This document shows positions 1-64,000 of a stretch of 64,000 nt of DNA, one piece after another; position 1 is the first letter of the stretch; each line of letters starts with the position of its first letter. A model generated the notes under the pieces. It was given only the letters and a program-made list of their open reading frames with translations. It was not told the origin of the DNA and did not search any database. The position numbers and the translations under genes were made by a program. This stretch comes from an uncultured Oscillospiraceae bacterium (GTDB lineage Bacteria > Bacillota > Clostridia > Oscillospirales > Ruminococcaceae). Where the stretch lies: positions 1 to 64,000 of the forward strand of contig CASFKY010000068.1 of assembly GCA_949295465.1 (NCBI GenBank), written 5' to 3'.

Positions 1-38
1 CCCTTTTCCCTCATTATCCGTTGGCCGTGGGCCGAAGG

Positions 39-80
39 AAAACACAAGGGCCGCGACGCTTTGCAACAGCGTCGGGGCCC
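39..80 (-). terminator. Intrinsic terminator of the antiporter gene
   Basis: Arms at 48-60 and 68-80 pair over 12 bp with one mismatch around a 7-nt loop. Read on the minus strand the hairpin is followed by TTGTGTTTT, and it lies just after the antiporter stop codon at 96. Confidence 0.6.
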
Positions 81-95
81 GTCGGTTTTCGGTTT

Positions 96-1406
96 TCAGC
101 TCTTTTTGCGGGGCAGGGTGAAGCGGGTGAAGATATCCAGCGCATGCCGGCGGTGGCGGGGTTCCTTTTCCACCAGCTGGGCGGCAATGGCGTCCAGCTC
201 GCCGGGCATCTGGATGCGGTCCACCAGGCGGCTGGCCTCCAGGGAGGCGATGGTATCCTCGCCGCGGAAGGCGAATTTCAGCAGTACCGGCGTGGCCACC
301 GTGCAGGCCACCACCATGATGATGATGGGGCCGAACAGCTCCTCCTGGATCATCCCGGAGGCCATGCCCTTGTTGGCCACGATCAGGGCCACCTCACCGC
401 GGCAGATCATGCCCAGGCCGGTCTGCACACACTGCCGGTTGGAAAATCCGCAGATTTTGGCGCCCAGACCGCAGCCAATGAGCTTGGAGAGGATACCCAC
501 AATCACCAGCAGTACGGTGAAGAGGGCCAGCTTGGGGGTGAGGGCGGGCAGGGTGACCTCCAGGCCGATGCTGGAGAAGAAGATGGGAGTCAGGAGCAGG
601 TAAGACAGGGGCGAAAAACGGCTCTCGATATAGCCGGCCCGGGGAGTGGCCCCCACAATCAGGCCCGCCGAGAAGGCGCCGATGATATCCGCCACCCCAA
701 ACCAGGTCTCGGCGGCCCAGGCCAGGAACAGGCAGAGCACAAAGGCCAGCAGGGGGAAACGCTGCAAGTCCTCCGATACCTTGTCATCGTACCAGCTCAT
801 GAAGCGGTAGTAGAGCAGCCCGATCACCACGTCAAAGACGAAGAAGAGCAGGATCTTGAACAACACCCACAGCAGGTTGGCGCTCTCGCCGCTCAGGCTG
901 CTCACGATGGTCAGGCAGATCAGGCCCAGCACGTCATCGATGAGGGCAGCCGCCAGGATGGTGTTGCCCACCTTGGTGGACAGCTTGCCCATCTCCTTCA
1001 GGGCTTCCACCGTGATGCTCACACTGGTGGCGGTGAGCACCGTGCCCATGAAAATGTAGTGGATGGTCTGGGCGCCCGGCTCAAAGGCAAACAGGAGGGC
1101 GGCGCCCATGAACAGGGGAACCAGCACACCGCACAGGGCCACCATAAAGCCGGTGGGGCCGGTGCTGCGCAGGTCCTTCAGGCTGGTGCCCATGCCGGCG
1201 GTGAACATGATCACGATCACGCCCAGCTCGGACAGCTGGCTGAGAAACTCGCTGGGCTGGATGATGCCCAGGCAGGCGGGGCCGAAAATCAGGCCCGCTA
1301 GCAGGCTGCCCACCACCTGGGGCAGCTGCAACCGACCGGTGGCCATGCTGAGCAGCTTGGTGCTGAGCAGGATCACTGCCAGTGAAAATAAGTAGGTGTA
1401 AGACAT
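96..1406 (-). CDS. Cation:proton antiporter, CPA2 family
   Basis: This 436-residue protein is an integral membrane antiporter that would exchange Na+ or K+ for H+ across the cytoplasmic membrane. Nearly the whole chain, to about residue 385, is hydrophobic, consistent with 11-13 helices, and a roughly 50-residue polar tail follows. The ion-binding pair is visible as Asp157-Asp158 in the stretch AALIDDVLGL, the same two-Asp arrangement as in NapA-type electrogenic exchangers. No TrkA-N or CBS domain is attached, unlike KefB/KefC. The ATG is preceded by AAGGAAGG at good spacing. It is transcribed alone, with a hairpin terminator behind it and a direct repeat in front of it. Ion specificity cannot be read from the sequence. 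Confidence 0.88.
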   Translation of the reverse strand: MSYTYLFSLAVILLSTKLLSMATGRLQLPQVVGSLLAGLIFGPACLGIIQPSEFLSQLSELGVIVIMFTAGMGTSLKDLRSTGPTGFMVALCGVLVPLFMGAALLFAFEPGAQTIHYIFMGTVLTATSVSITVEALKEMGKLSTKVGNTILAAALIDDVLGLICLTIVSSLSGESANLLWVLFKILLFFVFDVVIGLLYYRFMSWYDDKVSEDLQRFPLLAFVLCLFLAWAAETWFGVADIIGAFSAGLIVGATPRAGYIESRFSPLSYLLLTPIFFSSIGLEVTLPALTPKLALFTVLLVIVGILSKLIGCGLGAKICGFSNRQCVQTGLGMICRGEVALIVANKGMASGMIQEELFGPIIIMVVACTVATPVLLKFAFRGEDTIASLEASRLVDRIQMPGELDAIAAQLVEKEPRHRRHALDIFTRFTLPRKKS

Positions 1407-1455
1407 AAAAGTGCCTTCCTTTCTTTTAAAGCATCCATAGTATAGGTTTACTTTA

Positions 1456-1475
1456 TGAACAAAACGTGAACAAAA
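1456..1475. repeat. Tandem 9-bp direct repeat upstream of antiporter
   Basis: TGAACAAAA occurs twice, at 1456-1464 and 1467-1475, 11 bp (one helical turn) apart, about 50-70 bp upstream of the antiporter start. A one-turn direct repeat can be a protein operator, but no regulator is identified. The rest of the 1407-1702 interval is AT-rich and shows no gene. Confidence 0.4.
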
Positions 1476-1654
1476 GCATTACAAAATATGACAGAAAAAC
1501 TTTCCCCGTTTTGAATAGAAAAGAAGAGCCAAAGCCAGGTCGGATTTGTTAAGAAAGTATAAATATGTGTTCTATGTAAGGACGAAAAAGAAAATAGTTG
1601 CCATATAAGAAACAGATTGCCAATAAAGTTTTCCTATAAAAAACGATAGGAGAT

Positions 1655-1684
1655 AAAAAATTCCGCCTCCGGGAGGAGGCGGAA
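1655..1684 (-). terminator. Intrinsic terminator of the HD-domain gene
   Basis: A perfect 10-bp stem (1661-1670 with 1675-1684) with a 4-nt loop is followed on the minus strand by TTTTTT. It sits 18 bp after the stop codon of the HD gene. Confidence 0.8.
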
Positions 1685-1702
1685 CAGGGAAGGCCAAGAG
1701 GT

Positions 1703-2368
1703 TTACAGCACGGTCTGGCCGTTCACATTCAGCTTGAAGGTGAGCCCGAAAAAGGCGGCGGCCTTGCGGCAGAGCAGCATCCGCTGCAAAAAGATTTCGA
1801 AGTAGTCCATGATGGCGCAGATCTCGGTGTTGATGGTGAGGAAGCTGGTGAGGGTTTTCTGGTTGGTGTCCAGTTCAAGGTGACTTTCCTCCACCGCGTA
1901 ATTCACCCGGTCATGGATGTCAAAGGTGGAAAAATCCCGGTTGCGCACCCGGCTGCGGCGCACGTCGGTCTTGTCGGCCAGGATCAACGCCGCGGCGATG
2001 GCGTTCACCGGGTAGGCGGTACTCTCGTCGTGGTTGCCGATGGCGGTCACCACCTGGGCCACGTCCTGGGCGGGCATGCCCATCTTGTCCAAAAGGCGGA
2101 ACGCCATGCAGGCGCCGCTCTGGGCGTGGTCGATGCGGTTGACCACGTTGCCGATGTCGTGCATATAGCCGGCGATGCGGGCAAGCTCGGCCTCGTGTTC
2201 CGAGTAGCCCAGCTGGGTCAGAAGATGGCTGGCAAACTGGGCTACCTTGCCCACATGGGTGAAAGAGTGTTCGGTAAAACCCAGGGCGATGAGGGTGGCG
2301 TCCGCCTGGCGGATATAGGTGCGGATCTCCTCCGACTGGGTCACGTCCCGAAAAGTCACGGATGACAT
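1703..2368 (-). CDS. HD-domain phosphohydrolase
   Basis: The 221-residue product is a cytoplasmic metal-dependent phosphohydrolase of the HD superfamily. The metal ligands are visible: His38 (FTHVGKV), the His70-Asp71 pair in GYMHDIGN, a further His in GNHDE and an Asp in LADKTDV, in the usual order and spacing. The ATG at 2368 was chosen over an upstream start at 2446 because GGAAAGGAAACC lies just before it and the upstream codons read as leader sequence. The tail after about residue 150 carries no recognised domain. It is monocistronic, divergent from tadA. The substrate (nucleotide or phosphate ester) is unknown. Confidence 0.8.
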   Translation of the reverse strand: MSSVTFRDVTQSEEIRTYIRQADATLIALGFTEHSFTHVGKVAQFASHLLTQLGYSEHEAELARIAGYMHDIGNVVNRIDHAQSGACMAFRLLDKMGMPAQDVAQVVTAIGNHDESTAYPVNAIAAALILADKTDVRRSRVRNRDFSTFDIHDRVNYAVEESHLELDTNQKTLTSFLTINTEICAIMDYFEIFLQRMLLCRKAAAFFGLTFKLNVNGQTVL

Positions 2369-2591
2369 GGCGGTTTCCTTTCCGGCACGGCAGAGGCGCC
2401 GCACCCTGTGTGGATTGGCGAAACTGCTTATATTATCGCACGCCAAGGGGGCAAAGGCAATCTAAAACCGCCCTTTTTACGAAGGATTTACAAAAGGGGC
2501 GCAAAGCGAGGGGCTTGCCAAAGGGGGCGGGGCATTGTAAGCTAAGAGAAAGCGGGGCTGCCCGGCGGGGCGGCGGGGAAGGAGAGGTTCC

Positions 2592-3071
2592 ATGACCGAC
2601 GAAGAGCTGATGGGGCTGGCCTTGCAGGAGGCCCGAAAGGCTGCGGAGCTGGGAGAGGTGCCGGTGGGAGCGGTGGTGGCCAAGGACGGCCAGCCGGTGG
2701 CCCTGGCCCACAACCTGCGGGAGAGCGGCAAAAACGCCACCTACCACGCCGAGCTGCTGGCCATCCAGCAGGCCTGTCAGGCGCTGGGGGGCTGGCGGCT
2801 GTGGCAGTGTGAATTGTTTGTGACCCTGGAGCCCTGCCCCATGTGCAGCGGGGCCATCATCAACAGCCGGATCCGGCGGGTGGTGTACGGCGCGGCGGAC
2901 CCGAAGGCCGGGTGCTGCGGTTCCCTCACCGACCTGTTTGCCCTGCCCTTCAACCACCATCCCCAGGTGGAGGGCGGGCTGCGGGCCGGGGAGGCCACGG
3001 CCCTGTTGCAGGAGTTTTTTGTCCGGCTGCGCCAGAAGCGGCTGGCCCGGAAAAAGGAGGAAAAACCATGA
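2592..3071 (+). CDS. tadA: tRNA-specific adenosine deaminase
   Basis: TadA deaminates adenosine 34 in the anticodon of tRNA-Arg(ACG) to inosine. The 159 residues are the usual length. The zinc and catalytic signature is intact: HAE (His and catalytic Glu) near residue 57 and PCPMCSGA near residue 87, with the two zinc-binding cysteines. The N-terminal MxxALxxAxxA helix and the EVPVGAV strand also match the family. GGAGAGG precedes the ATG. Its stop overlaps the start of the next gene by 4 bp, so the two are translationally coupled; the functional link is not obvious. Confidence 0.95.
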   Translation: MTDEELMGLALQEARKAAELGEVPVGAVVAKDGQPVALAHNLRESGKNATYHAELLAIQQACQALGGWRLWQCELFVTLEPCPMCSGAIINSRIRRVVYGAADPKAGCCGSLTDLFALPFNHHPQVEGGLRAGEATALLQEFFVRLRQKRLARKKEEKP

Positions 3072-3796
3072 GAGAGCGTACGGTGCTGATCACAGGGGGC
3101 TCCCGGGGGATCGGTGCGGCAGCAGTGCGGGCCTTTGCAAAAGCCGGGTACCGGGTGGCCTTCAGCTATTGCCGCAGCCAGGAAAAGGCCCGGGCCCTGG
3201 AAGAGGAGCTGGAGGGCCGGGCCAGGGCCTTCTGCGCCGATGTGGCCGACCCTGCCCAGGTGCGCCGGCTGTTTGAGGAGTGCCGGCAGGCCGTCGGCCC
3301 GGCGGAAGTGCTTGTCTGCTGCGCGGGCATTGCCCAACAAAAGCTCTTCACCGACCTCACCGACCAGGACTGGCAGCGGATGCTGGATGTGGATCTGAGC
3401 GGGGCCTTTTACTGCTGCCGCCAGGCCCTGCCCGAGATGATCCGGGCCCGGTGGGGCCGCATCCTGCTGGTGAGCAGCATGTGGGGGCAGACCGGCGGCA
3501 GCTGCGAGGTGCACTATTCCGCCGCCAAGGCGGGGCTGATCGGGCTGGGCAAGGCCCTTGCCAAGGAGGAGGGCCCCAGCGGCGTCACGGTAAACATCCT
3601 GGCCCCCGGGGTGGTGGACACCGATATGATGGCGGGCTTTTCCGATGAGGACAAGCGGGCCCTGGCCGAGGAGACCCCGGTGGGCCGGCTGGGCAGCCCG
3701 GAGGAGATGGCCCGCACCCTGGTATTTTTGGCCGGGGAGGAGAGCGGCTACATCACCGGCCAGGTCATCGGCCAGAACGGCGGCCTGGTGATTTGA
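3068..3796 (+). CDS. 3-oxoacyl-ACP reductase-like SDR
   Basis: A 242-residue classical short-chain dehydrogenase/reductase, closest in type to FabG. It has the NADP-binding glycine motif TGGSRGIG near residue 8, the NAG-like CCAG motif near residue 85, the catalytic Ser in LLVSSMWG, and an intact YSAAK (Tyr and Lys of YxxxK) near residue 152, followed by NILAPGVVDTDM. The start at 3068 overlaps the tadA stop in an ATGA, and AAAGGAGGAAAAACC precedes it. Because it is not in a fatty-acid cluster here, a true fatty-acid synthesis role is less certain than the reductase fold. Confidence 0.88.
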   Translation: MRERTVLITGGSRGIGAAAVRAFAKAGYRVAFSYCRSQEKARALEEELEGRARAFCADVADPAQVRRLFEECRQAVGPAEVLVCCAGIAQQKLFTDLTDQDWQRMLDVDLSGAFYCCRQALPEMIRARWGRILLVSSMWGQTGGSCEVHYSAAKAGLIGLGKALAKEEGPSGVTVNILAPGVVDTDMMAGFSDEDKRALAEETPVGRLGSPEEMARTLVFLAGEESGYITGQVIGQNGGLVI

Positions 3797-3872
3797 GAAG
3801 GGCGGCCCAAAAACAGGCACATCCCCCTTTCCCCCCTCATACAATGTGAGGGAAGGAGAGGGGGTATTTTTT

Positions 3873-4901
3873 ATGACGGTTTATGAGACCGGGATCGATG
3901 TCTCCCGCTATCAGGGCCAGATCAACTGGTCCCAGGTGGCCGCCGCGGGCAAGCAGTTTGCCATTGTGCGGGTGGGCTCCAGCAACAGCGGCGGGGTGTA
4001 TGTGGATCCCTATTTTTTGCAGAATGTGGAAGGGGCGCACAGCGCCGGCCTCAAGGTGGGGGCCTATTACTTCACCTATGCCAAGACCCAGGAGCAGGTG
4101 ATCAGCGAATTGCAGACCTATCTGGCGGCGCTGGAGGGGCTGCAGCTGGAATACCCGGTGTTTGTGGATGTGGAGTCCAGCACTCTCACCGGCCTTGACA
4201 AGGACACCCTCACCGGGCTGGTGCGCTTTGCCATGGATATTTTGTACCAGAGGGGCTGGTATGCGGGCTATTATAGCTACACCAATTTTGTCAATACTTA
4301 TCTGGACCCCTCCAAGCTCAACGCCTATCCCTTCTGGGTGGCGGACTACCGGGGTTATGTGGGCTACAGCGGCAGCTATGATATGTGGCAGTATTCCTCC
4401 ACCGGCAGTGTGAACGGGATCACCGGCGCGGTGGACCTGAACTACAGCTACAAGAATTTCCTGCCCCTCATTCAGGCGGGCGGCTTCAACGGTTTTGGAG
4501 GCCAGGGCCCGGTGATGCAGCCCCTCACCGGCAAGACGCTGGAGGTGTTCAATGCCCGGTGTGAATATTTTTACACCGCCAACCTCAACGACATTGTGGG
4601 CTATCTGCCTTTGGGAGAGTACCCGGCCCTTTCCATCAGCGAGAACCCGTACCAGGGCTACACCTGGGTAACCTTCCGCTACCAGGGTCAGGAGTACTGG
4701 ACCGTATTGCTGGAGGACCGCAACCGTCTGGTGGACACCGTCACCGACAGCGAGTGCAGCCAGCAACTGGAGCAAGCCCTGGCCGATCTGGAGCAGGCCA
4801 ACGCCAAAATCACCAAGGCCGCCGAGCTGGCCCGGCAGGCTGCCGATCTGGCGGGGCAGGCCTCCGATCTGGCCGATCAGGCGGTGGATACCCTGTTGTA
4901 A
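3873..4901 (+). CDS. Glycoside hydrolase family 25 (lysozyme-like) protein
   Basis: The 342-residue protein begins with a GH25 muramidase domain, roughly residues 5-205: GIDVSRYQG carries the N-terminal Asp, and PVFVDVES carries the acidic DxE pair of the active site, with YYSYTNF and MWQYSS strands typical of the barrel. GH25 enzymes cut the MurNAc-GlcNAc bond of peptidoglycan. After a linker region of unknown type, the last 45 residues form Ala/Leu/Gln heptads (QQLEQALADLEQA) likely to be a coiled coil. There is no signal peptide, so export would need holin-like or other help, or it is a phage-derived or intracellular enzyme. GGAAGGAGAGGGGG places the start at 3873. The next gene follows after 12 bp. 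Confidence 0.85.
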   Translation: MTVYETGIDVSRYQGQINWSQVAAAGKQFAIVRVGSSNSGGVYVDPYFLQNVEGAHSAGLKVGAYYFTYAKTQEQVISELQTYLAALEGLQLEYPVFVDVESSTLTGLDKDTLTGLVRFAMDILYQRGWYAGYYSYTNFVNTYLDPSKLNAYPFWVADYRGYVGYSGSYDMWQYSSTGSVNGITGAVDLNYSYKNFLPLIQAGGFNGFGGQGPVMQPLTGKTLEVFNARCEYFYTANLNDIVGYLPLGEYPALSISENPYQGYTWVTFRYQGQEYWTVLLEDRNRLVDTVTDSECSQQLEQALADLEQANAKITKAAELARQAADLAGQASDLADQAVDTLL

Positions 4902-4913
4902 AGGAGACACAAG

Positions 4914-6059
4914 ATGGAAAAGGAACCGCGGCCCTGGTATCAGGTATTGGCAAGAACGGCGGTGTTCTGCGTGGTGCTCAACTGGGCTTTGCAGAACCCG
5001 GCCCTGGCCGGCCAGTGGCTGGCCGCGGTGCAGCAGTTGGCGGCCCCCTTCGCGGTGGGGGCCGCCCTTGCCTTTGTGATCAACGTGCCTCTTTGCTGTA
5101 TCGAGACCAGGATGGACGGCCTGCCCAAAAAGCTGCGCCGGCCCATGGCCCTCACCTTTCTGGGGCTGTTTCTGATCATTCTGCTGTCGGCAGTGGTGGG
5201 GGTACTGGCGCCCCAGCTGCGCCGCACCGTCCTCTCTTTGCAGGAGAACCTTCCCCGCATGTGGGACAGGTTCTGGCTTTGGGCCGAGGCCCAGCGCCAG
5301 CACTGGCCCTTTCTGGGGGAGCTGCTCTCCCTGCGGGAAGATCAGGCCCTCTGGGAGGCGGTGCGCCGGCAGGTGGAAAGCAGGAGCCTGCTGAACACCA
5401 CGGTGGACGCGGCGGCGGGGGCGCTCTCGGCCCTGGCCAACCTGGGCATCGGGGCAGTGCTGGCGGTGTATATCCTGGCCCAGAAGGAATCCCTCTGCCA
5501 CAAACTCAAGATGGTGCTGCGGGCCTGGCTGCCCCGGCAGGCAGCCTGCCGGGTGTGGGACACCGCCAAGCTGGCAGCCCAGACCTTTGCGGCCTTTTTG
5601 TCCGGCCAGTGCCTGGAGGCCTGCATTCTGGGGGGAATGTTTGCGGTGACGCTCTGGTTCTGCCACATGCCCTATGCTTTGCTCATCAGCTTGCTCATCG
5701 CCCTCAGCGCCCTGGTGCCCATTGTGGGCTCGGTGTTCGGCTGCCTGGCGGGGGTGCTGCTCATTGCCAGCGAGGACCCGGTTCAGGCCGCCTGGTTTGT
5801 GGTGCTCTTTTTGGCCTTGCAGCAGATCGAGGGCAACCTGATCTATCCCCGGGTGGTGGGGAGCAAGGTGGGCCTGCCCAGCCTGTGGGTGCTGGCGGCG
5901 GTGACGGTGGGGGGCAAACTCTTCGGCATCCCGGGCATGATCATCATGATCCCCCTGTGCGCGGTGGCCTACACCCTGGCCGCAGGGGCAACCCTCCAAA
6001 GGCTGCGCAGCCGCCGGCAGCAGGAGGAGGACCCTTTCCGGCAGATGCGCCGGGGCTGA
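4914..6059 (+). CDS. AI-2E family transporter (permease)
   Basis: This 381-residue membrane protein belongs to the AI-2E/YdiK/TqsA permease family. It shows the family layout: two helices at the N terminus, a third helix around residues 80-105, a long soluble stretch, then four to five helices from about residue 175, including the conserved LSALVPIVGSVFG segment and the EGNLIYPRVVGSKVGLPSL signature near residue 305. The family exports small molecules or exchanges Na+/H+; the substrate here is unknown. It sits 12 bp behind the GH25 gene with GGAGACAC as ribosome site, so they form one operon. Confidence 0.88.
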   Translation: MEKEPRPWYQVLARTAVFCVVLNWALQNPALAGQWLAAVQQLAAPFAVGAALAFVINVPLCCIETRMDGLPKKLRRPMALTFLGLFLIILLSAVVGVLAPQLRRTVLSLQENLPRMWDRFWLWAEAQRQHWPFLGELLSLREDQALWEAVRRQVESRSLLNTTVDAAAGALSALANLGIGAVLAVYILAQKESLCHKLKMVLRAWLPRQAACRVWDTAKLAAQTFAAFLSGQCLEACILGGMFAVTLWFCHMPYALLISLLIALSALVPIVGSVFGCLAGVLLIASEDPVQAAWFVVLFLALQQIEGNLIYPRVVGSKVGLPSLWVLAAVTVGGKLFGIPGMIIMIPLCAVAYTLAAGATLQRLRSRRQQEEDPFRQMRRG

Positions 6060-6070
6060 GCGGATCATGA

Positions 6071-6099
6071 TTTACTTTTCAAAATGGATTGATTATAAT
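6071..6099 (+). promoter_or_regulatory. Promoter of the LysR-type gene
   Basis: TTTACT (6071-6076), a 17-bp spacer and TATAAT (6094-6099) lie 98 bp upstream of the regulator start in an AT-rich gap. Confidence 0.65.
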
Positions 6100-6196
6100 T
6101 GCATTATCAAAAAATGATACAGAAATCCGCCGGCCCCCAGGGGGCCGGGCGGACCTCGCAAGCGGCCCCGGCGGGGCCGGGAAAGGGCAGCAAGCG

Positions 6197-7201
6197 ATGA
6201 CCGTCGTCAACAAAAACCCGGAGTATTTTCTGACCATTGCCAGTGAGCGCAGCGTTTCCAAGGCGGCCGAAAAGCTGTATGTTTCCCAGTCCTATCTCAG
6301 CCAGCACATCGCCAAGCTGGAGCAGCAGTTTTCGGTGAAGCTCTTCAACCGCAACAAAAACCCCATCGAGATCACCGAGGCCGGCAAGATCTATGCCAGC
6401 TATCTGGAAAGCTGCAACCAGCTGTACCAAAAGCTGATCGCCGATTTCGACAGCCTGAACCAGAACCGGGAGCAGACCCTCCACATGGGCTTTTCCAACT
6501 GGCGGGCCAGCACCCTGCTGCCGGACATCCTGCCCACCTTTGTGGAGCAGTATCCCAACGTGAAGGTGGTGCTCCATGAGCACCCCATCAGCGAGATGTA
6601 CGGGCTCATCAACAGCAATCAGGTGGATTTTGTCATCATGAACACCACCCTGAACACCCCGGACAATGTGACCACCGAGACCATCATCTATGAGAAGATC
6701 CTGCTGGTGGGCCACCGGGACAACCCTATGACCCGGCGTCTTTTGGAAGAGCAGGCCGCCGGCCGCCCGCTGGATCTGCATCTTTTGGAAAACGAGCGGT
6801 TCATCCTGCTGGGGCCCGAGCTCACCCTGGCCAAGCGGGTGAACAACTATCTGGACAAAAATCAGGTGGTGCTGCGCCGCCAGATCCTCACCACCAACAC
6901 CTCCACCAGCCTGAACCTCACCGCCGAAAATATGGGATTTTCTTTCTTGAACGAGACCGGCCTGAGCCGGGTGCCCAAGCGGGAGGAACTGGTGTTCTTT
7001 GACTTGCAGAGCAGCGACCTGCTCCAGCCTCTGTGCGTGGTGTACAAAAAAAACACCTATCTCTCCCCGGCGGCCCGGGCCTTCATCAACATCACCATCG
7101 AGCACTACAACCGGGTGCAGCAGGCCACCGCGGCCCGGCACGGGCTGCCCACGGCGGCGCCGGTTGTGGCGCCTGGGGAAGAGAAGATGCCAAAATTATA
7201 A
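6197..7201 (+). CDS. LysR-type transcriptional regulator (paralog 1)
   Basis: A 334-residue LysR-family activator. The winged helix-turn-helix occupies residues 1-65 (NPEYFLTIASE, SVSKAAEKLYVSQSYLSQHI, ITEAGKIY) and the substrate-binding effector domain follows from about residue 90. The start at 6197 gives the standard LysR N terminus. It closely resembles the frameshifted regulator at 60876-61822: both share NPEYFLTI, SKAAEKLY, LSQHI and KNPI at matching places. The downstream FAH-SDR operon starts 147 bp after it in the same direction, and a dyad centred at -65 of that operon's promoter overlaps this gene's stop codon, so it probably controls that operon. The inducer is unknown. Confidence 0.9.
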   Translation: MTVVNKNPEYFLTIASERSVSKAAEKLYVSQSYLSQHIAKLEQQFSVKLFNRNKNPIEITEAGKIYASYLESCNQLYQKLIADFDSLNQNREQTLHMGFSNWRASTLLPDILPTFVEQYPNVKVVLHEHPISEMYGLINSNQVDFVIMNTTLNTPDNVTTETIIYEKILLVGHRDNPMTRRLLEEQAAGRPLDLHLLENERFILLGPELTLAKRVNNYLDKNQVVLRRQILTTNTSTSLNLTAENMGFSFLNETGLSRVPKREELVFFDLQSSDLLQPLCVVYKKNTYLSPAARAFINITIEHYNRVQQATAARHGLPTAAPVVAPGEEKMPKL

Positions 7202-7213
7202 CTAAATACTTAT
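7198..7213. promoter_or_regulatory. Putative LysR recognition dyad, FAH-SDR operon
   Basis: ATAACTAAATACTTAT is an imperfect dyad (ATAA...TTAT arms) matching 14 of 16 bases of the site at 63769-63784. Its centre lies about 65 bp before the start expected from the promoter at 7236-7264, the standard place for a LysR recognition site. It overlaps the regulator's stop codon. Confidence 0.55.
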
Positions 7214-7235
7214 ATTTGCATTTCGGATAAAGACT

Positions 7236-7264
7236 TTGACACTTTCTAAACAAGGTGGTATGAT
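7236..7264 (+). promoter_or_regulatory. Promoter of the FAH-SDR operon
   Basis: A perfect TTGACA (7236-7241), 17-bp spacer and TATGAT (7259-7264). Initiation near 7271 would give a leader of about 77 nt. Confidence 0.8.
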
Positions 7265-7347
7265 GGGCCCAGAATCAGAAAGCGAGGGACTTTTCTGGTT
7301 TGATCGGTTTGAAAGTATAAGTTTTTATCGATGAAAGGAATGCAGCT

Positions 7348-8277
7348 ATGAGACTTGCCACTTTGAAAGTCGGCGGTGCAGAGACCGCCGCGGTCATTAC
7401 TTCCGGGGGCGCTGTTCTGGTCAGCACCATCAACGAGGCGAAGGGCACCGATTATGCCACCGATATGATGTCTCTGATCAAGAAGGGGCAGATCCCCCAG
7501 ATGAACGATTGGTATCGGGCCGGCGGCAAGGCTGAGCTGGAGAATATGAAGACCATTCCCGCCGCGGAGATGGTGTACGGGCCCCTGTACCGCAACCCCG
7601 CCCGCATTTTCGGCATCGGCCTGAACTATGCAGACCACGCCAGCGACATCGGCTCGGCCGCTCCCAAGGGTTTCCCCGGCAGCTTCTTCAAGCAGGCCGA
7701 CACCCTGATCGGCCCCGGTGACGCCATCCACCTGCCCCGCCTCAAGGAGGCCCAGAAGACCACTGCAGAGGCCGAGCTGGGCATCATCCTGGGCCAGGAT
7801 TGCCGGGACGTGCCCGAGGAGGACTGGGAGAAGGTGGTGGTAGGCTACACCACCATCCTGGATATGACCGAGGAGTCCATCCTGAAAGGCAACGACTATG
7901 TGGCCGGCAACCCCCGGTACCTCACCATTGTCAAGAACTTCCCCACCTTCTTCAGCTTCGGGCCTCAGCTGGTCACCCCCGACGAGATGCCCAAGGACCT
8001 GATGCAGGTGGAGGTGCAGAGCGTGCACAACGGCCAGGTACATGCCCGCAACACCATCAGCAACATGACCCACAAGCCCTCCCGCCTGATCAGCCTGCAC
8101 AGCAGCATCCAGGGCTGGATCGCCGGTGATGTGCTGTCCACCGGCACCCCCCGGGCCTTTGAGATCCGGGAAGGGGATGTCGCCGAGTGCCGCATTTGCG
8201 GGCCCGACGGCTTTGAGATGGCCCCGCTGGTCAACCCGGTGGTGGACCTGAAAAAGCACCCTGAGATCCGTTACTGA
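7348..8277 (+). CDS. Fumarylacetoacetate hydrolase family protein
   Basis: The 309-residue protein has an N-terminal cap domain and a FAH catalytic domain from about residue 80. Family signatures are RIFGIGLNYADHA (substrate entry), AEAELGIILGQD (metal-binding Glu residues), and GDVLSTGTP near residue 255. Members split C-C bonds of diketo acids such as acylpyruvates or 2,4-diketo-3-deoxy sugar acids, or decarboxylate or isomerise related compounds, using Mg2+ or Mn2+. The usual NDVTARD segment is replaced by LDMTEESIL, so it belongs to a divergent subgroup. It is followed by an SDR gene and sits behind a LysR gene; a role in hydroxy- or sugar-acid breakdown is inferred. Confidence 0.85.
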   Translation: MRLATLKVGGAETAAVITSGGAVLVSTINEAKGTDYATDMMSLIKKGQIPQMNDWYRAGGKAELENMKTIPAAEMVYGPLYRNPARIFGIGLNYADHASDIGSAAPKGFPGSFFKQADTLIGPGDAIHLPRLKEAQKTTAEAELGIILGQDCRDVPEEDWEKVVVGYTTILDMTEESILKGNDYVAGNPRYLTIVKNFPTFFSFGPQLVTPDEMPKDLMQVEVQSVHNGQVHARNTISNMTHKPSRLISLHSSIQGWIAGDVLSTGTPRAFEIREGDVAECRICGPDGFEMAPLVNPVVDLKKHPEIRY

Positions 8278-8290
8278 TTCCGTTTGAGGC

Positions 8291-8318
8291 AGAGCGCGGC
8301 GGTTTTTCCGCCGCGCTT
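8291..8318 (+). other. Intercistronic hairpin between FAH and SDR genes
   Basis: A perfect 10-bp GC-rich stem with a U-rich loop followed only by TTT. It may be a partial terminator or an mRNA-stabilising end that sets the ratio of the two gene products. Confidence 0.4.
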
Positions 8319-8352
8319 TGTGGAGATACAGACTGACACAGGAGGAAAGAAA

Positions 8353-9147
8353 ATGGATTTAGGTCTGAAAGACAAAGTTGTGATCTGCATGTCCTCTGCC
8401 GCCGGCATCGGCAAGGGCATCGCCAAGGAGATGGCCCGGGAGGGCGCCAAGGTGGTCATCTGCACCGCCGAGGCTTTCAAGGGCGATTTGGAGAACGCCC
8501 AGGCCGAGATCGAGAAAGAGACCGGCAACCGTCCCTACACCTTTATCTATGACGTAAAAGATCCCGACAGCATCACCAAGATGATCAACGAGGTGGCCAA
8601 GCAACTGGGCGGCCTGTACGCCCTGGTGAACCACTGCCCCGGCCCCAAGGCCGCCTCTTTTGACAACCTCACCGAGGAAGACTGGGCCGACGGCTATGAG
8701 AAGTGCCTGCACAGCTATGTGATCGCCATCCGGGCCGCCCTGCCCTACATGAAGGCTGCCGGCGAGGGCCGCATCCTCAACAGCACCTCCTCCTCCATCA
8801 AGCAGGCGCTGGACAACCTGATCCTGTCCAACACCTTCCGCATGGGCGTGGTGGGCATGAGCAAGACCCTGGCCCGCGAGGTGGGCCAGTACGGCATCCT
8901 GGTGAACACCATGGGCCCCGGCCGCATCTACACCGAGCGCATCAAGTACCTGAACAAGATCCGGGGCGAAAAGCTGGGCCTCACCGAGGAGGAGTACACC
9001 ACCCGCGACTGCGCCTCCTTCCCCCAGAAGAGGTATCAGACTGTGGAGGAGTACGGCCGCATGGCCACCTTCCTGTGCAGCCCGGCCAACAGCGCGGTGT
9101 CCGGTCAGTATCTGCTGGTGGACGGCGCCATGACCACTGCCTATTGA
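8353..9147 (+). CDS. Atypical SDR family oxidoreductase
   Basis: A 264-residue Rossmann-fold protein of the short-chain dehydrogenase superfamily. The glycine motif reads SSAAGIGKGI near residue 15, and the C terminus has the SGQYLLVDGAM end typical of FabG-like proteins. The catalytic tetrad is altered: the YxxxK position reads SNTFR, so Tyr is Ser and Lys is Arg, while LNSTSSS keeps the serine region. Either it uses another mechanism or it is a family with a different active site. GGAGGAAAGAAA precedes the start. It is cotranscribed with the FAH gene 75 bp upstream. A strong hairpin and T-run follow. Confidence 0.85.
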   Translation: MDLGLKDKVVICMSSAAGIGKGIAKEMAREGAKVVICTAEAFKGDLENAQAEIEKETGNRPYTFIYDVKDPDSITKMINEVAKQLGGLYALVNHCPGPKAASFDNLTEEDWADGYEKCLHSYVIAIRAALPYMKAAGEGRILNSTSSSIKQALDNLILSNTFRMGVVGMSKTLAREVGQYGILVNTMGPGRIYTERIKYLNKIRGEKLGLTEEEYTTRDCASFPQKRYQTVEEYGRMATFLCSPANSAVSGQYLLVDGAMTTAY

Positions 9148-9166
9148 TTTTTCCTCTGTACCCGGA

Positions 9167-9203
9167 ACGCGCGGAAACCTTTTGGGTTTTCCGCGCGTTT
9201 TTG
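9167..9203 (+). terminator. Intrinsic terminator of the FAH-SDR operon
   Basis: A 12-13 bp GC-rich stem (arms 9167-9179 and 9185-9198) is followed by TTTTT, 20 bp after the SDR stop. Confidence 0.8.
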
Positions 9204-9338
9204 TGTGTGCGGCAAATTGCCGGTTTTCTTCGGACAATTGCCGAAAAATCTGCATCCGCCTTGCAAAGGGGCGGCGGGGGTGCTATCCTCTGTATAAATG
9301 TATAAAATTAGGAAATAGTTGCCAAAAGGGGCGATCGC

Positions 9339-9629
9339 GTGCAAGACGAACAGGGCCTGGAAATGGAAGACCTCCTGGTGCTGAAGGACGAGGAGGGACG
9401 GGATGTCTGCTTTGAATATCTGGACATGCTGGAATATGAGGGCGAGGAATATGCGGTCCTTTTGCGGGAGGGCGATGCCAGCGGCGAGCTGGTCATCCTG
9501 CGCCTGGAGGAAGAGGGCGAAGAGGGAGAGAGCTATGTGGGCGTGGAGGACGAAGAGGCCCTGAATGCGGTCTACGAGCTCTTCCGGGAAAAGCACGAGG
9601 AGGAGTTCCGCTTTTTGGACGAGGAGTGA
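9339..9629 (+). CDS. DUF1292 family protein
   Basis: A 96-residue, strongly acidic protein (about one residue in three is Glu or Asp) of the DUF1292 family, which is widespread in Firmicutes and has no settled function. It shows the family pattern: an N-terminal VLKDEEG strand, FEYLDMLEYEGEEYAVL, then ILRLEEE and a C-terminal ALNAVYELFRE helix. A GTG start at 9339 is chosen because AAAGGGG lies 7 bp before it. In many relatives it sits near alaS-ruvX genes; here it stands alone with its own terminator at 9644-9678. Confidence 0.8.
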   Translation: MQDEQGLEMEDLLVLKDEEGRDVCFEYLDMLEYEGEEYAVLLREGDASGELVILRLEEEGEEGESYVGVEDEEALNAVYELFREKHEEEFRFLDEE

Positions 9630-9643
9630 ACCAGGATCATTCT

Positions 9644-9678
9644 GCCCGGAGCCGCCGCGGCGTGCTCCGGGCTTTTTT
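9644..9678 (+). terminator. Intrinsic terminator after the DUF1292 gene
   Basis: A perfect 9-bp stem (9644-9652 with 9664-9672) followed by TTTTTT. Confidence 0.85.
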
Positions 9679-9693
9679 GTTGGAGGAGACAGG

Positions 9694-10458
9694 ATGCAGA
9701 CCGAATTTCGCTTTGAACTTACCCCGCCGGATCCGGCCCTGCTGCCCCAGATCAGCCGGGCCCTGCAAGCCTATACCGACCGGGCCTCCCGGGCCCGGTA
9801 TCCCCGGCTGTGGGCCCTCACCGACCGGCTGAACGGCAGCGGGGGAAGGTCCCGGGAGCCGCTGCGGTTCTGGAGGATATGCGGCGGGCTGGTCAACTGG
9901 CTGGTGGGGCTGTTTTTGCTGGTGCCCGGAGTGCTGGCGCTGGGTCAGCTGTTTGCCCTGTTCCTGATCGGGGCGGCGGCCTTTGTGCTGGGCAATGTGG
10001 CCCTGTGGCGCGCCGCCCGCCGGCTGCTGGGCATCCTGAGCCTGGCGGCAGGGGCGCTGTGTCTGTTGGGGGCGGCGGCCAGCCCCGGCCAGCTGGGCCG
10101 CCTGGCATTTCTGGGGGCTCTGTGCCTGGCGCTGGGGCTGGGGGCGATTTTGGGCCGCGCAAAACAGAGCCGCTTTGACCGCTCGGCCCAGAAGCTGCTG
10201 GACTCGCTGGATTGGACAGGGGAAAAACCCTGTGTGCAGATCACGGAACAGGGCCTGACCCTGCCTCCCCTGGAGGAGGGAGAGCCGCCGAGACAGGTGC
10301 CCTTTGGGGAGATCGTCTGCCTGGTGGGCGGGCCGGAGCTGTATCTGGTGATCTGGGCGGATCAGGTGCTGCTGCTGCCCAAACGGAACCTTTCCCAGGG
10401 GAATGCGGCCCAGCTGGAAAAGCTGCTGAGCCGCCAGCCCTGCTGGGTGGAAATCTGA
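9694..10458 (+). CDS. Hypothetical membrane protein, YcxB-like layout
   Basis: A 254-residue protein of unknown function. After about 65 polar residues come four hydrophobic segments between residues 67 and 155 (for example VNWLVGLFLLVPGVLAL), rich in Leu and Ala, then a soluble C-terminal domain of about 100 residues with alternating strand-like segments (CVQITEQGLTL, GEIVCLVGGPELYLVIW, QVLLLPKRNL). That end resembles the YcxB-like pattern in which a strand-rich domain follows two or more helices, but I cannot confirm the family. GGAGGAGACAGG precedes the ATG. It is flanked by terminators and transcribed alone. Confidence 0.65.
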   Translation: MQTEFRFELTPPDPALLPQISRALQAYTDRASRARYPRLWALTDRLNGSGGRSREPLRFWRICGGLVNWLVGLFLLVPGVLALGQLFALFLIGAAAFVLGNVALWRAARRLLGILSLAAGALCLLGAAASPGQLGRLAFLGALCLALGLGAILGRAKQSRFDRSAQKLLDSLDWTGEKPCVQITEQGLTLPPLEEGEPPRQVPFGEIVCLVGGPELYLVIWADQVLLLPKRNLSQGNAAQLEKLLSRQPCWVEI

Positions 10459-10471
10459 ACAGAACAAAAAG

Positions 10472-10503
10472 AGAGGAGAGCGCCCGGTCGGGCGCTCCCC
10501 TCT
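10472..10503. terminator. Bidirectional terminator
   Basis: A 12-13 bp stem (from 10473) with A-rich and T-rich flanks lies between the convergent genes ending at 10458 and 10542. Confidence 0.7.
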
Positions 10504-10541
10504 TTACACAAAAACGTCTGTCCGCGCCAAAGGCGGGACTC

Positions 10542-11168
10542 TCAGGGCTCCAGCCGGCGGGCCAGATACCCCTCGGCGCAGTAGATGGCCCCCGCCGGGT
10601 TGTTGGCCAGCACCCGGTCCTTCACCACCAGGGTGGTGACCAGGGCCTCCGAGAACTTGCTGAACAGCGCGTCATGCCCCACACACAGCCCCAGGGAGAT
10701 GTTCAGCTGGGTGTGCTGGCTGTTCAGCAGCAGGGCCTGGGCCACCGGGTTGCACATGGCCTCAAAGGAGTTCTGGGGCCGCACCCGGTACTGGGCAGGG
10801 ATGCCGGCCTCCCCCTTGTCGATGCCGCCGGTCTTGCAGATCACCGACACCACCTCAAAGCCGTGGCGGCGCAGCAGGCTGTCCACAATTTTGGCCTCCC
10901 GCCGCAGGCCGTAGCAAAAGGCCATTCCCAGCCGGGTGTAGCCCAGCTTTTTGGCAAACTCGATGGTCTCCCGCAGGCGGGGCCACTCCCCATAGCCCTC
11001 CGCCTCCACGATGCAGCTCTGCACATAGAACTCATGGAAGGCCGGCTGGCTGTAGACCTCAAAGGCCGCCTGCATCTGGTCGGCCTGGCGCATGGGGCAG
11101 TTGGCCGGCATTTTGGAGTGGTCCTGCTGATAGCAGGCGTGGATGGAACACTGGGCGCAGCTGTACAT
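10542..11168 (-). CDS. DUF1847 domain-containing metal-binding protein
   Basis: A 208-residue protein of the DUF1847 family, described as metal-binding and of unknown role. The N terminus carries a Cys cluster (YSCAQCSIHAC, then CPM) that probably holds a metal, and more Cys residues occur in SCIVEAEG, FCYGL, CKTGG, CNPVA and LCVGHD. The order of motifs, including GYTRLGMAFCYGL and the ending NNPAGAIYCAEGY, matches the family over its full length. The ATG follows GGAGGAGAATC. It precedes the small Hpt-like gene region on the same strand, with 40 bp between them. Confidence 0.85.
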   Translation of the reverse strand: MYSCAQCSIHACYQQDHSKMPANCPMRQADQMQAAFEVYSQPAFHEFYVQSCIVEAEGYGEWPRLRETIEFAKKLGYTRLGMAFCYGLRREAKIVDSLLRRHGFEVVSVICKTGGIDKGEAGIPAQYRVRPQNSFEAMCNPVAQALLLNSQHTQLNISLGLCVGHDALFSKFSEALVTTLVVKDRVLANNPAGAIYCAEGYLARRLEP

Positions 11169-11208
11169 GATTCTCCTCCTAAAAGCGGGCGCCGGCGGGC
11201 GCGGTGTG

Positions 11209-11562
11209 TCAGGGCTGCTGAGCTTTCAGCTCGGCCATGGTCTGCTCAAAATGCCGGCCGAATACCGAGAATTCCCCGGCCAGCAGGGTGGGGTCCTCCA
11301 GCTGGACCAGCTTTTCGGCCAGGGGTGTCAGCTCCCGGCAGAGCTTTTCCAGGCAGAGTTTTTCCAGGATGACCTGAAGGGTGCGGGCCTGAAAAACTGC
11401 CTCATGGCTGTTCTTTTCAGCAATTGCCCGCCGCAGCAGAGAGAAGGTCAGGTCCTGGGGCAGGCGCAGCAGGTGCTGTTCGTACAGCTCTGCCCGCCCG
11501 CCGCAGCGGGCGACGCCCTCGTCGTATCGGATTCCCAGGCGGTCAAGGATGTTCTGATCCAT
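11209..11562 (-). CDS. Hpt-domain-like small protein without phospho-acceptor His
   Basis: A 117-residue, largely helical protein. Its layout copies the stand-alone histidine phosphotransfer proteins of Clostridia: an opening with LGIRYDEGVAR, a helix with LYEQHLLRLPQD, then AVFQARTLQVILEKLCL, where the usual AAHTLKGVxxNLG motif would lie, and a closing helical pair. The phospho-accepting His is Arg (ARTLQ), so it should not relay phosphate. AAAGGAGG precedes the ATG. It lies upstream of the DUF1847 gene on the same strand and is probably cotranscribed. The assignment rests on pattern only; an unrelated helical bundle is possible. Confidence 0.6.
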   Translation of the reverse strand: MDQNILDRLGIRYDEGVARCGGRAELYEQHLLRLPQDLTFSLLRRAIAEKNSHEAVFQARTLQVILEKLCLEKLCRELTPLAEKLVQLEDPTLLAGEFSVFGRHFEQTMAELKAQQP

Positions 11563-11684
11563 TTCACAGGCCTCCTTTTGATTTCAGTATAACAAACCCC
11601 GGTGCGGCAGGCAACGAAATTTCTTTTTTGTGGGGGTGCAAAAGGGCGGAATATAACAGAATTGTAAATTTTTTGGGAATTTAC

Positions 11685-11714
11685 TTGACAGCGCAAAGCT
11701 TTTGCCCGTATAAT
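11685..11714 (+). promoter_or_regulatory. Promoter of the CNNM/CorC transporter gene
   Basis: Perfect TTGACA (11685-11690) and TATAAT (11709-11714) boxes separated by 18 bp. They define a leader of about 275 nt before the gene. Confidence 0.85.
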
Positions 11715-11769
11715 CTTGAATTGAATCAAGCGTTAATGTTTTGTAAAGGAGCGAAAAGGAACAACTTTT

Positions 11770-11934
11770 ATGGAAGACGACAGCGATAGTAACAATCCTT
11801 GCCATCATCCGTCCATTTTGATCCGTGTCAATAGGGCATGCCTGCGTTCTGCAATAAGTACGGCGGGCATGCCTTTTTGCGCCTGTTTTCGGGTGCGATC
11901 CGGGACGACGGCCCGGGCGCTGACCCCGCCCTGA
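11770..11934 (+). CDS. Possible 54-residue leader peptide
   Basis: A short frame starting MEDDSDSNNP runs from 11770 to 11934 through the leader terminator hairpin. AAAAGGA lies 10 bp before the ATG. Five of the first six residues are acidic or Ser, a composition that can destabilise ribosomes at low Mg2+ in known leader peptides. The rest has no recognisable features, and the frame may be fortuitous. Confidence 0.3.
   Translation: MEDDSDSNNPCHHPSILIRVNRACLRSAISTAGMPFCACFRVRSGTTARALTPP
11835..11878 (+). terminator. Terminator inside the CNNM/CorC leader
   Basis: Arms 11835-11845 and 11863-11873 form an 11-bp stem (one G-U) followed at once by TTTTT. It lies 120 nt after the promoter and 118 nt before the gene, so it must be bypassed for expression. 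Confidence 0.75.
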
Positions 11935-11995
11935 TGCCCTCGCCCCATTGATTCTCGGATTTTGAACACCTACTGACAGGAAGGATATGGAATTT

Positions 11996-13246
11996 ATGAA
12001 TACCAATGCAAGCTACATACTGGTGCTGGTGGCCCTGGTGACGATGTCCGCCTATTTTTCCGCCACCGAGACTGCCTTTTCCACCGCCAACCAGATCCGG
12101 CTGAAAAACATGGCCGACGACGGCAACCGCCGGGCTCGCCTGGCCCTGAGCCTGGTGGAAAATTACGACCGGCTGCTCTCCACCATCCTCATCGGCAACA
12201 ACATCGTGAACATTGCCGCCTCCAGCCTGGCCACCGTGCTGTTCCTGGGCTACTTCGGGGATGTGGGCGTTTCCATTTCCACCGCCGTGATGACGGTGGT
12301 GGTGCTGATCTTCGGTGAGATCTCCCCCAAGAGCCTGGCCAAGGAGGCCCCCGAGAGCTTCTCCCTCTTTTCCGCCCCCATCCTCAAGTTCTTTACCCTC
12401 ATCCTCACCCCCTTCAACTTCCTGTTCGCCCAGTGGAAAAAGCTGCTGTCCAAGCTGTTCCGGGTGAGCGAGGACCGGGGCATCACCGAGGAGGAGCTGA
12501 TCACCATGGTGGGCCAGGCAGCCCAGGAGGGCGGCATCGATGCCCGGGAGGAGGAGCTGATCCGCAGCGCCATCGAGTTTGATGACCTGGAGGTCACCGA
12601 CATCCTCACCCCCCGGGTGGACATTGTGGCCGTCAGCGCCGGTGACACCGCCGAGCATATCCGGGAGATCTTCCAGGAGAGCGCCTACACCCGGCTGCCC
12701 GTCTATAAGGACAGTGTGGACAACATCATCGGCGTCATCCACCTGAAGGACTTTTATAAGATCGGCAAGGCCGGCAGCGTGTCCGAGATCATGAAGCCGG
12801 TGCTGTTCACTGCCCAGACCACCAAGATCTCCAGCCTGCTCAAGCGGCTCCAGAACGCCAAGACCCACCTGGCCGTGGTGGTGGATGAGTACGGCGGCAC
12901 CCTGGGCATCGTGACCCTGGAGGATATCCTGGAAGAGCTGGTGGGCGAAATCTGGGACGAACACGACGAGGTGGTCAAGGAGTTTGAGCCCCTCTCTGAA
13001 AACGAGTACAAGATCCTGGGCAGTGCCAGCCTGGAAAAAACCTTCCGCATGCGGGTGGTGAAGATGGAGGCCGACCAGGCCACCGTCAGCGGATGGGTCA
13101 GCGATATGTTGGGCCGCATCCCCGAAAAGGGCGATACCTTCACCGCCGGCAACCTGCAGGTGACCATATTGAAGACGAGCCTGCACCGGGCGGTGGAGAT
13201 CAAGGTGACCGTGCTGCCCCCCCAGGAGGAAGAGGAAGAAAAATAA
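11996..13246 (+). CDS. CNNM/CorC (HlyC) family transporter
   Basis: A 416-residue membrane protein with the full family order: a CNNM transmembrane domain (residues 1-180, with SATETAFSTAN and IFGEISPKSLAKE), two CBS domains (about 195-325, with DILTPRVDIVAV and VVVDEYGGTLGIVTLEDILEE) and a C-terminal CorC_HlyC domain. Relatives handle Mg2+ and possibly Co2+ extrusion or homeostasis. AGGAAGG lies 11 bp before the ATG at 11996; an alternative ATG at 11987 is only 2 bp from it and would add three residues. The long leader with promoter and terminator implies that expression responds to a signal, plausibly Mg2+. Confidence 0.9.
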   Translation: MNTNASYILVLVALVTMSAYFSATETAFSTANQIRLKNMADDGNRRARLALSLVENYDRLLSTILIGNNIVNIAASSLATVLFLGYFGDVGVSISTAVMTVVVLIFGEISPKSLAKEAPESFSLFSAPILKFFTLILTPFNFLFAQWKKLLSKLFRVSEDRGITEEELITMVGQAAQEGGIDAREEELIRSAIEFDDLEVTDILTPRVDIVAVSAGDTAEHIREIFQESAYTRLPVYKDSVDNIIGVIHLKDFYKIGKAGSVSEIMKPVLFTAQTTKISSLLKRLQNAKTHLAVVVDEYGGTLGIVTLEDILEELVGEIWDEHDEVVKEFEPLSENEYKILGSASLEKTFRMRVVKMEADQATVSGWVSDMLGRIPEKGDTFTAGNLQVTILKTSLHRAVEIKVTVLPPQEEEEEK

Positions 13247-13264
13247 GCGCCCCGTGCGCACAAA

Positions 13265-13299
13265 GGGCCGGCCCCCTCGGGGGAGCCGGCCCTTTTTTT
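13265..13299 (+). terminator. Intrinsic terminator of the CNNM/CorC gene
   Basis: A GC-rich stem with GGGCCGGC/GCCGGCCC arms is followed by TTTTTTT, 18 bp after the stop codon. Confidence 0.9.
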
Positions 13300-13319
13300 G
13301 ACAAAAAGGGAAAAGTCCC

Positions 13320-13348
13320 TTGACTTTGCCCCTTTAAAGCGTTAAAAT
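13320..13348 (+). promoter_or_regulatory. Promoter of the aroF leader
   Basis: TTGACT (13320-13325), a 17-bp spacer and TAAAAT (13343-13348). Transcription would begin near 13355, just before the leader peptide ribosome site GGGAGGA at 13373-13379. Confidence 0.75.
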
Positions 13349-13386
13349 GCAGATAGCTTGAACCACACCCAAGGGAGGACTTTTCC

Positions 13387-13479
13387 ATGTACCAGGCCGG
13401 CTTTTTGTACCGCAGCTATCGGGGCTTTTGCTATTATACCGGCAAGGGCCTGTTTCGCCGCGGTCTGCCGCGTCTCTGA
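13387..13479 (+). CDS. Tyr/Phe-rich leader peptide of aroF
   Basis: A 30-codon frame with a strong ribosome site (GGGAGGA, 7 bp spacing) encodes a peptide with Tyr at 2, 8, 11, 16 and 17 and Phe at 6, 14 and 23: eight aromatic residues in thirty, and no Trp. It ends at a TGA 32 bp before an intrinsic terminator in front of aroF, whose product makes the first intermediate of Tyr and Phe synthesis. This is the layout of a ribosome-mediated attenuator in which shortage of charged tRNA-Tyr or tRNA-Phe stalls the ribosome on the leader. The peptide itself need have no other function. Confidence 0.72.
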   Translation: MYQAGFLYRSYRGFCYYTGKGLFRRGLPRL

Positions 13480-13510
13480 GGGAGAAAGCCGTCCAGGGTT
13501 TTGTCCGCTT

Positions 13511-13542
13511 CGGGGGCCCGCACACGCGGGTCCCCGTTTTTT
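13511..13542 (+). terminator. Attenuator terminator in the aroF leader
   Basis: A perfect 11-bp stem (13511-13521 with 13526-13536; one G-U pair) with an ACAC loop is followed by TTTTTT. It ends 41 bp before the aroF start. GGGCC at 13446-13450, inside the leader peptide frame, could pair with GGCCC at 13515-13519 as part of a competing structure. Confidence 0.85.
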
Positions 13543-13583
13543 GTATCGAAAAGAAATTTGCACAGAAAAGAGGAAAACACGCC

Positions 13584-14597
13584 ATGATCATCATCCTGAA
13601 GCAGAACGCTCCCCAGCCCCAGATCGACGCCTTTTGTGAGGAATTGCGGGGGATGGGCTTTTCCATCAACGACAGCAAGGGCACCGAGACCCACATCCTG
13701 GGCCTGATCGGGGACACCAAGTCCATTGCCGAGAGCTGGGTGCTGGCCAACCCCATTGTGGAAACCTGCCGCCGGGTGAGCGAGCCCTATAAAAAGGCCA
13801 ATCGGAAGTTCCATCCCGACGACACGGTGGTGGATGTGGGCGGCGTGAAGATCGGCGGGGGATACTTTGCGGTGATGAGCGGCCCCTGCAGCGTGGAGAG
13901 CGAGGCCCAGATCGAGGAGGTGGCCCGCCGGGTGCAGAAGGCGGGGGCCAGCCTGCTGCGGGGCGGCGCCTTCAAGCCCCGTACCTCCCCTTACAGCTTC
14001 CAGGGGCTGCGGGCCGAAGGGCTGGAGCTGCTGCGCCATGCCCGGGCCGTCACCGGCCAGCCCATTGTCACCGAGCTGATGAACACCGAACACCTGCCCC
14101 TGTTTGAGGATGTGGACATGATCCAGATCGGCGCCCGGAATATGCAGAACTTCGAGCTGCTCAAGGCAGCAGGCCGCCAGAAAAAGCCGGTGCTGCTCAA
14201 GCGGGGACTCAGCGCCACCCTGGAAGAATTCGTGATGAGCGCCGAGTACATCATGGCCGAGGGCAACGAGCAGGTGGTGCTCTGCGAACGGGGCATCCGC
14301 ACCTTTGAGAAGAGCATGCGCAACACCCTGGACATCTCGGCGGTGCCCATGCTGAAGAAGATGACCCATCTGCCGGTGGTCATCGACCCCAGCCACGCGG
14401 CGGGGCTCTCCTGGATGGTGGAGCCGCTGGCCAAGGCGGCGGTGGCCGTGGGGGCCGACGGGCTGATGATCGAGGTGCACAACAACCCGGCCAAAGCCCT
14501 GAGCGACGGGGCCCAGAGCCTCAACCCGGATCAGTTCGACGCCCTGATGGCCCAGCTTCGGCCGGAGCTGGAATTCTTCGGCAAAACCCTCAACTGA
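13584..14597 (+). CDS. aroF: 3-deoxy-7-phosphoheptulonate (DAHP) synthase
   Basis: The enzyme condenses phosphoenolpyruvate with erythrose 4-phosphate, the first step of the shikimate pathway. The 337-residue protein is the type I-beta form: a ferredoxin-like regulatory domain at residues 1-70 (starting MIIILKQNA) precedes the barrel, as in the Thermotoga enzyme whose N-terminal domain mediates Tyr/Phe inhibition. Catalytic signatures are SGPCSVES near residue 97, LRGGAFKPRTSPYSF, IGARNMQN, LLKRGLSAT, CERGIRTFE and DPSHAAG. AAGAGGAAAACACGCC precedes the ATG. The leader upstream suggests a second, transcriptional control by the same amino acids. Confidence 0.95.
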   Translation: MIIILKQNAPQPQIDAFCEELRGMGFSINDSKGTETHILGLIGDTKSIAESWVLANPIVETCRRVSEPYKKANRKFHPDDTVVDVGGVKIGGGYFAVMSGPCSVESEAQIEEVARRVQKAGASLLRGGAFKPRTSPYSFQGLRAEGLELLRHARAVTGQPIVTELMNTEHLPLFEDVDMIQIGARNMQNFELLKAAGRQKKPVLLKRGLSATLEEFVMSAEYIMAEGNEQVVLCERGIRTFEKSMRNTLDISAVPMLKKMTHLPVVIDPSHAAGLSWMVEPLAKAAVAVGADGLMIEVHNNPAKALSDGAQSLNPDQFDALMAQLRPELEFFGKTLN

Positions 14598-14682
14598 GGC
14601 GGGTTGTTTTTTGGGCCGGGGGCGTTTATACTAGGGATTGTCCTGCACAGGACCCAGAACGATCAATCAGGAGGCCAACGCC

Positions 14683-15087
14683 ATGAAAGCACATATCGCC
14701 CTTCAGCCCAAGCTCCTCTGCTGCCAGCTCAGCCAGGAGCAGCTCAACACCCTGGCAGCCCTTTCCCGGGCGCTCCGCTTTGAGATCATCCGGGTGGACC
14801 GGGCCCAGGCCGGCCGCACGGTGGGAGCCCTATGCGGGATCCCCAGGGCCTCCAAGGCGGTGGTGCCGGTGCCGGCCACCATGTCCGAAGAGCCGGTGCT
14901 GGTGTTGTACCAGTTTTCCGAGGCGGGGCTGGACGCCCTGCTGGCCGCCATGAAGAGCGGCGGGCTGAACATTCCCTACAAGGCCACGGTGACCCCCACC
15001 AACTGGACCTGGCCTCTCTGCCAGCTGGCCGCCGAGCTGGAAAAGGAACACGCCGCGGTGCAGGCCTCCCTGCCCGCAGGGGAGTGA
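14683..15087 (+). CDS. DUF3783 domain-containing protein
   Basis: A 134-residue protein of the DUF3783 family of Clostridia, function unknown. The family pattern is visible in the region from about residue 62: a strand LVLYQFSE, a helix LDALLAAMKSGGLNIPYKATVTPTN and the ending NWTWPLCQLAAELEKEH. The N-terminal 40 residues contain adjacent Cys residues (LLCCQL). AGGAGGCCAACGCC sets the ATG at 14683; upstream in-frame codons look non-coding. It is 3 bp from the apbE start, so the two are one operon. Confidence 0.78.
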   Translation: MKAHIALQPKLLCCQLSQEQLNTLAALSRALRFEIIRVDRAQAGRTVGALCGIPRASKAVVPVPATMSEEPVLVLYQFSEAGLDALLAAMKSGGLNIPYKATVTPTNWTWPLCQLAAELEKEHAAVQASLPAGE

Positions 15088-15090
15088 GCC

Positions 15091-16179
15091 ATGGGCAGAG
15101 GCAGGCAAAAGATCATCGCCCTGCTGCTGGCCCTGGCCCTGGCGGCAGCGGCGGGCATCAGCCTTCTCAGCGAGAAGTGGGGCGCGCCCGAGCCCGACAA
15201 GACCATGGAGGGCTGGCAGGAATACACCGTCTACTGGTTTGACGTGTTCGACACGGTGACCCGGGTGGTGGGCTATGCCCCCAGCCAGGAGGAGTGGACC
15301 CGCCAGATGGACGCTCTCCACCAGGATTTGGTGAGCTATCATCAGCTCTTTGACATCTACAATTCCTATGAGGGCGTCACCAGCCTGAAGGACGTGAATG
15401 AGCAGGCCGCCTTGGGGCCGGTTCAGGTGGACGAGCGGACCTTTGAGATGCTGAGCCTGGCCAAGGAGATGTACACCGTCACAAACGGCCAGCTGAACAT
15501 CGCCATGGGGGATGTGCTGAGCCTGTGGCATGACTACCGGGAGGCCGGCCTGGCCGACCCGGACAGCGCCCGGCTGCCGCCCCAGGAGGACCTGGAGGCC
15601 GCCGCTCAGCACGGGAATATCCAGGACCTGGTGCTGGATGAGGAGAACCACACCGTCTATTTCGCCGACCCCCAGATGCAGCTGGATGTGGGCAGCGTGG
15701 GCAAGGGCTACGCGGTGGAGCAGGCGGCAAAGGCCGCCGAAGCCCGGGGGGTCAAGAGCCTCTTTCTCAGTGTGGGAGGCAATCTGCGGGCCATCTGCCA
15801 CCGGGCCGACGGCAGGAACTGGACCGGCGGCGTGCAGGACCCCTGGAACCTGGAGGCCACCCTTTGCAGCGTGAGCGTCCAGGACGGGGAGAGCCTGGTG
15901 ACCAGCGGCGACTATCTGCGGTATTACACGGTGGACGGCAAGCAGTATTGCCACCTGATCGACCCGGACACCCTCTATCCCGCCGAAAACTTTGACGGCG
16001 TCAGCGTGCTGTGCGCCGACAGCGGCCTGGCGGACTGCCTCTCCACAGGGCTGTTCTGCATGAGCCTGGAGGAGGGCCAGGCCCTGGTGGAGAGCCTGGA
16101 CGGGGTGGAGGCCTGCTGGCAGCTTACCGACGGCAGCGTGGTCTATTCCGACGGGTTCTCGGCCCGGCTCATCCAGTAA
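15091..16179 (+). CDS. apbE: FAD:protein FMN transferase (ApbE family)
   Basis: A 362-residue membrane-anchored ApbE protein, which attaches FMN covalently to Thr residues of flavoproteins such as RnfG/NqrC on the outer face of the membrane. The N terminus is basic followed by a hydrophobic segment (IIALLLALALAAAAG), a signal anchor without a lipobox Cys. The family motifs follow: YSSYEGVTSLKDVNE-like start near residue 90, ITMGDVLSLW-like segment, LDVGSVGKGYAVEQAAK near residue 205, LFLSVGGNLRA and TSGDYLRYYTVDGKQYCHLIDP. It is longer than minimal ApbE but covers the whole fold. It is coupled to the DUF3783 gene. Confidence 0.9.
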   Translation: MGRGRQKIIALLLALALAAAAGISLLSEKWGAPEPDKTMEGWQEYTVYWFDVFDTVTRVVGYAPSQEEWTRQMDALHQDLVSYHQLFDIYNSYEGVTSLKDVNEQAALGPVQVDERTFEMLSLAKEMYTVTNGQLNIAMGDVLSLWHDYREAGLADPDSARLPPQEDLEAAAQHGNIQDLVLDEENHTVYFADPQMQLDVGSVGKGYAVEQAAKAAEARGVKSLFLSVGGNLRAICHRADGRNWTGGVQDPWNLEATLCSVSVQDGESLVTSGDYLRYYTVDGKQYCHLIDPDTLYPAENFDGVSVLCADSGLADCLSTGLFCMSLEEGQALVESLDGVEACWQLTDGSVVYSDGFSARLIQ

Positions 16180-16185
16180 AAGCAC

Positions 16186-16224
16186 AAAAAAGGCCGCCCG
16201 GCTTGTTGACCGGGCGGCCTTTTG
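16186..16224. terminator. Bidirectional terminator
   Basis: A 13-bp stem (AAAGGCCGCCCGG and its complement) flanked by A- and T-runs lies between convergent apbE and MATE genes. Confidence 0.85.
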
Positions 16225-16245
16225 CTATAGCCATCAGGATAAGGT

Positions 16246-17646
16246 TCAGCGTTTGGGTTCCGGCAGGGCCCGCCGGCCAAACAGGGGCTTGGGAGGCAGC
16301 CCCGCCAGAGACCGGCGCACCTGTTTGCGGATAAAGAAATAGCAGATCACATGCACGGCCAGCACGGCGGTCCAGCTCACCGGGTAGGAGAGATAGAGAA
16401 CGGTGGTGGTGTGGTAGGCCTTGAAGACGGTGGCCACCCATACCAGACGCAGCCCGCACACGCCGGCCATGGACACCAGCGCCGGGGCGATGGAGTGGCC
16501 CATGCCCCGCATGCTGCCCACCATCACGTCCATCATGCCGCAGATGAAGTAGATGAGGCAGATATACCGCATCCGCACCAGCCCCGCCGCGATCACCTCC
16601 GGGTCGGAGGAGTAGATGCGCAGCAGCCAGGGCCCTGCCAGATAGCCGGATACGCCCAGGACTAGGCCGGTGGCCATCACCAGGCCCTGACATTCCAGCA
16701 GCACCTTGTCCACCCGGTCGGGCTTGCCGGCGCCGATGTTCTGACCGGTGAAGGTGAGGCAGGTCTGGTAGAAGGCGTTCATGGCGGCGTACACAAAGCC
16801 CTCGATGTTGGCCGAGGCCGCGTTGCCCGCCATGATGGTGGAGCCGAAGCTGTTCACCGAGGACTGGATCACCACGTTGGACACCGAGAACACGATGCCC
16901 TGAAGCCCGGCGGGCAGGCCGATTTTCAGGATCAGATAGAACTTGAACTTGTCGATTTTCAGCTTTTTCAGGTCCAGCTTGAGGCTGTCGGTCTCCCGCA
17001 GCATGCAGCGCACCACCAGAGAGGCCGAGATGGTCTGGCTGATGGCAGTGGCGATGGCCACGCCCGCCACCCCCAGATGGCACTGGATCACCAGAAACAG
17101 GTTCAGCACCACGTTCACGATGCCGGCCAGCAAAAGAAAATACAGGGGCCGCTGGGTGTCGCCCTTGGCCCGCAGCAGGGCGCTGCCGAAGTTGTAGATC
17201 ATCATCGCCGGCATGCTGAGAAAGTAGATGCGCAGGTACAGGGAGGCCAGGGGCAGCACGTTCTCCGGGCAGGCCATCCATTCCAGGAAGAGGGGCGCCC
17301 CGGCCACCCCCACAAACAGCAGCAGGATGCCGCTGAGCAGGGCCACCGTCATGGCGGTGTGCACCGTCACCGACAAATCCTTTTCCTCCCGGGCGCCGTA
17401 ATAGCGGGCCGCCACCACGTTCACGCCCACCGAGATGCCCACAAACAGGTTGATGAGCAGGGTGATCAGGCTGGTGTTGCTGCCCACGGCAGCCAGCGCG
17501 TCGCTGCCCGCCCAGCGGCCCACCACCACCACGTCGGCGGCGTTGAACAGCAGCTGCAAAATGCTGGAGAGCATCAGCGGCACCGAAAAGACCAGCAGCT
17601 TGGAGAGCAGCGGTCCGTTCACCATATTGATCTTATGTTGTTTCAC
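16246..17646 (-). CDS. MATE family efflux transporter
   Basis: A 466-residue, twelve-helix multidrug/toxin extrusion protein that uses Na+ or H+ gradients. Signatures include PLMLSSILQLLFNAADVVVVGRWAG at the N terminus (shown by residues PLML, DVVVVG), NLFVGISVGVNVVAARYYGA, and a matching second repeat from about residue 235 (GLPAGLQGIVFSVSN). The GTG start at 17646 is preceded by GGAAGGAGTCATC. A divergent LysR gene does not lie directly upstream; instead a LysR gene lies on the same strand 59 bp before it, so they may be cotranscribed and the regulator may control the pump. Substrate unknown. Confidence 0.9.
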   Translation of the reverse strand: MKQHKINMVNGPLLSKLLVFSVPLMLSSILQLLFNAADVVVVGRWAGSDALAAVGSNTSLITLLINLFVGISVGVNVVAARYYGAREEKDLSVTVHTAMTVALLSGILLLFVGVAGAPLFLEWMACPENVLPLASLYLRIYFLSMPAMMIYNFGSALLRAKGDTQRPLYFLLLAGIVNVVLNLFLVIQCHLGVAGVAIATAISQTISASLVVRCMLRETDSLKLDLKKLKIDKFKFYLILKIGLPAGLQGIVFSVSNVVIQSSVNSFGSTIMAGNAASANIEGFVYAAMNAFYQTCLTFTGQNIGAGKPDRVDKVLLECQGLVMATGLVLGVSGYLAGPWLLRIYSSDPEVIAAGLVRMRYICLIYFICGMMDVMVGSMRGMGHSIAPALVSMAGVCGLRLVWVATVFKAYHTTTVLYLSYPVSWTAVLAVHVICYFFIRKQVRRSLAGLPPKPLFGRRALPEPKR

Positions 17647-17705
17647 GATGACTCCTTCCGTTTTCCTTTATTCTCTGTCACCAAAAGCAAAAACCCCTCT
17701 TGGGG

Positions 17706-18677
17706 TCAGGGCAGAGGCAGGTCCGGCTCCTGCCCGGCCAGGCTGGCCGTCTCTCGGGCCAGCATCTCTTCCAGCGCCGTGAGGAAGGCAGGGCAGGCCG
17801 ACTCGGCCCGCCGGATCAGGTCCACCCGCAAAGCGCCCTCCAGATCCCGGATGGGGAAGATATACAGCCGGCATTCCGGCTCGCAGCTTCGGTTGTGGGC
17901 CGACACCCGGGGCAGGATCATCCGGGGGACGATGCCCGCCGCCGGGAAAAGGGCGCACAGCTCCAGCTGGTTGGAAAAATCGTTGATGTTCAGCATGTTG
18001 GAGATGGTCACCCCCTGCCGCAGGCAGTGCTGGCGGATCAGGTCGGTGGTGGTGCTGGGGCTGCCCCGCTCCACAAAGGGGATGTCCTGAAACTCCCGCA
18101 GGTCGGCCCCCTGGTTCAGGGCATCCAGCCGGCCGGCCCAGCCCTCCCCGAACCGCTGCTCCAGCAGAGCGGCGGGCAGCATCAGGTACAGCTTTTCCTG
18201 CCCCAGCGGGCGGACGTGGAAGGCCTCCTCCAGCCGGGTGTTCAGCCCCAGGAACAGGTCCAGCTCTCCCGCCGCCAGCATCTTTTCCATCTCCCGGGTC
18301 TCCCGGTTGATCACAAACAGCTTTACATGGGGGAACAGGGCGTGAAAGGCCGGAAAGACCCGGGGCAGCAGCACCGAGGCCCGGCCGCTGTTGATGCCCA
18401 GCCGCACCTCGCCCCGCAGCCCGGCCTGATACTGACCAAGCCGGGCGCTCAGGTCCTCTTCCAGAGCCTGCATCCGCCGCAGCCCGGCCCGCAGAGTCTC
18501 GCCGGCAGGGGTCAGCCGCAGGTGAGGCCGCCGCTCGAACAGCCGCACCCCAAGCCGCTCTTCCAGCCGGCGGATGTGGTCGCTGAGGCACTGCTGGGTC
18601 ACAAAGGCCCGCCGGGCCGCGGCGGAAAAACTCATCTCCTCGCACACCAGCAAAAACATCTCATACCCGGTGTTCAT
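17706..18677 (-). CDS. LysR-type transcriptional regulator
   Basis: A 323-residue LysR-family protein. The N-terminal helix-turn-helix covers residues 1-65 (FLLVCEEMSFSAAARRAF, VTQQCLSDHIRRLEERLGVRLFERR) and the effector-binding domain residues 90-300. It is a separate lineage from the NPEYFLTI pair elsewhere in this window: its recognition helix and effector domain differ. GGAGAGGAGCCGCCCT precedes the ATG, and a TTGTAA-17-TATAGT promoter lies at 18760-18788. It is transcribed toward the MATE gene 59 bp downstream, a likely target. The ligand is unknown. Confidence 0.88.
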   Translation of the reverse strand: MNTGYEMFLLVCEEMSFSAAARRAFVTQQCLSDHIRRLEERLGVRLFERRPHLRLTPAGETLRAGLRRMQALEEDLSARLGQYQAGLRGEVRLGINSGRASVLLPRVFPAFHALFPHVKLFVINRETREMEKMLAAGELDLFLGLNTRLEEAFHVRPLGQEKLYLMLPAALLEQRFGEGWAGRLDALNQGADLREFQDIPFVERGSPSTTTDLIRQHCLRQGVTISNMLNINDFSNQLELCALFPAAGIVPRMILPRVSAHNRSCEPECRLYIFPIRDLEGALRVDLIRRAESACPAFLTALEEMLARETASLAGQEPDLPLP

Positions 18678-18759
18678 AGGGCGGCTCCTCTCCGAAAAAA
18701 GGCCCAGACACAGGCCTTTTTCTTCCTTTTTTAGGGCTTTTTACAAAAGGGCCCTGCCT

Positions 18760-18788
18760 ACTATACACCAAAGCAGAGCCCTTTACAA
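18760..18788 (-). promoter_or_regulatory. Promoter of the LysR-MATE unit
   Basis: On the minus strand TTGTAA (18788-18783), a 17-bp spacer and TATAGT (18765-18760). Confidence 0.55.
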
Positions 18789-18914
18789 GCGGCCCGGCGG
18801 GCCCTTTGCCTCCAAAATCCCCAAAATGCAAGAAAAACACAAGAAAAACCGAGGAATCCCGCAAAGCATCCCGCCCCTATCCCTGCTATGCTGAGAGCGA
18901 AAGGGGAGAAAAAG

Positions 18915-20069
18915 ATGGAGAAGATCTGGTTGCAGGGGACCCTGGCGATGCTGGGGGTGGGAGCTTTCTGGCTCGCTTTTTTGGTGCAGAGGTCGGCCCG
19001 CCGGCCCGCCCGCAGAGGGAAACCCGCCCCCAAATCGCCCGCCGGCCGGCCGTCCCGGGGCACGGCCGGCAGAGTCCGCCGTTCCAGAAAGCGGGGCGGG
19101 ATTCTGGGGCGGGCAGTGCTGGCCTTCTGCCTGCTGTGGGCCCTGACCCAGGCCGGGCGGGAGCTGACAAACCTGTGGGAAGGGCAGGAGGGCCCCGGCC
19201 ACAGCCCGGCATCGCCGTCCGGCAGCGAGGCGGGCCTGGAGAGCCACGCCCTCAGCGCCCTCAGTGCCGGCCAGGAGCCGGATTTCGGGGCGCTGGAACT
19301 GGAAGCCCCCATTGTCTACCTGGAGAGGGAGGGGGAGGCGCTGTATGAGCGGAATGCGGACCAGCCCACCGCCCCCGCCAGCACCGCCAAACTGCTCACC
19401 GCCCTCACCGTGCTGGACTGGCTGGAGCCGGAGGCAGAGATCACCGTGGGCCCCGAGGCGGACTGGCCCGAGCCGGACGCCTCCCGGGCCTGGCTGGCGC
19501 CGGGGGACCGGCTGAGCCTGCGCCAGGCCCTCATCGCCCTGCTGCTGCCCTCCGGCAACGACGCGGCCTGGACCCTGGCCGTGGCGGGCGGCCGGGCCAT
19601 GCTGGGTCAGGAGACGGAGCCAAGGCAAGCCGCCGACCGGTTTGTGGAGGAGATGAACCAAAAGGCAGAGCAGTTGGGGGCCTCCCACTCCCACTTTGTC
19701 CGGCCGGACGGCTATGACGCCAGCGGCCAGTACACCACCGCCCGGGACCTGGCCCTTCTGGGCCGCAAGGCGCTGGAAAACGAGACCCTGGCCGGGATAC
19801 TGGGGATGAGCCAGAGCACCGAGACCTGGGCCGACGGCCGCCAGGTCACCTACCAGAGCTCCAACCTGCTGCTTCGGCCGGACAGCCCCTGGTACGACTC
19901 CCGGGTCATCGGCCTCAAAACCGGCAGCACCGACCAGGCGGGCTGCTGCCTGGTGAGCGCCGCCCGCATCGGGGGCAGGCTCTGCCTGTGCGTGGTGATG
20001 GGGGATGGCGAGGAAGGCCGCTGGCGGGACACCGCCGCCCTCCTGGAACAGCTGGAAAAAGCGGACTGA
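18915..20069 (+). CDS. D-alanyl-D-alanine carboxypeptidase (S11 family)
   Basis: A 384-residue penicillin-binding protein of the DacF/DacA type that trims the terminal D-Ala from peptidoglycan stem peptides. A short N-terminal hydrophobic segment is followed by a basic, Arg/Pro-rich stretch and a second hydrophobic segment (near residue 62, LAFCLLWAL), so it is membrane-attached with the catalytic domain outside. All three active-site motifs are present: STAK near residue 155, SGN in LLPSGNDAAW near residue 213, and KTGS in GLKTGSTDQAG near residue 335. The C-terminal beta-rich domain of classical DacA is missing. GGGGAGAAAAAG precedes the ATG. It is monocistronic. Confidence 0.88.
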   Translation: MEKIWLQGTLAMLGVGAFWLAFLVQRSARRPARRGKPAPKSPAGRPSRGTAGRVRRSRKRGGILGRAVLAFCLLWALTQAGRELTNLWEGQEGPGHSPASPSGSEAGLESHALSALSAGQEPDFGALELEAPIVYLEREGEALYERNADQPTAPASTAKLLTALTVLDWLEPEAEITVGPEADWPEPDASRAWLAPGDRLSLRQALIALLLPSGNDAAWTLAVAGGRAMLGQETEPRQAADRFVEEMNQKAEQLGASHSHFVRPDGYDASGQYTTARDLALLGRKALENETLAGILGMSQSTETWADGRQVTYQSSNLLLRPDSPWYDSRVIGLKTGSTDQAGCCLVSAARIGGRLCLCVVMGDGEEGRWRDTAALLEQLEKAD

Positions 20070-20119
20070 GGCCCGGCCCCGCCCCGGCGGCCGGCACGGC
20101 TGGTTATATAAGGAAAGAC

Positions 20120-20151
20120 AAGGCCCTTTCGGTTGCCCCGGAAGGGCCTTT
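20120..20151 (+). terminator. Terminator after the carboxypeptidase gene
   Basis: AAGGCCCTT and its complement AAGGGCCTT form a stem around 20120-20151 followed by a short T-run. Its loop contains the -35 box of the ruvC promoter. Confidence 0.6.
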
Positions 20152-20161
20152 ATGCTATAAT
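20133..20161 (+). promoter_or_regulatory. Promoter of ruvCAB
   Basis: TTGCCC (20133-20138), a 17-bp spacer and TATAAT (20156-20161), about 70 bp before ruvC. Confidence 0.7.
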
Positions 20162-20232
20162 AATACGGTTACTATGGATAATTTTGCGCTGCGGGCCGGC
20201 GGACCGGCCGGGCGCTTTGCAGCGAGGCGGAC

Positions 20233-20730
20233 ATGAGGGTTTTGGGCATCGACCCCGGCTATGCCATTGTGGGCTGGGGCGTGGTGGATTACGAGGGCAA
20301 TCGGTTTACCCCGGTGGATTTCGGGGCCGTCACCACGGCAGCCGGGGTGGACTTTGAAAAGCGGCTGGAGCAGGTGTACCGGGGCGTGACGGAGGTGTTT
20401 GAAAAATACCATCCCCAGGCCCTCTCGGTGGAAAAGCTCTTTTACCAGCACAACCAGACCACCGTCATCGGGGTGGCCGAGGCCAGGGGCGTCATCCTGC
20501 TGGCGGCGGCCCAGGCGGGGGTGCCGATCTTTGAGTATACCCCCATGCAGGTGAAGCAGTCGGTGAGCGGCTACGGCATGGCGGTGAAAAAGCAGGTGCA
20601 GGAGATGACCCGCATCCTGCTGCACCTGCCCGCCGTGCCCAAGCCCGACGACACCGCCGACGCCCTGGCCATGGCCATCACCCATTGCCATTGCTCCCGC
20701 AGCCGGCTGCGCAACTACCCGGTCCGATAA
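20233..20730 (+). CDS. ruvC: Holliday junction resolvase RuvC
   Basis: RuvC is the Mg2+-dependent endonuclease that cuts Holliday junctions moved by RuvAB. The 165-residue length is typical. The acidic active site is intact: Asp7 in GIDPGYAIVGWG, Glu in VEKLFYQHN near residue 66, and the pair in PDDTADALAMA near residue 140. The conserved VIGVAEARGV helix and GYGMAVKKQVQ segment are also present. It heads the ruvC-ruvA-ruvB operon, 12 bp before ruvA. No SOS (LexA) box was recognised upstream. Confidence 0.95.
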   Translation: MRVLGIDPGYAIVGWGVVDYEGNRFTPVDFGAVTTAAGVDFEKRLEQVYRGVTEVFEKYHPQALSVEKLFYQHNQTTVIGVAEARGVILLAAAQAGVPIFEYTPMQVKQSVSGYGMAVKKQVQEMTRILLHLPAVPKPDDTADALAMAITHCHCSRSRLRNYPVR

Positions 20731-20742
20731 GGAGGCGCGTTC

Positions 20743-21348
20743 ATGATTTACTGTCTCAGCGGAAAAATCCTCAAAAAAAGCCCGGATGGCACCGTGATCT
20801 CCTGCGGCGGCGTGGGGTACTGGGTGCAGATCCCCTCCTCGGCCTCGGGCACCCTGCCCCCGGTGGGGGGCGAGGCAACCCTGTACACGGTGCTGTCGGT
20901 GAGCGAAAACGACGTGTCCCTCTACGGATTTGCCAGCGAGGAGCAGCAGGCCTGCTTCAAGATGCTCACCGGGGTGTCCGGGGTGGGGCCCAAGGCGGGG
21001 CTGGCCATCCTGAGCGTGCTCAGCCCGGACAAGATCGCCCTGGCCATCTCCTCGGGGGACCACAAGGCCTTCACCGCCGCCAGCGGGGTGGGGCCCAAGC
21101 TGGCCCAGCGCATCACCCTGGAACTGAAGGACAAGGTGGGCAAGGGGCTGACGGCAGGGGCCGCTCTGGGCCAGGTGAGCGCCGCGGCCCAGAGCGCCGG
21201 CGGCCTGGCCCAGGCCATCGGGGCCCTGGTGAGCCTGGGGTATTCCCAGAGCGAGGCGGCCCAGGCCGTGGCCCGGCTGGATGCCTCCCTGCCGGTGGAG
21301 GAGCTGGTTCGCCTGGCACTGCGGGGCATCGCACAAGGAAAGAGGTAA
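20743..21348 (+). CDS. ruvA: Holliday junction DNA helicase subunit RuvA
   Basis: RuvA binds the Holliday junction as a tetramer and loads RuvB. The 201-residue protein starts MIYCLSGKI and shows the OB-fold domain (1-65, with YGFASEEQQACFKML), the tandem helix-hairpin-helix domain (LTGVSGVGPKAGLAILS and AASGVGPKLAQRI), and a C-terminal domain III (ALVSLGYSQSEAAQAVARL) that contacts RuvB. GGAGGCGCGTTC precedes the ATG. It lies between ruvC and ruvB with gaps of 12 and 3 bp. Confidence 0.95.
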   Translation: MIYCLSGKILKKSPDGTVISCGGVGYWVQIPSSASGTLPPVGGEATLYTVLSVSENDVSLYGFASEEQQACFKMLTGVSGVGPKAGLAILSVLSPDKIALAISSGDHKAFTAASGVGPKLAQRITLELKDKVGKGLTAGAALGQVSAAAQSAGGLAQAIGALVSLGYSQSEAAQAVARLDASLPVEELVRLALRGIAQGKR

Positions 21349-21351
21349 ACC

Positions 21352-22404
21352 GTGGAAGAATATGGATTTGAATCTGCCCGCCTGGTGAGCCCCGAGGCCG
21401 AACCGGCGGACACCGAGGAAAACAGCCTTCGCCCCCATACCCTGGACGAATATGTGGGGCAGGAAAAGGTCAAGGAAAACCTGCGCATCTATCTGGAGGC
21501 GGCCAAACAGCGGGGGGAGCCCATGGATCACATCCTCCTCTACGGCCCGCCCGGCCTGGGCAAGACCACCCTGGCCGGCATTGTGGCCCAGGAGATGGGG
21601 GTACAGATCCGGGTGACCAGCGGCCCCGCCATTGAAAAGCCGGGAGATCTGGCCGCCCTGCTCACCAACCTGCAGGAGGGGGATATCCTGTTCATCGACG
21701 AGATCCACCGCCTCTCCCGCCAGGTGGAGGAGGTGCTTTACCCGGCCCTGGAGGATTTTGCCCTGGACATCATGATCGGCAAGGGCCCCTCGGCCCAGAG
21801 CATCCGCATCAACCTGCCCCGGTTCACCCTCATCGGGGCCACCACCCGGGCCGGCCAGAGGACCAATCCCCTGCGGGATCGGTTCGGCGTTCTGCTCAAG
21901 CTGGAATTGTACAGCCCCGAGGAGCTGGCCCGGATCATCCGGCGCAGCGCGGGGATCCTCTCCCAGCCCTGCACCTCCGAGGGGGCCTATGAGCTGGCCA
22001 AGTGCAGCCGGGGCACCCCCCGGGTGGCCAACCGGCTGCTCAAGCGGGTGCGGGATTTTGCCCAGGTATTGGGAGACGGCACCATCGACCAAAAGACTGC
22101 CCAGGTGGCCCTCAAGCGGATGGACATCGACGGGCTGGGGCTGGACGAGATGGACCGAAGCGTGCTGCGGGCCATCATCGAGCTGTACGGGGGCGGCCCG
22201 GTGGGGCTGGAAACCCTGGCCGCCGCCCTGGGGGAGGAGGCCGTCACCCTGGAGGACGTGTGCGAGCCCTATCTGATGCAGATGGGCTTTCTCACCCGCA
22301 CCCCCCGGGGCCGGTGCGTCACCCGGCTGGCCTACCGCCACCTGGGCCTGACGCCCCCCGAGGAGAGCCGGGCCGAGGAGGACGGCCAGCAGAGCTTTTA
22401 TTGA
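21352..22404 (+). CDS. ruvB: Holliday junction DNA helicase subunit RuvB
   Basis: The hexameric AAA+ motor that drives branch migration. The 350-residue chain carries the RuvB N-terminal signature [19 protein letters not shown] (residues ~25-44), Walker A in [12 protein letters not shown] near residue 66, Walker B in [10 protein letters not shown] near residue 115, the sensor GATTRAG, and the winged-helix C terminus ([30 protein letters not shown]). The start is GTG at 21352 with GGAAAGAGG before it. It ends the operon; a GC-rich, AT-tailed gap of 174 bp follows. Confidence 0.95.
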
Positions 22405-22494
22405 GAGCAGGGGAAGAGGGGCCGGCGGCAAGGGGCCGCGGCGCATCCCCGGCGCTCTTTTGGCATATTTAAAAAAGAATTCACATTTTCACAC

Positions 22495-22522
22495 TTGTTT
22501 TCAGGGCCCGGCCGCATACAAT
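22495..22522 (+). promoter_or_regulatory. Promoter of the glmM operon
   Basis: TTGTTT (22495-22500), a 16-bp spacer and TACAAT (22517-22522), 57 bp before glmM. Confidence 0.5.
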
Positions 22523-22578
22523 GAAAACCACATCGCCCCAAAGGGCGGCGCGGCGGGCCGCACAAAGGAGAGAGTATT

Positions 22579-23940
22579 ATGGGCAAACTGTTTGGTACCG
22601 ACGGCATCCGCGGTGTGGCGGGCCAGGACCTGACCTGTGAACTGGCCATGAAGCTGGGCCGGGGGGCGGCCGCCGTCCTCACCGAGAAAACCGGTCACAA
22701 GCCCCGGATCCTCATCGGCAAGGACACCCGCATCTCCGGCGACATGCTGGAGTGCGCCCTGGCCGCCGGCCTGACCAGCGTGGGGGCGGATGTGGAACTG
22801 CTGGGCGTGGTGCCCACCCCCGCCGTGGCCTACCTGGTGCAGAAGTACAGGGCCGACGCGGGCGCGGTGATTTCGGCCAGCCACAACCCCATGGAGTTCA
22901 ACGGCATCAAGATCTTCCGGGGGGACGGCTTCAAGCTGCCCGACGAGGTGGAAAACCTCATTGAGGCCCATATGCAGGCCGAAGACCCCGCCCAGGAGCT
23001 GGCCGTGGGCAGCGGCGTGGGCCGGGTGAGCCGGCGGGAAGGCGCGCTGGAGGACTATGTGGAATACCTCTACGAGCACATCGGGGCGGATCTGTCCGGC
23101 CTGCGGGTGCTGTTCGACTGTGCCAACGGCGCCTCCTCCCAGGTGGCCAAAAAGCTTTTCCCCCGGCTGGGCTGCCAGTGCGACTTCATCGGCGCCGAGC
23201 CGGACGGCATCAACATCAACAAGGGCTGCGGTTCCACCCACCTGGAGAATCTGGAAAAGAAGGTGGTGGAGGGCGGCTACGACTGCGGCATCGCCTTTGA
23301 CGGGGACGCCGACCGCTGCCTTGCCTGCGACGAAAAGGGCAACGAGATGGACGGGGACAAGATCATCGCCCTGCTGGCCTGCGATATGCAGCAGCGGGGC
23401 CGGCTGGACCAGGACACCGCCGTGGTCACGGTCATGTCCAACCTGGGCTTTATGAAGTACATGGAGGCCATGGGGGTCAAGACCGCCCGCACCGCGGTGG
23501 GCGATCGGTATGTGCTGGAGGAGATGCGGGCCAAGGGCTACGCCATCGGCGGCGAGCAGAGCGGCCATGTGATCCTGCTGCACCACTCCACCACCGGCGA
23601 CGGGGAGCTCACCGCCGGCAAGGTGCTGGCCATGCTGGCCCGCAAAAAGTGCAAGATGAGCCAGCTGAACAGCTGCTATGAAAAGTTCCCCCAGGTGCTC
23701 ATCAACGTGCGGGCCACCGCGGCCCAGAAATCGGCCTACAAAGAGGACGAATGGCTGATGGGCTTTATCGACAACGAGCAGCAGAAGCTGATGGGCATGG
23801 GCCGGGTGCTGGTGCGGGTCTCGGGCACCGAGCCCCTCATCCGGGTGATGGTGGAGGGCCAGGACCAGCAGGCCATCGAGGCCAGCGCCCGGCGGATCGC
23901 CGACATGATCGACCGGCGGATCATCCACCCCACCCTGTAA
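22579..23940 (+). CDS. glmM: Phosphoglucosamine mutase
   Basis: GlmM converts glucosamine 6-phosphate to glucosamine 1-phosphate on the way to UDP-GlcNAc. The 453-residue protein covers all four domains of the alpha-phosphohexomutase family: GKLFGTDGIRGVAG at the N terminus, the phosphoserine loop ISASHNPMEFNGIK near residue 100, the Mg2+ loop FDGDADRC near residue 240, the sugar-specificity loop GGEQSGHVI, and the phosphate-binding loop RVSGTEPLIRVM near residue 415. GGAGAGAGTATT precedes the ATG. It heads a tight run of genes through truA. Confidence 0.95.
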   Translation: MGKLFGTDGIRGVAGQDLTCELAMKLGRGAAAVLTEKTGHKPRILIGKDTRISGDMLECALAAGLTSVGADVELLGVVPTPAVAYLVQKYRADAGAVISASHNPMEFNGIKIFRGDGFKLPDEVENLIEAHMQAEDPAQELAVGSGVGRVSRREGALEDYVEYLYEHIGADLSGLRVLFDCANGASSQVAKKLFPRLGCQCDFIGAEPDGININKGCGSTHLENLEKKVVEGGYDCGIAFDGDADRCLACDEKGNEMDGDKIIALLACDMQQRGRLDQDTAVVTVMSNLGFMKYMEAMGVKTARTAVGDRYVLEEMRAKGYAIGGEQSGHVILLHHSTTGDGELTAGKVLAMLARKKCKMSQLNSCYEKFPQVLINVRATAAQKSAYKEDEWLMGFIDNEQQKLMGMGRVLVRVSGTEPLIRVMVEGQDQQAIEASARRIADMIDRRIIHPTL

Positions 23941-23955
23941 AGAAAAGGAAACGGC

Positions 23956-24822
23956 ATGCGAAGCGCGGATCAATGGAAGGACTATGAGCTCATCGACGCC
24001 ACCGACGGCAACCGGCTGGAGCGGTGGGGCGAGACCATCCTGGTGCGGCCCGACCCCCAGGTGGTCTGGAAAAACGAGCCGGTATCGCCCCTGTGGCGCC
24101 GGGCGGACGCGGTGTATCACCGCTCCCACAAGGGGGGCGGCAGCTGGGAGTACCGGCGGCCCCTGCCCCAGAAGTGGAAGATCGGCTACGGCAGTCTGAA
24201 ACTGGTGGTCAGCCCCACCGGCTTCAAGCACACGGGGGTGTTCCCCGAGCAGGCGGTCAACTGGGACTGGTACGCCCGCAAGATCGCCGCCGCCGGCCGC
24301 CCGGTGAAGATCCTCAACCTGTTCGGCTACACCGGCGGGGCCACCCTGGCCTGCGCCGCGGCGGGGGCCCAGGTCTGCCATGTGGACGCCTCCAAGGGCA
24401 TTGTGGCCTGGGCAAGGGAAAATGCCGCCGCCAGCGGCCTGGCCGACCGGCCGGTGCGCTGGATCGTGGATGACTGCGCCAAGTTTGTGGCCCGGGAAAA
24501 GCGCCGGGGCAGCCTGTACGACGGCATCATCATGGACCCGCCCAGCTATGGCCGGGGCCCCGGGGGCGAGGTGTGGAAGCTGGAGGACAACATCTACGAC
24601 CTCATCGCCCTGTGCGCCGGGGTGCTCAGCAAGCGGCCCCTCTTTGTGGCGGTAAACAGCTACACCACCGGCCTGAGCCCGGCGGTGATGGAGTATATCC
24701 TCAAGACCACCCTCTGCGGCCGGTACGGCGGGATCACCAGTTGCGATGAGATCGGGCTGCCGGTAAGCGCCACCGGGGGCGTGGTGCCCTGCGGGGCCAC
24801 CGCCCTCTGGGAAGAACAATAA
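23956..24822 (+). CDS. Class I SAM-dependent methyltransferase (RlmI-like)
   Basis: A 288-residue protein of the COG1092 group, related to rRNA large-subunit cytosine methyltransferases but without the N-terminal PUA domain. The region GVFPEQAVNWDWY, the AdoMet-binding LNLFGYTGGATLACAAAGA near residue 117, HVDASKG and the motif IIMDPPSYGRGPGG near residue 190 fit this group. It acts in the cytoplasm, probably on RNA, but the target base cannot be told. It lies 15 bp after glmM and 16 bp before ecfA1, so it is within the operon. Confidence 0.85.
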   Translation: MRSADQWKDYELIDATDGNRLERWGETILVRPDPQVVWKNEPVSPLWRRADAVYHRSHKGGGSWEYRRPLPQKWKIGYGSLKLVVSPTGFKHTGVFPEQAVNWDWYARKIAAAGRPVKILNLFGYTGGATLACAAAGAQVCHVDASKGIVAWARENAAASGLADRPVRWIVDDCAKFVAREKRRGSLYDGIIMDPPSYGRGPGGEVWKLEDNIYDLIALCAGVLSKRPLFVAVNSYTTGLSPAVMEYILKTTLCGRYGGITSCDEIGLPVSATGGVVPCGATALWEEQ

Positions 24823-24838
24823 AAAAGGGAAGGCTCAA

Positions 24839-25693
24839 ATGGAAAACGAGAGGAACGATACCGCCATGATCCAGGCGGATCAGGTGCGGTTCCGATACGA
24901 CCCCCACAAGGACAAATATGCGGTGGACGGCGCCAGCATCCAGATCCGCAAGGGGGAGTTTGTGGCGGTGCTGGGGGCCAACGGGTGCGGCAAATCCACC
25001 CTGGCCAAGCACTTCAACGCCATCCTGCTGCCCGAGAGCGGCACCGTCACGGTGGAGGGCATCCCCACCACCCGGGAGGACAAGGTCTACGACATCCGCC
25101 AGAAGGTGGGCATGGTGTTCCAGAACCCGGACAACCAGATCGTGGCCACCGTGGTGGAAGAGGATGTGGCCTTTGCCCTGGAAAACCTGGGTGTGCCCCC
25201 CCAAGAGATCCGCAGCCGGGTGGATGAGGCCATGAAGATGACCGGCATCTACAAGCACCGGCTCAAGGGCCCCCACAAGCTGTCGGGCGGCCAGAAGCAG
25301 CGGGTGGCCATTGCGGGCGTCATCGCCATGCGGCCGGACTGCCTGGTGCTGGACGAGTCCACCGCCATGCTGGACCCCCGGGGCCGGGAGACCGTGATGG
25401 ATACCATCCGCCGCCTCAACCGGGACTACGGCATCACGGTGGTGGCCATCACCCACTATATGGAGGAGGCCGCCCAGGCCGACCGGGTGGTGGTGATGAG
25501 CGCCGGCCGCATCGTGCTGGAGGGCACCCCCAAAGAGGTGTTCAGCCAGACCGAGCGGGTGCGGGCGCTGCGGCTGGATGTGCCCCAGGCGGCGGAACTG
25601 CGGGAGGAGCTGGTGAAGGCCGGCATCCCCATGCCCGAGGGCATCATCGACGAAGAGGAGTGCGCCCAGGCACTGTATGAACTTTTGAAATAA
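24839..25693 (+). CDS. ecfA1: ECF transporter ATPase EcfA1
   Basis: One of two ATPases of the energy-coupling factor module that powers vitamin and metal uptake by separate S-components. The 284-residue protein has Walker A GANGCGKST near residue 42, the Q-loop VFQNPDNQIVATVVEEDVAF, the ABC signature LSGGQKQRVAIAG near residue 145, Walker B CLVLDESTAMLDPRG and the switch His in AITHYMEEA. FQNPDNQ is typical of EcfA1. The frame begins at an ATG 16 bp after the methyltransferase stop; MIQADQ ten residues in is a possible alternative start. Confidence 0.93.
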   Translation: MENERNDTAMIQADQVRFRYDPHKDKYAVDGASIQIRKGEFVAVLGANGCGKSTLAKHFNAILLPESGTVTVEGIPTTREDKVYDIRQKVGMVFQNPDNQIVATVVEEDVAFALENLGVPPQEIRSRVDEAMKMTGIYKHRLKGPHKLSGGQKQRVAIAGVIAMRPDCLVLDESTAMLDPRGRETVMDTIRRLNRDYGITVVAITHYMEEAAQADRVVVMSAGRIVLEGTPKEVFSQTERVRALRLDVPQAAELREELVKAGIPMPEGIIDEEECAQALYELLK

Positions 25694-25763
25694 GCTCCTG
25701 AGAGCAGAAGTCAGGAGGGCCACGGCCCGGGGGCCGGGCCCATCCCAAAAACGAGGAAACAAT

Positions 25764-26633
25764 ATGGCAGCTATCATCAAGGTGGAAAACCTCACCCACA
25801 TCTACGGAGAGGGGATGCCCGACGCCACCGTCGCCCTGGAAGATGTGAGCTTCGAGGTGGAGGAGGGGGAATTCCTGGGGATCATCGGGTCCACCGGCAG
25901 CGGGAAGTCCACCCTTATCAGTCATTTCAACGGGATCCTGAAGCCCACCCGGGGCAAGATCTATCTGGAGGGCAGGGACATCTGGGCCGAGCCGGACAAG
26001 ATCCGCCAGGTGCGCTTTGCGGTGGGCATGGTGCAGCAGTACCCGGAGTACCAGCTCTTTGAGGAGACGGTGGCCAAGGACATCGCCTTCGGGCCCCGGA
26101 ACATGGGCCTGTCGGAGGAAAAAATCCAGGAGCAGGTGCGCCGGGCCGCCGAGTTCTGCGGCCTGGGGGAGGAACTGCTGGACCGCAGCCCCTTTGAGCT
26201 TTCCGGCGGCCAGAAGCGCCGGGCCGCCATCGCGGGGGTCATGGCCATGAATCCCCGGGTGCTGGTGCTGGACGAGCCTGCCGCCGGGCTGGACCCGGAG
26301 GGCCGGGACACCATCCTCTCCCAGATCAAGCAGTACCACAAATCCACCGGGGTGACGGTTCTGTTGGTGAGCCACTCCATGGAGGACATCGCCAAATATG
26401 CCGACCGGGTGCTGGTGATGGACCAGCACCGGGTGGCCATGCTGGACGAGGTGGCCAAGGTGTTCGCCCGGGCCGACGAACTGCTGGAGCTGGGGCTCAG
26501 CGTGCCCCAGGTGACCAAGATCTTTCTGCGGCTGCGCCGGATGGGGCTGGACATCCCCACCGACGTGTACACCGTGCCCTATGCGGTCAAGACCATTCAG
26601 GAGGCGCTGGCCGCCAAAAAGGAGGTGAGATGA
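25764..26633 (+). CDS. ecfA2: ECF transporter ATPase EcfA2
   Basis: The second ATPase of the ECF module, 289 residues. It carries Walker A GSTGSGKSTL near residue 42, the Q-loop VGMVQQYPEYQLFEETV that distinguishes EcfA2 from EcfA1, the signature FELSGGQKRRAAIAG near residue 150, Walker B VLVLDEPAAGLDPEG and HSMEDIAKYADRV. The gap of 70 bp after ecfA1 holds GAGGAAACA as ribosome site. Its stop overlaps the start of ecfT, so the pair is translationally coupled. Confidence 0.94.
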   Translation: MAAIIKVENLTHIYGEGMPDATVALEDVSFEVEEGEFLGIIGSTGSGKSTLISHFNGILKPTRGKIYLEGRDIWAEPDKIRQVRFAVGMVQQYPEYQLFEETVAKDIAFGPRNMGLSEEKIQEQVRRAAEFCGLGEELLDRSPFELSGGQKRRAAIAGVMAMNPRVLVLDEPAAGLDPEGRDTILSQIKQYHKSTGVTVLLVSHSMEDIAKYADRVLVMDQHRVAMLDEVAKVFARADELLELGLSVPQVTKIFLRLRRMGLDIPTDVYTVPYAVKTIQEALAAKKEVR

Positions 26634-27448
26634 TGCTGCGGGACATCACCATCGGGCAGCATTTTCCCGGCAATTCGGTGGTCCACCGGCTGGACCCCCG
26701 CCTGAAACTGCTGCTCACCATGGCCTATATCATCATCCTGTTCGTGGCCTCCAACCCTCTGGGATTGGTGCTGAACATCCTGGTGCTGGGGGTGCTGTAC
26801 GGCCTGAGCAAGATCCCCCTCAAGCTGATTCTCAAGAGCCTCAAGCCCATCCTGCCCATCGTGCTGTTCACCGCCCTGCTGAATCTCTTTTTCATCACCG
26901 GCACCAGCCAGCCCCTGTTGCAGCTGGGATTTCTGCGGATCTACCCGGAAGGGGTGCGCTATGCGGTGCTGATGGCGGTGCGGGTGGTGGCCCTCATTGC
27001 GGGCACCAGCCTGCTCACCTACACCACCAGCCCCATCAGCCTCACCGACGCCATCGAGCAGCTGCTGCGGCCCCTGGCCAAGCTCCACTTCCCGGTGCAT
27101 GAACTGGCCATGATGATGACCATTGCCCTGCGGTTCATCCCCACCCTCATTGAGGAGACCGAGAAGATCATGAACGCCCAGAAAGCCCGGGGCGCCATGC
27201 TGGATTCGGGCACCCTCAAGGAGCGGATGCACGCGCTGGTGCCCATCCTCATCCCCCTGTTCATCTCGGCTTTCCGCCGGGCGGACGAACTGGCCATGGC
27301 CATGGAGTGCCGCTGCTACCACGGGGGCGAGGGCCGCACCCGCCTCAAACAGCTGCGCTACGGCCGGCTGGACCTGGCCGCGGTGGCGGTGGCAGTGCTC
27401 TACTTTGTGCTGGTGCTCTCCACCCGGCTGGTGGCCAAGGGGTTCTGA
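26630..27448 (+). CDS. ecfT: ECF transporter transmembrane protein EcfT
   Basis: EcfT is the membrane scaffold that links the ATPase pair to exchangeable S-components. The 272-residue protein begins with DITIGQHFPGNSVVHRLDPRLKLL, the conserved EcfT opening (residues G, N, H, LDPR), has five to six hydrophobic helices, and contains the two Ala-Arg-Gly coupling motifs: QKARGAM near residue 185 and the MECRCYHGGEGRT segment near residue 225. ATG at 26630 overlaps the ecfA2 stop; an ATG at 26633 is equally usable. No S-component is present in this window, as expected for a group II system. Confidence 0.93.
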   Translation: MMLRDITIGQHFPGNSVVHRLDPRLKLLLTMAYIIILFVASNPLGLVLNILVLGVLYGLSKIPLKLILKSLKPILPIVLFTALLNLFFITGTSQPLLQLGFLRIYPEGVRYAVLMAVRVVALIAGTSLLTYTTSPISLTDAIEQLLRPLAKLHFPVHELAMMMTIALRFIPTLIEETEKIMNAQKARGAMLDSGTLKERMHALVPILIPLFISAFRRADELAMAMECRCYHGGEGRTRLKQLRYGRLDLAAVAVAVLYFVLVLSTRLVAKGF

Positions 27449-27450
27449 CC

Positions 27451-28209
27451 ATGAACATCCTGCTCACCCTCAGCTTCAAGGGCACCGCCTACCACGGCTT
27501 TCAGGTGCAGAAAAACGGGGTCACGGTGGCGGGGGTCTTTCAGGAGGCCCTGGCCTCGTTGCTGGGCTTGCGGCCCGACATCAAGGGCTGCGGCCGCACC
27601 GACGCCGGCGTCCATGCCCTGAAATATGCCCTGAATTTCTGGTGCGAGGGGCTGAACCTCCCCCTGGAAAAGCTGCCTCTGGCCCTGAATTTCCGGCTGC
27701 CGCCGGACATCCGGGTGCTGAAGGCCCAGCAGGTGCCCGAGGGCTTCCACGCCCGCTACTCCGCCCACTGGAAGACCTACTGCTATCGCATCTGGAACAG
27801 CCCGGTGGAGAGCCCCTTTGAGGCGGAATACTCCCACCGGGTCTCGCCGCCTCTGGACCTGGAGGTCATGGAGGCAACCGCCGCCCGGCTGACGGGCCGG
27901 CACGACTTTTCCCCCTTCTGTTCGGCGGGCTCCTCGGTGGCCGAAAGGGGAGATACCGTCCGCACCCTGCGGGCCTGCCGGGTCCAAAGGCAGGGCAGCC
28001 GGGTGCTGCTCACCTTCACGGCGGACGGCTACCTCTACAACATGGTGCGGATTTTGTCCGGCACCCTGGTGGAGGCGGGGCTGGGCAAGCGCAGCCCGGA
28101 GAGTGTGGAGGAGATCTTCCGCCAGAAAAAGCGCAGCCTGGCCGGGCCCACCCTGCCCGCCAAGGGGCTGTTCCTTGTGGATGTGGAGTACCCCGGCCTG
28201 GAACTCTGA
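27451..28209 (+). CDS. truA: tRNA pseudouridine(38-40) synthase
   Basis: TruA isomerises uridines 38-40 in the anticodon arm of tRNAs. The 252-residue protein shows the family start ILLTLSFKGTAYHGFQVQ, the catalytic Asp in GCGRTDAGVHA near residue 51, RYSAHWKTYCYRIWN and the C-terminal RLTGRHDFSPFCSAG and NMVRILSGTLVEAGLGKR motifs. It follows ecfT by 2 bp, a gene order (ecfA1-ecfA2-ecfT-truA) seen in many Firmicutes. A 51-bp gap with a new ribosome site separates it from the DUF5711 gene. Confidence 0.95.
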   Translation: MNILLTLSFKGTAYHGFQVQKNGVTVAGVFQEALASLLGLRPDIKGCGRTDAGVHALKYALNFWCEGLNLPLEKLPLALNFRLPPDIRVLKAQQVPEGFHARYSAHWKTYCYRIWNSPVESPFEAEYSHRVSPPLDLEVMEATAARLTGRHDFSPFCSAGSSVAERGDTVRTLRACRVQRQGSRVLLTFTADGYLYNMVRILSGTLVEAGLGKRSPESVEEIFRQKKRSLAGPTLPAKGLFLVDVEYPGLEL

Positions 28210-28260
28210 CACGATTTATACACTTCTTGGTGATACAATACCCGAAAGGAGGGCAAATGG

Positions 28261-29664
28261 ATGGCAGAAGAACGGTTCCCGGGCGCCCGGACGCCCGAAA
28301 ACGCCGGTTCCGCCCCGCCGGATGACAGCCGGTGGGAGAGCGGAGCCTCGGTCAGCTTCCGGCCCTCCCCCGCCGGGGATCAAAGCGGCTCTCCGCCGCC
28401 CGCCCGGCCTTCCGGGCCGCCCGGCGGAGCCGCAGGCACTGCCCCGGGGGGCGAAGGGGCAGGGCAGGAGAACCCCGGCCCCCTCAAAACCAACCGGGTC
28501 ATCCGGCTGGCCCAGGTGCGCCGCCGGCGCAACGCCCGGCGGCTGCGGCTGCTGGTGGGGGTGACCCTGGCCCTCACCCTGGCTCTGGCCTGGGCGCTGG
28601 GGGCGCTGGCGCCCTCACTGGGAGCCCTGTCCGATCTGGCCGATACCATCCGCATCGGGCTCACCCCCGGCGAAGGGTTCCCGGTCAAGACCAACATTCC
28701 CCAGATCCTCCAGCTGGAGGAGCTGAGCGGCGGCTTTGTGGAGCTGGGCGAACAGGACCTGGTGCTCTACTCGGCCTCGGGGGCCCAGCTGCGCAGCATC
28801 CAGCACAACTACTCCCGCCCGGCGCTGGCCGCCGGCCGCACCCGCTTTTGCGTCTATGCCCGATCGGGCAATGAGCTGCGGGTGGAGAGCCGCAGCCGCA
28901 CCCTCTACACCAAAATGACCGATTCCCCCCTGCTGCTCTGCGCCATGAGCCAGGACGGAGGCCTGGCGGTGGTGACCCGCTCGGCCCGGTATGCGGCCCA
29001 GGTCTCGGTCTACTCCTCCAGCATGGAATATCTCTACGGGTGGAGCCCCAGCGACAAGGAGGGCACCCCCTGCCTGGCCGCCTTTTCGGACAGCGGCAAA
29101 AAGCTGGCGGTGGCCTGCCTGAAGGCCCAGGACGGGCAGCTGGTGAGCGGTATCTATTTTTTGGATACCGAAAAGACCAGTCAGCCGGTATCCTCCCCGG
29201 AGGTGGCCTCGGTTCCCTTGCAGATGTCCTGGCTGGATTCGGCCCAGCTTCTGGTGATCTACCAGGACCGGGCGGCGGTGTACAACGCACTCACCGGCGA
29301 GGAAAAATACAGCTATGACTTCGGGGGCGAAAGCCTGCTTTCGGCCTCCATCAGCGGCAAAAACGCGGCGCTGCTCTTCTCGGGCGGCACCGGCACCTTC
29401 CAGGACCATCTGGTGATCCTGGATGATCGGATGCGGACCCAGGCGGATCTCTCCCCGGAGGGAGAGGGAAACCAGGTGGTCTGTACCCGCACCGCCGCAT
29501 ATATTCTGGAAGAGAGCGCCGTGCGGGCATATACGCTGGACGGCGAGGAAAAATGGACGGTGGAGACCAGCGAAAAGCCGCTGGCTTTGCTGGACGCCAA
29601 AAAGCTGCTGCTTTTTACCGGCCAGCAGGCGGACGTGCTGCAGCCGCCCGCCTCTTCCAATTGA
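28261..29664 (+). CDS. DUF5711 family membrane-anchored protein
   Basis: A 467-residue protein of the DUF5711 type found in Clostridia, function unknown. Residues 1-75 are Pro/Gly/Ser-rich and disordered, followed by a basic patch (VRRRRNARRLRLLV) and one transmembrane helix at about 100-120, so the N terminus is inside and the rest outside. The external region is made of repeated strand pairs (for example QDLVLYSASGAQLRSI, NELRVESRSRTLYTKM, AAYILEESAVRAYTLDGEEKW) that look like a beta-propeller. AAAGGAGGG precedes the ATG. It is followed by cvpA and the ClpE-like gene in the same direction. Confidence 0.75.
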   Translation: MAEERFPGARTPENAGSAPPDDSRWESGASVSFRPSPAGDQSGSPPPARPSGPPGGAAGTAPGGEGAGQENPGPLKTNRVIRLAQVRRRRNARRLRLLVGVTLALTLALAWALGALAPSLGALSDLADTIRIGLTPGEGFPVKTNIPQILQLEELSGGFVELGEQDLVLYSASGAQLRSIQHNYSRPALAAGRTRFCVYARSGNELRVESRSRTLYTKMTDSPLLLCAMSQDGGLAVVTRSARYAAQVSVYSSSMEYLYGWSPSDKEGTPCLAAFSDSGKKLAVACLKAQDGQLVSGIYFLDTEKTSQPVSSPEVASVPLQMSWLDSAQLLVIYQDRAAVYNALTGEEKYSYDFGGESLLSASISGKNAALLFSGGTGTFQDHLVILDDRMRTQADLSPEGEGNQVVCTRTAAYILEESAVRAYTLDGEEKWTVETSEKPLALLDAKKLLLFTGQQADVLQPPASSN

Positions 29665-29717
29665 CGGGGTGACCAGCTTTTTGGCCGGCGCCCCAAGAGG
29701 GGAAAGAAAGGAGTTCC

Positions 29718-30395
29718 ATGAGCGCATCCCTGATTCTTGATCTGGTCCTGCTGGCGCTGGTGCTGGCGGTGGCCTTTGGCTATGCCCGCAAGGGCTTTCT
29801 GGCGGGGCTGATCCAGTTCGCGGGTAACCTGGCCAGCCTGGTGGGGGCGGTGCTGCTGTCCCAGTGGGCGGCCCCCCAGCTCTTTGAAAAATTTCTGCGG
29901 CCCGGCTGTCTCTCCCAGGTGGAGCAGACCATCCAGGAGACCGGCGGGGTGGACCTGGAGGCCCTGATCGAAAAATACGCGGGTTTTTTGCCTGAGAGTT
30001 TCCGCCAGAGCCTGACCCAGAGCGTCCAGGGCCTGGCGGATTCCCAGGCGCCCGGCCTGGCCGACCAGATCGTCAGCCAGGTGCTGGAGCCTCTCACCAC
30101 CCCCATGATCTCTCTGGTGCTCTTTTTTGTGGCGCTGGCGCTCTTCCGGCTGGTGGTGGGCTTTTTGGTGGCTGTGCTGCGGGGGGCCAACCGCATCCCG
30201 GTGCTGGGGGGCGTCAACCGAACCATGGGCTTCGGGCTGGGGCTGCTGGCAGGGCTCGTCGACGTGTATATCGTGCTGTGCATCCTGTTCGCCCTCATGA
30301 CCCTCACCGCCGGCCAGCTCACCTGGCTCAACCAGGAGGCCCTGGGGGGCAGCTGGTGCCTGCGGATCTTCAACGACATCAATCCCTTTTTATAA
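29718..30395 (+). CDS. CvpA family protein
   Basis: A 225-residue inner-membrane protein of the CvpA/colicin V production family. Hydrophobic helices lie at about residues 5-20, 30-50, 120-150 and 170-200; the family motif is seen in LVLLALVLAVAFGYARKGFL and in NRIPVLGGVNRTMGFGLGLLAGLVD (key residues N, P, N, G) near residue 160. The ends of the first loop are polar and longer than in enterobacterial CvpA. AAGGAGTTCC precedes the ATG. It sits between DUF5711 and the Clp ATPase, 53 and 60 bp apart. Cell-envelope or biofilm roles are known for relatives. Confidence 0.82.
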   Translation: MSASLILDLVLLALVLAVAFGYARKGFLAGLIQFAGNLASLVGAVLLSQWAAPQLFEKFLRPGCLSQVEQTIQETGGVDLEALIEKYAGFLPESFRQSLTQSVQGLADSQAPGLADQIVSQVLEPLTTPMISLVLFFVALALFRLVVGFLVAVLRGANRIPVLGGVNRTMGFGLGLLAGLVDVYIVLCILFALMTLTAGQLTWLNQEALGGSWCLRIFNDINPFL

Positions 30396-30455
30396 AGTAT
30401 GGATTGGTCCCGGCCGGGAGGGCCGGGGCCGTCCCGAAAGGAAGCGAATCCCAAT

Positions 30456-32738
30456 ATGCTGTGTGTACGGTGCAAAAAAAGGCAGGCCATTGTCTTTATC
30501 CAAAGGCAGGAAAACGGGCAGACCAAGAGCGAGGGCTACTGCCTCACCTGCGCCCAGGAGCTGGGCATCAAGCCGGTGACTGACCTGATGAAGCAGTTCG
30601 GCGTGAGCCAGGACGACCTGGAAAACATGGAAGAAAAAATGAACGAGTATATGGAGGAGACCGGCGGTATGCCCGGCCTGCCCTTTGGGATGATGAATCC
30701 CGGCGAAAGCGAGAGCGAGGGAGAGGGCGAAGAGGGCTTTACCCCCGGCGGCAGCGCCACCTTCCCCTTCGGCATCGGCGCCAAAAAGGAGAAGGGAGAG
30801 GACAAGGGCAAAGAGGAGAAAGGCCGGCCCAAGCGCAAATTCCTGGACACCTACTGTGAAAACCTGACCCGCAAGGCCCAGGAGGGCAAGATCGACAACA
30901 TCATCGGCCGGGACAAGGAGATCTACCGCACCATCCAGATTCTCTGCCGCCGCCAGAAGAACAACCCCTGCCTCATCGGTGAGGCCGGCGTGGGCAAAAC
31001 CGCCATTGCCGAGGGCATTGCCCAGCGCATCGCCCAGGGCCAGGTGCCCGCTCGCCTCCAGGACAAGGAGCTCTATCTGCTGGATCTGACCGCTCTGGTG
31101 GCCGGCACTCAGTTCCGGGGCCAGTTTGAGCAGCGGGTCAAGGGGCTCATCAACGAGGTGAAGAAGGCGGGCAATGTGATCCTCTTCATCGATGAGATCC
31201 ACAACATCACCGGCGCCGGGGAGAGCGAGGGGGCCATGAATGCGGCCAACATCCTCAAGCCCGCCCTCAGCCGGGGCGAGATCCAGGTGATCGGCGCCAC
31301 CACCTTTACCGAGTACCGCAAGTACATCGAGAAGGACCAGGCCCTGGAGCGCCGGTTCCAGCCGGTGAAGGTGGAGGAGCCCAGCATTGCCGACACCATC
31401 TCGGTGATCCAGGGCATCAAGGGCTATTACGAAAAGCACCACCATGTACAGGTGCCCAAGGAGCTGGTGCCCGCCCTGGTGAATCTCAGCGAGCGGTACA
31501 TCACCGACCGCTTTTTGCCCGACAAGGCCATCGACCTGCTGGATGAATCCTGTGCCTGCTGCAACCTGCGTCACCCCGAGATCACCAACTGGCTGAACCA
31601 GAAAAAGAAGATCGAGGAGCTGGAACAACAGGTGGCCGGCCTGGAGCAGACCGACACCGACCAGCCTCTGGACTACGAAAAACTGGCCAACCTGCGCACA
31701 GAGCTGGCCCGCCTGAAGGAAGAACTGCCCAACCTGGAAAACCAGGTAAACCAGATCCAGGTGAGTCTGGAGGATGTGGCCCGGGTGATCGAACTCTGGA
31801 CCGGCATCCCTGCGGTGAAGATCAAGGAGACCGAGTTCACCAAGCTGCTGAGCCTGGAGGCCAATCTGAAAAAGCACATCATCGGCCAGGACGAGGCGGT
31901 GGAGGCGGTGGCCCGGGCCATCCGCCGCAGCCGGGCAGACCTGTCCCAGCGCAAGCGGCCGGCCAGCTTCATCTTTGTGGGCCCCACCGGCGTGGGCAAG
32001 ACCGAGCTGGTCAAGCAGCTGGCCAGCGAGCTCTTTGACACGGTGGACCCGCTGGTGCGGCTGGACATGACCGAGTTTATGGAAAAATACGCGGTCAGCC
32101 GCTTGATCGGCTCCCCTCCGGGCTATGTGGGCTATGAGGAGGCCGGCCAGCTCACCGAAAAGGTGCGCCGCCACCCCTACAGCGTGGTGCTCTTTGACGA
32201 GATCGAAAAGGCCCACCCGGACGTGATGAACCTGCTGCTCCAGATTCTGGACGAGGGCAAGATCAACGACGCCCAGGGCCGCACGGTGGATTTCTCCAAC
32301 ACGGTCATCTGCATGACCTCCAACGCGGGCAGCAGCGACCGGGTGGGGGAGACCGGCTTCAACAAGACCCCCGAGCAGATCAGCGAGAACAAGGCCCGCA
32401 AAGCCCTGAGCGATTTCCTGAGGCCGGAGTTCCTGGGCCGGGTGGACGAGGTGATCGTCTTCAAGCCCCTCTCCCAGGAATCCCTGGAGAAGATCGCCGC
32501 CCTCACCCTGGAGGAATACCGGGAGCCCCTCAAACGCAAGGGGGCCGAGCTGAGCTATACCCCCGAGGCCCTGGGAGCCATTGTGGCCGAGGCCTCCGGC
32601 GGCAAGTTCGGCGCCCGGGACATCCGCCGGGTCATCCGCCGCCAGGTGGAGGACCCCCTGGCCCAGAAGGTGGTGGAGGGTACCCTGGGCAGCCAGGTGA
32701 AACTGGACGCCCGGGAGGGCAGCCTGGTGCTGGAATAA
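30456..32738 (+). CDS. clpE: Clp protease ATP-binding subunit, ClpE-like
   Basis: A 760-residue Hsp100 chaperone with two AAA+ modules that unfolds proteins for ClpP. In place of the Clp_N repeats it has a four-Cys zinc finger (Cys3, Cys6, Cys29, Cys32), as in ClpE of Gram-positive bacteria. A Glu/Gly/Lys-rich linker (residues ~80-125) follows. Walker A motifs are GEAGVGKTA near residue 170 and GPTGVGKTE near residue 510; the middle domain near residues 385-435 is a Glu/Leu coiled coil. The C terminus is the usual ClpB-D2-small domain. AAAGGAAGC precedes the ATG. CtsR sites were not seen upstream. It lacks an adjacent mcsAB pair. Confidence 0.9.
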
Positions 32739-32750
32739 ACCCCAAAGTAA

Positions 32751-32790
32751 AAAAGGCGCCCCGCGGAAGATTCCGCGGGGCGCCTTTTTT
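32751..32790. terminator. Bidirectional terminator
   Basis: A perfect 16-bp stem (AAAAGGCGCCCCGCGG and complement) with flanking A and T runs lies between the convergent clpE-like and beta-glucuronidase genes. Confidence 0.9.
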
Positions 32791-32804
32791 GAGAGAAGCC
32801 CGGC

Positions 32805-34622
32805 TCAGGGCAGGGGATTTTTGTAGTTGAAATCAGGGATCCGGGCCCACCGATGCCGGAAGTAATGGGCGGCCAGCTTGGGCCGCCGATCCCGGGTGAA
32901 GAGGCCCTTTCGGTTGCCCTGTACCCGCAAAAGGTTTGGGCTGGTGGCAAAATCGGCAAAATTCCAGGCCTGTTCGCCCACCACAAAATCATACTGGTCA
33001 AAGACCCGGTTGTTCATCCGATAATACTCCACCTGATATTCTTCGGTGTACAGGGTGGGGGTGGTGTCCCGCAGCCCCAACACCGTGTCGGCGCCGTATT
33101 CGGTGAAGATCAGGGGCTTGCCCAGGCTCTTCCAGCGGTCCAGCTCGCGGCGGAGCATCTGTTCCGCCTCTTTCAGGTCGGAACTGCCCCGGTACCATCC
33201 GTAATAGCGGTTGAGGCAGATCACATCGCTGAGCCGGCAGGTGCAGTCCGCCGTGGGTTCGGCGTCCGGGTCGTCAAAGGGCTGTACGCTCACCAGGGTG
33301 CAGGGGCGGCGCTGGGGGTCCAGCCGGCGGGCCAGGCGGAACAGGGGCGCAAAGTATTCATAGGCCCCTTCCCCGGAAGAATCCGGCTCGTTGGCAATGC
33401 TCCACATCACCACGCAGGCGTAATTTTTGTCCCGCCCGATCATCTCTTCCAGCACCTGGCGGTGGTGTGCCTGGGTCTGTATGCCGGTTTCAGGGTCGAA
33501 GGTGCGGCCCTGCTGTCCCCCAAAATCGGCCCCGCCCCCAAACCGCAGGTTGAGGCCCACCGCCGGGGTCTCGTCGATCACCACAAAACCCTCCCGGTCG
33601 CACAGCCGCATCATCTCCTCGCTGTAGGGGTAGTGGCTGGTGCGGAAGCTGTTGGCGCCCTGCCATTTCATCAGAGCCATATCCTTGACGTTCATGGGCA
33701 GGTTCAGTCCCCGCCCGGCGGGGAAGGTGTCCTCGTGGCGGCCGTAGCCCTTGAAGTAGAAGGGGCGGCCGTTGATGAGAAACCGGGTTCCCTCCACCTG
33801 TACGGTGCGCACCCCGTAGGGCAGGGTGTACTCGTCCTGCCCGAAGGTGACCCGGACCTGATAGAGATAGGCTTTCCCCGGCTGCCACAGGTGCACTTTT
33901 TCCAGGCGCAGCCTGCCGCTGAGGCCCCAGCCCTCTGCGGCGCGCCGGCCCTCCTCGTCCAGCACCTCCACCCGGCACTCGCCCTTGCCGCTGGCGTCAA
34001 TCTCATAGCAGAGCTGGGCATCCTCGCCCTCCAGCCGGGCGGTGAGGGTGATGTCCCGGATATAATCCGTGGGCGTGGTGTACAGCCGCACCGGCCGGAT
34101 GATGCCGCTGTAGTTGAAGTAATCGAAATTGGGGTTGTTCCGGGTTTGGGAGCCGGAGCCTCCCAAGAGGCCGGTGCCCGGCTTGCCGCCCACCGGCAGG
34201 GTGGTGTAATCGATGGTGTTGTCGGCGGCAATGGTCAAGAGGTTTTCCTGCCCCGGCAAAAGCCGGTCGGTGAGCTCCGCCTCAAAGGGGAGAAAGCCGC
34301 CCTTGTGTTCGCAGAGCCATCTGCCGTTCAGATAGACCCGGGCCCGGTGGGTCACCGCATCGCAGCGCAGCACCACCCGCTGCCCCTGCACAAAGGGGGG
34401 CAGAGAGATCTTTTTCTGGTAGAAAACCCAGCCCTTGTGTTCCCGGAACTCCTCACCCTCCTGCAGGTCGTTGTAGGAGGCGGGCACCGGCATGGGGATG
34501 GGATGGGGCAGAGGGGCGGTATACCAGCCCTCTTCAAAGCCATGGCCGTTATCCAGTTGAAAGTCCCACATGCCGGACAAGTCTACCAGAAGGCGGGATG
34601 GAGTGGAAATGGGATACAGCAT
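32805..34622 (-). CDS. uidA: Beta-glucuronidase, glycoside hydrolase family 2
   Basis: A 605-residue cytoplasmic GH2 enzyme with sugar-binding, immunoglobulin-like and TIM-barrel domains in order. The acid/base Glu is in SIANEPD near residue 410 and the nucleophile Glu in IFTEYGADT near residue 507, close to Escherichia GUS E413 and E504. The NxK motif that recognises the glucuronate carboxylate is present (GNRKG near 571), which separates beta-glucuronidases from galactosidases. The loop after VGLNL is as long as in Escherichia (Loop 1 type), the class that handles small drug glucuronides. No signal peptide. It is monocistronic, with GAAAGGAGAGAGGAAT before the ATG. No glucuronide permease is adjacent. 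Confidence 0.93.
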   Translation of the reverse strand: MLYPISTPSRLLVDLSGMWDFQLDNGHGFEEGWYTAPLPHPIPMPVPASYNDLQEGEEFREHKGWVFYQKKISLPPFVQGQRVVLRCDAVTHRARVYLNGRWLCEHKGGFLPFEAELTDRLLPGQENLLTIAADNTIDYTTLPVGGKPGTGLLGGSGSQTRNNPNFDYFNYSGIIRPVRLYTTPTDYIRDITLTARLEGEDAQLCYEIDASGKGECRVEVLDEEGRRAAEGWGLSGRLRLEKVHLWQPGKAYLYQVRVTFGQDEYTLPYGVRTVQVEGTRFLINGRPFYFKGYGRHEDTFPAGRGLNLPMNVKDMALMKWQGANSFRTSHYPYSEEMMRLCDREGFVVIDETPAVGLNLRFGGGADFGGQQGRTFDPETGIQTQAHHRQVLEEMIGRDKNYACVVMWSIANEPDSSGEGAYEYFAPLFRLARRLDPQRRPCTLVSVQPFDDPDAEPTADCTCRLSDVICLNRYYGWYRGSSDLKEAEQMLRRELDRWKSLGKPLIFTEYGADTVLGLRDTTPTLYTEEYQVEYYRMNNRVFDQYDFVVGEQAWNFADFATSPNLLRVQGNRKGLFTRDRRPKLAAHYFRHRWARIPDFNYKNPLP

Positions 34623-34653
34623 ATTCCTCTCTCCTTTCAGAGCAGATGGTGAT

Positions 34654-36465
34654 TTATCGGTTCAGGATCTCCATGAATTCTTCCCCGGTGATGGTCTCTT
34701 TTTCGTAGAGGTAACGGGCAATTTCATCCAGTTTGTCCCGGTTTTCCCGGAGAATGGCGGAGGCCTTTTCATGCTGGCGCTTCACCAGCTCCACCACCTG
34801 CCGGTCGATCTCGGTCTGGGTCTGGGCCGAGCAGGCCAGGCTGACATCTCCGCCCAGATACTGGTTGGTGACGGTTTCCAGAGCCACCATGTCAAAATCC
34901 GGGCTCATGCCGTAGCGGGTGATCATGGAGCGGGCCAGCTTGGTGGCCTGCTCGATGTCGTTGGAGGCGCCGGTGGAGACAGAATGGAATACCAGTTCCT
35001 CGGCGGCCCGGCCGCCGGTGAGGGTGGCAATCTTGTTTTCCAGTTCTTCCTTGCTGAGCAGGTAGTGGTTGCCCTCTTCCACCTGCATGGTATAGCCCAG
35101 CGCGCCGGAGGTGCGGGGCACAATGGTGATCTTCTGCACCGGGGCCGAGTGATTTTGCAGGGCCGCCACCAGGGCATGGCCCACCTCGTGATAGGCTACG
35201 ATTTTCTTTTCCTGGTCGGTGAGGATGGCGTTCTTTTTCTGATAGCCGGCAATCACCACCTCGATGCTCTCCTCCAGGTCGGCCTGGCTCACCCGGTTGC
35301 GGCCGTCCCGCACGGCCCGCAGAGCCGCCTCATTGATGATGTTGGCCAGTTCGGCGCCGGAAGCGCCTGAAGCCATCCGGGCCACCTTGCCGAAATCCAC
35401 CCCGTCCTCCAGTTTGATCTTTTTGGCGTGGACTTTCAGGATCTCCTCCCGCCCTTTCAGGTCGGGCAGCTCCACCGGCACCCGCCGGTCAAACCGGCCT
35501 GGGCGGGTGAGGGCGGGGTCCAGGGATTCGGGCCGGTTGGTGGCGGCCAAAATGATCACGCCGGTGTTGTCCTCAAAGCCGTCCATCTCGGTGAGCAGCT
35601 GGTTCAGGGTCTGCTCCCGCTCGTCGTTGCTGCTCAGCCGGCCGTCCCGCTTCTGGCCGATGGCGTCGATCTCGTCAATGAAGACAATGCAGGGGGCCTT
35701 TTCCTTGGCCTGCTTGAACAGATCCCGCACTTTGGAGGCCCCCATGCCCACAAACATCTCCACAAATTCGGAGCCGGACATGGAGAAGAAGGGGACGCCC
35801 GCCTCGCCGGCCACGGCCTTGGCCAGCATGGTTTTGCCGGTGCCCGGAGGGCCCACCAGCAGGATGCCCTTGGGCATGGCCGCGCCGATCTCCCGGTATT
35901 TGCCCGGGTCATGCAGGTAATTCACGATTTCTGAGAGATTTTCCTTGGCCTCGTCTTCCCCGGCCACATCCGAAAACTTGATGCCTTGGGAGGACGTCAC
36001 ATACACCTTGGCGTTGGATTTGCCGAAGGACAGGGCGTTGGGCCCGCCGGCCCGCTCCATCATCTTCCGGGACATGAACTGCCCGATGGCAATGAAAAAG
36101 GCGATTGGCAGCACCCAGCTGAGCAGGAAAGAGAGGATGGGATTGGTCTGCTGGATGATCTCGCCGGAAAATACCGCGCCGGAATCGGCCAGCCGCTGGG
36201 TCAGGTCCGGGTCGGGCATCATGCCGGTTTTGTAGATGACGGTGTTGTCCTTGTTGGTAAACAGGATCTGGTTGTCCTGCTGCTGCACCTCCACCTGGCC
36301 CAACTCCTGGTTTTCGGCCATCTCCAAAAAGGTGCCGTAGTCCACCTGCCGCACCTGCCGCTGGGCAAGCCAGGGCATGGCCAGCAAATTGAACAGAACC
36401 AGGATCAGCAGCACGATGCCATAATAGTAAATGAGAGGTTTTTTTGGCTTTTGTACTTCTTTCAT
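34654..36465 (-). CDS. ftsH: ATP-dependent zinc metalloprotease FtsH
   Basis: FtsH is the membrane-bound AAA+ protease that extracts and degrades membrane and regulatory proteins. The 603-residue protein has two N-terminal helices (about 11-28 and 108-127) around a small extracellular domain, Walker A in LVGPPGTGKTMLA near residue 203, Walker B in CIVFIDEIDAIG, the second region of homology, and the zinc site HEVGH near residue 424 with the third ligand Asp near residue 500. GGAGAAAATCGCCC precedes the ATG. The start overlaps the stop of the upstream coiled-coil gene by 4 bp. Confidence 0.95.
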   Translation of the reverse strand: MKEVQKPKKPLIYYYGIVLLILVLFNLLAMPWLAQRQVRQVDYGTFLEMAENQELGQVEVQQQDNQILFTNKDNTVIYKTGMMPDPDLTQRLADSGAVFSGEIIQQTNPILSFLLSWVLPIAFFIAIGQFMSRKMMERAGGPNALSFGKSNAKVYVTSSQGIKFSDVAGEDEAKENLSEIVNYLHDPGKYREIGAAMPKGILLVGPPGTGKTMLAKAVAGEAGVPFFSMSGSEFVEMFVGMGASKVRDLFKQAKEKAPCIVFIDEIDAIGQKRDGRLSSNDEREQTLNQLLTEMDGFEDNTGVIILAATNRPESLDPALTRPGRFDRRVPVELPDLKGREEILKVHAKKIKLEDGVDFGKVARMASGASGAELANIINEAALRAVRDGRNRVSQADLEESIEVVIAGYQKKNAILTDQEKKIVAYHEVGHALVAALQNHSAPVQKITIVPRTSGALGYTMQVEEGNHYLLSKEELENKIATLTGGRAAEELVFHSVSTGASNDIEQATKLARSMITRYGMSPDFDMVALETVTNQYLGGDVSLACSAQTQTEIDRQVVELVKRQHEKASAILRENRDKLDEIARYLYEKETITGEEFMEILNR

Positions 36466-36920
36466 GGGCGATTTTCTCCTTTCGGTTCTTCTGCGGCCAG
36501 CTGCTGGTCCGCCGCATACAGGGCGGTGATCAGGGCAAACTGCATGGCCTGCATGGCGTAATCCATGGCGTATTCCGCATAGAGAGCGGCGGCCTCGGCC
36601 CGGGTCTGGGACGGGAAATTCTGTTCAGAGCAAAGAGTTTTTTCCAGGTGGCCTTTGTCCCAGAGATCTTCCAGCTTTTGGGTGATTTCCAGCTGGGCGG
36701 CGGCCAGCTGCGCCACCGCCAAAGACCGGCATCCCTTTATGCTTTCCTGCAGGGCCAGAGCCCTGTCCCGATATTCCCGGCGGGCCCGATCCATTTCCTG
36801 TTGCAGCGCCTGGCGGTCCTGCCGGCCGCACAGCCGGATCCGGCCCTGCATGGTTTGGTATTGCCGCTCCAGTTCATACAATTTGATGGCAAACAGTTCT
36901 TCATTGAGCTTCATAGGCAA
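36462..36920 (-). CDS. Small coiled-coil protein upstream of ftsH
   Basis: A protein of 152 residues (TTG start at 36920, eight bases from GGAAGGAG) or 150 residues (ATG at 36914). I do not recognise a family. The first 90 residues are Leu/Glu/Gln/Arg heptads (YELERQYQTMQ, RREYRDRALALQE) expected to form a coiled coil, and the last 40 are rich in Ala, Met and Tyr (AEYAMDYAMQAMQF), possibly a short amphipathic or membrane-lying helix. No signal peptide. The stop overlaps the ftsH start in ATGA, so it is translationally coupled; an adaptor or modulator of FtsH is possible but unproven. Confidence 0.7.
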   Translation of the reverse strand: MPMKLNEELFAIKLYELERQYQTMQGRIRLCGRQDRQALQQEMDRARREYRDRALALQESIKGCRSLAVAQLAAAQLEITQKLEDLWDKGHLEKTLCSEQNFPSQTRAEAAALYAEYAMDYAMQAMQFALITALYAADQQLAAEEPKGENRP

Positions 36921-36987
36921 GACCGCGCTCCTTCCCGGGCTGTTTGGCCCTGGTGTTCAATATCAGTTATAGCAGGACAAAAAAAGA

Positions 36988-37094
36988 CGCCACTCTCAAA
37001 AAAAGAGGACTGTCCTTATAAAATCGGAAAACTGTCAGCTTTTTTGACACTTTCAGAAATGTATAAGGACAAATCGGCTCAATTGAGAGTGGCG
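36988..37094. repeat. 107-bp symmetric inverted repeat
   Basis: CGCCACTCTCAA (36988-36999) is matched by its complement at 37083-37094, and TGTCCTTATA (37011-37020) by its complement at 37062-37071; each pair is separated by 11 nt. TGTCA/TGACA (37033-37037, 37045-37049) complete the symmetry near the centre. It occupies the gap between the divergent ftsH-operon and GT8 genes. Confidence 0.8.
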
Positions 37095-37155
37095 CCTCTG
37101 CCCAAAGGAGGATACCCTGTAGGCGAAAGGGAAACCTTTTTGAAAGGAGAAAGAC

Positions 37156-37983
37156 ATGGAGATTCTTGTGACCCTGAACGAACGATACCTGCCGCCGCTG
37201 CAAGTCATGCTCACCTCCCTGCATCTGGCCCATCCGGGTCAGCCTGTCACTGTATATCTGATGCACGGGGGAATTTCGGAGAACTCGCTGCAAGCGGTGG
37301 GCTGCCTGTGCGAGCGGTATGAAATCGGATTTTGCCCCCTGGAGGTGGACGGCGGGCTTTTTGACCAGGCGCCGGTCAGCGCCCAGTATCCCCGTCAGAT
37401 GTATTATCGGCTGCTGGCGCCCCAGCTTCTTCCCCGGCAGCTGAACCGGGTGCTGTATCTGGACCCGGATGTGCTGATCCTCAATTCTCTGCTGCCGCTG
37501 TGGCAAAAGGATCTGGAAGGAAACCTGTTCGGGGCGGCATCCCACAGGGGCAAGGCGGAACTGGCCAGCAACCTGAACCAGGCCCGTCTGGGCACAGAGG
37601 GGCAGTATTTCAATTCGGGCGTGCTGCTGATGGATCTGGAGGCAGGCCGCAGCAAGATCCGGCCCCGGGAGATATTCCAATATGCCCGGGAGCACAAGAA
37701 AGAGCTGATCCTGCCGGATCAGGATATTCTGAACGCGCTGTACGGCAGCAGGATCCTTCCGCTGGACGACACTCTCTGGAACTATGACGCCCGGAATTTC
37801 AGCACATACCTGCTTTTGAGCGGCGGGGTCTGCAACCTGGACTGGGTGATGCAGAACACGGCGGTACTCCATTTCTGCGGCCGGGCAAAGCCCTGGCAGG
37901 CGGGGTATTTCCATCGGTTTGGGGTGCTTTATAAACACTATATCCAGCTGACCCGGCGCACCGGGCTGTATCTGGGTCAATAA
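37156..37983 (+). CDS. Glycosyltransferase family 8
   Basis: A 275-residue GT-A fold, retaining glycosyltransferase of the GT8 group (relatives transfer glucose or galactose to lipopolysaccharide-like or surface glycans). The start EILVTLNERYLPPLQVMLTS is the family nucleotide-sugar binding strand, the DxD motif is DPD in LYLDPDVLILN near residue 103, YFNSGVLLMDLE near residue 155 and LPDQDILNALYG near residue 185 match, and HFCGRAKPWQ ends the catalytic core. It has no membrane helix. GAAAGGAGAAAGAC precedes the ATG. It is transcribed alone, with a terminator behind it; acceptor unknown. Confidence 0.9.
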   Translation: MEILVTLNERYLPPLQVMLTSLHLAHPGQPVTVYLMHGGISENSLQAVGCLCERYEIGFCPLEVDGGLFDQAPVSAQYPRQMYYRLLAPQLLPRQLNRVLYLDPDVLILNSLLPLWQKDLEGNLFGAASHRGKAELASNLNQARLGTEGQYFNSGVLLMDLEAGRSKIRPREIFQYAREHKKELILPDQDILNALYGSRILPLDDTLWNYDARNFSTYLLLSGGVCNLDWVMQNTAVLHFCGRAKPWQAGYFHRFGVLYKHYIQLTRRTGLYLGQ

Positions 37984-37986
37984 ATC

Positions 37987-38020
37987 AAAAAGGGATGGGG
38001 CGAACGCTCCATCCCTTTTT
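37987..38020. terminator. Bidirectional terminator
   Basis: AAAAAGGGATGG and its complement CCATCCCTTTTT pair around a short loop between convergent GT8 and TetR genes. Confidence 0.8.
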
Positions 38021-38033
38021 GGGTATTTCGTGC

Positions 38034-38576
38034 TTATTCTTTCAGCCATTCAGACAATTCGCCGTACAAAATCCGCTCCAGCTGGCGGGCCAGGCGATCC
38101 TGGTCCAGGTCCGGCCGGCCGCAGAAGGCGATCAGGGTGCCCGCCAGGCCGCACACATTGTACCGCAGCAGCAGGTCCCGGTCCACCGAATTCATGGATA
38201 CATCCTTATGGTGATGCAGCATCAGCCGGGACAGATAGATCTCCAGAGAGTCGGTCATGAGTTTTTCAAACATGGGCCGCCGCTGGGAGTTCATCAGCTT
38301 TTCCAGCAGGGGGAACTGCTCGGCGGTAAAGCCGATAAAAATCTGGAGCGCAGAGTGCAAATCCTTTTCTGCCAGGCTCTGCTCCAGCAATTGCTGGGTC
38401 ATCCGGCGCACCGACCATTCCATCACATCCATAATATCCTGAAAATGGTAATAAAAAGTCTGCCGGGAAATATGGCACTCCTCGATCAGCGATTTTACGG
38501 TGATCTTGTCGATATTGCCCTTTTGGGCCATTTTTTGCAGGGTTTCGGCAATCAGGGCTTTCATGTCCACAGGCAT
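38034..38576 (-). CDS. TetR family transcriptional regulator
   Basis: A 180-residue one-domain-plus-ligand regulator. The helix-turn-helix (DKITVKSLIEECHISRQTFYYHFQDIMDV; key residues T, V, S, R, F, Y) lies at about residues 20-50, and the remaining helices form the ligand and dimer domain. The FYYHF pattern followed by MEWSVRRM resembles DhaS/YcfQ-like members with a short C-terminal domain. The ATG at 38576 follows AAGGAG at 11 bp; a GTG at 38588 is too close to that site. A TTGTCC-17-TAAAAT promoter lies at 38640-38612. The target is unknown; the only adjacent divergent gene is the PRPP synthetase, an unlikely one. Confidence 0.85.
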   Translation of the reverse strand: MPVDMKALIAETLQKMAQKGNIDKITVKSLIEECHISRQTFYYHFQDIMDVMEWSVRRMTQQLLEQSLAEKDLHSALQIFIGFTAEQFPLLEKLMNSQRRPMFEKLMTDSLEIYLSRLMLHHHKDVSMNSVDRDLLLRYNVCGLAGTLIAFCGRPDLDQDRLARQLERILYGELSEWLKE

Positions 38577-38611
38577 GGCGGGGCGCACTCCTTACAGATA
38601 AGATACCCTAA

Positions 38612-38640
38612 ATTTTATCACAGCCCGGCCCCGGGGACAA
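38612..38640 (-). promoter_or_regulatory. Promoter of the TetR gene
   Basis: On the minus strand TTGTCC (38640-38635), a 17-bp spacer and TAAAAT (38617-38612). The rest of the 38577-38904 gap is AT-rich toward the PRPP synthetase start and shows no gene; I could not define a convincing promoter for that gene beyond TATGCT at 38821. Confidence 0.6.
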
Positions 38641-38904
38641 TACGGTGCCCCGGGCGAAAGAAGTTTTTCCAACACCGGCAAAATTTTTTGATCCCCAAAA
38701 GAAATCCATAAAGTTTCGGGAAAACGCCCATATTTGTTTCAGAAAAAAAGAGGGTTTGGGGCAAAGCGTAAAAAAAGCTAAATCTTAGTAAAAAAACTGT
38801 CGGATTTTGAAAATTTGTGTTATGCTGATATTGAGAGTAATGGGCTCAGGGGGCCGCAGCGGCTTCCTGCAAACGAAAATCGTTCGGTAAGGAGTGAAAC
38901 TTTC

Positions 38905-40044
38905 ATGGCAGAATCCAACGAGTTCTTTGATCTGGAAAGCTGTGTGGCGGAACTTGGCATTCTGGCAGTGCCCGGCGCGGAGGAACTGGCCAGCAAGATC
39001 GATCATCACCTGGTGGAGTGGGCGGCCAAGGCCGGCAACCCCCAGGACACTTTTCTGATTGACTGCGCCTGTCCCCGGTTTCAGTCGGGGGACGCCAAGG
39101 GCATCATCAACAGCACGGTCCGCGGCAAGGACCTGTACTTTGTGGTGGACCCGGGCAACTACAGCGTCACCTACAAGCTTTTCGGGGTGGAAAATCACCT
39201 TTCCCCCGATGACCACTATGCCAACCTGAAGCGGTTGATCCAGGCGGCCTCCGGCAAGGGGCACCGCATCACCGTCATCATGCCCAGCCTGTACGGCGGC
39301 CGTCAGCACCGGCGGGCTGCCCGGGAAAGCCTGGACTGTGCGGTGGCCTTGCAGGAATTGCAGGCCATGAATGTGACCAACATCATCACCTTTGATGCCC
39401 ATGACCCCCGTATGCAGAACGCCGTGCCTCTGATGGGCTTTGACAACATCATGCCCACCTACCAGGTGCTCAAGACCATGTTCGCCCATCTGCCGGACCT
39501 GAAGCTGGACCCCCAGCACTTCATGGTCATCAGCCCGGATGAGGGCGCCATCAATCGGAACATGTACTACTCCAGCGTGCTGGGCGTGCAGCTGGGCATG
39601 TTCTACAAGCGCCGGGATTACTCCCGGGTGGTGAACGGCCGCAACCCCATCATTGCCCACGAGTACCTGGGCGAGAGCGTGGAGGGCAAGGACGTGTTCA
39701 TTGCCGACGACATCATCGCCTCGGGCGAGAGCATCCTGGACATCGCCTATGAGATGAAAAAGCGGGGCGCCAACCGGGTATTCGGCAACGCCACCTACGC
39801 CCTGTTCACCAGCGGGCTGGACTCCTTCGACGAGGCCTACAAGAAGGGCTATATCAGCGCGGTGCTGGGCACCAACCTCACCTACCGGCTGCCCGAGCTG
39901 AAGAAGCGGGAGTGGTTCTACGAGGTGGATATGTCCAAATATATCGCCTATATCATCGCCGCCATCAACCACGATCAGTCGGTGAGCACCTTGATCGATC
40001 CCCACGAGAAGATCCAGGCACTGCTGCGGGCCCACGGGCTCTGA
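38905..40044 (+). CDS. prs: Ribose-phosphate pyrophosphokinase-like protein
   Basis: A 379-residue phosphoribosyl-pyrophosphate synthetase homolog that would pyrophosphorylate ribose 5-phosphate. The N-terminal and C-terminal phosphoribosyltransferase-like halves are present: SLYGGRQHRRAARESLDC near residue 135, ITFDAHDPRMQNAVP with the His/Asp of the active site, SPDEGAINRN, and the PRPP loop DVFIADDIIASGESILD near residue 270. It is about 60 residues longer than standard Prs and diverges in motifs, so it belongs to a Clostridia-type second class. GTAAGGAGTGAAAC precedes the ATG. It stands alone with a strong terminator. Confidence 0.85.
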   Translation: MAESNEFFDLESCVAELGILAVPGAEELASKIDHHLVEWAAKAGNPQDTFLIDCACPRFQSGDAKGIINSTVRGKDLYFVVDPGNYSVTYKLFGVENHLSPDDHYANLKRLIQAASGKGHRITVIMPSLYGGRQHRRAARESLDCAVALQELQAMNVTNIITFDAHDPRMQNAVPLMGFDNIMPTYQVLKTMFAHLPDLKLDPQHFMVISPDEGAINRNMYYSSVLGVQLGMFYKRRDYSRVVNGRNPIIAHEYLGESVEGKDVFIADDIIASGESILDIAYEMKKRGANRVFGNATYALFTSGLDSFDEAYKKGYISAVLGTNLTYRLPELKKREWFYEVDMSKYIAYIIAAINHDQSVSTLIDPHEKIQALLRAHGL

Positions 40045-40064
40045 GCAGGCCCCAAAATCTTGAC

Positions 40065-40101
40065 AAAAGCCCCCGGAACCGTCAGCTTCCGGGGGCTTTT
40101 T
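40065..40101. terminator. Bidirectional terminator
   Basis: A perfect 14-bp stem (AAAAGCCCCCGGAA and complement) with T-runs on both strands between the convergent prs and binding-protein genes. Confidence 0.9.
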
Positions 40102-40113
40102 GATCTGTATGGC

Positions 40114-41715
40114 TTATTGGTTGGCGCTGCTCACGTCGATCACCGGGCCAAAGGGCTGGAACACAAGGCCGCTCACCTGGGAATCCACCAGCAGGTAGTC
40201 GGTTTGGTAGAAGAGGGGGGTCACCGGGCAGTCCACGATCAGCTGGTTTTCCAGCCGGGCGGCCCGCTGGGCGCTGCCCTCCAGGGTGAAATTCTCCGCC
40301 TCCTGCCGGCAGGCGGCCTCAAAGGCCGGGTCCTCCCAGCCGCTCCACTCCTCCTCCGCCAGCTGCTGCAGCAGGTTGAGAGGGTCATCCTCGGTGGGGG
40401 TCAGGGGCACCAGGGCAATCTGGTAATCCCCCTCCTCCACTGCCTGCCAGATCTCCTCCAGGGGCATCTCCCGCACCGTGAAGAAGGCGCTCAGCTCCAT
40501 CTGCCACTGCTGATTGATGGAGGAGAACAGCCCGGCCAGCTGCCCCTGGGGCACCAGCACCGAGATGTTGGAGAGCCGCTCCAGCCCTGCCTGGGCCAAG
40601 CCGCTCTTGTAAAGGCTCAGGGGGTCCTCACTCTCAAAAAGGACCGTCCCCGCCAGATCCCGGTAGTTCTGCCCCTCGGCGCTCACCTGGGGGGGAATGA
40701 GGCCCTGGGCCGGGCTGAGGGATTCGGGCAGTTCCAGCTGGGTGCGCAGGGCGCTGGCCGAGAGGCCCTGGCGCACGGCGGTGGAGGAGAGCCCCTCCTC
40801 GCCGCAGTTGTACAGCAGCACCCAGGTGGTGGCGGTGTAGGGAATCTCCGACAAAGAGCCGTCGGAGGGGGTCTCGCTGAGGGCCGCGCTCACCTGGCCG
40901 TCCTGGATCTTCTCCTGGGCGGTCTTGGCGGCGGAGGAGGAGGCTGCGGAATCGGAGGAAGAGGAGTCAGAGACCAGCCCGTCCGAGCGCAGCACCAGCC
41001 GCAGGCTGTTGATGGAAGAGCCGTCCGCCTTGCGCCGCACAAACAGACCCTCGCTGGTCCAGTTGTACAGGTAAAAGGGCCCGTTGCCCAGGATCGTATC
41101 GCTTTCCAGCCCGTAGGTGCCCTTGGTGGCGTTGAAATATTCCTCATTGCAGGGCATGGCCCCCGGCAGGCAGAGCTTTTCCAGAAAGTTCTCGTCCGGC
41201 TGTTCCAGCTGGATCACCAGGGTGCGGTCATCGGGGGCCTGCACCCCCAGCTGGCTGATGTCCGCCTGGCCCTCGGCGATGCGGGCGCCGTTTCGGATGT
41301 TGCCCAGCTGCCGGGCCCAGGGGCTGTTGGTCTCGGGAAGGAATACCCGCTGCAACCCGAACACAAAATCCCGGGCGGTGAGGGGAGTGTCATCCTCCGC
41401 CCCCCGGTATCCGTTGTAGCCCAGCCCCTCCCGCAGGGTAAAGGTGTAGGTGAGCCCGTCCTCCGAGATCTGGCAGGACTCGGCGCAGTCCGGCTGGGGC
41501 ACGCCCTCCTGGTCCAGCCGATAGAGCCCGCTGAACAGGTGGGTCACGGCAATCACATCGCTGCTGGCCGAGACGGTTTGAGGGTCCAGGTTGGAGGGGA
41601 CAGTGTCCACCTCCCAGGTGAAGCTGTTCAGATGGCCGCCGCAGCCCGCCAGCAGGGTCGCCGCCAGGGCCGCCGCCAGCAGTCGCCCCTTGGAAAACAG
41701 GGAGAAAATCCGCAT
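40114..41715 (-). CDS. Peptide ABC transporter substrate-binding lipoprotein
   Basis: A 533-residue solute-binding protein of family 5 (OppA/DppA type), anchored to the outer face of the membrane. The ATG at 41715 starts a lipoprotein signal: basic MRIF-SKGR, hydrophobic LLAAALAATLLAG and the lipobox LLAGC with Cys24. The binding-protein signature SDVIAVTHLFSGLYRLDQEG follows near residue 50, and DGLTYTFTLREGLGYN near residue 90. A Ser-rich stretch near residue 240 is a probable insertion. The permease and ATPase genes are not in this window, so it may work with a distant oppBCDF set. GAAAGGTACAGAT precedes the start. Confidence 0.88.
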   Translation of the reverse strand: MRIFSLFSKGRLLAAALAATLLAGCGGHLNSFTWEVDTVPSNLDPQTVSASSDVIAVTHLFSGLYRLDQEGVPQPDCAESCQISEDGLTYTFTLREGLGYNGYRGAEDDTPLTARDFVFGLQRVFLPETNSPWARQLGNIRNGARIAEGQADISQLGVQAPDDRTLVIQLEQPDENFLEKLCLPGAMPCNEEYFNATKGTYGLESDTILGNGPFYLYNWTSEGLFVRRKADGSSINSLRLVLRSDGLVSDSSSSDSAASSSAAKTAQEKIQDGQVSAALSETPSDGSLSEIPYTATTWVLLYNCGEEGLSSTAVRQGLSASALRTQLELPESLSPAQGLIPPQVSAEGQNYRDLAGTVLFESEDPLSLYKSGLAQAGLERLSNISVLVPQGQLAGLFSSINQQWQMELSAFFTVREMPLEEIWQAVEEGDYQIALVPLTPTEDDPLNLLQQLAEEEWSGWEDPAFEAACRQEAENFTLEGSAQRAARLENQLIVDCPVTPLFYQTDYLLVDSQVSGLVFQPFGPVIDVSSANQ

Positions 41716-41837
41716 ATCTGTACCTTTCTGTATCCCGGTCAAAGCCGGGCAAGGAGAAAAACGGCCTTGCAGGCCGAAAAAATCAGTCAAAAAACGCCGG
41801 CGGCCTTTGGAAAAAAGCCTGCCCCGCATTCGACTTA

Positions 41838-41866
41838 ATCATACCAAAACCCGCCCCAAATTGCAA
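41838..41866 (-). promoter_or_regulatory. Promoter of the binding-protein gene
   Basis: On the minus strand TTGCAA (41866-41861), a 17-bp spacer and TATGAT (41843-41838). It gives a leader of about 115 nt. The 41716-42149 gap contains only this and the divergent murD promoter. Confidence 0.7.
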
Positions 41867-41989
41867 TTTGCCGGCCTTTTGGCCCCCTTTTGTTTTCAGA
41901 ATTTTCACAGCCTGCCCCCAAACGGAAAGCGCCGGAAAAGAAAGGAGGGCCAAAAAGCCGGTCCGGCGCCTCTTTTCGCCTTTTTTGCG

Positions 41990-42018
41990 TTGCGCCGGGT
42001 GGGCAAATGCACTATAAT
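41990..42018 (+). promoter_or_regulatory. Promoter of the murD operon
   Basis: TTGCGC (41990-41995), a 17-bp spacer and a perfect TATAAT (42013-42018), about 130 bp before murD. Confidence 0.7.
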
Positions 42019-42149
42019 AAAAGCCGGCCCGGCGGCATCGGTTTTCAGAGGGGATTGCCGGGCCAGACAACCATTCATTTACAGGATATGTCTTTCGGGG
42101 CGGGCCCAGAAGCCCGCCGGAAAAATCAGAGCCGAAAAGGGGTTTTTGC

Positions 42150-43550
42150 ATGAATCAGGCACAGGAAAAACTGGCCGCGCTGGTGCGGGGCAAAAAAGTG
42201 GCCTTTATCGGGGCGGGGGTCAGCCACAAGCAGCTGATCCGCCAGTTTGTGGAGATGGGGGCCCAGGTGACCCTCTGCGACAAGAAAAAGAGCCTGGAAG
42301 ACTTCGGGGAGTTCGGCCAGGAGCTGAGCCGGCTGGGGGTTGGCCTCTCGCTGGGAGAAAATTACATGGAGGGCTTTAAGGGGCAGGACATCATCCTGCG
42401 CACCCCGGGCTTTGAGTACTTCACCCCGGCGCTGCAGCAGGCCAAGGCCTCCGGCACCCTCATCACCAGCGAGATGGAGCTGTTCTTCCAGTACTGCCCC
42501 TGCGAGAAGGTGGCGGTGACCGGCTCGGACGGCAAGACCACCACCACCAGCCTCATTGCCGCCATGTTTGAGGCGGCGGGCCGCAAGGTGCACCTGGGGG
42601 GCAACATCGGCCGGGCTCTGCTGCCCATCCTGGGGGAGATCGACCCGGGCGACGAGGCAGTGGTGGAGCTGTCCAGCTTCCAGCTCATCAGCATGGACCA
42701 GAGCCCCACGGTGGCGGTGGTCACCAACGTGACCCCCAACCACCTGGACCATCACAAGGACATGCAGGAGTACCTTGACGCCAAGCGGAACATCCTGATC
42801 CACCAGGTGCCCCCCTGCCGGGCGGTGCTGGGGTATGAGAACGAGGTGAGCCGGGCCATGAAGGCCGACTGCCGGGGCGAACAGGTCTGGTTTACCCGGC
42901 TGCGCCCCACCGACAACGGGGCTTTCCTGCGGGCAGAGGACGACACCCTCTGCATGGCCGAAAACGGGGTGGTAACCCCGGTGCTGCCCCGCGCCCAGGT
43001 CAAGCTGCGGGGGCTGCACAATGTAGAAAACCTGCTGGCGGCCATTGCCGCGGTCTGGGGCCGGGTCCCCCTGGAGGCCATCCGGCAGGTGGGCTCCACC
43101 TTCACCGGGGTGGAACACCGCATCGAGCCGGTGCGCACCCTGGACGGGGTGACCTACTACAACGACTCCATCGGCACCAGCCCCACCCGCACCATTGCCG
43201 GCCTGCGCAGCTTTGACCAGAAGCTGATCCTCATTGCGGGCGGCTACGACAAGCACATCCCCTACGAGCCCCTGGCCCCCGAGATCCTGGCCCATGTAAA
43301 GACCCTGGTCCTCATGGGCGCCACCGGCCCCGCCATCGAGAAGGCCCTGGAAAAGCAGCCCGGCTATCCCAGCCCGGAATTGCAGGTGCTGCACGCCTCC
43401 ACCCTGGAAGAGGCGGTGGCCCTGGCCCGGGGGGCGGCCCATCCCGGCGACGAGGTGCTGTTCAGCCCGGCCAGCGCCTCCTTTGACCTGTACCCCAATT
43501 TTGAGGTGCGGGGCCGGCACTTCAAGTCCATCGTGAACGGTCTGGCATGA
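42150..43550 (+). CDS. murD: UDP-N-acetylmuramoylalanine--D-glutamate ligase
   Basis: MurD adds D-Glu to UDP-MurNAc-L-Ala in peptidoglycan precursor synthesis. The 466-residue Mur ligase has the N-terminal nucleotide-binding domain (VAFIGAGVSHKQL), the ATP loop VTGSDGKTTTTSL near residue 125, the lysine/His region ELSSFQL and VTNVTPNHLDHHKDM, the DSIGTSPTRTIAGL segment near residue 340, and LIAGGYDKHIPYEPL and FSPASASFDLYPNFEVRG at the C terminus. AAAAGGGGTTTTTGC precedes the ATG. The next gene starts inside its stop codon. Confidence 0.92.
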   Translation: MNQAQEKLAALVRGKKVAFIGAGVSHKQLIRQFVEMGAQVTLCDKKKSLEDFGEFGQELSRLGVGLSLGENYMEGFKGQDIILRTPGFEYFTPALQQAKASGTLITSEMELFFQYCPCEKVAVTGSDGKTTTTSLIAAMFEAAGRKVHLGGNIGRALLPILGEIDPGDEAVVELSSFQLISMDQSPTVAVVTNVTPNHLDHHKDMQEYLDAKRNILIHQVPPCRAVLGYENEVSRAMKADCRGEQVWFTRLRPTDNGAFLRAEDDTLCMAENGVVTPVLPRAQVKLRGLHNVENLLAAIAAVWGRVPLEAIRQVGSTFTGVEHRIEPVRTLDGVTYYNDSIGTSPTRTIAGLRSFDQKLILIAGGYDKHIPYEPLAPEILAHVKTLVLMGATGPAIEKALEKQPGYPSPELQVLHASTLEEAVALARGAAHPGDEVLFSPASASFDLYPNFEVRGRHFKSIVNGLA

Positions 43551-44317
43551 TCGGGGCAATCTGCGAGCCCCTCCAAAAGCGCCAGTATCTGCAGGCGGCC
43601 TGGAACTGTCCCGGGCTGGCGGCCCGCCTGGCCTGCCAGCTGGAGCTGTTCGGCCAGAAGCCGGGCAGCGGCTGGCGCTTTTTTACGGCCGACCGGGGAA
43701 CTCTGGCCGCTCTGGCCCTGCGGGGCGGGGCGGCCTTTGGCTGCGGCAGCTTTGAGGGGGAGGAGCTGGGGCTCCTTCTGCGGTTTGCCGGGGTGCGGGA
43801 ATATCTTGGCCCCGCCGGCGGGGCCGTTCCTGCCGGCTACCGGCTGGCGGAGGAATACCCCCTCTACACCTCGCCCCCTTCCTGGGCGGGGCCGTCGCCC
43901 GCCCTGCCGGACGGGGTACGGCTGGATTGGGAGCCCGCCCCCGGCCCGGTAAGCCGGCTGGTGTGGGAGGAGGAAGAGGCCGGGGCCGCCCGGGAGAACT
44001 TCTATTCCGATCTGTGCACCGCCCGCAGCCATGGAATGGCCCTGGTGGCGGGCGCCTGGGCCGGGCAGCAGCTGATCTCCACGGTGGGGGCCTATGCTTT
44101 GTGGCAGGGCCAGGCCTACCTGGCCGCGGCCCAGACCACCCCCGCCTGGCGCTGCCGGAGGATCGGGGGCGCCCTGATCCGGCAGCTGGCCCGGCGGCTG
44201 GCCGGGGAGGGCTATCAGAGCTGGTTCTGGTGCCGGCAGGCCCTCTGCCCCCACTATGAGGCGCTGGGATTTATACAAAAAGGAAAGTTGTCGAAATATA
44301 TACAAACAGAAGATTAA
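43547..44317 (+). CDS. GNAT-fold acetyltransferase-like protein
   Basis: A 256-residue protein whose C-terminal half has the look of a GNAT acetyltransferase: ALVAGAWAGQQLISTVGAYA strands, then the acetyl-CoA loop in TTPAWRCRRIGGALIRQLARR (key residues R, R, I, G, G) near residue 205, and the closing CPHYEALGFIQKGKLSKYI. The first 130 residues have no recognised domain. Two ATGs overlap the murD stop (ATGA), implying translational coupling, but the acceptor is unknown. The same operon continues with the PLP enzyme, 17 bp away. Confidence 0.7.
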   Translation: MIGAICEPLQKRQYLQAAWNCPGLAARLACQLELFGQKPGSGWRFFTADRGTLAALALRGGAAFGCGSFEGEELGLLLRFAGVREYLGPAGGAVPAGYRLAEEYPLYTSPPSWAGPSPALPDGVRLDWEPAPGPVSRLVWEEEEAGAARENFYSDLCTARSHGMALVAGAWAGQQLISTVGAYALWQGQAYLAAAQTTPAWRCRRIGGALIRQLARRLAGEGYQSWFWCRQALCPHYEALGFIQKGKLSKYIQTED

Positions 44318-44334
44318 AAAGGAACGAGAAACCC

Positions 44335-45597
44335 ATGTTGGAACAGTTTTACCCCTACAATGCCCGGGCACTGGAGCTGGACAAGGAGGCTCTGCGGCTC
44401 TGCCGGCCCTATTTTGAGAAGATGGAAGAGACCCGGGACTACAATCAGATGAAGATGCTGCGGGCCTTCACCGGCTGTGAGGTGTCCAGCAGCCACCTGG
44501 TGGGCACCACCGGCTATGGCCTGTGGGATTCGGGCCGCTCCAAGCTGGAGGAGGTGGTGGCCCGGGTGATGGGCGCTGAGGACGCTTTGGTGCGCAGTCA
44601 GTTCATGTCCGGCACCCATACCCTCACGGTGGCCCTTTTCGGCCTTCTGCGGGCGGGGGACACCCTGCTGGCCGCCACCGGCCGCCCCTACGACACCCTG
44701 GAAGGGGTGATCGGGCTGGGGCAGGCGGGTAAGGGCTGCGGAACCCTGGCCGAGTACGGCATCTTGTACGACGAGGCGCCCCTCAAGGCGGATTTCACCC
44801 CCGACTACGACCTCATTGCCCAAAAGGCGCCGGGGGCCAAGGTCTGCCATATCCAGCGCAGCCGGGGCTACACCCAGCGCAACGCCTTTGATCTGGACAC
44901 CATCCGAAAGGTGATCGACACCGCCAGGCAGGCCAACCCGGAGATCCTGGTTCTGGTGGACAACTGCTACGGGGAGTTTACCCAGACCCGGGAGCCCTGC
45001 GACGTGGGGGCCGACCTGGCGGTGGGCAGCTTCATCAAGAACCCGGGGGGCGGCATCTCCCCCACCGGCGGGTACATCGCCGGCCGGCGGGACCTGGTGG
45101 AGCTGTGCGGACACCGCTTCTCGGCCCCCGGTACCGGCCGGGAGATCGGCTGCACCCTGGACACCCTGCGGGAGATGTTCCTGGGCTTTTACTATGCCCC
45201 CGGGGTGGTGTGCGAGGCCATCAAGACCGCCATCTATGCCCAGTGCCTGCTGGAGCTGGTGGGGGTCAAGCCGGTGCCCCGCTATTGTGAGGACCACAAC
45301 GACATCGTCACCTGCTTTGACAGCGGCAGCGCCGCGGCCCTCACCGGCTTTTGCCAGGGGGTGCAGGCCAGCAGCCCGGTGGACAGCTACGCCGCCCCCG
45401 AGCCCTGCGCCGAGCCTGGCTACACCGACCAGGTGATCATGGCCAGCGGCAGCTTCACCATGGGAAGCACCATCGAGCTGAGCTGCGACGGCCCCCTGCG
45501 CCCGCCCTATACCTGCTATTTGCAGGGCGGCGTGAACTTTACCGCCGGCCGGGCCGGGGTGCTGATGGCTGTACAAAAGGCCTATCTGGAAAAGTAA
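44335..45597 (+). CDS. PLP-dependent methionine gamma-lyase family protein
   Basis: A 420-residue fold-type I PLP enzyme of the Met_gamma_lyase (YnbB, aluminium-resistance-related) family in Firmicutes. The opening LCRPYFEKMEETRDYNQMKML, the segment SSSHLVGTTGYG-like near residue 55, RSQFMSGTHTLTVALFGLLR and the PLP-lysine site in VGSFIKNPGGGISPTGGY near residue 235 match. The strand NPEILVLVDNCYGEF carries the PLP-ring Asp. The likely chemistry is beta/gamma elimination of sulphur amino acids, but no activity is firmly tied to the family. It is the last gene of the murD operon and has AGGAACGAGAAACCC before the ATG. Confidence 0.85.
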   Translation: MLEQFYPYNARALELDKEALRLCRPYFEKMEETRDYNQMKMLRAFTGCEVSSSHLVGTTGYGLWDSGRSKLEEVVARVMGAEDALVRSQFMSGTHTLTVALFGLLRAGDTLLAATGRPYDTLEGVIGLGQAGKGCGTLAEYGILYDEAPLKADFTPDYDLIAQKAPGAKVCHIQRSRGYTQRNAFDLDTIRKVIDTARQANPEILVLVDNCYGEFTQTREPCDVGADLAVGSFIKNPGGGISPTGGYIAGRRDLVELCGHRFSAPGTGREIGCTLDTLREMFLGFYYAPGVVCEAIKTAIYAQCLLELVGVKPVPRYCEDHNDIVTCFDSGSAAALTGFCQGVQASSPVDSYAAPEPCAEPGYTDQVIMASGSFTMGSTIELSCDGPLRPPYTCYLQGGVNFTAGRAGVLMAVQKAYLEK

Positions 45598-45703
45598 AGG
45601 GAATAGCAAGCATAAAAAGCACCAATCTTTTCACTGCTCCTTCGGCAAAAGCGCCGATCTTTCGCTGCAACAGGCAAAATACTGGAAATGCCCAGCTATT
45701 TGT

Positions 45704-45733
45704 TTGACTTTCTGTCCTTGGTACTGATACAAT
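45704..45733 (+). promoter_or_regulatory. Promoter of the Na+/alanine symporter gene
   Basis: TTGACT (45704-45709), an 18-bp spacer and TACAAT (45728-45733). The leader of about 150 nt to the start at 45889 shows no clear structure. Confidence 0.7.
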
Positions 45734-45888
45734 ATGTAAAGAAACCATGTACAAAGTGTGACAGAAAGGAGGCGCAGGGGCAAGGCTTCGGCGGCGTTTG
45801 CGCGCGGCCATTCCGCAGTTGCAGCGCCGGAAAGCGGGGAGGAGCGAGACACCCCCTTCCGGCATCGAACAGGAAAGAGAGAAAAATT

Positions 45889-47292
45889 ATGTTTGCACAG
45901 ATCATCAGCGCGATCAGCGGCTTCATGTATACCTATCTGCTGATCGTCCTTCTCCTTGCGGCGGGCATCTGGTTTACCTTCCGCACCAAATTCGTTCAGA
46001 TCCGCATGTTCCGGGAATCCGTCCGGGTGGTGACTGAAAAGCCCGAAAAGGAGGGCAGCGTCTCCTCCTTCCAGGCCCTGATGATTTCCACCGCCTCCCG
46101 GGTGGGCACCGGCAACATTGTGGGCATTGCCACCGCCGTCTGTCTGGGCGGCTACGGCGCGGTGTTCTGGATGTGGCTCATCGCCCTTGTGGGGGGCGCC
46201 TCGGCCTTTATCGAGAGCACCCTGGCCCAGATCTACAAGCGCCGTCACCCCGACGGGGGCAGTTACGGCGGCCCGGCCTATTATATTGAGGCGGCTCTCC
46301 ACAGCCGGCCCCTGGCCCTGCTGTTTGCGGTGAGCATGACCCTCACCTATGCGGGCGGCTTCAATATGCTGGCCTCCTACAACCTCCAGTCCACCTTCAG
46401 CATCTACAGCTTCTACAACGCGCAGCTTACCCCCTGGATCATCGGCGCCATTCTGGCCGTGCTGGTGGGTTACTGCCTGATGGGCGGCGGCAAGCGGGTC
46501 GTGAAGGCAACCTCCACCTTGGTGCCCATCATGGGCGTCATCTATGTGGCCGTGGCCCTCATCGTCACCCTTACCCACATCACCCTTTTGCCCGGGGTGC
46601 TGGGCCGCATCTTCACCGAGGCCTTTGACACCACCGCCATTTTCAGCGGCTTCACCGGCTCCTGCGTGATGTACGGCATCAAGCGGGGCCTGTTCTCCAA
46701 TGAGGCCGGCGTGGGCTCGGCCCCCAACGCGGCGGCCGCCGCCGATGTGAGCCATCCGGCCAAGCAGGGCCTGGTGCAGATGCTGTCGGTCTTTATCGAT
46801 ACTCTGCTGCTGTGCAGCTGCACCGCCTTCATGTGCCTGTGCTCCGGCGTGGAGCCCACTGCCGAGTTGGCCGGCGCGCCCTATGTGCAGGCCGCCCTCA
46901 GCAATGCCCTGGGCCAGGCTGGCCCCATCTTCATCACCGTCTCCATGGTGCTGTTCGCCTTCACCACCCTGCTGGGCAACTGCTACTATGTGGACAACCT
47001 GCTGATCTATATCCTCAAGAAGATCCCCTCTCAGACCTTCATGGTCGGCTTCCGCATCGTGGCCTCGGTGCTCATCTTTGTGGGCGCAGGCATGAGCATG
47101 GGCCTGGTGTGGGATCTGGCGGATGTGCTCATGGGCGTGATGGCCATCATCAACATCCCGGTGATCTTTATCCTGAGCGGTCCCGCCATCCGGGCGCTGG
47201 CAGATTATACCGCCCAGCGGCGTGAGGGCAAAAACCCGGTGTTCAAAGCCTCCAGCGTGGGCCTCAAGGAGAAGACCGATTACTGGAACTGA
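45889..47292 (+). CDS. Sodium:alanine symporter family protein
   Basis: A 467-residue permease of the AGCS family that takes up Ala, Gly or Gln with Na+. It has ten to eleven helices and the family signatures SRVGTGNIVGIATAVCLGG near residue 65, the FIESTLAQIYKRR segment, and NEAGVGSAPNAAAAADVSHP near residue 270. The ATG at 45889 was chosen because AGGAAAGAGAG lies before it and the upstream in-frame stretch is Arg/Gly-rich leader. It is monocistronic, with a bidirectional terminator behind it. Confidence 0.92.
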   Translation: MFAQIISAISGFMYTYLLIVLLLAAGIWFTFRTKFVQIRMFRESVRVVTEKPEKEGSVSSFQALMISTASRVGTGNIVGIATAVCLGGYGAVFWMWLIALVGGASAFIESTLAQIYKRRHPDGGSYGGPAYYIEAALHSRPLALLFAVSMTLTYAGGFNMLASYNLQSTFSIYSFYNAQLTPWIIGAILAVLVGYCLMGGGKRVVKATSTLVPIMGVIYVAVALIVTLTHITLLPGVLGRIFTEAFDTTAIFSGFTGSCVMYGIKRGLFSNEAGVGSAPNAAAAADVSHPAKQGLVQMLSVFIDTLLLCSCTAFMCLCSGVEPTAELAGAPYVQAALSNALGQAGPIFITVSMVLFAFTTLLGNCYYVDNLLIYILKKIPSQTFMVGFRIVASVLIFVGAGMSMGLVWDLADVLMGVMAIINIPVIFILSGPAIRALADYTAQRREGKNPVFKASSVGLKEKTDYWN

Positions 47293-47324
47293 TATTCTCC
47301 CCCGGTTTGAACCTGAAAAGCAAC

Positions 47325-47361
47325 AAAAGGGCTCCGCGGCATCGCCGCGGAGCCCTTTTTT
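47325..47361. terminator. Bidirectional terminator
   Basis: A perfect 16-bp stem (AAAAGGGCTCCGCGGC and complement) plus TTTTTT separates the convergent symporter and VWA genes. Confidence 0.9.
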
Positions 47362-47370
47362 GGAAAGATT

Positions 47371-48738
47371 TCAGCCCAGAGTCTGGCAGCCGCACAGGTC
47401 CACGTCCAGGTACTGAGCCAGGAACCGGGCCTTCAGATGCCGCTGGGCGCACATCCCGCCGCCGCAGAAGCTGGTCTCCTCCGGCAGCACAAAGGGGATG
47501 CACTTCACCAGGATGTTCCGGCAGGAGGCGCCGCTGTGGGCGGGCACAGTGAACACCTTCATGCCCACGGTATGTTCCACAGCCAAGTCATCTTCCTCGG
47601 TGAGGATGGCCGCCAGGGCCACCCGACGGCCGGGGCAGACGTTCTTGAGCCGCACGTCCAGCTCCAGGATCCGGCCCAGCCCCTCCAGCTGGAGATCGCC
47701 GGCGCTGACCTCCAGGCAGCCCTGGCAGGGCTCCATGGTGATGTCCACCGGCTGGGAGAGGCCTTCCGGCTCCACGGTGAGGTCGCAGTCCACCTGGATG
47801 GCCGGGCTGGGGAAGGAGACCTGATTGCCCTCGGCGTCCTGATAAATCACCGAGGCGTTTACCGGCCGCAGGCCGGACTCGCTGCCCACATGCCGCACCA
47901 GGAATTCCAGGGCGGCTCCCTCGCTGGAATAGGCGCCCAGCTCCCCGATGGTCCAGGTGAGGGTGGTGGGGCCGGTGAGGTTGGCCGAGCCCTTGGTGGG
48001 GGTGGACACGCTGAGAATCTGGAACTCGTCGGTGACGGTCTCCCGGATGGTGATGTCGGTGGCGCCGGGCTTGGTGATGTTGATGGCCAGGTTCTTGAAG
48101 ATCTCGCTCAGCTCGGCGTCATCGGGTGTGATGAACACATGGGTGGTGTCCGGGTCGGTGGCCCAGTCGTCCAGGGCGGTCTCGTCCAGGCCCTGGGAGC
48201 CCTTCAGCCCGATGCAGTAGATGATGACTCCCTCTGCCCGCAGCGAGGCGGCCACCGGGGCCGGCGCGGGGCCGGCCGTGGTCTCCCCGTCGGTGAACAT
48301 GATGAGGATTTTCTGGTTGGAGGAGGAAAAATCAAAGAGAGAGCCGGCCTTCTCAAAGGCGTCGGCGTGGTTGGTGCGTCCCCCGGCACTCAGGCCGTTT
48401 ACCGCGGCTCTCAGCTGCTCCACCGAGCTGGTGAGGGGGCAGTCCTGGGTGGCGGTGTCGGAAAAACTCACCACCCCCATCCGGGTGCCGTAGCCCAGGT
48501 ATCCGTCCCGGGCCGTGTCGGTGGCCTCATCCACAATGTCGATGAAGGCGTTGACGCCGCTTTTCAGGTTGGCAAGGGGGCTGCCGGCCATACTGCCGGA
48601 GCGGTCCAGCACCAGGATGATGTCGGCGGGAGAGCTGACAATGTCCGGGATGGCGGTGACCGACAAGGTCACCTTGAATTCGCCGCCGCAGTCGATGCGG
48701 CCGACGCTGATCTCCTTGTTGGAGTTGGTGATGCCCAT
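47371..48738 (-). CDS. VWA-domain protein with Cys-rich C terminus
   Basis: A 455-residue protein. Residues ~35-225 form a von Willebrand factor A domain with a complete metal site: DRSGS in VLDRSGSMAG near residue 47, the Thr in GGRTNHADA near residue 120, and FTDGET near residue 147. A strand-rich domain (~230-320) follows, then a 130-residue domain with ten Cys residues in pairs (PCQGC, FCGGGMC, LCGC). There is no signal peptide, transmembrane helix or LPxTG anchor, unlike most VWA adhesins, so it is cytoplasmic or reaches the surface another way (for example on a spore). AAGGAGTCTGTTCAAC precedes the ATG. Function unknown. Confidence 0.82.
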   Translation of the reverse strand: MGITNSNKEISVGRIDCGGEFKVTLSVTAIPDIVSSPADIILVLDRSGSMAGSPLANLKSGVNAFIDIVDEATDTARDGYLGYGTRMGVVSFSDTATQDCPLTSSVEQLRAAVNGLSAGGRTNHADAFEKAGSLFDFSSSNQKILIMFTDGETTAGPAPAPVAASLRAEGVIIYCIGLKGSQGLDETALDDWATDPDTTHVFITPDDAELSEIFKNLAINITKPGATDITIRETVTDEFQILSVSTPTKGSANLTGPTTLTWTIGELGAYSSEGAALEFLVRHVGSESGLRPVNASVIYQDAEGNQVSFPSPAIQVDCDLTVEPEGLSQPVDITMEPCQGCLEVSAGDLQLEGLGRILELDVRLKNVCPGRRVALAAILTEEDDLAVEHTVGMKVFTVPAHSGASCRNILVKCIPFVLPEETSFCGGGMCAQRHLKARFLAQYLDVDLCGCQTLG

Positions 48739-48820
48739 GTTGAACAGACTCCTTTCTCAAATGGGTGGATTCTCTCGGTACACTATATGCGCCTGTACCC
48801 GCCAAAGGTGCCGGAAGCCA

Positions 48821-48853
48821 AAAGAAAAAGCCGCCCCGGGCCGGGGCAGCTTT
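48821..48853 (-). terminator. Terminator of the DegV gene
   Basis: GCCCCGG/CCGGGGC pairing with AAAGC/GCTTT extensions gives a stem followed on the minus strand by TTTTTCTTTT. Confidence 0.65.
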
Positions 48854-48911
48854 GGGTGAAAAAAGGAGAGTCCGGGCAAAGACCTTCAAGGACAGGGGGC
48901 AAAAAGGCCGC

Positions 48912-49760
48912 TCAGCCCTCTTTGGCAAAAAAGGCGATGCCGGCGCAGCGGGGGCCGGTGTGGGTGCCGATGGCGGGGCCCACATGGCACAGGGGCGCGG
49001 CGGGCAGGCGGAGCCGGCCGGTGAGGTATTGCTGGATGGGCTCGGTGCCCCGGGGGGCCTGGGTGTAGCCCACCACCAGGTCGCTGTCCGGGTCGATGCC
49101 GCCCTCGCTGTCGATCAGTTTGAACAGGGCCACATAGGCACCGGGCAGCCCCCGGCCCTTGCCGGCCAGCTTCACCTTGCCCTCTTTCAGGATGATCACC
49201 GGCTTGATGCCCAGCAGGTTGCCCGCCACCGCCACCGTGGCAGGCAGACGGCCGCCCTTGTGCAGATATTTCAGGTCGTCAATGAGGGCCACCAGCCGCA
49301 CCCGCTTTTTTTCCTGCTCCAGAGTCTCGGCGATCTGGGAGGCCGAGCGGCCCTGGTCCCGCAGGCGGGCCGCCAGCCGCACCAGCAGGTTCAGGCTGAG
49401 AGAGGCGGCCTGGCTGTCCACAATGTGGATGCCTGGGTAGCCCACCAGGTCCGCGGCGGCCCGGGCGCCCTGGATGGTGCCGGACAATTCCCCCGACAGC
49501 AGCACCGCCACCAGGTCGTCTCCCGCCTCCTGGGCCTCCTCAAACAGGTCGGCCCAGCGGGAGAAGGGGGGCTGGCTGGTGGTGGGCAGCTTGTTGCAGT
49601 CGGCCAGCTTCTGGTAAAATTCCTCAGGGCTCAGCTCCACCCGGTCCCGGTAGGAGACCCCGTCCTCAAACGTGACCCCCAGAGCCACCACATGGACATT
49701 GAGCCGGGCGGCCTGTTCCGGGGTGAGATCGCAAGATGAATCGGTGACGATGCGTACCAT
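48912..49760 (-). CDS. DegV family fatty-acid-binding protein
   Basis: A 282-residue DegV/FakB-type protein, which binds a single fatty acid and can present it to a FakA-type kinase for phosphorylation. It begins RIVTDSSCDLTPEQAARL, contains the family TSQP motif (LPTTSQPPFSRW near residue 65) and the GYPGIHIVDSQAASLSLN region near residue 112 with the signature IVDS. KYLHKGGRLPAT is the conserved RLS/GGR segment. The ATG follows AAGGAGTGTTGTT. It is monocistronic, and no fakA is in the window. Confidence 0.9.
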   Translation of the reverse strand: MVRIVTDSSCDLTPEQAARLNVHVVALGVTFEDGVSYRDRVELSPEEFYQKLADCNKLPTTSQPPFSRWADLFEEAQEAGDDLVAVLLSGELSGTIQGARAAADLVGYPGIHIVDSQAASLSLNLLVRLAARLRDQGRSASQIAETLEQEKKRVRLVALIDDLKYLHKGGRLPATVAVAGNLLGIKPVIILKEGKVKLAGKGRGLPGAYVALFKLIDSEGGIDPDSDLVVGYTQAPRGTEPIQQYLTGRLRLPAAPLCHVGPAIGTHTGPRCAGIAFFAKEG

Positions 49761-49797
49761 AACAACACTCCTTTTTATCTGACAGAAAACAGGCGGT

Positions 49798-51618
49798 TTA
49801 TCTTTCTTCCAGAAGGTAGAGGGCGCCGCTCAAGGGGGCCAGGTCCAGCCGGAGAAGATAGGGGCGCTCTCCCCGGCGGCCTTCCTGACGGCAATACAGC
49901 CTGCCGGCGGGGACAGCGCCGCTGCCGTCCCACCGGCTCTCCTCGCTGGCCAGCAGCAGGCTGGCCTCAAAGGGGCGCGCAAAGCGCAGCTGGGCGCCCT
50001 CCAGCGGCCGGTTTTGGGTGTTGAACACCGCCAGCAGCGTCTCGCCGCCGCCCTGTCGGGTGAAGGCCAGCAGCCCCAGGCCGGGCTGGTCCGCCTCCAC
50101 CCACCCAAAGCGGGCGGGATCATATTCCTCCCGGTAAAGGGCAGGATGCTGCTGATAGAGCGCCCCCAGCCGGGCCATATACTGCAAAAAGGCGTCGTGG
50201 GCGGGGTAGCGCAGCAGCTCCCAGTCCAGCGGACGCTGCTCATCCCATTCCCGGAAATGGCCCAGCTCGTTGCCCATGAAATTCAGCTTTTTGCCGGGAT
50301 GGGCGTACATATAGAGATAGAGCAGCCGGGCCTGGGAGAATTTTTCCCGGTAGCTGCCGTACATCTTGTCCAGGATGGTCTTTTTGCCGTGGACATTCTC
50401 GTCGTGGCTCAGAGCCAGCAGGTAGAGCTCCCGGTGGAAATAGTTCATGGAGAAGATCAGCCGGGAGTAAAGCCCCGGCCGCCGGCCAAAGGGGGCGGAA
50501 AAATATTCCAGGGTGTCGTGCATCCAGCCCATGTCCCACTTGTAGTCAAAGCCCAGCCCCTCGTAGGCGACGGGGGCGGTGACCTTGGGAAAGTTGGTGC
50601 TGTCCTCGGCGGCCAGGATGGCGGTGGGAAAACGCCGGTGCAGCCCCTCGTTCATCTCCCGCAAAAAGTCCACCGCTCCCGGGTTCACCCCCCGCTTTTC
50701 GTCCCCCAGCCAGTAGAGGGCCCGGCTGATGGCGTCCATCCGCAGCCCGTCGCAGTGGTAGACCTGCAGCCAGAAGGCCGCGGCGCTCTTCAGAAAGCTC
50801 TTTACCTCGCCCCGGTACAGGTTGAAGTTCAGGCTGCCCCACTCGCTCTGGCCCACGTCGTGGGGGTGCTCATACAGCTCGGTGCCGTCCAGCCGGGCCA
50901 GCCCGTCGGGGTTCGCGGCAAAATGCACCGGCACAAAATCCATCAGCACCCCGATGCCGGCCCGATGGCAGCGGTCCACCAGGCGGGCAAACTGGGCGGG
51001 GGAGCCGTATCGGCTGGTGGGGGCAAAATACCCGGTGACCAGGTAGCCCCAGCTCTCATCCAGCGGGTGTTCGGCCAGGGGCAGAAATTCCAGATGGGTG
51101 TAGCCCTGGCGGAGAAGATAGGGGATGAGCCGGTCGGCCAGCTCCTCATAATTGTACCAGCCGCCGTCCTCCCGGCGCTGCCAGCTGCCCCCGTGAAGCT
51201 CATAGATGTTCAGGGGGCGGTCGTAATTTTTCTGGCGCCGGGCCATCCACTCCTCGTCCGAAAAGGAGAAGTTGTCCACCCGGCAGAGCTTGCTGGCGGT
51301 GCCGGGGCGAAGCTCGGCCCCAAAGGCGTAGGGGTCGCTGTGCTCCTGCGCGCGGCCGTCCTGCCCGGTGATTCGGAACTTGTACAGCTGGCCCTCCCGG
51401 GCATCGGGGCAGCTTGTCCGCCAGACTCCGGCGGAATCCGCGATCATGGGGATGTCCGCCCAGCCGCCGAAATCCCCCTCCACCGCCGCCGCCCGGGCTC
51501 CGGGCGCCCAGAGGGCGAACTCCCAGCCACCCGAGGGGCAGGGATGAGCCCCCAGCATCCGATAGGCCTCAAAGCAGTCGCCGGTGTGAAAGGTTTGGGG
51601 AAGAGGTCCGTCGGGCAT
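49798..51618 (-). CDS. glgB: 1,4-alpha-glucan branching enzyme
   Basis: GlgB makes alpha-1,6 branches in glycogen by cutting and moving alpha-1,4 chains. The 606-residue enzyme has an N-terminal CBM48 domain ([19 protein letters not shown]), the GH13 barrel with [21 protein letters not shown], the nucleophile Asp in [13 protein letters not shown] near residue 293, the acid Glu in [16 protein letters not shown] near residue 337, and [12 protein letters not shown], then [19 protein letters not shown] and an all-beta C domain. The ATG at 51618 is placed by GGAGGAATCGCCC; an ATG five codons earlier is less suitable. No other glg genes are present here. Confidence 0.93.
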
Positions 51619-51778
51619 GGGCGATTCCTCCATTCTATGCTATAATAAATGATACTTCTATTGTAGCGCAAAACCCGCCGCGAAAAAAGGATGTTTCGGG
51701 GCCGGGCCAGGAGAATGGGGCAAAAGGAGGGCTTTTGCCCGGATTTTTGGGCAAAATACCCGGAAAGGCAGGAAAAAT

Positions 51779-52303
51779 ATGACGGCACAGCAAAGACGGG
51801 AGGAGATCCAGAAGCAGCTGGAAAGGGCCCAGGGGCCCCTCAGCGCCTCGGCCCTGGCTGCCCAGATGGGGGTTTCCCGCCAGATCGTGGTGGGGGATAT
51901 TGCCCTGCTGCGGGCGGCGGGGGCCCAGATCATCGCCACTCCCCGGGGATACCAGAAGGGGGGCACCGGGGTCAAGACCCTGGTGGCCTGCTGCCACGAC
52001 GGGGGCGAGGGGCTGCGCCGGGAGCTGTACACCGTGGTGGACAACGGAGGCGTGGTGGAGGATGTGATCGTGGAAAACCCCCTCTACGGGGAAATCACCG
52101 GCAAGCTGCACATCACCAGCCGGTATGACGTGGACGTATTCCTGGAAAAAGCCGCCCGTCAGCCCGACTCCCTGCTCAGCAGCATGACCGGCGGGGTCCA
52201 TCTCCACACCCTCATCTGTCCGGATGAGGACACCGGCGCCCGCATCCGGGAGCGGCTGGCCCAGCAGGGCCTTCTGTACGAGAACAAGGGAGGCGCCCGG
52301 TGA
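51779..52303 (+). CDS. niaR: Niacin-responsive repressor NiaR
   Basis: A 174-residue regulator of NAD-precursor uptake genes in Firmicutes. Residues 1-60 are an HTH_11 helix-turn-helix (LSASALAAQMGVSRQIVVGDIALLR), and the rest is the 3H domain, named for its His residues, seen here in VACCHDG near residue 78, GKLHITSRYDVDVF near 115 and GGVHLHTL near 142, which bind metal and nicotinate. The ATG lies close to GGAAAGG. The known target of NiaR is niaP or nad genes; none is adjacent, so it acts in trans. Its stop overlaps the DUF3810 start. Confidence 0.9.
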   Translation: MTAQQRREEIQKQLERAQGPLSASALAAQMGVSRQIVVGDIALLRAAGAQIIATPRGYQKGGTGVKTLVACCHDGGEGLRRELYTVVDNGGVVEDVIVENPLYGEITGKLHITSRYDVDVFLEKAARQPDSLLSSMTGGVHLHTLICPDEDTGARIRERLAQQGLLYENKGGAR

Positions 52304-53412
52304 GCGGGCCGGCGGGCCTGGCGGCGGGGCGGCTGACCGCAGGCTGGCGGGTGCCGCTGCTTTTTCTGGCGGCGGGATGCCTGGCGGTGAGCGCCTTCCG
52401 GCTGGCCCGCAAAAACCGCCCCGTGATGGAATGGCTGGCCGGGCATATCTCCATGCCCTTCAAGCGGGCGGCCAGCGCCCTAGTGGACCCTCTGCCCTTC
52501 AGCGGGGCCGAGGCGGTCTGCCTGGTGCTGGGTTTGGGGGCGCTGACTTTTCTGGTGCGGGGAATCTGGCGGCAGGCCCGCGGCGGAGGCGGGCTGGCGG
52601 CCTGCCTGCTGGCGCTGGGGGCGCTGGCGGTGTGGATCTACGCGGGGGTGTGCCTGCTCTGGGGAGTGCACTACTACACCGAGAGCTTTGAGCAAAAGGC
52701 CGGCATGGGTGCCGGCGGCGTCACCCTGGACCAGCTGGAGCGGGCCGCCCTCTGGTTCCGGGACAAGGTGAACGAGACGGCCCCCCTGGTGGAGCGGACA
52801 GAGGAGGGCAACTTCGGCTATACCTGGCAGGAAATTTTTGCGGATTCGCCGGGGCTGTACGATGGGGTGCTGGAGGAATACCCCTTTTTGGCGGGGCCGG
52901 AGCGCCGGCCCAAGCCGGCCCTCTTTTCCAAGCTGATGAGCGCCTCCAACTTCACCGGCTATCTCTTCCCCTTTTTGGGGGAATCCACCCTGAATGTGGA
53001 CTGCCCGGCGGTGTTCATCCCGGTGACGGTGGCCCATGAGTTTTCCCACCAGCGGGGGGTGGCCCAGGAGGAGCAGGCCAATTTTGTGGGCATTGAGGCC
53101 TGCATCGCCTCCGGCAAGCCGGCCTACATCTACTCCGGCTATCTGTTTGGCTACCTGCATCTCACCAACGCCCTGTGGGAGGCCGACCCCCAGCGATGGG
53201 CCGGGGTGGAAGAGGGGCTATGCCAAGAGGCCAAACTGGATATGGCCCTCAACAACGCCTACTGGGCCCAGTACCAGAAAAAGGTGGTGGCCAACACCAT
53301 GCAGGGAGTTTATGAGAACTTCCTCTACAGCTACGACCAGGATCTGGGCATGCGCAGCTATGGGGCCTGTGTGGATCTATTGGCGGAAAAATACGGGACA
53401 GAGACATCCTGA
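52300..53412 (+). CDS. DUF3810 membrane protein with HExxH motif
   Basis: A 370-residue DUF3810 protein with two to three N-terminal helices (residues ~20-35, 70-85, 100-120) and a large domain beyond. It contains TVAHEFSHQRGVAQEEQANF near residue 247: HEFSH is an HExxH zinc-peptidase signature and a downstream Glu follows in EEQANF. Proteolysis has not been shown for this family. The start is GTG at 52300, overlapping the niaR stop as GTGA, so translation is coupled to niaR. A strong terminator follows. Confidence 0.82.
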   Translation: MSGPAGLAAGRLTAGWRVPLLFLAAGCLAVSAFRLARKNRPVMEWLAGHISMPFKRAASALVDPLPFSGAEAVCLVLGLGALTFLVRGIWRQARGGGGLAACLLALGALAVWIYAGVCLLWGVHYYTESFEQKAGMGAGGVTLDQLERAALWFRDKVNETAPLVERTEEGNFGYTWQEIFADSPGLYDGVLEEYPFLAGPERRPKPALFSKLMSASNFTGYLFPFLGESTLNVDCPAVFIPVTVAHEFSHQRGVAQEEQANFVGIEACIASGKPAYIYSGYLFGYLHLTNALWEADPQRWAGVEEGLCQEAKLDMALNNAYWAQYQKKVVANTMQGVYENFLYSYDQDLGMRSYGACVDLLAEKYGTETS

Positions 53413-53415
53413 ACA

Positions 53416-53453
53416 AAAAAGCAGCAGGCTGAGCCATCAGCCTGCTGCTTTTT
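53416..53453. terminator. Bidirectional terminator
   Basis: AAAAAGCAGCAGGCTGA and complement form a 16-17 bp stem between convergent DUF3810 and DUF6282 genes. Confidence 0.88.
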
Positions 53454-53467
53454 CAGAGAGGAGGAGG

Positions 53468-54328
53468 TTATTCAACCAGATAGGAGGGATTTTGCACGAT
53501 CATTTGACGCATTTCTTCTTCGGTAACGCCGGCCTCCACCAGGCGGCGCACATATTCCTCAAACATGGCGGCAGGTTCCGGGTTGACGGCCTGGCCCAGG
53601 TCGGTGGAAAGAACCATATGCTGCGCGCCGATCTCCCGGATCTGGGCGACCAGGTCGGGGATTTCCAGGTCGCCGCTCATGATGTTGGCGATGTTGTGTT
53701 CCAGAAAAGCCCCGCAGCGCACATACTCTTTCTGCTGCTCCAGACTGGCCCGGGTGGCCGGCCATTCCACATGGGTGGCGATCATCTTTTTCAGTCCCTT
53801 TTCATGGGCCCGGCGCAGCAGCGCCAGCGACTCTTCGGGGGCCAGGTGGCCGGTGCACAGCACCATGTCGTATTGCAGGATCAGGTCCAGAATCTCGTCG
53901 ATGGGTTGGGCCAGGGCGCCGTTTTCATATACCCGGATTCCCCGCACCTCGCCGGAACTTTTGGAGCTGGCGCCGAAGGGGATGGGCGCGCCGCTGGCGG
54001 CCAGATAATCCCACATGTTCTGGGCGTCCATGGTGGGCATGAACACCAGTTTGGTGCCCAGCATGCCGGCCTGACGGACGGCATAAGGGTTGAGCCCGCC
54101 CATGGAGTTGTTCAGCACCACCGCGCCCACCGCGTGAAACCCGGGGAAAGCCTGGCGGACATGATAGGCCCGGCCCTCGGTGTTGAAGTAGTGGGCTTTG
54201 ATCACAAAGCCTTTCATTCCCGCCTGTATGTAAGAGCGGGCCAGCTCCAGGTCGTCCTGTTTGCGGGGCACCACATCGGGGCTGGGATGTACATGCAGGT
54301 CATACGCGCCTTTTAACAGATTTTCCAT
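53468..54328 (-). CDS. DUF6282 metal-dependent hydrolase-like protein
   Basis: A 286-residue TIM-barrel amidohydrolase-like protein of the DUF6282 type. The HxH metal pair is in YDLHVHPSPDVVPRK near residue 11, further His residues are in FVIKAHYF near 46, CTGHLAPEESL near 162 and MIATHVEWPA near 185, and the last-strand Asp is in VLSTDLGQA near residue 245. It thus has the ligand set of a metal-dependent hydrolase, but no substrate is known. It is preceded by the GntP-type permease 25 bp away on the same strand, so it may act on whatever that carrier brings in. Confidence 0.75.
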   Translation of the reverse strand: MENLLKGAYDLHVHPSPDVVPRKQDDLELARSYIQAGMKGFVIKAHYFNTEGRAYHVRQAFPGFHAVGAVVLNNSMGGLNPYAVRQAGMLGTKLVFMPTMDAQNMWDYLAASGAPIPFGASSKSSGEVRGIRVYENGALAQPIDEILDLILQYDMVLCTGHLAPEESLALLRRAHEKGLKKMIATHVEWPATRASLEQQKEYVRCGAFLEHNIANIMSGDLEIPDLVAQIREIGAQHMVLSTDLGQAVNPEPAAMFEEYVRRLVEAGVTEEEMRQMIVQNPSYLVE

Positions 54329-54353
54329 GATACAATACCTCCTGTGGCGGCCT

Positions 54354-55646
54354 TCAGCCCAGAATGGCGTGCCAGATCAGCAGGCCGATCAGGCAGATGA
54401 TGGGAATAATGGCCTGGGTGACAAAGATGTGGGAGAAAGAGTCCTTGTGGGTCTGGTGGCACAGCCCCAGCAGGGTGATCTGACCGCCGGTGTGGGGCAG
54501 AGTGTCCAGGGTGGAGGCGGCGATGGTGGCCACCCGGTGGGCGGCCTGCAGGTTGACGCCCATGTCTATGTAGGTCTGGGCGAAGGTGGACATGGCCACG
54601 CCCATGCCGCCGGAAGAAGAGGCGGAAGCCGCGGCGCAGGTGGCGGTGGTGACGGCCACAAAGACCAGGCCCGGCATATTGATGGAACCGATCCAGTTGA
54701 CCAGGTCGGTGAACAGGACGGTGGATTTCATCACGCCGGCAAAGCCCACCACCAGAGAAACGTTCAGGATCACCGTGCAGGTGTTGCCGGCGCCCTTATT
54801 GAAGGTGTCCAGCCAGACTTTGGGGGAACCGCCGTAGGGGAACAGCAGCACAAAAGCGGAGAGAACGCCGGCCAGCAGAGACCACTCCACCGCCAGGCCC
54901 ACCCCGTTGTACAGCACCAGGATCAGAAGCATGGGGATGAAGGCCAGCAGCACCGGCGGGAACTTTTCGTTGGGCTGCTCGTTGAGCTCCTTGGCCACCA
55001 CTTCGTCCATCTCAAAGCCCTGACCCATACGGCTGTAGCGGCGGGCCATATATTCCAGATAGAAGAAGTTCAGGCCGTACATCAGCACGCCGCCAAACAG
55101 GATACCGGCCAGCAGGTCCGCGGTGGCGGGGGTGCCCAGAGATTTGGAGGCCAGCACATTGGTGATGGCAGGGGCGCCCGGCAGGGAGTTGGCGAAGGTC
55201 CAGCATCCGGCGCCGATGGCGGCGGGGATCAGCTTGCGGGTGATGTTGGATTCCTTGCAGAGCTGAAGCGCGATGGGGTAGGCCGCAAAGTACACCACAA
55301 AACCCAGCACGCCGCCGTAGCAAAGCACCCCGGCGATGGTCATGATCAGGGGCAGCGCAAATTTTCCGTGGGTCAGCCGGCTCATCCAGGTGGCAATGGA
55401 GGCGGCGGCGTGGGTCTTTTCATAAATCGCGCCGAAAATCGCCCCCAGGAAAAACACGAAGAAGTTGCTCTTGATAAAGTCTACAACCGAGTCCATGTAG
55501 GGGCCCAGCATGGTGTCCAGCACCGGCAGCTGGGTCGCAATGCAGAGCAAAAGAGAGACGAAGGGCCCCAGCAAAAGCGGGCTCCACCGCTTGTAAGCCA
55601 AAAACGCAAATAAGAGGATAAACGCGGGGATCAGCAGCAGTTTCAT
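54354..55646 (-). CDS. GntP-family permease
   Basis: A 430-residue inner-membrane carrier with about 12 helices of the GntP/GNTP family (gluconate and other sugar-acid or hydroxy-acid/H+ symporters). The two half-repeats carry family segments such as FFVFFLGAIFGAIYEKTHAA near residue 75, LPGAPAITNVLAS near 170, and the Ser/Gly-rich TTATCAAASASSSGGMGV near residue 348, followed by LDTLPHTGGQITLL. The ATG at 55646 follows AAGGAGTGAATCAC. With the DUF6282 gene it forms a two-gene unit. It has no regulator of its own nearby; the IlvD/Edd gene is 430 bp upstream. Confidence 0.85.
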   Translation of the reverse strand: MKLLLIPAFILLFAFLAYKRWSPLLLGPFVSLLLCIATQLPVLDTMLGPYMDSVVDFIKSNFFVFFLGAIFGAIYEKTHAAASIATWMSRLTHGKFALPLIMTIAGVLCYGGVLGFVVYFAAYPIALQLCKESNITRKLIPAAIGAGCWTFANSLPGAPAITNVLASKSLGTPATADLLAGILFGGVLMYGLNFFYLEYMARRYSRMGQGFEMDEVVAKELNEQPNEKFPPVLLAFIPMLLILVLYNGVGLAVEWSLLAGVLSAFVLLFPYGGSPKVWLDTFNKGAGNTCTVILNVSLVVGFAGVMKSTVLFTDLVNWIGSINMPGLVFVAVTTATCAAASASSSGGMGVAMSTFAQTYIDMGVNLQAAHRVATIAASTLDTLPHTGGQITLLGLCHQTHKDSFSHIFVTQAIIPIICLIGLLIWHAILG

Positions 55647-55740
55647 GTGATTCACTCCTTTTTTACAGACCCAATGTTTCTTCTTTGCCCTGCCTGGCAG
55701 GAAGATGCCAAAAGCCCGGAAGATCCCGGCCGTTCCGATC

Positions 55741-55792
55741 CAAAACAAAAGAGCCGATAACGCACCCCAAAAAGGGCTGCGTTATCGGCTCT
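55741..55792 (-). terminator. Terminator overlapping the KTR gene end
   Basis: A perfect 15-bp stem (55750-55764 with 55778-55792) followed on the minus strand by TTTTGTTTTG. The stop codon of the KTR gene (55782-55784) lies inside the stem. Confidence 0.85.
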
Positions 55793-55970
55793 GCATCTCA
55801 GTGTCTGCCTCTTGAACGATCGAAATATTCAGTTGCTTTACATGGATCAGCATCTCACGCTTGCATTTGGGGCAAAACAGCGGAAAATTGATCATCACCG
55901 TGTCCGGCCGGATCATGATCCGCGTTTTGCTTTGGCAGACAGGGCACAACAACCAGTGTTTGTGCAGCAT
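55782..55970 (-). CDS. Cysteine-rich KTR-domain small protein
   Basis: A 62-residue zinc-ribbon-like protein. It matches the Cys_rich_KTR family: LLCPVCQSKTRIMIRPDTV near residue 8 with the KTR triad after the first CxxC, then FPLFCPKCKREMLI with the second CxxC near residue 35. The two CxxC pairs should hold one zinc. The family is common on conjugative elements of Firmicutes, although no transfer genes are here. It stands alone; its final codons form part of the terminator stem. Role unknown. Confidence 0.8.
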   Translation of the reverse strand: MLHKHWLLCPVCQSKTRIMIRPDTVMINFPLFCPKCKREMLIHVKQLNISIVQEADTEMQSR

Positions 55971-56079
55971 ATCATCACCTTTCTACAAAGCAAACGATAA
56001 AGGACAACCCCTCCTTCCTCAAGGAATATTTTTTCCGTTCAAAGCCTGAAAATGTATCGGTGAATAAATCAGAATTGCA

Positions 56080-57768
56080 TTACTGCTCCCCACGCACCTC
56101 GCTGTTATGATACAGCCAGGTACAGCCTTTGTCCACCCCTTCCACCATGGCACGGTAGGCGCCCAGCACTCCCTTGGCCGGGTGATGGGGCGGCTTTACC
56201 TGGGCCAGACGGCGGCGGATCTCCTCGTCGCTCACCTCCAGGTGGATGGTGCGGGCATTGATGTCGATTTCGATCATGTCCCCGTCCTGAACTGCGGCGA
56301 TGGGGCCGCCGTCCAGCGCCTCGGGGGAGACATGGCCGATGCAGGGGCCGCGGGTGGCGCCGGAATACCGGCCGTCGGTGACCATGGCGCAGCTGGTGTG
56401 CAGGCCCATGCCCACCAGCATGGCCGCCGGGATGGACATCTCCCGCATGCCGGGCCCGCCCTTGGGCCCCTCATAGCGGATGACCAGCACGCTGCCGGGC
56501 TGCACGCCCCGGTCGGCCATGAACTTGCGCAGGTCGTCCTCCGAATCAAAGCAGACCGCCGGGCCCCGATGGTGGAACATCTCGGGCACAACGCCGCTCT
56601 TTTTTACAATGCAGCCGCCGGGGGCCAGGTTGCCGTACAGAACCGCAAAGCAGCCGTCCGGGTAGAGGGGGTCTTCCAGCGAGTGGATGACCTCCGGATC
56701 CACCCGGCGGGAGAAATGGTCCAGAAATTCTCCCAGGGTGCCGCCCATGGCCAGCCGGGCGCTGGTGTCCAGATAGGGGCGGATGGCTTTCAGGGTGGCT
56801 CCCACGCCGCCGGCCTTGTAGTAGTCGTAGACGCTGTAGCGGGAGGAGGGCTTGAATTTGGCGATACAGGGCACATGCCGCTGGATCTCGTCAAAATCGC
56901 CAATATCCAGCTTGACCCCCATCACCCGGGCCAGGGCGCAGATGTGCAGCTGGGCGTTGGTGGAGCCGCCGGTGGCCGCCACATGGCGCAGACCGTTTTT
57001 CAGGCTGGCCTCGGTGACAATGTGGTGGAAGCAGACCCCCTCCCTGGTGAGCGCCACAATCCGCTCGCCCACATCCCGGGCCTGCTTGTATTTGGCCGAA
57101 GAGCAGAACAGCATGGTGGTGCTGTCGATGGGGCACAGGCCGATGGCTTCGGCAAATACGCCCATGGTGTTGGCAGTGCCGTACATGCTGCAGGTGCCGC
57201 AGGAAAAGCAGATGTTCTCTTTATAGCGGGTGAAGGTCTCCTCGCTGATCTTGTCGATGTTGCGGGCCCCGATGGACTCTTTCAGGTCCGGGGTCACAAA
57301 GGTGCCGTCCTCGGCCTCGTAGGGCAGCATGCTGCCCGCCGTGAGGAAGAGACAGGGCTTGTCCAGCGCGGCCGCGGCCATCAGCATGCCGGGCACGATC
57401 TTGTCACAGCTGCACAGGAACACCATGCCGTCAAAGGAGTGGGCGTTGGCCATGGCCTCGATGCTGCCGGCGATCAGGTCCCGCTGAGGCAGGATAGAGT
57501 GCATGCCCAGGCCCTGGGCCATGCCGTCACAGGGGGCGGGCACGCTGAACTCGGCGGGGGTGCCGCCGGCCGCCCAGATGCCCTCTTTCACATACTGCAC
57601 CAATTCCTTGAAGACCCGGTGCCCCGGGTTCACGTCGGTGTAGGAATTGGCGATGCCGATCACCGGCTTGTGCAGGTCCCCGGTGCGGTATCCGCAGGAG
57701 TTCATGAGCCCCACATAGTAGGCCTCCTGGGGATCATCCGGGTTGCGGTTGCCTTTCCACTGTGTCAT
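56080..57768 (-). CDS. IlvD/Edd family dehydratase
   Basis: A 562-residue iron-sulphur dehydratase of the dihydroxy-acid/phosphogluconate dehydratase family. The cluster ligands and family signatures are present: [11 protein letters not shown] near residue 120, [17 protein letters not shown] near residue 190, and [20 protein letters not shown] near residue 480. Members remove water from dihydroxy or sugar acids to form 2-keto-3-deoxy acids. No ilv neighbours exist, and accessory carriers surround it, so an aldonate or uronate-type substrate is as likely as branched-chain synthesis. AAGGAGCTGTTTGT precedes the ATG at 57768. Its promoter (57844-57872) has a LysR-like dyad at -65. Confidence 0.88.
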
Positions 57769-57843
57769 ACAAACAGCTCCTTCTGAAATTCCAAAATCCG
57801 CCTTAAAAATCAAACGGCAGATTCGATGCTTTTCTCTGTCTTC

Positions 57844-57872
57844 AGTGTAGCGGAAAATAGGCACAAAGTAAA
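57844..57872 (-). promoter_or_regulatory. Promoter of the IlvD/Edd gene
   Basis: On the minus strand TTTACT (57872-57867), a 17-bp spacer and TACACT (57849-57844), start near 57837. Confidence 0.65.
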
Positions 57873-57894
57873 ACATGAAAATATATGAAAATAG

Positions 57895-57910
57895 ACAAGT
57901 AATAACTTGT
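57895..57910. promoter_or_regulatory. Putative LysR recognition dyad, IlvD/Edd gene
   Basis: ACAAGTAATAACTTGT is a perfect 6-bp inverted repeat with a 4-bp centre, about 65 bp upstream of the start inferred from the promoter at 57844-57872. It resembles the dyads at 7198 and 63769. Confidence 0.55.
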
Positions 57911-58006
57911 TAAAAGCAAAAACAACAGAAAAATTTGTGAGATGCGGCAGGGCGGCAATTCTGCTGCCCGAAGGTCCCGCAAAGGGCCGGAAAAATTCGG
58001 CATGGT

Positions 58007-58035
58007 TTGCAAAAGAGGGACGCATGGATTATAAT
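58007..58035 (+). promoter_or_regulatory. Promoter of the FtsW/RodA-type gene
   Basis: TTGCAA (58007-58012), a 17-bp spacer and TATAAT (58030-58035), about 90 bp before the gene. The 57769-58124 gap contains this, the divergent dehydratase promoter and the dyad, and nothing else recognisable. Confidence 0.7.
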
Positions 58036-58124
58036 ATCAAGATACTATACTGATAAAAAACAGCCGCGCGGGGCCGCCTTGTCTCGGGCAGCCTGCGCCG
58101 GCCGCATATCTGAGAGAGGGGCAT

Positions 58125-59321
58125 ATGCTCAAGGTAATGAAACAGTACCTCAGGGCCACCGACCTGGTGTACCTGGGGATGTGTGTATTTTGTTCGCTTC
58201 TGTCGGTGCTGGTGCTGATCAGCATCGGCCGGTACCTGCTGGGCGGCTTTGACACCGACGAGATCGAGGGGATCATCACCGGGCTGGGAGGTTATCGGTA
58301 CGCGGTGGTGCAGGCGGGGGCCATGGTGATGGGGCTGATCTGCGCCATTTTCCTGTCCTGCATCGACTATCGGGCGCTGGTGCGCATCTGGCCGGTGCAC
58401 ACCATCTTCACGCTGGCCCTGGTGCTGCCCACCTTGGTGCTCCACAACGTGAGCATCGGGCCCCTCACCATCGGTTTCAGCCCCGAGGGCACCGACAACT
58501 ACAGCTGGTACCGGCTGGCGGGGGTCACCTTTCAGCCGGCGGAGCTGCTGAAGATCAGCTTCATCCTCACCTTTGCCATGCACCTGGAACAATCCCGGGA
58601 ACACATCAACGAGCCCCGGGTACTGCTGCGGCTGCTGGCCCACATCCTGGTGCCGGTGGGGCTCATCCACATCCAGGGCGACGACGGCTCGGCCATGGTG
58701 TTCGCGGCCATAGGCTGCATCATGCTGTTTGTGGCGGGCCTTTCCTGGAAGTACATCCTCTCGGCCCTGGCGGCTCTGGCGGCGGCGGGGGGCGTGGTGC
58801 TGGTGTTCTTCTCCGACAAGATCCTCAAGAGCTACCAGGTGCTGCGGATCCTGGCGGTGCTGGACCCGGATAATCCCGCCTATAAGGACTACACCCTCCA
58901 GCAGACCCAGGGCAAGATCTCCATCGGCGCCGGGGAGATCTTCGGGCGGGGACTGTTTGGTGAGGAACACCACTATGTGGCCAACGCCTTCAACGACTTC
59001 ATCTTCAGCTATATGGCCGAGGCCATCGGCTTTGTGGGCTGCTGTGTGGTGCTGGGGGTGCTGTTCACCATCGTCTGCCGCACTCTCCTCACCGGCCTGC
59101 GCAGCCAGGACCGGCTGGGCACCTACATCTGCGCCGGCGTCTTTGCGGCCATGGCCTGGCAGGTGGTGATCAACCTGGGGATGAACCTGTCCCTGCTGCC
59201 GGTGATCGGGGTCACTCTGCCCTTCTTCTCGGGGGGCGGCACCAGTATGCTGATGCTGTACCTGTGCGTGGGCCTGGTGCTCAGCGTGTACATCCACAAC
59301 AAAAAGAATCTCTTTGAATAA
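58125..59321 (+). CDS. FtsW/RodA/SpoVE family protein
   Basis: A 398-residue SEDS polymerase, the peptidoglycan glycosyltransferase of cell division, elongation or sporulation. Ten helices are seen, with a periplasmic loop between helices near residue 115. The family segments are FQPAELLKISFILTFA near residue 145, NDFIFSYMAEAIGFVGC near residue 290, and LGMNLSLLPVIGVTLPFFSGGGTSM near residue 350 (key residues G, N, P, G, P, S, G, G). Which of the three roles it plays cannot be told; no cognate penicillin-binding gene is adjacent. AGAGAGGGGCAT precedes the ATG. It is monocistronic with a strong terminator. Confidence 0.9.
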   Translation: MLKVMKQYLRATDLVYLGMCVFCSLLSVLVLISIGRYLLGGFDTDEIEGIITGLGGYRYAVVQAGAMVMGLICAIFLSCIDYRALVRIWPVHTIFTLALVLPTLVLHNVSIGPLTIGFSPEGTDNYSWYRLAGVTFQPAELLKISFILTFAMHLEQSREHINEPRVLLRLLAHILVPVGLIHIQGDDGSAMVFAAIGCIMLFVAGLSWKYILSALAALAAAGGVVLVFFSDKILKSYQVLRILAVLDPDNPAYKDYTLQQTQGKISIGAGEIFGRGLFGEEHHYVANAFNDFIFSYMAEAIGFVGCCVVLGVLFTIVCRTLLTGLRSQDRLGTYICAGVFAAMAWQVVINLGMNLSLLPVIGVTLPFFSGGGTSMLMLYLCVGLVLSVYIHNKKNLFE

Positions 59322-59326
59322 ATGAC

Positions 59327-59367
59327 AAAAAAGCGGGAAGAGGCAGAACGCCTCTTCCCGCTTTTTT
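59327..59367. terminator. Bidirectional terminator
   Basis: AAAAAAGCGGGAAGAGGC with its complement (stem 12+ bp) and flanking A/T runs separates the convergent SEDS and MATE genes. Confidence 0.9.
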
Positions 59368-59391
59368 GTCCGGGGCAAAGGGCCCCGCCGC

Positions 59392-60747
59392 TCACCGGGT
59401 GAGCACATGGATCCACTTGTAGTGGTTGACCCGGAGGGCCACCGGCAGGCACTTGAACAGCTGGTCGCTGTTCAGCAGGAACACCACCCAGAACACCGGC
59501 AGCTTCCACCAGAAGGCCCCCGCAAAAGAGAGGGGCATCACGATGCCCCAGGTGGAGATCAGATTCAGGTACATGCTGAACCTGATGTCTCCGCTGCCCC
59601 GTATGATGCCGGAGGCCACCGGCATCTGGTAGGCCATGCCCACGAAGATGAAGGCCATGAGCACCATGAGCTGGCTGGCCAGCCGGGTGGCCTGGGGGCT
59701 CAGCACATACAAAGAGAGCAGCGGTCCGCGGATCAGCAGCAGCACCCCGCCCAGCACAAGGCCGATGGCAAAGAAGATGGCCTGCAAGGTGCGCACATAG
59801 GGGCGCAGCCGGTCGGGCTGGGTCACGCCGGAGCCGATGGCCCGGCCCATGGTCACCGAGGTGGAGGAGGCCTCGCTCACCGTGACCACCTTGAGGTACT
59901 GGAACAGGGTGGTGGACACCGAGTTGGCGGCGATGGCATCGGAGGAGAGCCGCCCCAGAATGGCGGTCTGGATGGGGGTGGCGGCGCTCCACAGCAGGTT
60001 GGTGGAGATCACCGGCAGGGCCACCCGCCAGTAATCCCGCTCCAGCTCCCGGCAGCGCCGGAAAGGATTGGCCGAGAAGAGCCGGAGCCGCCGGTCCACC
60101 CGGAGGATGTAGAACAGCACGATGCAGAATTCAGTGATCCGGGCCGCCAGGGTGCCGATGGCCGCGCCCCGGATGCCCATTTCGGGAAAGCCGAATCGGC
60201 CGAAAATCAGGGTGTAGTTGATGCACACATCCAGGACCAGGCTCACCACCGAGATGCCGAAGGAGATGCCCACCGTCTCTACACTGCGCAGGGAGGCCAT
60301 CAGGATGGTGGTGAGGATGTAGAACAGGTAGGTAAATCGGATGGTGGACAGATACTCCACCCCGGCCTCGATGATCCGGGCGTCCGAGGTGAACAGCCCC
60401 ACCAGCCAGTGGGGAAACAGGGTGGTGAGGGCCAGCATCCCCGCTCCGAAGGCCAGGCCCGCCTTGAGTGCCACCCCGGTGACGGTGCGGATGGGCCCCA
60501 GTTCCCGCCGGCCCCAGTACTGGGCATTCAGCATCACCATGCCGTCCCCGATGGCGATGGTGGCCTGCTGCACCAGGAACTGGATCTGGTTGACGGTGGC
60601 CGCCCCGGAGAGGGCCTCCTGGCTGTAGCTGCCCAGCATCAGGTTGTCCGCCATGTTCACCGAATAGGCCACCACGTTCTGGAGAGCCACCACCACCAGC
60701 AGGTAGAAAAAAGAGCGGTAAAATTGCCTGTCTCGGACAAAAAACAT
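59392..60747 (-). CDS. MATE family efflux transporter
   Basis: A 451-residue twelve-helix MATE carrier, of a different subgroup from the one at 16246-17646. Hydrophobic segments span the chain, with the family segment AYSVNMADNLMLGSYSQEALSGAATV near residue 35 (key residues D, G) and its repeat around residue 255 (PVISTNLLWSAATPIQTAILGR). The N-terminal FFVRDRQFYRSFF is typical of Clostridia MATE proteins. AGGAAAGAAGCC lies before the ATG. A terminator of the upstream frameshifted LysR gene lies in the 128-bp gap, so it is probably transcribed separately. Drug specificity unknown. Confidence 0.88.
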   Translation of the reverse strand: MFFVRDRQFYRSFFYLLVVVALQNVVAYSVNMADNLMLGSYSQEALSGAATVNQIQFLVQQATIAIGDGMVMLNAQYWGRRELGPIRTVTGVALKAGLAFGAGMLALTTLFPHWLVGLFTSDARIIEAGVEYLSTIRFTYLFYILTTILMASLRSVETVGISFGISVVSLVLDVCINYTLIFGRFGFPEMGIRGAAIGTLAARITEFCIVLFYILRVDRRLRLFSANPFRRCRELERDYWRVALPVISTNLLWSAATPIQTAILGRLSSDAIAANSVSTTLFQYLKVVTVSEASSTSVTMGRAIGSGVTQPDRLRPYVRTLQAIFFAIGLVLGGVLLLIRGPLLSLYVLSPQATRLASQLMVLMAFIFVGMAYQMPVASGIIRGSGDIRFSMYLNLISTWGIVMPLSFAGAFWWKLPVFWVVFLLNSDQLFKCLPVALRVNHYKWIHVLTR

Positions 60748-60780
60748 CTGTATCGGCTTCTTTCCTGGAAAATCAGGGGA

Positions 60781-60822
60781 AAAACAACAAAACCCGTGTA
60801 CAAGTTATTATACACGGGTTTT
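60781..60822 (-). terminator. Terminator after the LysR remnant
   Basis: AAAACCCGTGTA and its complement TACACGGGTTTT (12 bp) with a 10-nt loop and, on the minus strand, TTTTGTTGTTTT. Confidence 0.75.
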
Positions 60823-60875
60823 GGCTTTGGGGCCAGGGGCCGGCGCGGAGCAAGCCCGGCGGGCCCGGCCTTCCC

Positions 60876-61822
60876 TCACAGGGGATCGGCAGGCAGGGCG
60901 ATGGGGATGGTGTGCAGATAGTACTGACGCACCAACTCCATGGCGTCCTGCACCGCAGGGGAGAGATAGCTGTTCATTTTATATACGATGGACAGCGGGA
61001 TCATCAGATCCTGCGCGTGCAGGTCGAACATGACCAGTTCCGGGCGGGTGTACAGGTCGGTCAGCCCGGTCTCCACCAGAAAGCAGAAGCCCAGCCCCTT
61101 GGCCACAAGGTTCAGAACCGTGGCGTTGTTGGTGGTGTAGAGACGCTCCAGAAAGGTGAGATGTTTCCGCTCCAGAAAATTGTTCACATGCCTGCCCACC
61201 GCCAGGTTCCGATTGAGGGAGATGAACCTCTTTTCCTGAAGCTCGGCCAGGTCGATCTCCTCCCCATGGGCCTGCTGCTGGGCAAAGAGGGCGGCGACCG
61301 GGTCGGCCCGGTGCATCACCAGCAGGATGCGCTCGTAGGCAATGACCTCCTGGACCAGATCGATGCCGCCGGAAATTTCGGGCGAGGTGTTCATTACCGC
61401 GAAATCCACCGTGTCGTTGCTGACCAGGGTAAACAGCTCGTTGACCGGGAACTCGGAGAGGGTGATCCGGGTCTGGGGATACCGCTGCATGAAATCCGGG
61501 AGGATCTCGGGCAGCAGGATGGGCCCCGCCAGGTGCCCGCGCCCATGTTCACCATCTGCATCCGCCTGCTGTTGAGCTCGCTTTGCAGCTTGCGGAACAG
61601 GAAATTGCTGCTCTCCAGATACCGCTGGTAGATGCGGCCGGACTCGGTGACCTGGATGGGATTTTTGGATCGGTCCAGCAGCTTGATGTCCAGCGCCTGT
61701 TCCAGCTTGGAGATGTGCTGACTCAAGGAGGATTGGGAGATGTACAGCTTTTCGGCGGCCTTGGAGATGCTCCTCTCCTGGACAATGGTCAGAAAATATT
61801 CAGGGTTACGGTTGACAAACAT
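60876..61822 (-). pseudogene. Frameshifted LysR-type regulator (paralog 2)
   Basis: This frame should encode a 315-residue LysR regulator but is broken by a one-base deletion. The first part (from MFVNRNPEYFLTIVQERS at 61822, GAAGGAG upstream) holds the complete DNA-binding domain through about residue 100; the effector domain reads on in the next frame. At 61521-61527 the coding strand reads GGGGCCC; one more base there would restore WRGPILLPEIL, which aligns with WRASTLLPDIL of the paralog at 6197-7201. The gap of 947 bases is one short of 316 codons. It may be a true mutation or a sequencing error in a GC run; truncated it would leave a DNA-binding fragment. Confidence 0.85.
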
Positions 61823-61857
61823 GTTTGAAATTTCTCCTTCAGTGGAAATGCTGCAAT

Positions 61858-61902
61858 GAAAAATGAATGGCCCATAAGAGACCACATTGTCTCTTATGGA
61901 CC
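61858..61902 (-). terminator. Hairpin after the small membrane gene
   Basis: A 14-bp stem (61869-61882 with 61889-61902, one mismatch) with a 6-nt loop, followed on the minus strand by ATTCATTTTTC, between the small membrane gene and the LysR gene. It could be a terminator or an operator. Confidence 0.6.
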
Positions 61903-61917
61903 ATGGCTGCCGGGAAA

Positions 61918-62157
61918 TCAGTCGTTCGACGCGTTGGCCTCGTGGCGCAGGTACGATAGAATGATGGAAGAGATCGCCGATACGGTGGATATGATGCCGC
62001 CGTAGGGTGTCAGGGTGTTGTAAGCGGCGGCGGCCAGCCCGCCGTTGAGCGTAACCAGCCCCACGCATTGCAAAAAGAGCATGATCACCGACATGGCCAC
62101 GAAAATGGTGACGCTGATCACAAACAGAATATCCAGAATTTTAGAGATGCTGTTCAC
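61918..62157 (-). CDS. Small two-helix membrane protein next to TRAP-like permease
   Basis: A 79-residue protein starting at a GTG (62157) preceded by GGAAGGGGG. It has two hydrophobic helices, about residues 6-33 (ILDILFVISVTIFVAMSVIML) and 52-68 (YGGIISTVSAISSIIL), and a polar C terminus. It sits 17 bp after the large permease gene, where TRAP systems usually place the small DctQ-type subunit; however it is about half the size of DctQ and I cannot confirm that family. It may be a minimal accessory subunit. Confidence 0.65.
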   Translation of the reverse strand: MNSISKILDILFVISVTIFVAMSVIMLFLQCVGLVTLNGGLAAAAYNTLTPYGGIISTVSAISSIILSYLRHEANASND

Positions 62158-62174
62158 AGTGAGACCCCCTTCCT

Positions 62175-63539
62175 TCACCCGTTCATAATGGGAAGTATGC
62201 CCAGGGCGATCAATCCGCCGATGATGACCACCGGGACTACATAGTGGAAGACCAGCGGCTTGAATGTGACCTGTATGTTGTTCACACCCGCCAGGCCGCA
62301 GGACACGAAAATGGGGGAGGAGCTGGGGGGCGAAGCGCCCTCGGTGGACATCCAGATCAGGAATGCCGCCACCGCAGCGATGGGGCTGATCCCCACATTG
62401 GTCAGCACCGCATAGGCCACGGGCCCCATGGCGATGGTGGTGGCCACGCCGCTCAGCGGGCCGGCCACCAGGGCCACCATGATGCCCACAATAAAGACCA
62501 GAACCGCCTTGGGCAGGGTGAGAGATTGCAGCAGTGCGTTCAGGTCTTCGCCGAACCCGACCGCAGACAGCACGTTGCTGCCCGCAATGGCAAACAGGAA
62601 GATGCCGCCCACATTGGCAAAGCTCTTTTCGGTGCCCTTCAAAAGGTCGTACCAGCCGCCCAGCGAGTGGGGCAGGCGCTTCCAGCCCTCGATGATGCAG
62701 ATCACGCTCATCAGGATGGGCACCCAGATCACGATGCTGATGGAATCCATCCCTTCGGTGCCGAAAGCGGAGGCCTCCAGCACGCCGGACAGGGGACCGA
62801 TGCTGATGAGCAGGGGGATGACGATGCTCAAAAACATGAGGAGCGAGGGCCAGTTCTTCTTCAGGGACTGGCCGATGGGAAGGATGTTCCCGTGGTCCAG
62901 GGCCGGCACATGGTATTTGCTCACATAGAGCCGCACAATGATCAGCCGGTACAGAACGCACCACAGGCCGGCGGTGAGCATGGCCAGATAAAAGTTGTCG
63001 ATGGCCACCGCCGCCGCCACCTGGGGCAGGCCCAGCATGATGAACATGGCGGAGGAAGCGGGGAAGGATTGACCCGACCCGGCGTTCCCGGCGGTGATGG
63101 TGGCGGCGGCCTCCTTGGGCCAGCCGGATTCGATCATCCAGGGAATGGTGATCGTGCCCACCGTGGCGGCATTGGCAACCGAGTTGCCCGATACCAGACC
63201 GAACAGGCCGCTGGCCACCACGGCCACATAGGCGGAGCCTCCCCGGATCCGGCCGATCAGCGAGTTCAGGATCTCAATCAGCTCCCCGATGATGCCGGTC
63301 TTGGCCATGATGGCCGACATAAAGACAAACAGCATGGTGGCAAGAAAGATCTCTTCGGTGGCCGCGCCATACAGCGCGTCCAGGATGGTGGTGAAGTAGC
63401 TGCCGACTCCCCCAAACAGAGCCACCACCAAAAATCCCAGCAGCATGGCCTCAGTGATGGAGCGTTTGATCAGGGTGCTCTATAGGATGACAACTGCCAG
63501 ATAGACGGCAAATGCCCATACGCCCATTCCTATTTCCAA
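62175..63539 (-). pseudogene. TRAP-like large permease with in-frame amber codon
   Basis: The coding frame begins at a TTG (63539) eight bases after AAGGAGG, and starts EIGMGVWAFAVYLAVVIL, a normal first helix. The 20th codon is TAG (63480-63482), after which the same frame continues STLIKRSITEAMLLG and runs 423 more residues from an internal ATG at 63446, which lacks a good ribosome site. The protein resembles DctM/TRAP large permeases: about 11 helices, with SGNSVANAATVGTITIPWM near residue 95 and AGNAGSGQSFPASSAMF. So the gene is either broken, read through, or started at 63446. A sequencing error is possible. The substrate is probably an organic acid. Confidence 0.8.
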
Positions 63540-63732
63540 CTTTCATTCCTCCTTATATCAGGACATTGGTTTGATCTTTGCTCGATTCTCCTTTTGCTCA
63601 AATTTGTGGCTTTACACTCCCCATAAGTTGGTCGGTTTGGCTTCGATCGAAAAACAGTACCGTTAACAATTGCTATATCTACGGTACGGCAAAGACCAAA
63701 TTTTGTCCAATTCGAAGTGCATAATAGCATTA

Positions 63733-63784
63733 TAAGCAAAACTTAATGTACACAATAGGCCACTTGTCATAAGTAAAAACTTAT
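63733..63784. promoter_or_regulatory. Putative LysR recognition sites, TRAP-like locus
   Basis: ATAAGTAAAAACTTAT (63769-63784) matches the dyad at 7198-7213 in 14 of 16 positions. A shorter copy, TAAGCAAAACTTA (63733-63745), overlaps the proposed promoter, whose TATAAT (minus strand) is at 63734-63729. The 63540-63982 gap is AT-rich and holds no other recognised gene. Confidence 0.5.
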
Positions 63785-63982
63785 CTTGTTATGACTCTTA
63801 AACTATTGGAAAAAAGGGGACAAATCCGATAAGATGAAAATTAATCAGGGCTAAAAACAGGCGGCCCAAGGGGCGGCCTGTCGGAGCAGTTTTCGGGGGC
63901 TGCAAAACGCAGCCGAGGCCTGAAACAGAACCCGGATACACCACAAACCCAAGTTTTACTGTGTTGAGAGAGGAGAAGAGAT

Positions 63983-64000
63983 ATGAAAGCTGCATTTGTT
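63983..64000 (+). CDS. Start of a new gene (partial)
   Basis: GAGAGGAGAAGAGAT is followed by ATG AAA GCT GCA TTT GTT (MKAAFV) at the window edge. MKAAFV is the usual opening of zinc-type alcohol dehydrogenase or quinone oxidoreductase proteins, but six codons are too few to assign. Confidence 0.45.

Follow-up and report, generated by a model that had tools for sequence, protein, structure and literature searches.

The window, by which we mean the whole 64,000-nucleotide stretch of DNA analysed, encoded near its start the regulator LysR1 (6197–7201, + strand). LysR1 had both an HTH_1 (Pfam, 3.8e-19) and a LysR_substrate domain (Pfam, 3.4e-31), which places it among the LysR-type regulators. 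It was followed by genes for a FAH-family hydrolase (7348–8277, + strand; Pfam FAA_hydrolase, 5e-37) and an SDR-family protein without a YxxxK motif (8353–9147, + strand; Pfam adh_short_C2, 2.8e-39). Further on, all on the minus strand, were an IlvD/Edd-family dehydratase (56080–57768; Pfam ILVD_EDD_N, 1.8e-100), a membrane protein (54354–55649) and, downstream of the ilvD-like gene, a DUF6282 protein (53468–54328; Pfam DUF6282, 1.9e-64), on which the literature search found nothing. The membrane protein had been called a GntP carrier in an earlier note on this DNA. This name was not retained, as no family match was found: neither Pfam nor NCBIfam gave a match at 0.001, and each gave one weak, unrelated match at E ≤ 1. 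Toward the end of the window were LysR2 (60876–61822, − strand), a TRAP DctM-like permease (62175–63539, − strand; start chosen by eye) and the start of a 276-aa protein from a family without a name (63983–64000, + strand, continuing to contig position 64813; L020:5983–6813), here called the 63983 protein.

LysR2 was a paralog of LysR1, as had been noted, but the two were not near-identical, sharing 60% identity over residues 3–108 and 40% over residues 100–304. LysR2 was split into two overlapping pieces in different frames, each with a Pfam match, the frame changing near 61,508–61,535. Of the two LysR genes said to lie beside dyads, LysR1 did so, at site 1, while LysR2 was ~1.9 kb away from site 3 and had a broken frame. 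The TRAP carrier was recognized by a DctM match (Pfam, 1.7e-55) on the part after an in-frame stop, which lay within 63480–63539, near the presumed start. The interruptions of LysR2 and of the TRAP gene may be genuine or may come from the assembly. Past LysR2, at 60800–60812, the minus strand reads TATAATAACTTGT, resembling half of site 2.

Three 16-bp dyads were present exactly where they had been reported: ATAACTAAATACTTAT at 7198–7213 (site 1), overlapping the stop codon of LysR1, ACAAGTAATAACTTGT at 57895–57910 (site 2) and ATAAGTAAAAACTTAT at 63769–63784 (site 3), none with an assigned strand. The paired positions were 6/8 for site 1, 7/8 for site 2 and 6/8 for site 3. For the chance test the model was built from site 3 alone (ATAAGT-N4-ACTTAT, ≤2 mismatches) and applied within the 64-kb window. 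It gave three matches, exactly sites 1–3, against 0.14 expected (sd 0.35), and none of 100 window shuffles reached three. A relaxed pattern, AYAAGT-N4-ACTTRT, was derived from the sites themselves, so that its per-region shuffle P values at ≤1 mismatch are circular (0.0017 for site 1, 0.0003 for site 2 and 0.0047 for site 3).

The earlier note had proposed a motif search of the whole genome. The assembly to which the window belongs has 2,149,281 bases in 86 contigs, the window being the first 64,000 bases of contig C68 (142,891 bases). It is 84% complete, so sites may be missing from it. With ≤1 mismatch, the relaxed pattern was found there in three places, exactly sites 1–3, and the reversed-pattern control likewise gave three matches. 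With ≤2 mismatches the relaxed pattern gave 36 places, versus 83 for the reversed control. An over-representation of the motif in the genome was thus rejected. Among 61 genomes, the relaxed pattern had 0 to 46 matches per genome at ≤1 mismatch, with at least one in 58. Because the reversed control also gives three matches, the evidence lies in the location of the matches and not in their number: the unusual feature is that all three good genome matches stand in front of the genes discussed here. The equality of the genome-wide counts would agree with the third dyad, or all three, being chance palindromes of AT-rich promoter DNA. We consider this very improbable, given the three matches in the window against 0.14 expected, together with the conservation, the synteny and the constant promoter offset, all computed directly and presented below.

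The recognition site of LysR-type regulators standardly lies near −65 of the target promoter. Both promoters noted earlier were confirmed. At site 1, TTGACA-17-TATGAT (7236–7264, + strand; 11/12 consensus bases) precedes the FAH and SDR genes. At site 2, TTTACT-17-TACACT (57844–57872, − strand) precedes the ilvD-like gene, with 8/12 consensus bases at the offset of site 1. The predicted start was assumed to lie 7 nt past the −10 hexamer, and all values of −65.5 given here depend on it; with this start, sites 1 and 2 were both centred at −65.5, in agreement with the placement near −65 noted before. At site 3, a weak promoter-like element, TTGGAA-18-TAAGAT (63806–63835, + strand; 8/12), was found toward the 63983 gene at the same offset as at sites 1 and 2.

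Dyad centre and first −10 base were 53.5 bp apart at all six promoters computed: those of sites 1 and 2 in both this genome and Fournierella massiliensis, that of site 3 toward the 63983 gene, and that of the corresponding operon in a genome of another family (G398). Given the assumed start, all six dyad centres were at −65.5. In G398 the dyad, ATAGTAAAAATGCTAT, which lay 53.5 bp from the −10 of TTGACC-17-TATGAT, was picked post hoc from its position. With the offset fixed by site 1, the chance of an 8/12 score was ~0.016 for site 2 and ~0.012 for site 3 per strand, in first-order simulated sequence. Within 25 bp, other offsets reached equal scores: −10 at site 2, and −2 and +10 at site 3. A simple consensus scan of the site 3 region reported no promoter. 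A TRAP-directed promoter at site 3 at the common offset was rejected, scoring 6/12 against 8/12 toward the 63983 gene, which site 3 fits better.

In F. massiliensis we found orthologs of LysR1 (94% identity), FAH (93%), SDR (95%) and IlvD (96%), with LysR1 beside the same genes. Site 1 was present there as ATAACTGAATACTTAT, with 15/16 bases kept, and the TTGACA and TATGAT of the FAH-SDR promoter were unchanged, 17 bp apart. Site 2 was present as ACAAGAATAAACTTGT, its 5-bp arms (ACAAG/CTTGT) unchanged and three central bases different; the ilvD-like promoter read TTTACT-17-TAAACT. Two further matches with one mismatch, on contig C11 of F. massiliensis, overlapped long open frames in a mechanically made list and were not tied to the regulon. 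In the FAH leader of the window, a conserved block at 7317–7332 (− strand) contained the half-site-like ATCGATAAAAACTTAT, three mismatches away from the tested pattern and with one base changed in F. massiliensis; this block might be an auxiliary site.

Two segments of the window were absent from the syntenic places in F. massiliensis. The first, ~53,400–56,090, carries the membrane protein and DUF6282. The second, 59,366–64,941, in whose place there was ~1.3 kb of other DNA, carries a MATE-like protein (recognized by eye), LysR2, the TRAP gene, site 3 and the 63983 gene. Site 3 was found in no second genome among those read.

Close relatives of the hydrolase were rare. FAH gave hits at E ≤ 1e-90 in three of the 394 genomes of the order, the genome of the window included, and at E ≤ 1e-80 in one of the 391 genomes of the class, which was this genome itself. 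LysR1 was detected at E ≤ 1e-60 in 2/61 genomes. The scan of named genomes with FAH returned three loci, those of F. massiliensis and Yanshouia hominis and a third one (L030), the last of which (29% FAH, no LysR1 hit) was left out of the synteny count. No plasmid record was similar to the LysR1-FAH-SDR stretch.

The genes that are dispersed in the window were found together in relatives. In G398 (locus L031), the homologs of LysR1 (56%), FAH (73%), SDR (75%) and IlvD (82%) formed one cluster, in which LysR and FAH were separated by two dehydrogenases, one Ldh2-type and one for 2-hydroxyacids, and which ended with FAH, SDR and IlvD. In Yanshouia hominis (L029), a LysR1 homolog (46%), two dehydrogenases, FAH and a 63983-type gene stood together. 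FAH was followed by the 63983-type gene both there (70%) and in another genome, G363 (L032, 94%), where the pair lay beside a different LysR (28%). A LysR1 homolog thus adjoined these genes in four of the five genomes with FAH at ≥70% (the window, F. massiliensis, G398 and Yanshouia, not G363). FAH-SDR, IlvD and the 63983 gene, one for each dyad, are thus pairwise neighbours in other genomes. On the opposite side of site 3 lies the TRAP gene and on that of site 2 an ftsW-like gene; neither was seen as such a neighbour. The exact motif was absent at ≤2 mismatches from the loci of three relatives (19–21 kb), where the LysR proteins had, by eye, recognition helices unlike that of LysR1, and upstream of the Yanshouia cluster there were several imperfect dyads, none of which could be assigned as an operator.

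In the genome of the window, contig C43 carried a homolog (70%) of the relatives' Ldh2-type dehydrogenase, beside a LacI-like gene (identified by eye), and this contig had no motif match at ≤2 mismatches. At the start of contig C4 (1–12000; L062) the same genome carried a LysR (31% to LysR1) with homologs of the Ldh2-type dehydrogenase, a DctM-like protein, DUF6282 and the 2-hydroxyacid dehydrogenase, perhaps a paralogous acid pathway.

The G398 cluster, the conservation in F. massiliensis and the identical geometry support the dispersed regulon that the earlier note had proposed to join FAH-SDR with the IlvD/Edd dehydratase. For sites 1 and 2 we regard this predicted regulon as well supported, and the membership of site 3 as likely.

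The 63983 protein had no Pfam match, no good NCBIfam match and no sequence relative in the PDB. As a family profile (E ≤ 1e-8) it was detected in 96 of the 348 sampled genomes of the phylum; as a single protein at E ≤ 1e-50, in 2/394 genomes of the order. By eye, the 19 loci of the wider family (L038–L056) had varying neighbours and no pathway genes in common. The gene was 87% identical in DNA to the G363 copy, almost exactly from start to end; the G363 FAH, by contrast, was 70% identical in protein. Neither F. massiliensis nor G398 had a match to the 63983 gene at E ≤ 1e-5. In its simplest reading, this points to a laterally gained gene.

Site 3 might also have another history. Sites 1 and 2 would then form the LysR1 regulon, and site 3 would formerly have belonged to LysR2, remaining as a relic beside the decaying TRAP and LysR2 genes of an island. 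The interrupted frames of both genes are in line with this, as is the absence of 59366–64941 from the syntenic place in F. massiliensis. Moreover, the recognition helices of LysR1 (SYLSQHIAKLEQ) and LysR2 (SSLSQHISKLEQ), placed by eye, were nearly identical and could read one operator. This history is possible but rather doubtful in our view: the intact 63983 gene has a promoter-like element (8/12) with the spacing seen at the other two sites, homologs of this gene neighbour FAH in other genomes, and the offset toward TRAP scores only 6/12. We thus prefer the reading in which site 3 serves the 63983 gene within the LysR1 regulon.

Regarding the identity of the regulator, no T-N11-A was found inside the 16 bp of any of the three dyads; off-centre ones appeared once 4-bp flanks were added. 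The LysR label therefore rests on neighbourhood and position, and LysR1 would be the predicted rather than the observed binder. The even length of the dyads and the missing T-N11-A would also suit another regulator, for example of the GntR or MarR kind, with LysR1 a mere neighbour. We find this unlikely, because LysR1 homologs adjoin the genes in four of five genomes and the dyads share the −65.5 geometry. In addition, in G398 both the recognition helix and the post hoc operator are different. LysR1 remains our preferred candidate.

Regarding the pathway, the dehydratase, SDR and FAH types on which the earlier note had built a sugar-acid route are all present, as recognized by Pfam; the route itself is unproven, with an SDR that lacks YxxxK and with FAH and IlvD below the NCBIfam cut-offs. 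FAH scored 76 bits against the L-2,4-diketo-3-deoxyrhamnonate hydrolase model, whose cut-off is 500, and this hydrolase was fifth among its solved relatives. IlvD was below the cut-offs of both the dihydroxy-acid dehydratase and the L-arabinonate dehydratase models. In FAH, His97 was kept, with Asp100 three residues on; equating these with the His83/Glu86 pair described in PMC6336799 is our own reading.

YxxxK occurred nowhere in the SDR, which therefore does not show the Ser-Tyr-Lys triad. Among the five best solved relatives shown, none had YxxxK in the aligned stretch, and 1o5i had a Tyr nearby and no Lys. Some SDR-like proteins without YxxxK make conjugate reductions. Searches of titles and abstracts gave nothing relevant on SDRs without the catalytic tyrosine. 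The literature searches also found nothing on sugar acids in Fournierella, and nothing joining diketo-3-deoxy, hydrolase and IlvD. The chemistry is thus less well supported than the regulation, and calling the pathway a sugar-acid one is a guess.

Together, these results suggest one small regulon with the three dyads as its predicted operators and LysR1 as the protein that most likely binds them, an explanation to which we give a probability of roughly 0.7. If clustering came first, as we assume, genes that are clustered in a relative (LysR, dehydrogenases, FAH, SDR and IlvD) would have become dispersed in Fournierella, every fragment keeping this operator at a constant spacing to its promoter. 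From the arrangement we infer that LysR1 binds the dyads as its recognition sites and, sensing an acid of the pathway as effector, would activate FAH-SDR and the IlvD-type dehydratase jointly, with their enzyme reactions forming the route. The 63983 gene would probably be activated by LysR1 too. Site 3 most likely recruits this putatively laterally acquired gene, a neighbour of FAH elsewhere, into the same regulon.

A more far-reaching version, which we put forward tentatively and hold to be improbable as a whole, is that an operon which fell apart would have kept its regulation via a repeated, base-exact operator and captured a horizontal gene. It would serve a novel pathway by which anaerobic gut Clostridia break down an acid, with an SDR without YxxxK and an unnamed protein, and not the known Route III.

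The predicted regulon offers a functional connection, open to test, across 50 kb of DNA and to a protein family that has no name in Pfam. The clustered and dispersed forms, with the operator spacing kept, would be a small case of co-regulation surviving dispersal. Solving the route would identify an acid that little-studied gut bacteria use.

Among known systems, the nearest in chemistry is the non-phosphorylative Route III. It serves the breakdown of pentoses, L-fucose and L-rhamnose, for example in Herbaspirillum huttiense and Xanthomonas campestris, and its enzymes are a dehydratase acting on the acid, a 4-dehydrogenase of the SDR family and a FAH-type hydrolase (PMC6336799, PMC11199699). 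The Route III genes described there are clustered, and the dehydratase, SDR and FAH genes likewise form one cluster in G398, being dispersed in the window. In contrast, the L-KDFDH of Route III has Ser-Tyr-Lys, where the SDR found here is without YxxxK, and the clusters of the relatives add two 2-hydroxyacid dehydrogenases and the unnamed protein.

LysR-type regulators, as described in PMC8407307 and PMC11739112, have their recognition site upstream of the target promoter. The adjacent LysR gene, the imperfect dyad and the constant upstream position are like those systems, whereas the dyad here is 16 bp long, of even length, and has no T-N11-A inside. Comparative-genomic regulon reconstructions (for example PMC5343134 and PMC4052901) use the same sort of reasoning, combining conserved operators with synteny; here, however, just two genomes show the operator itself, and a third has a looser one picked post hoc.
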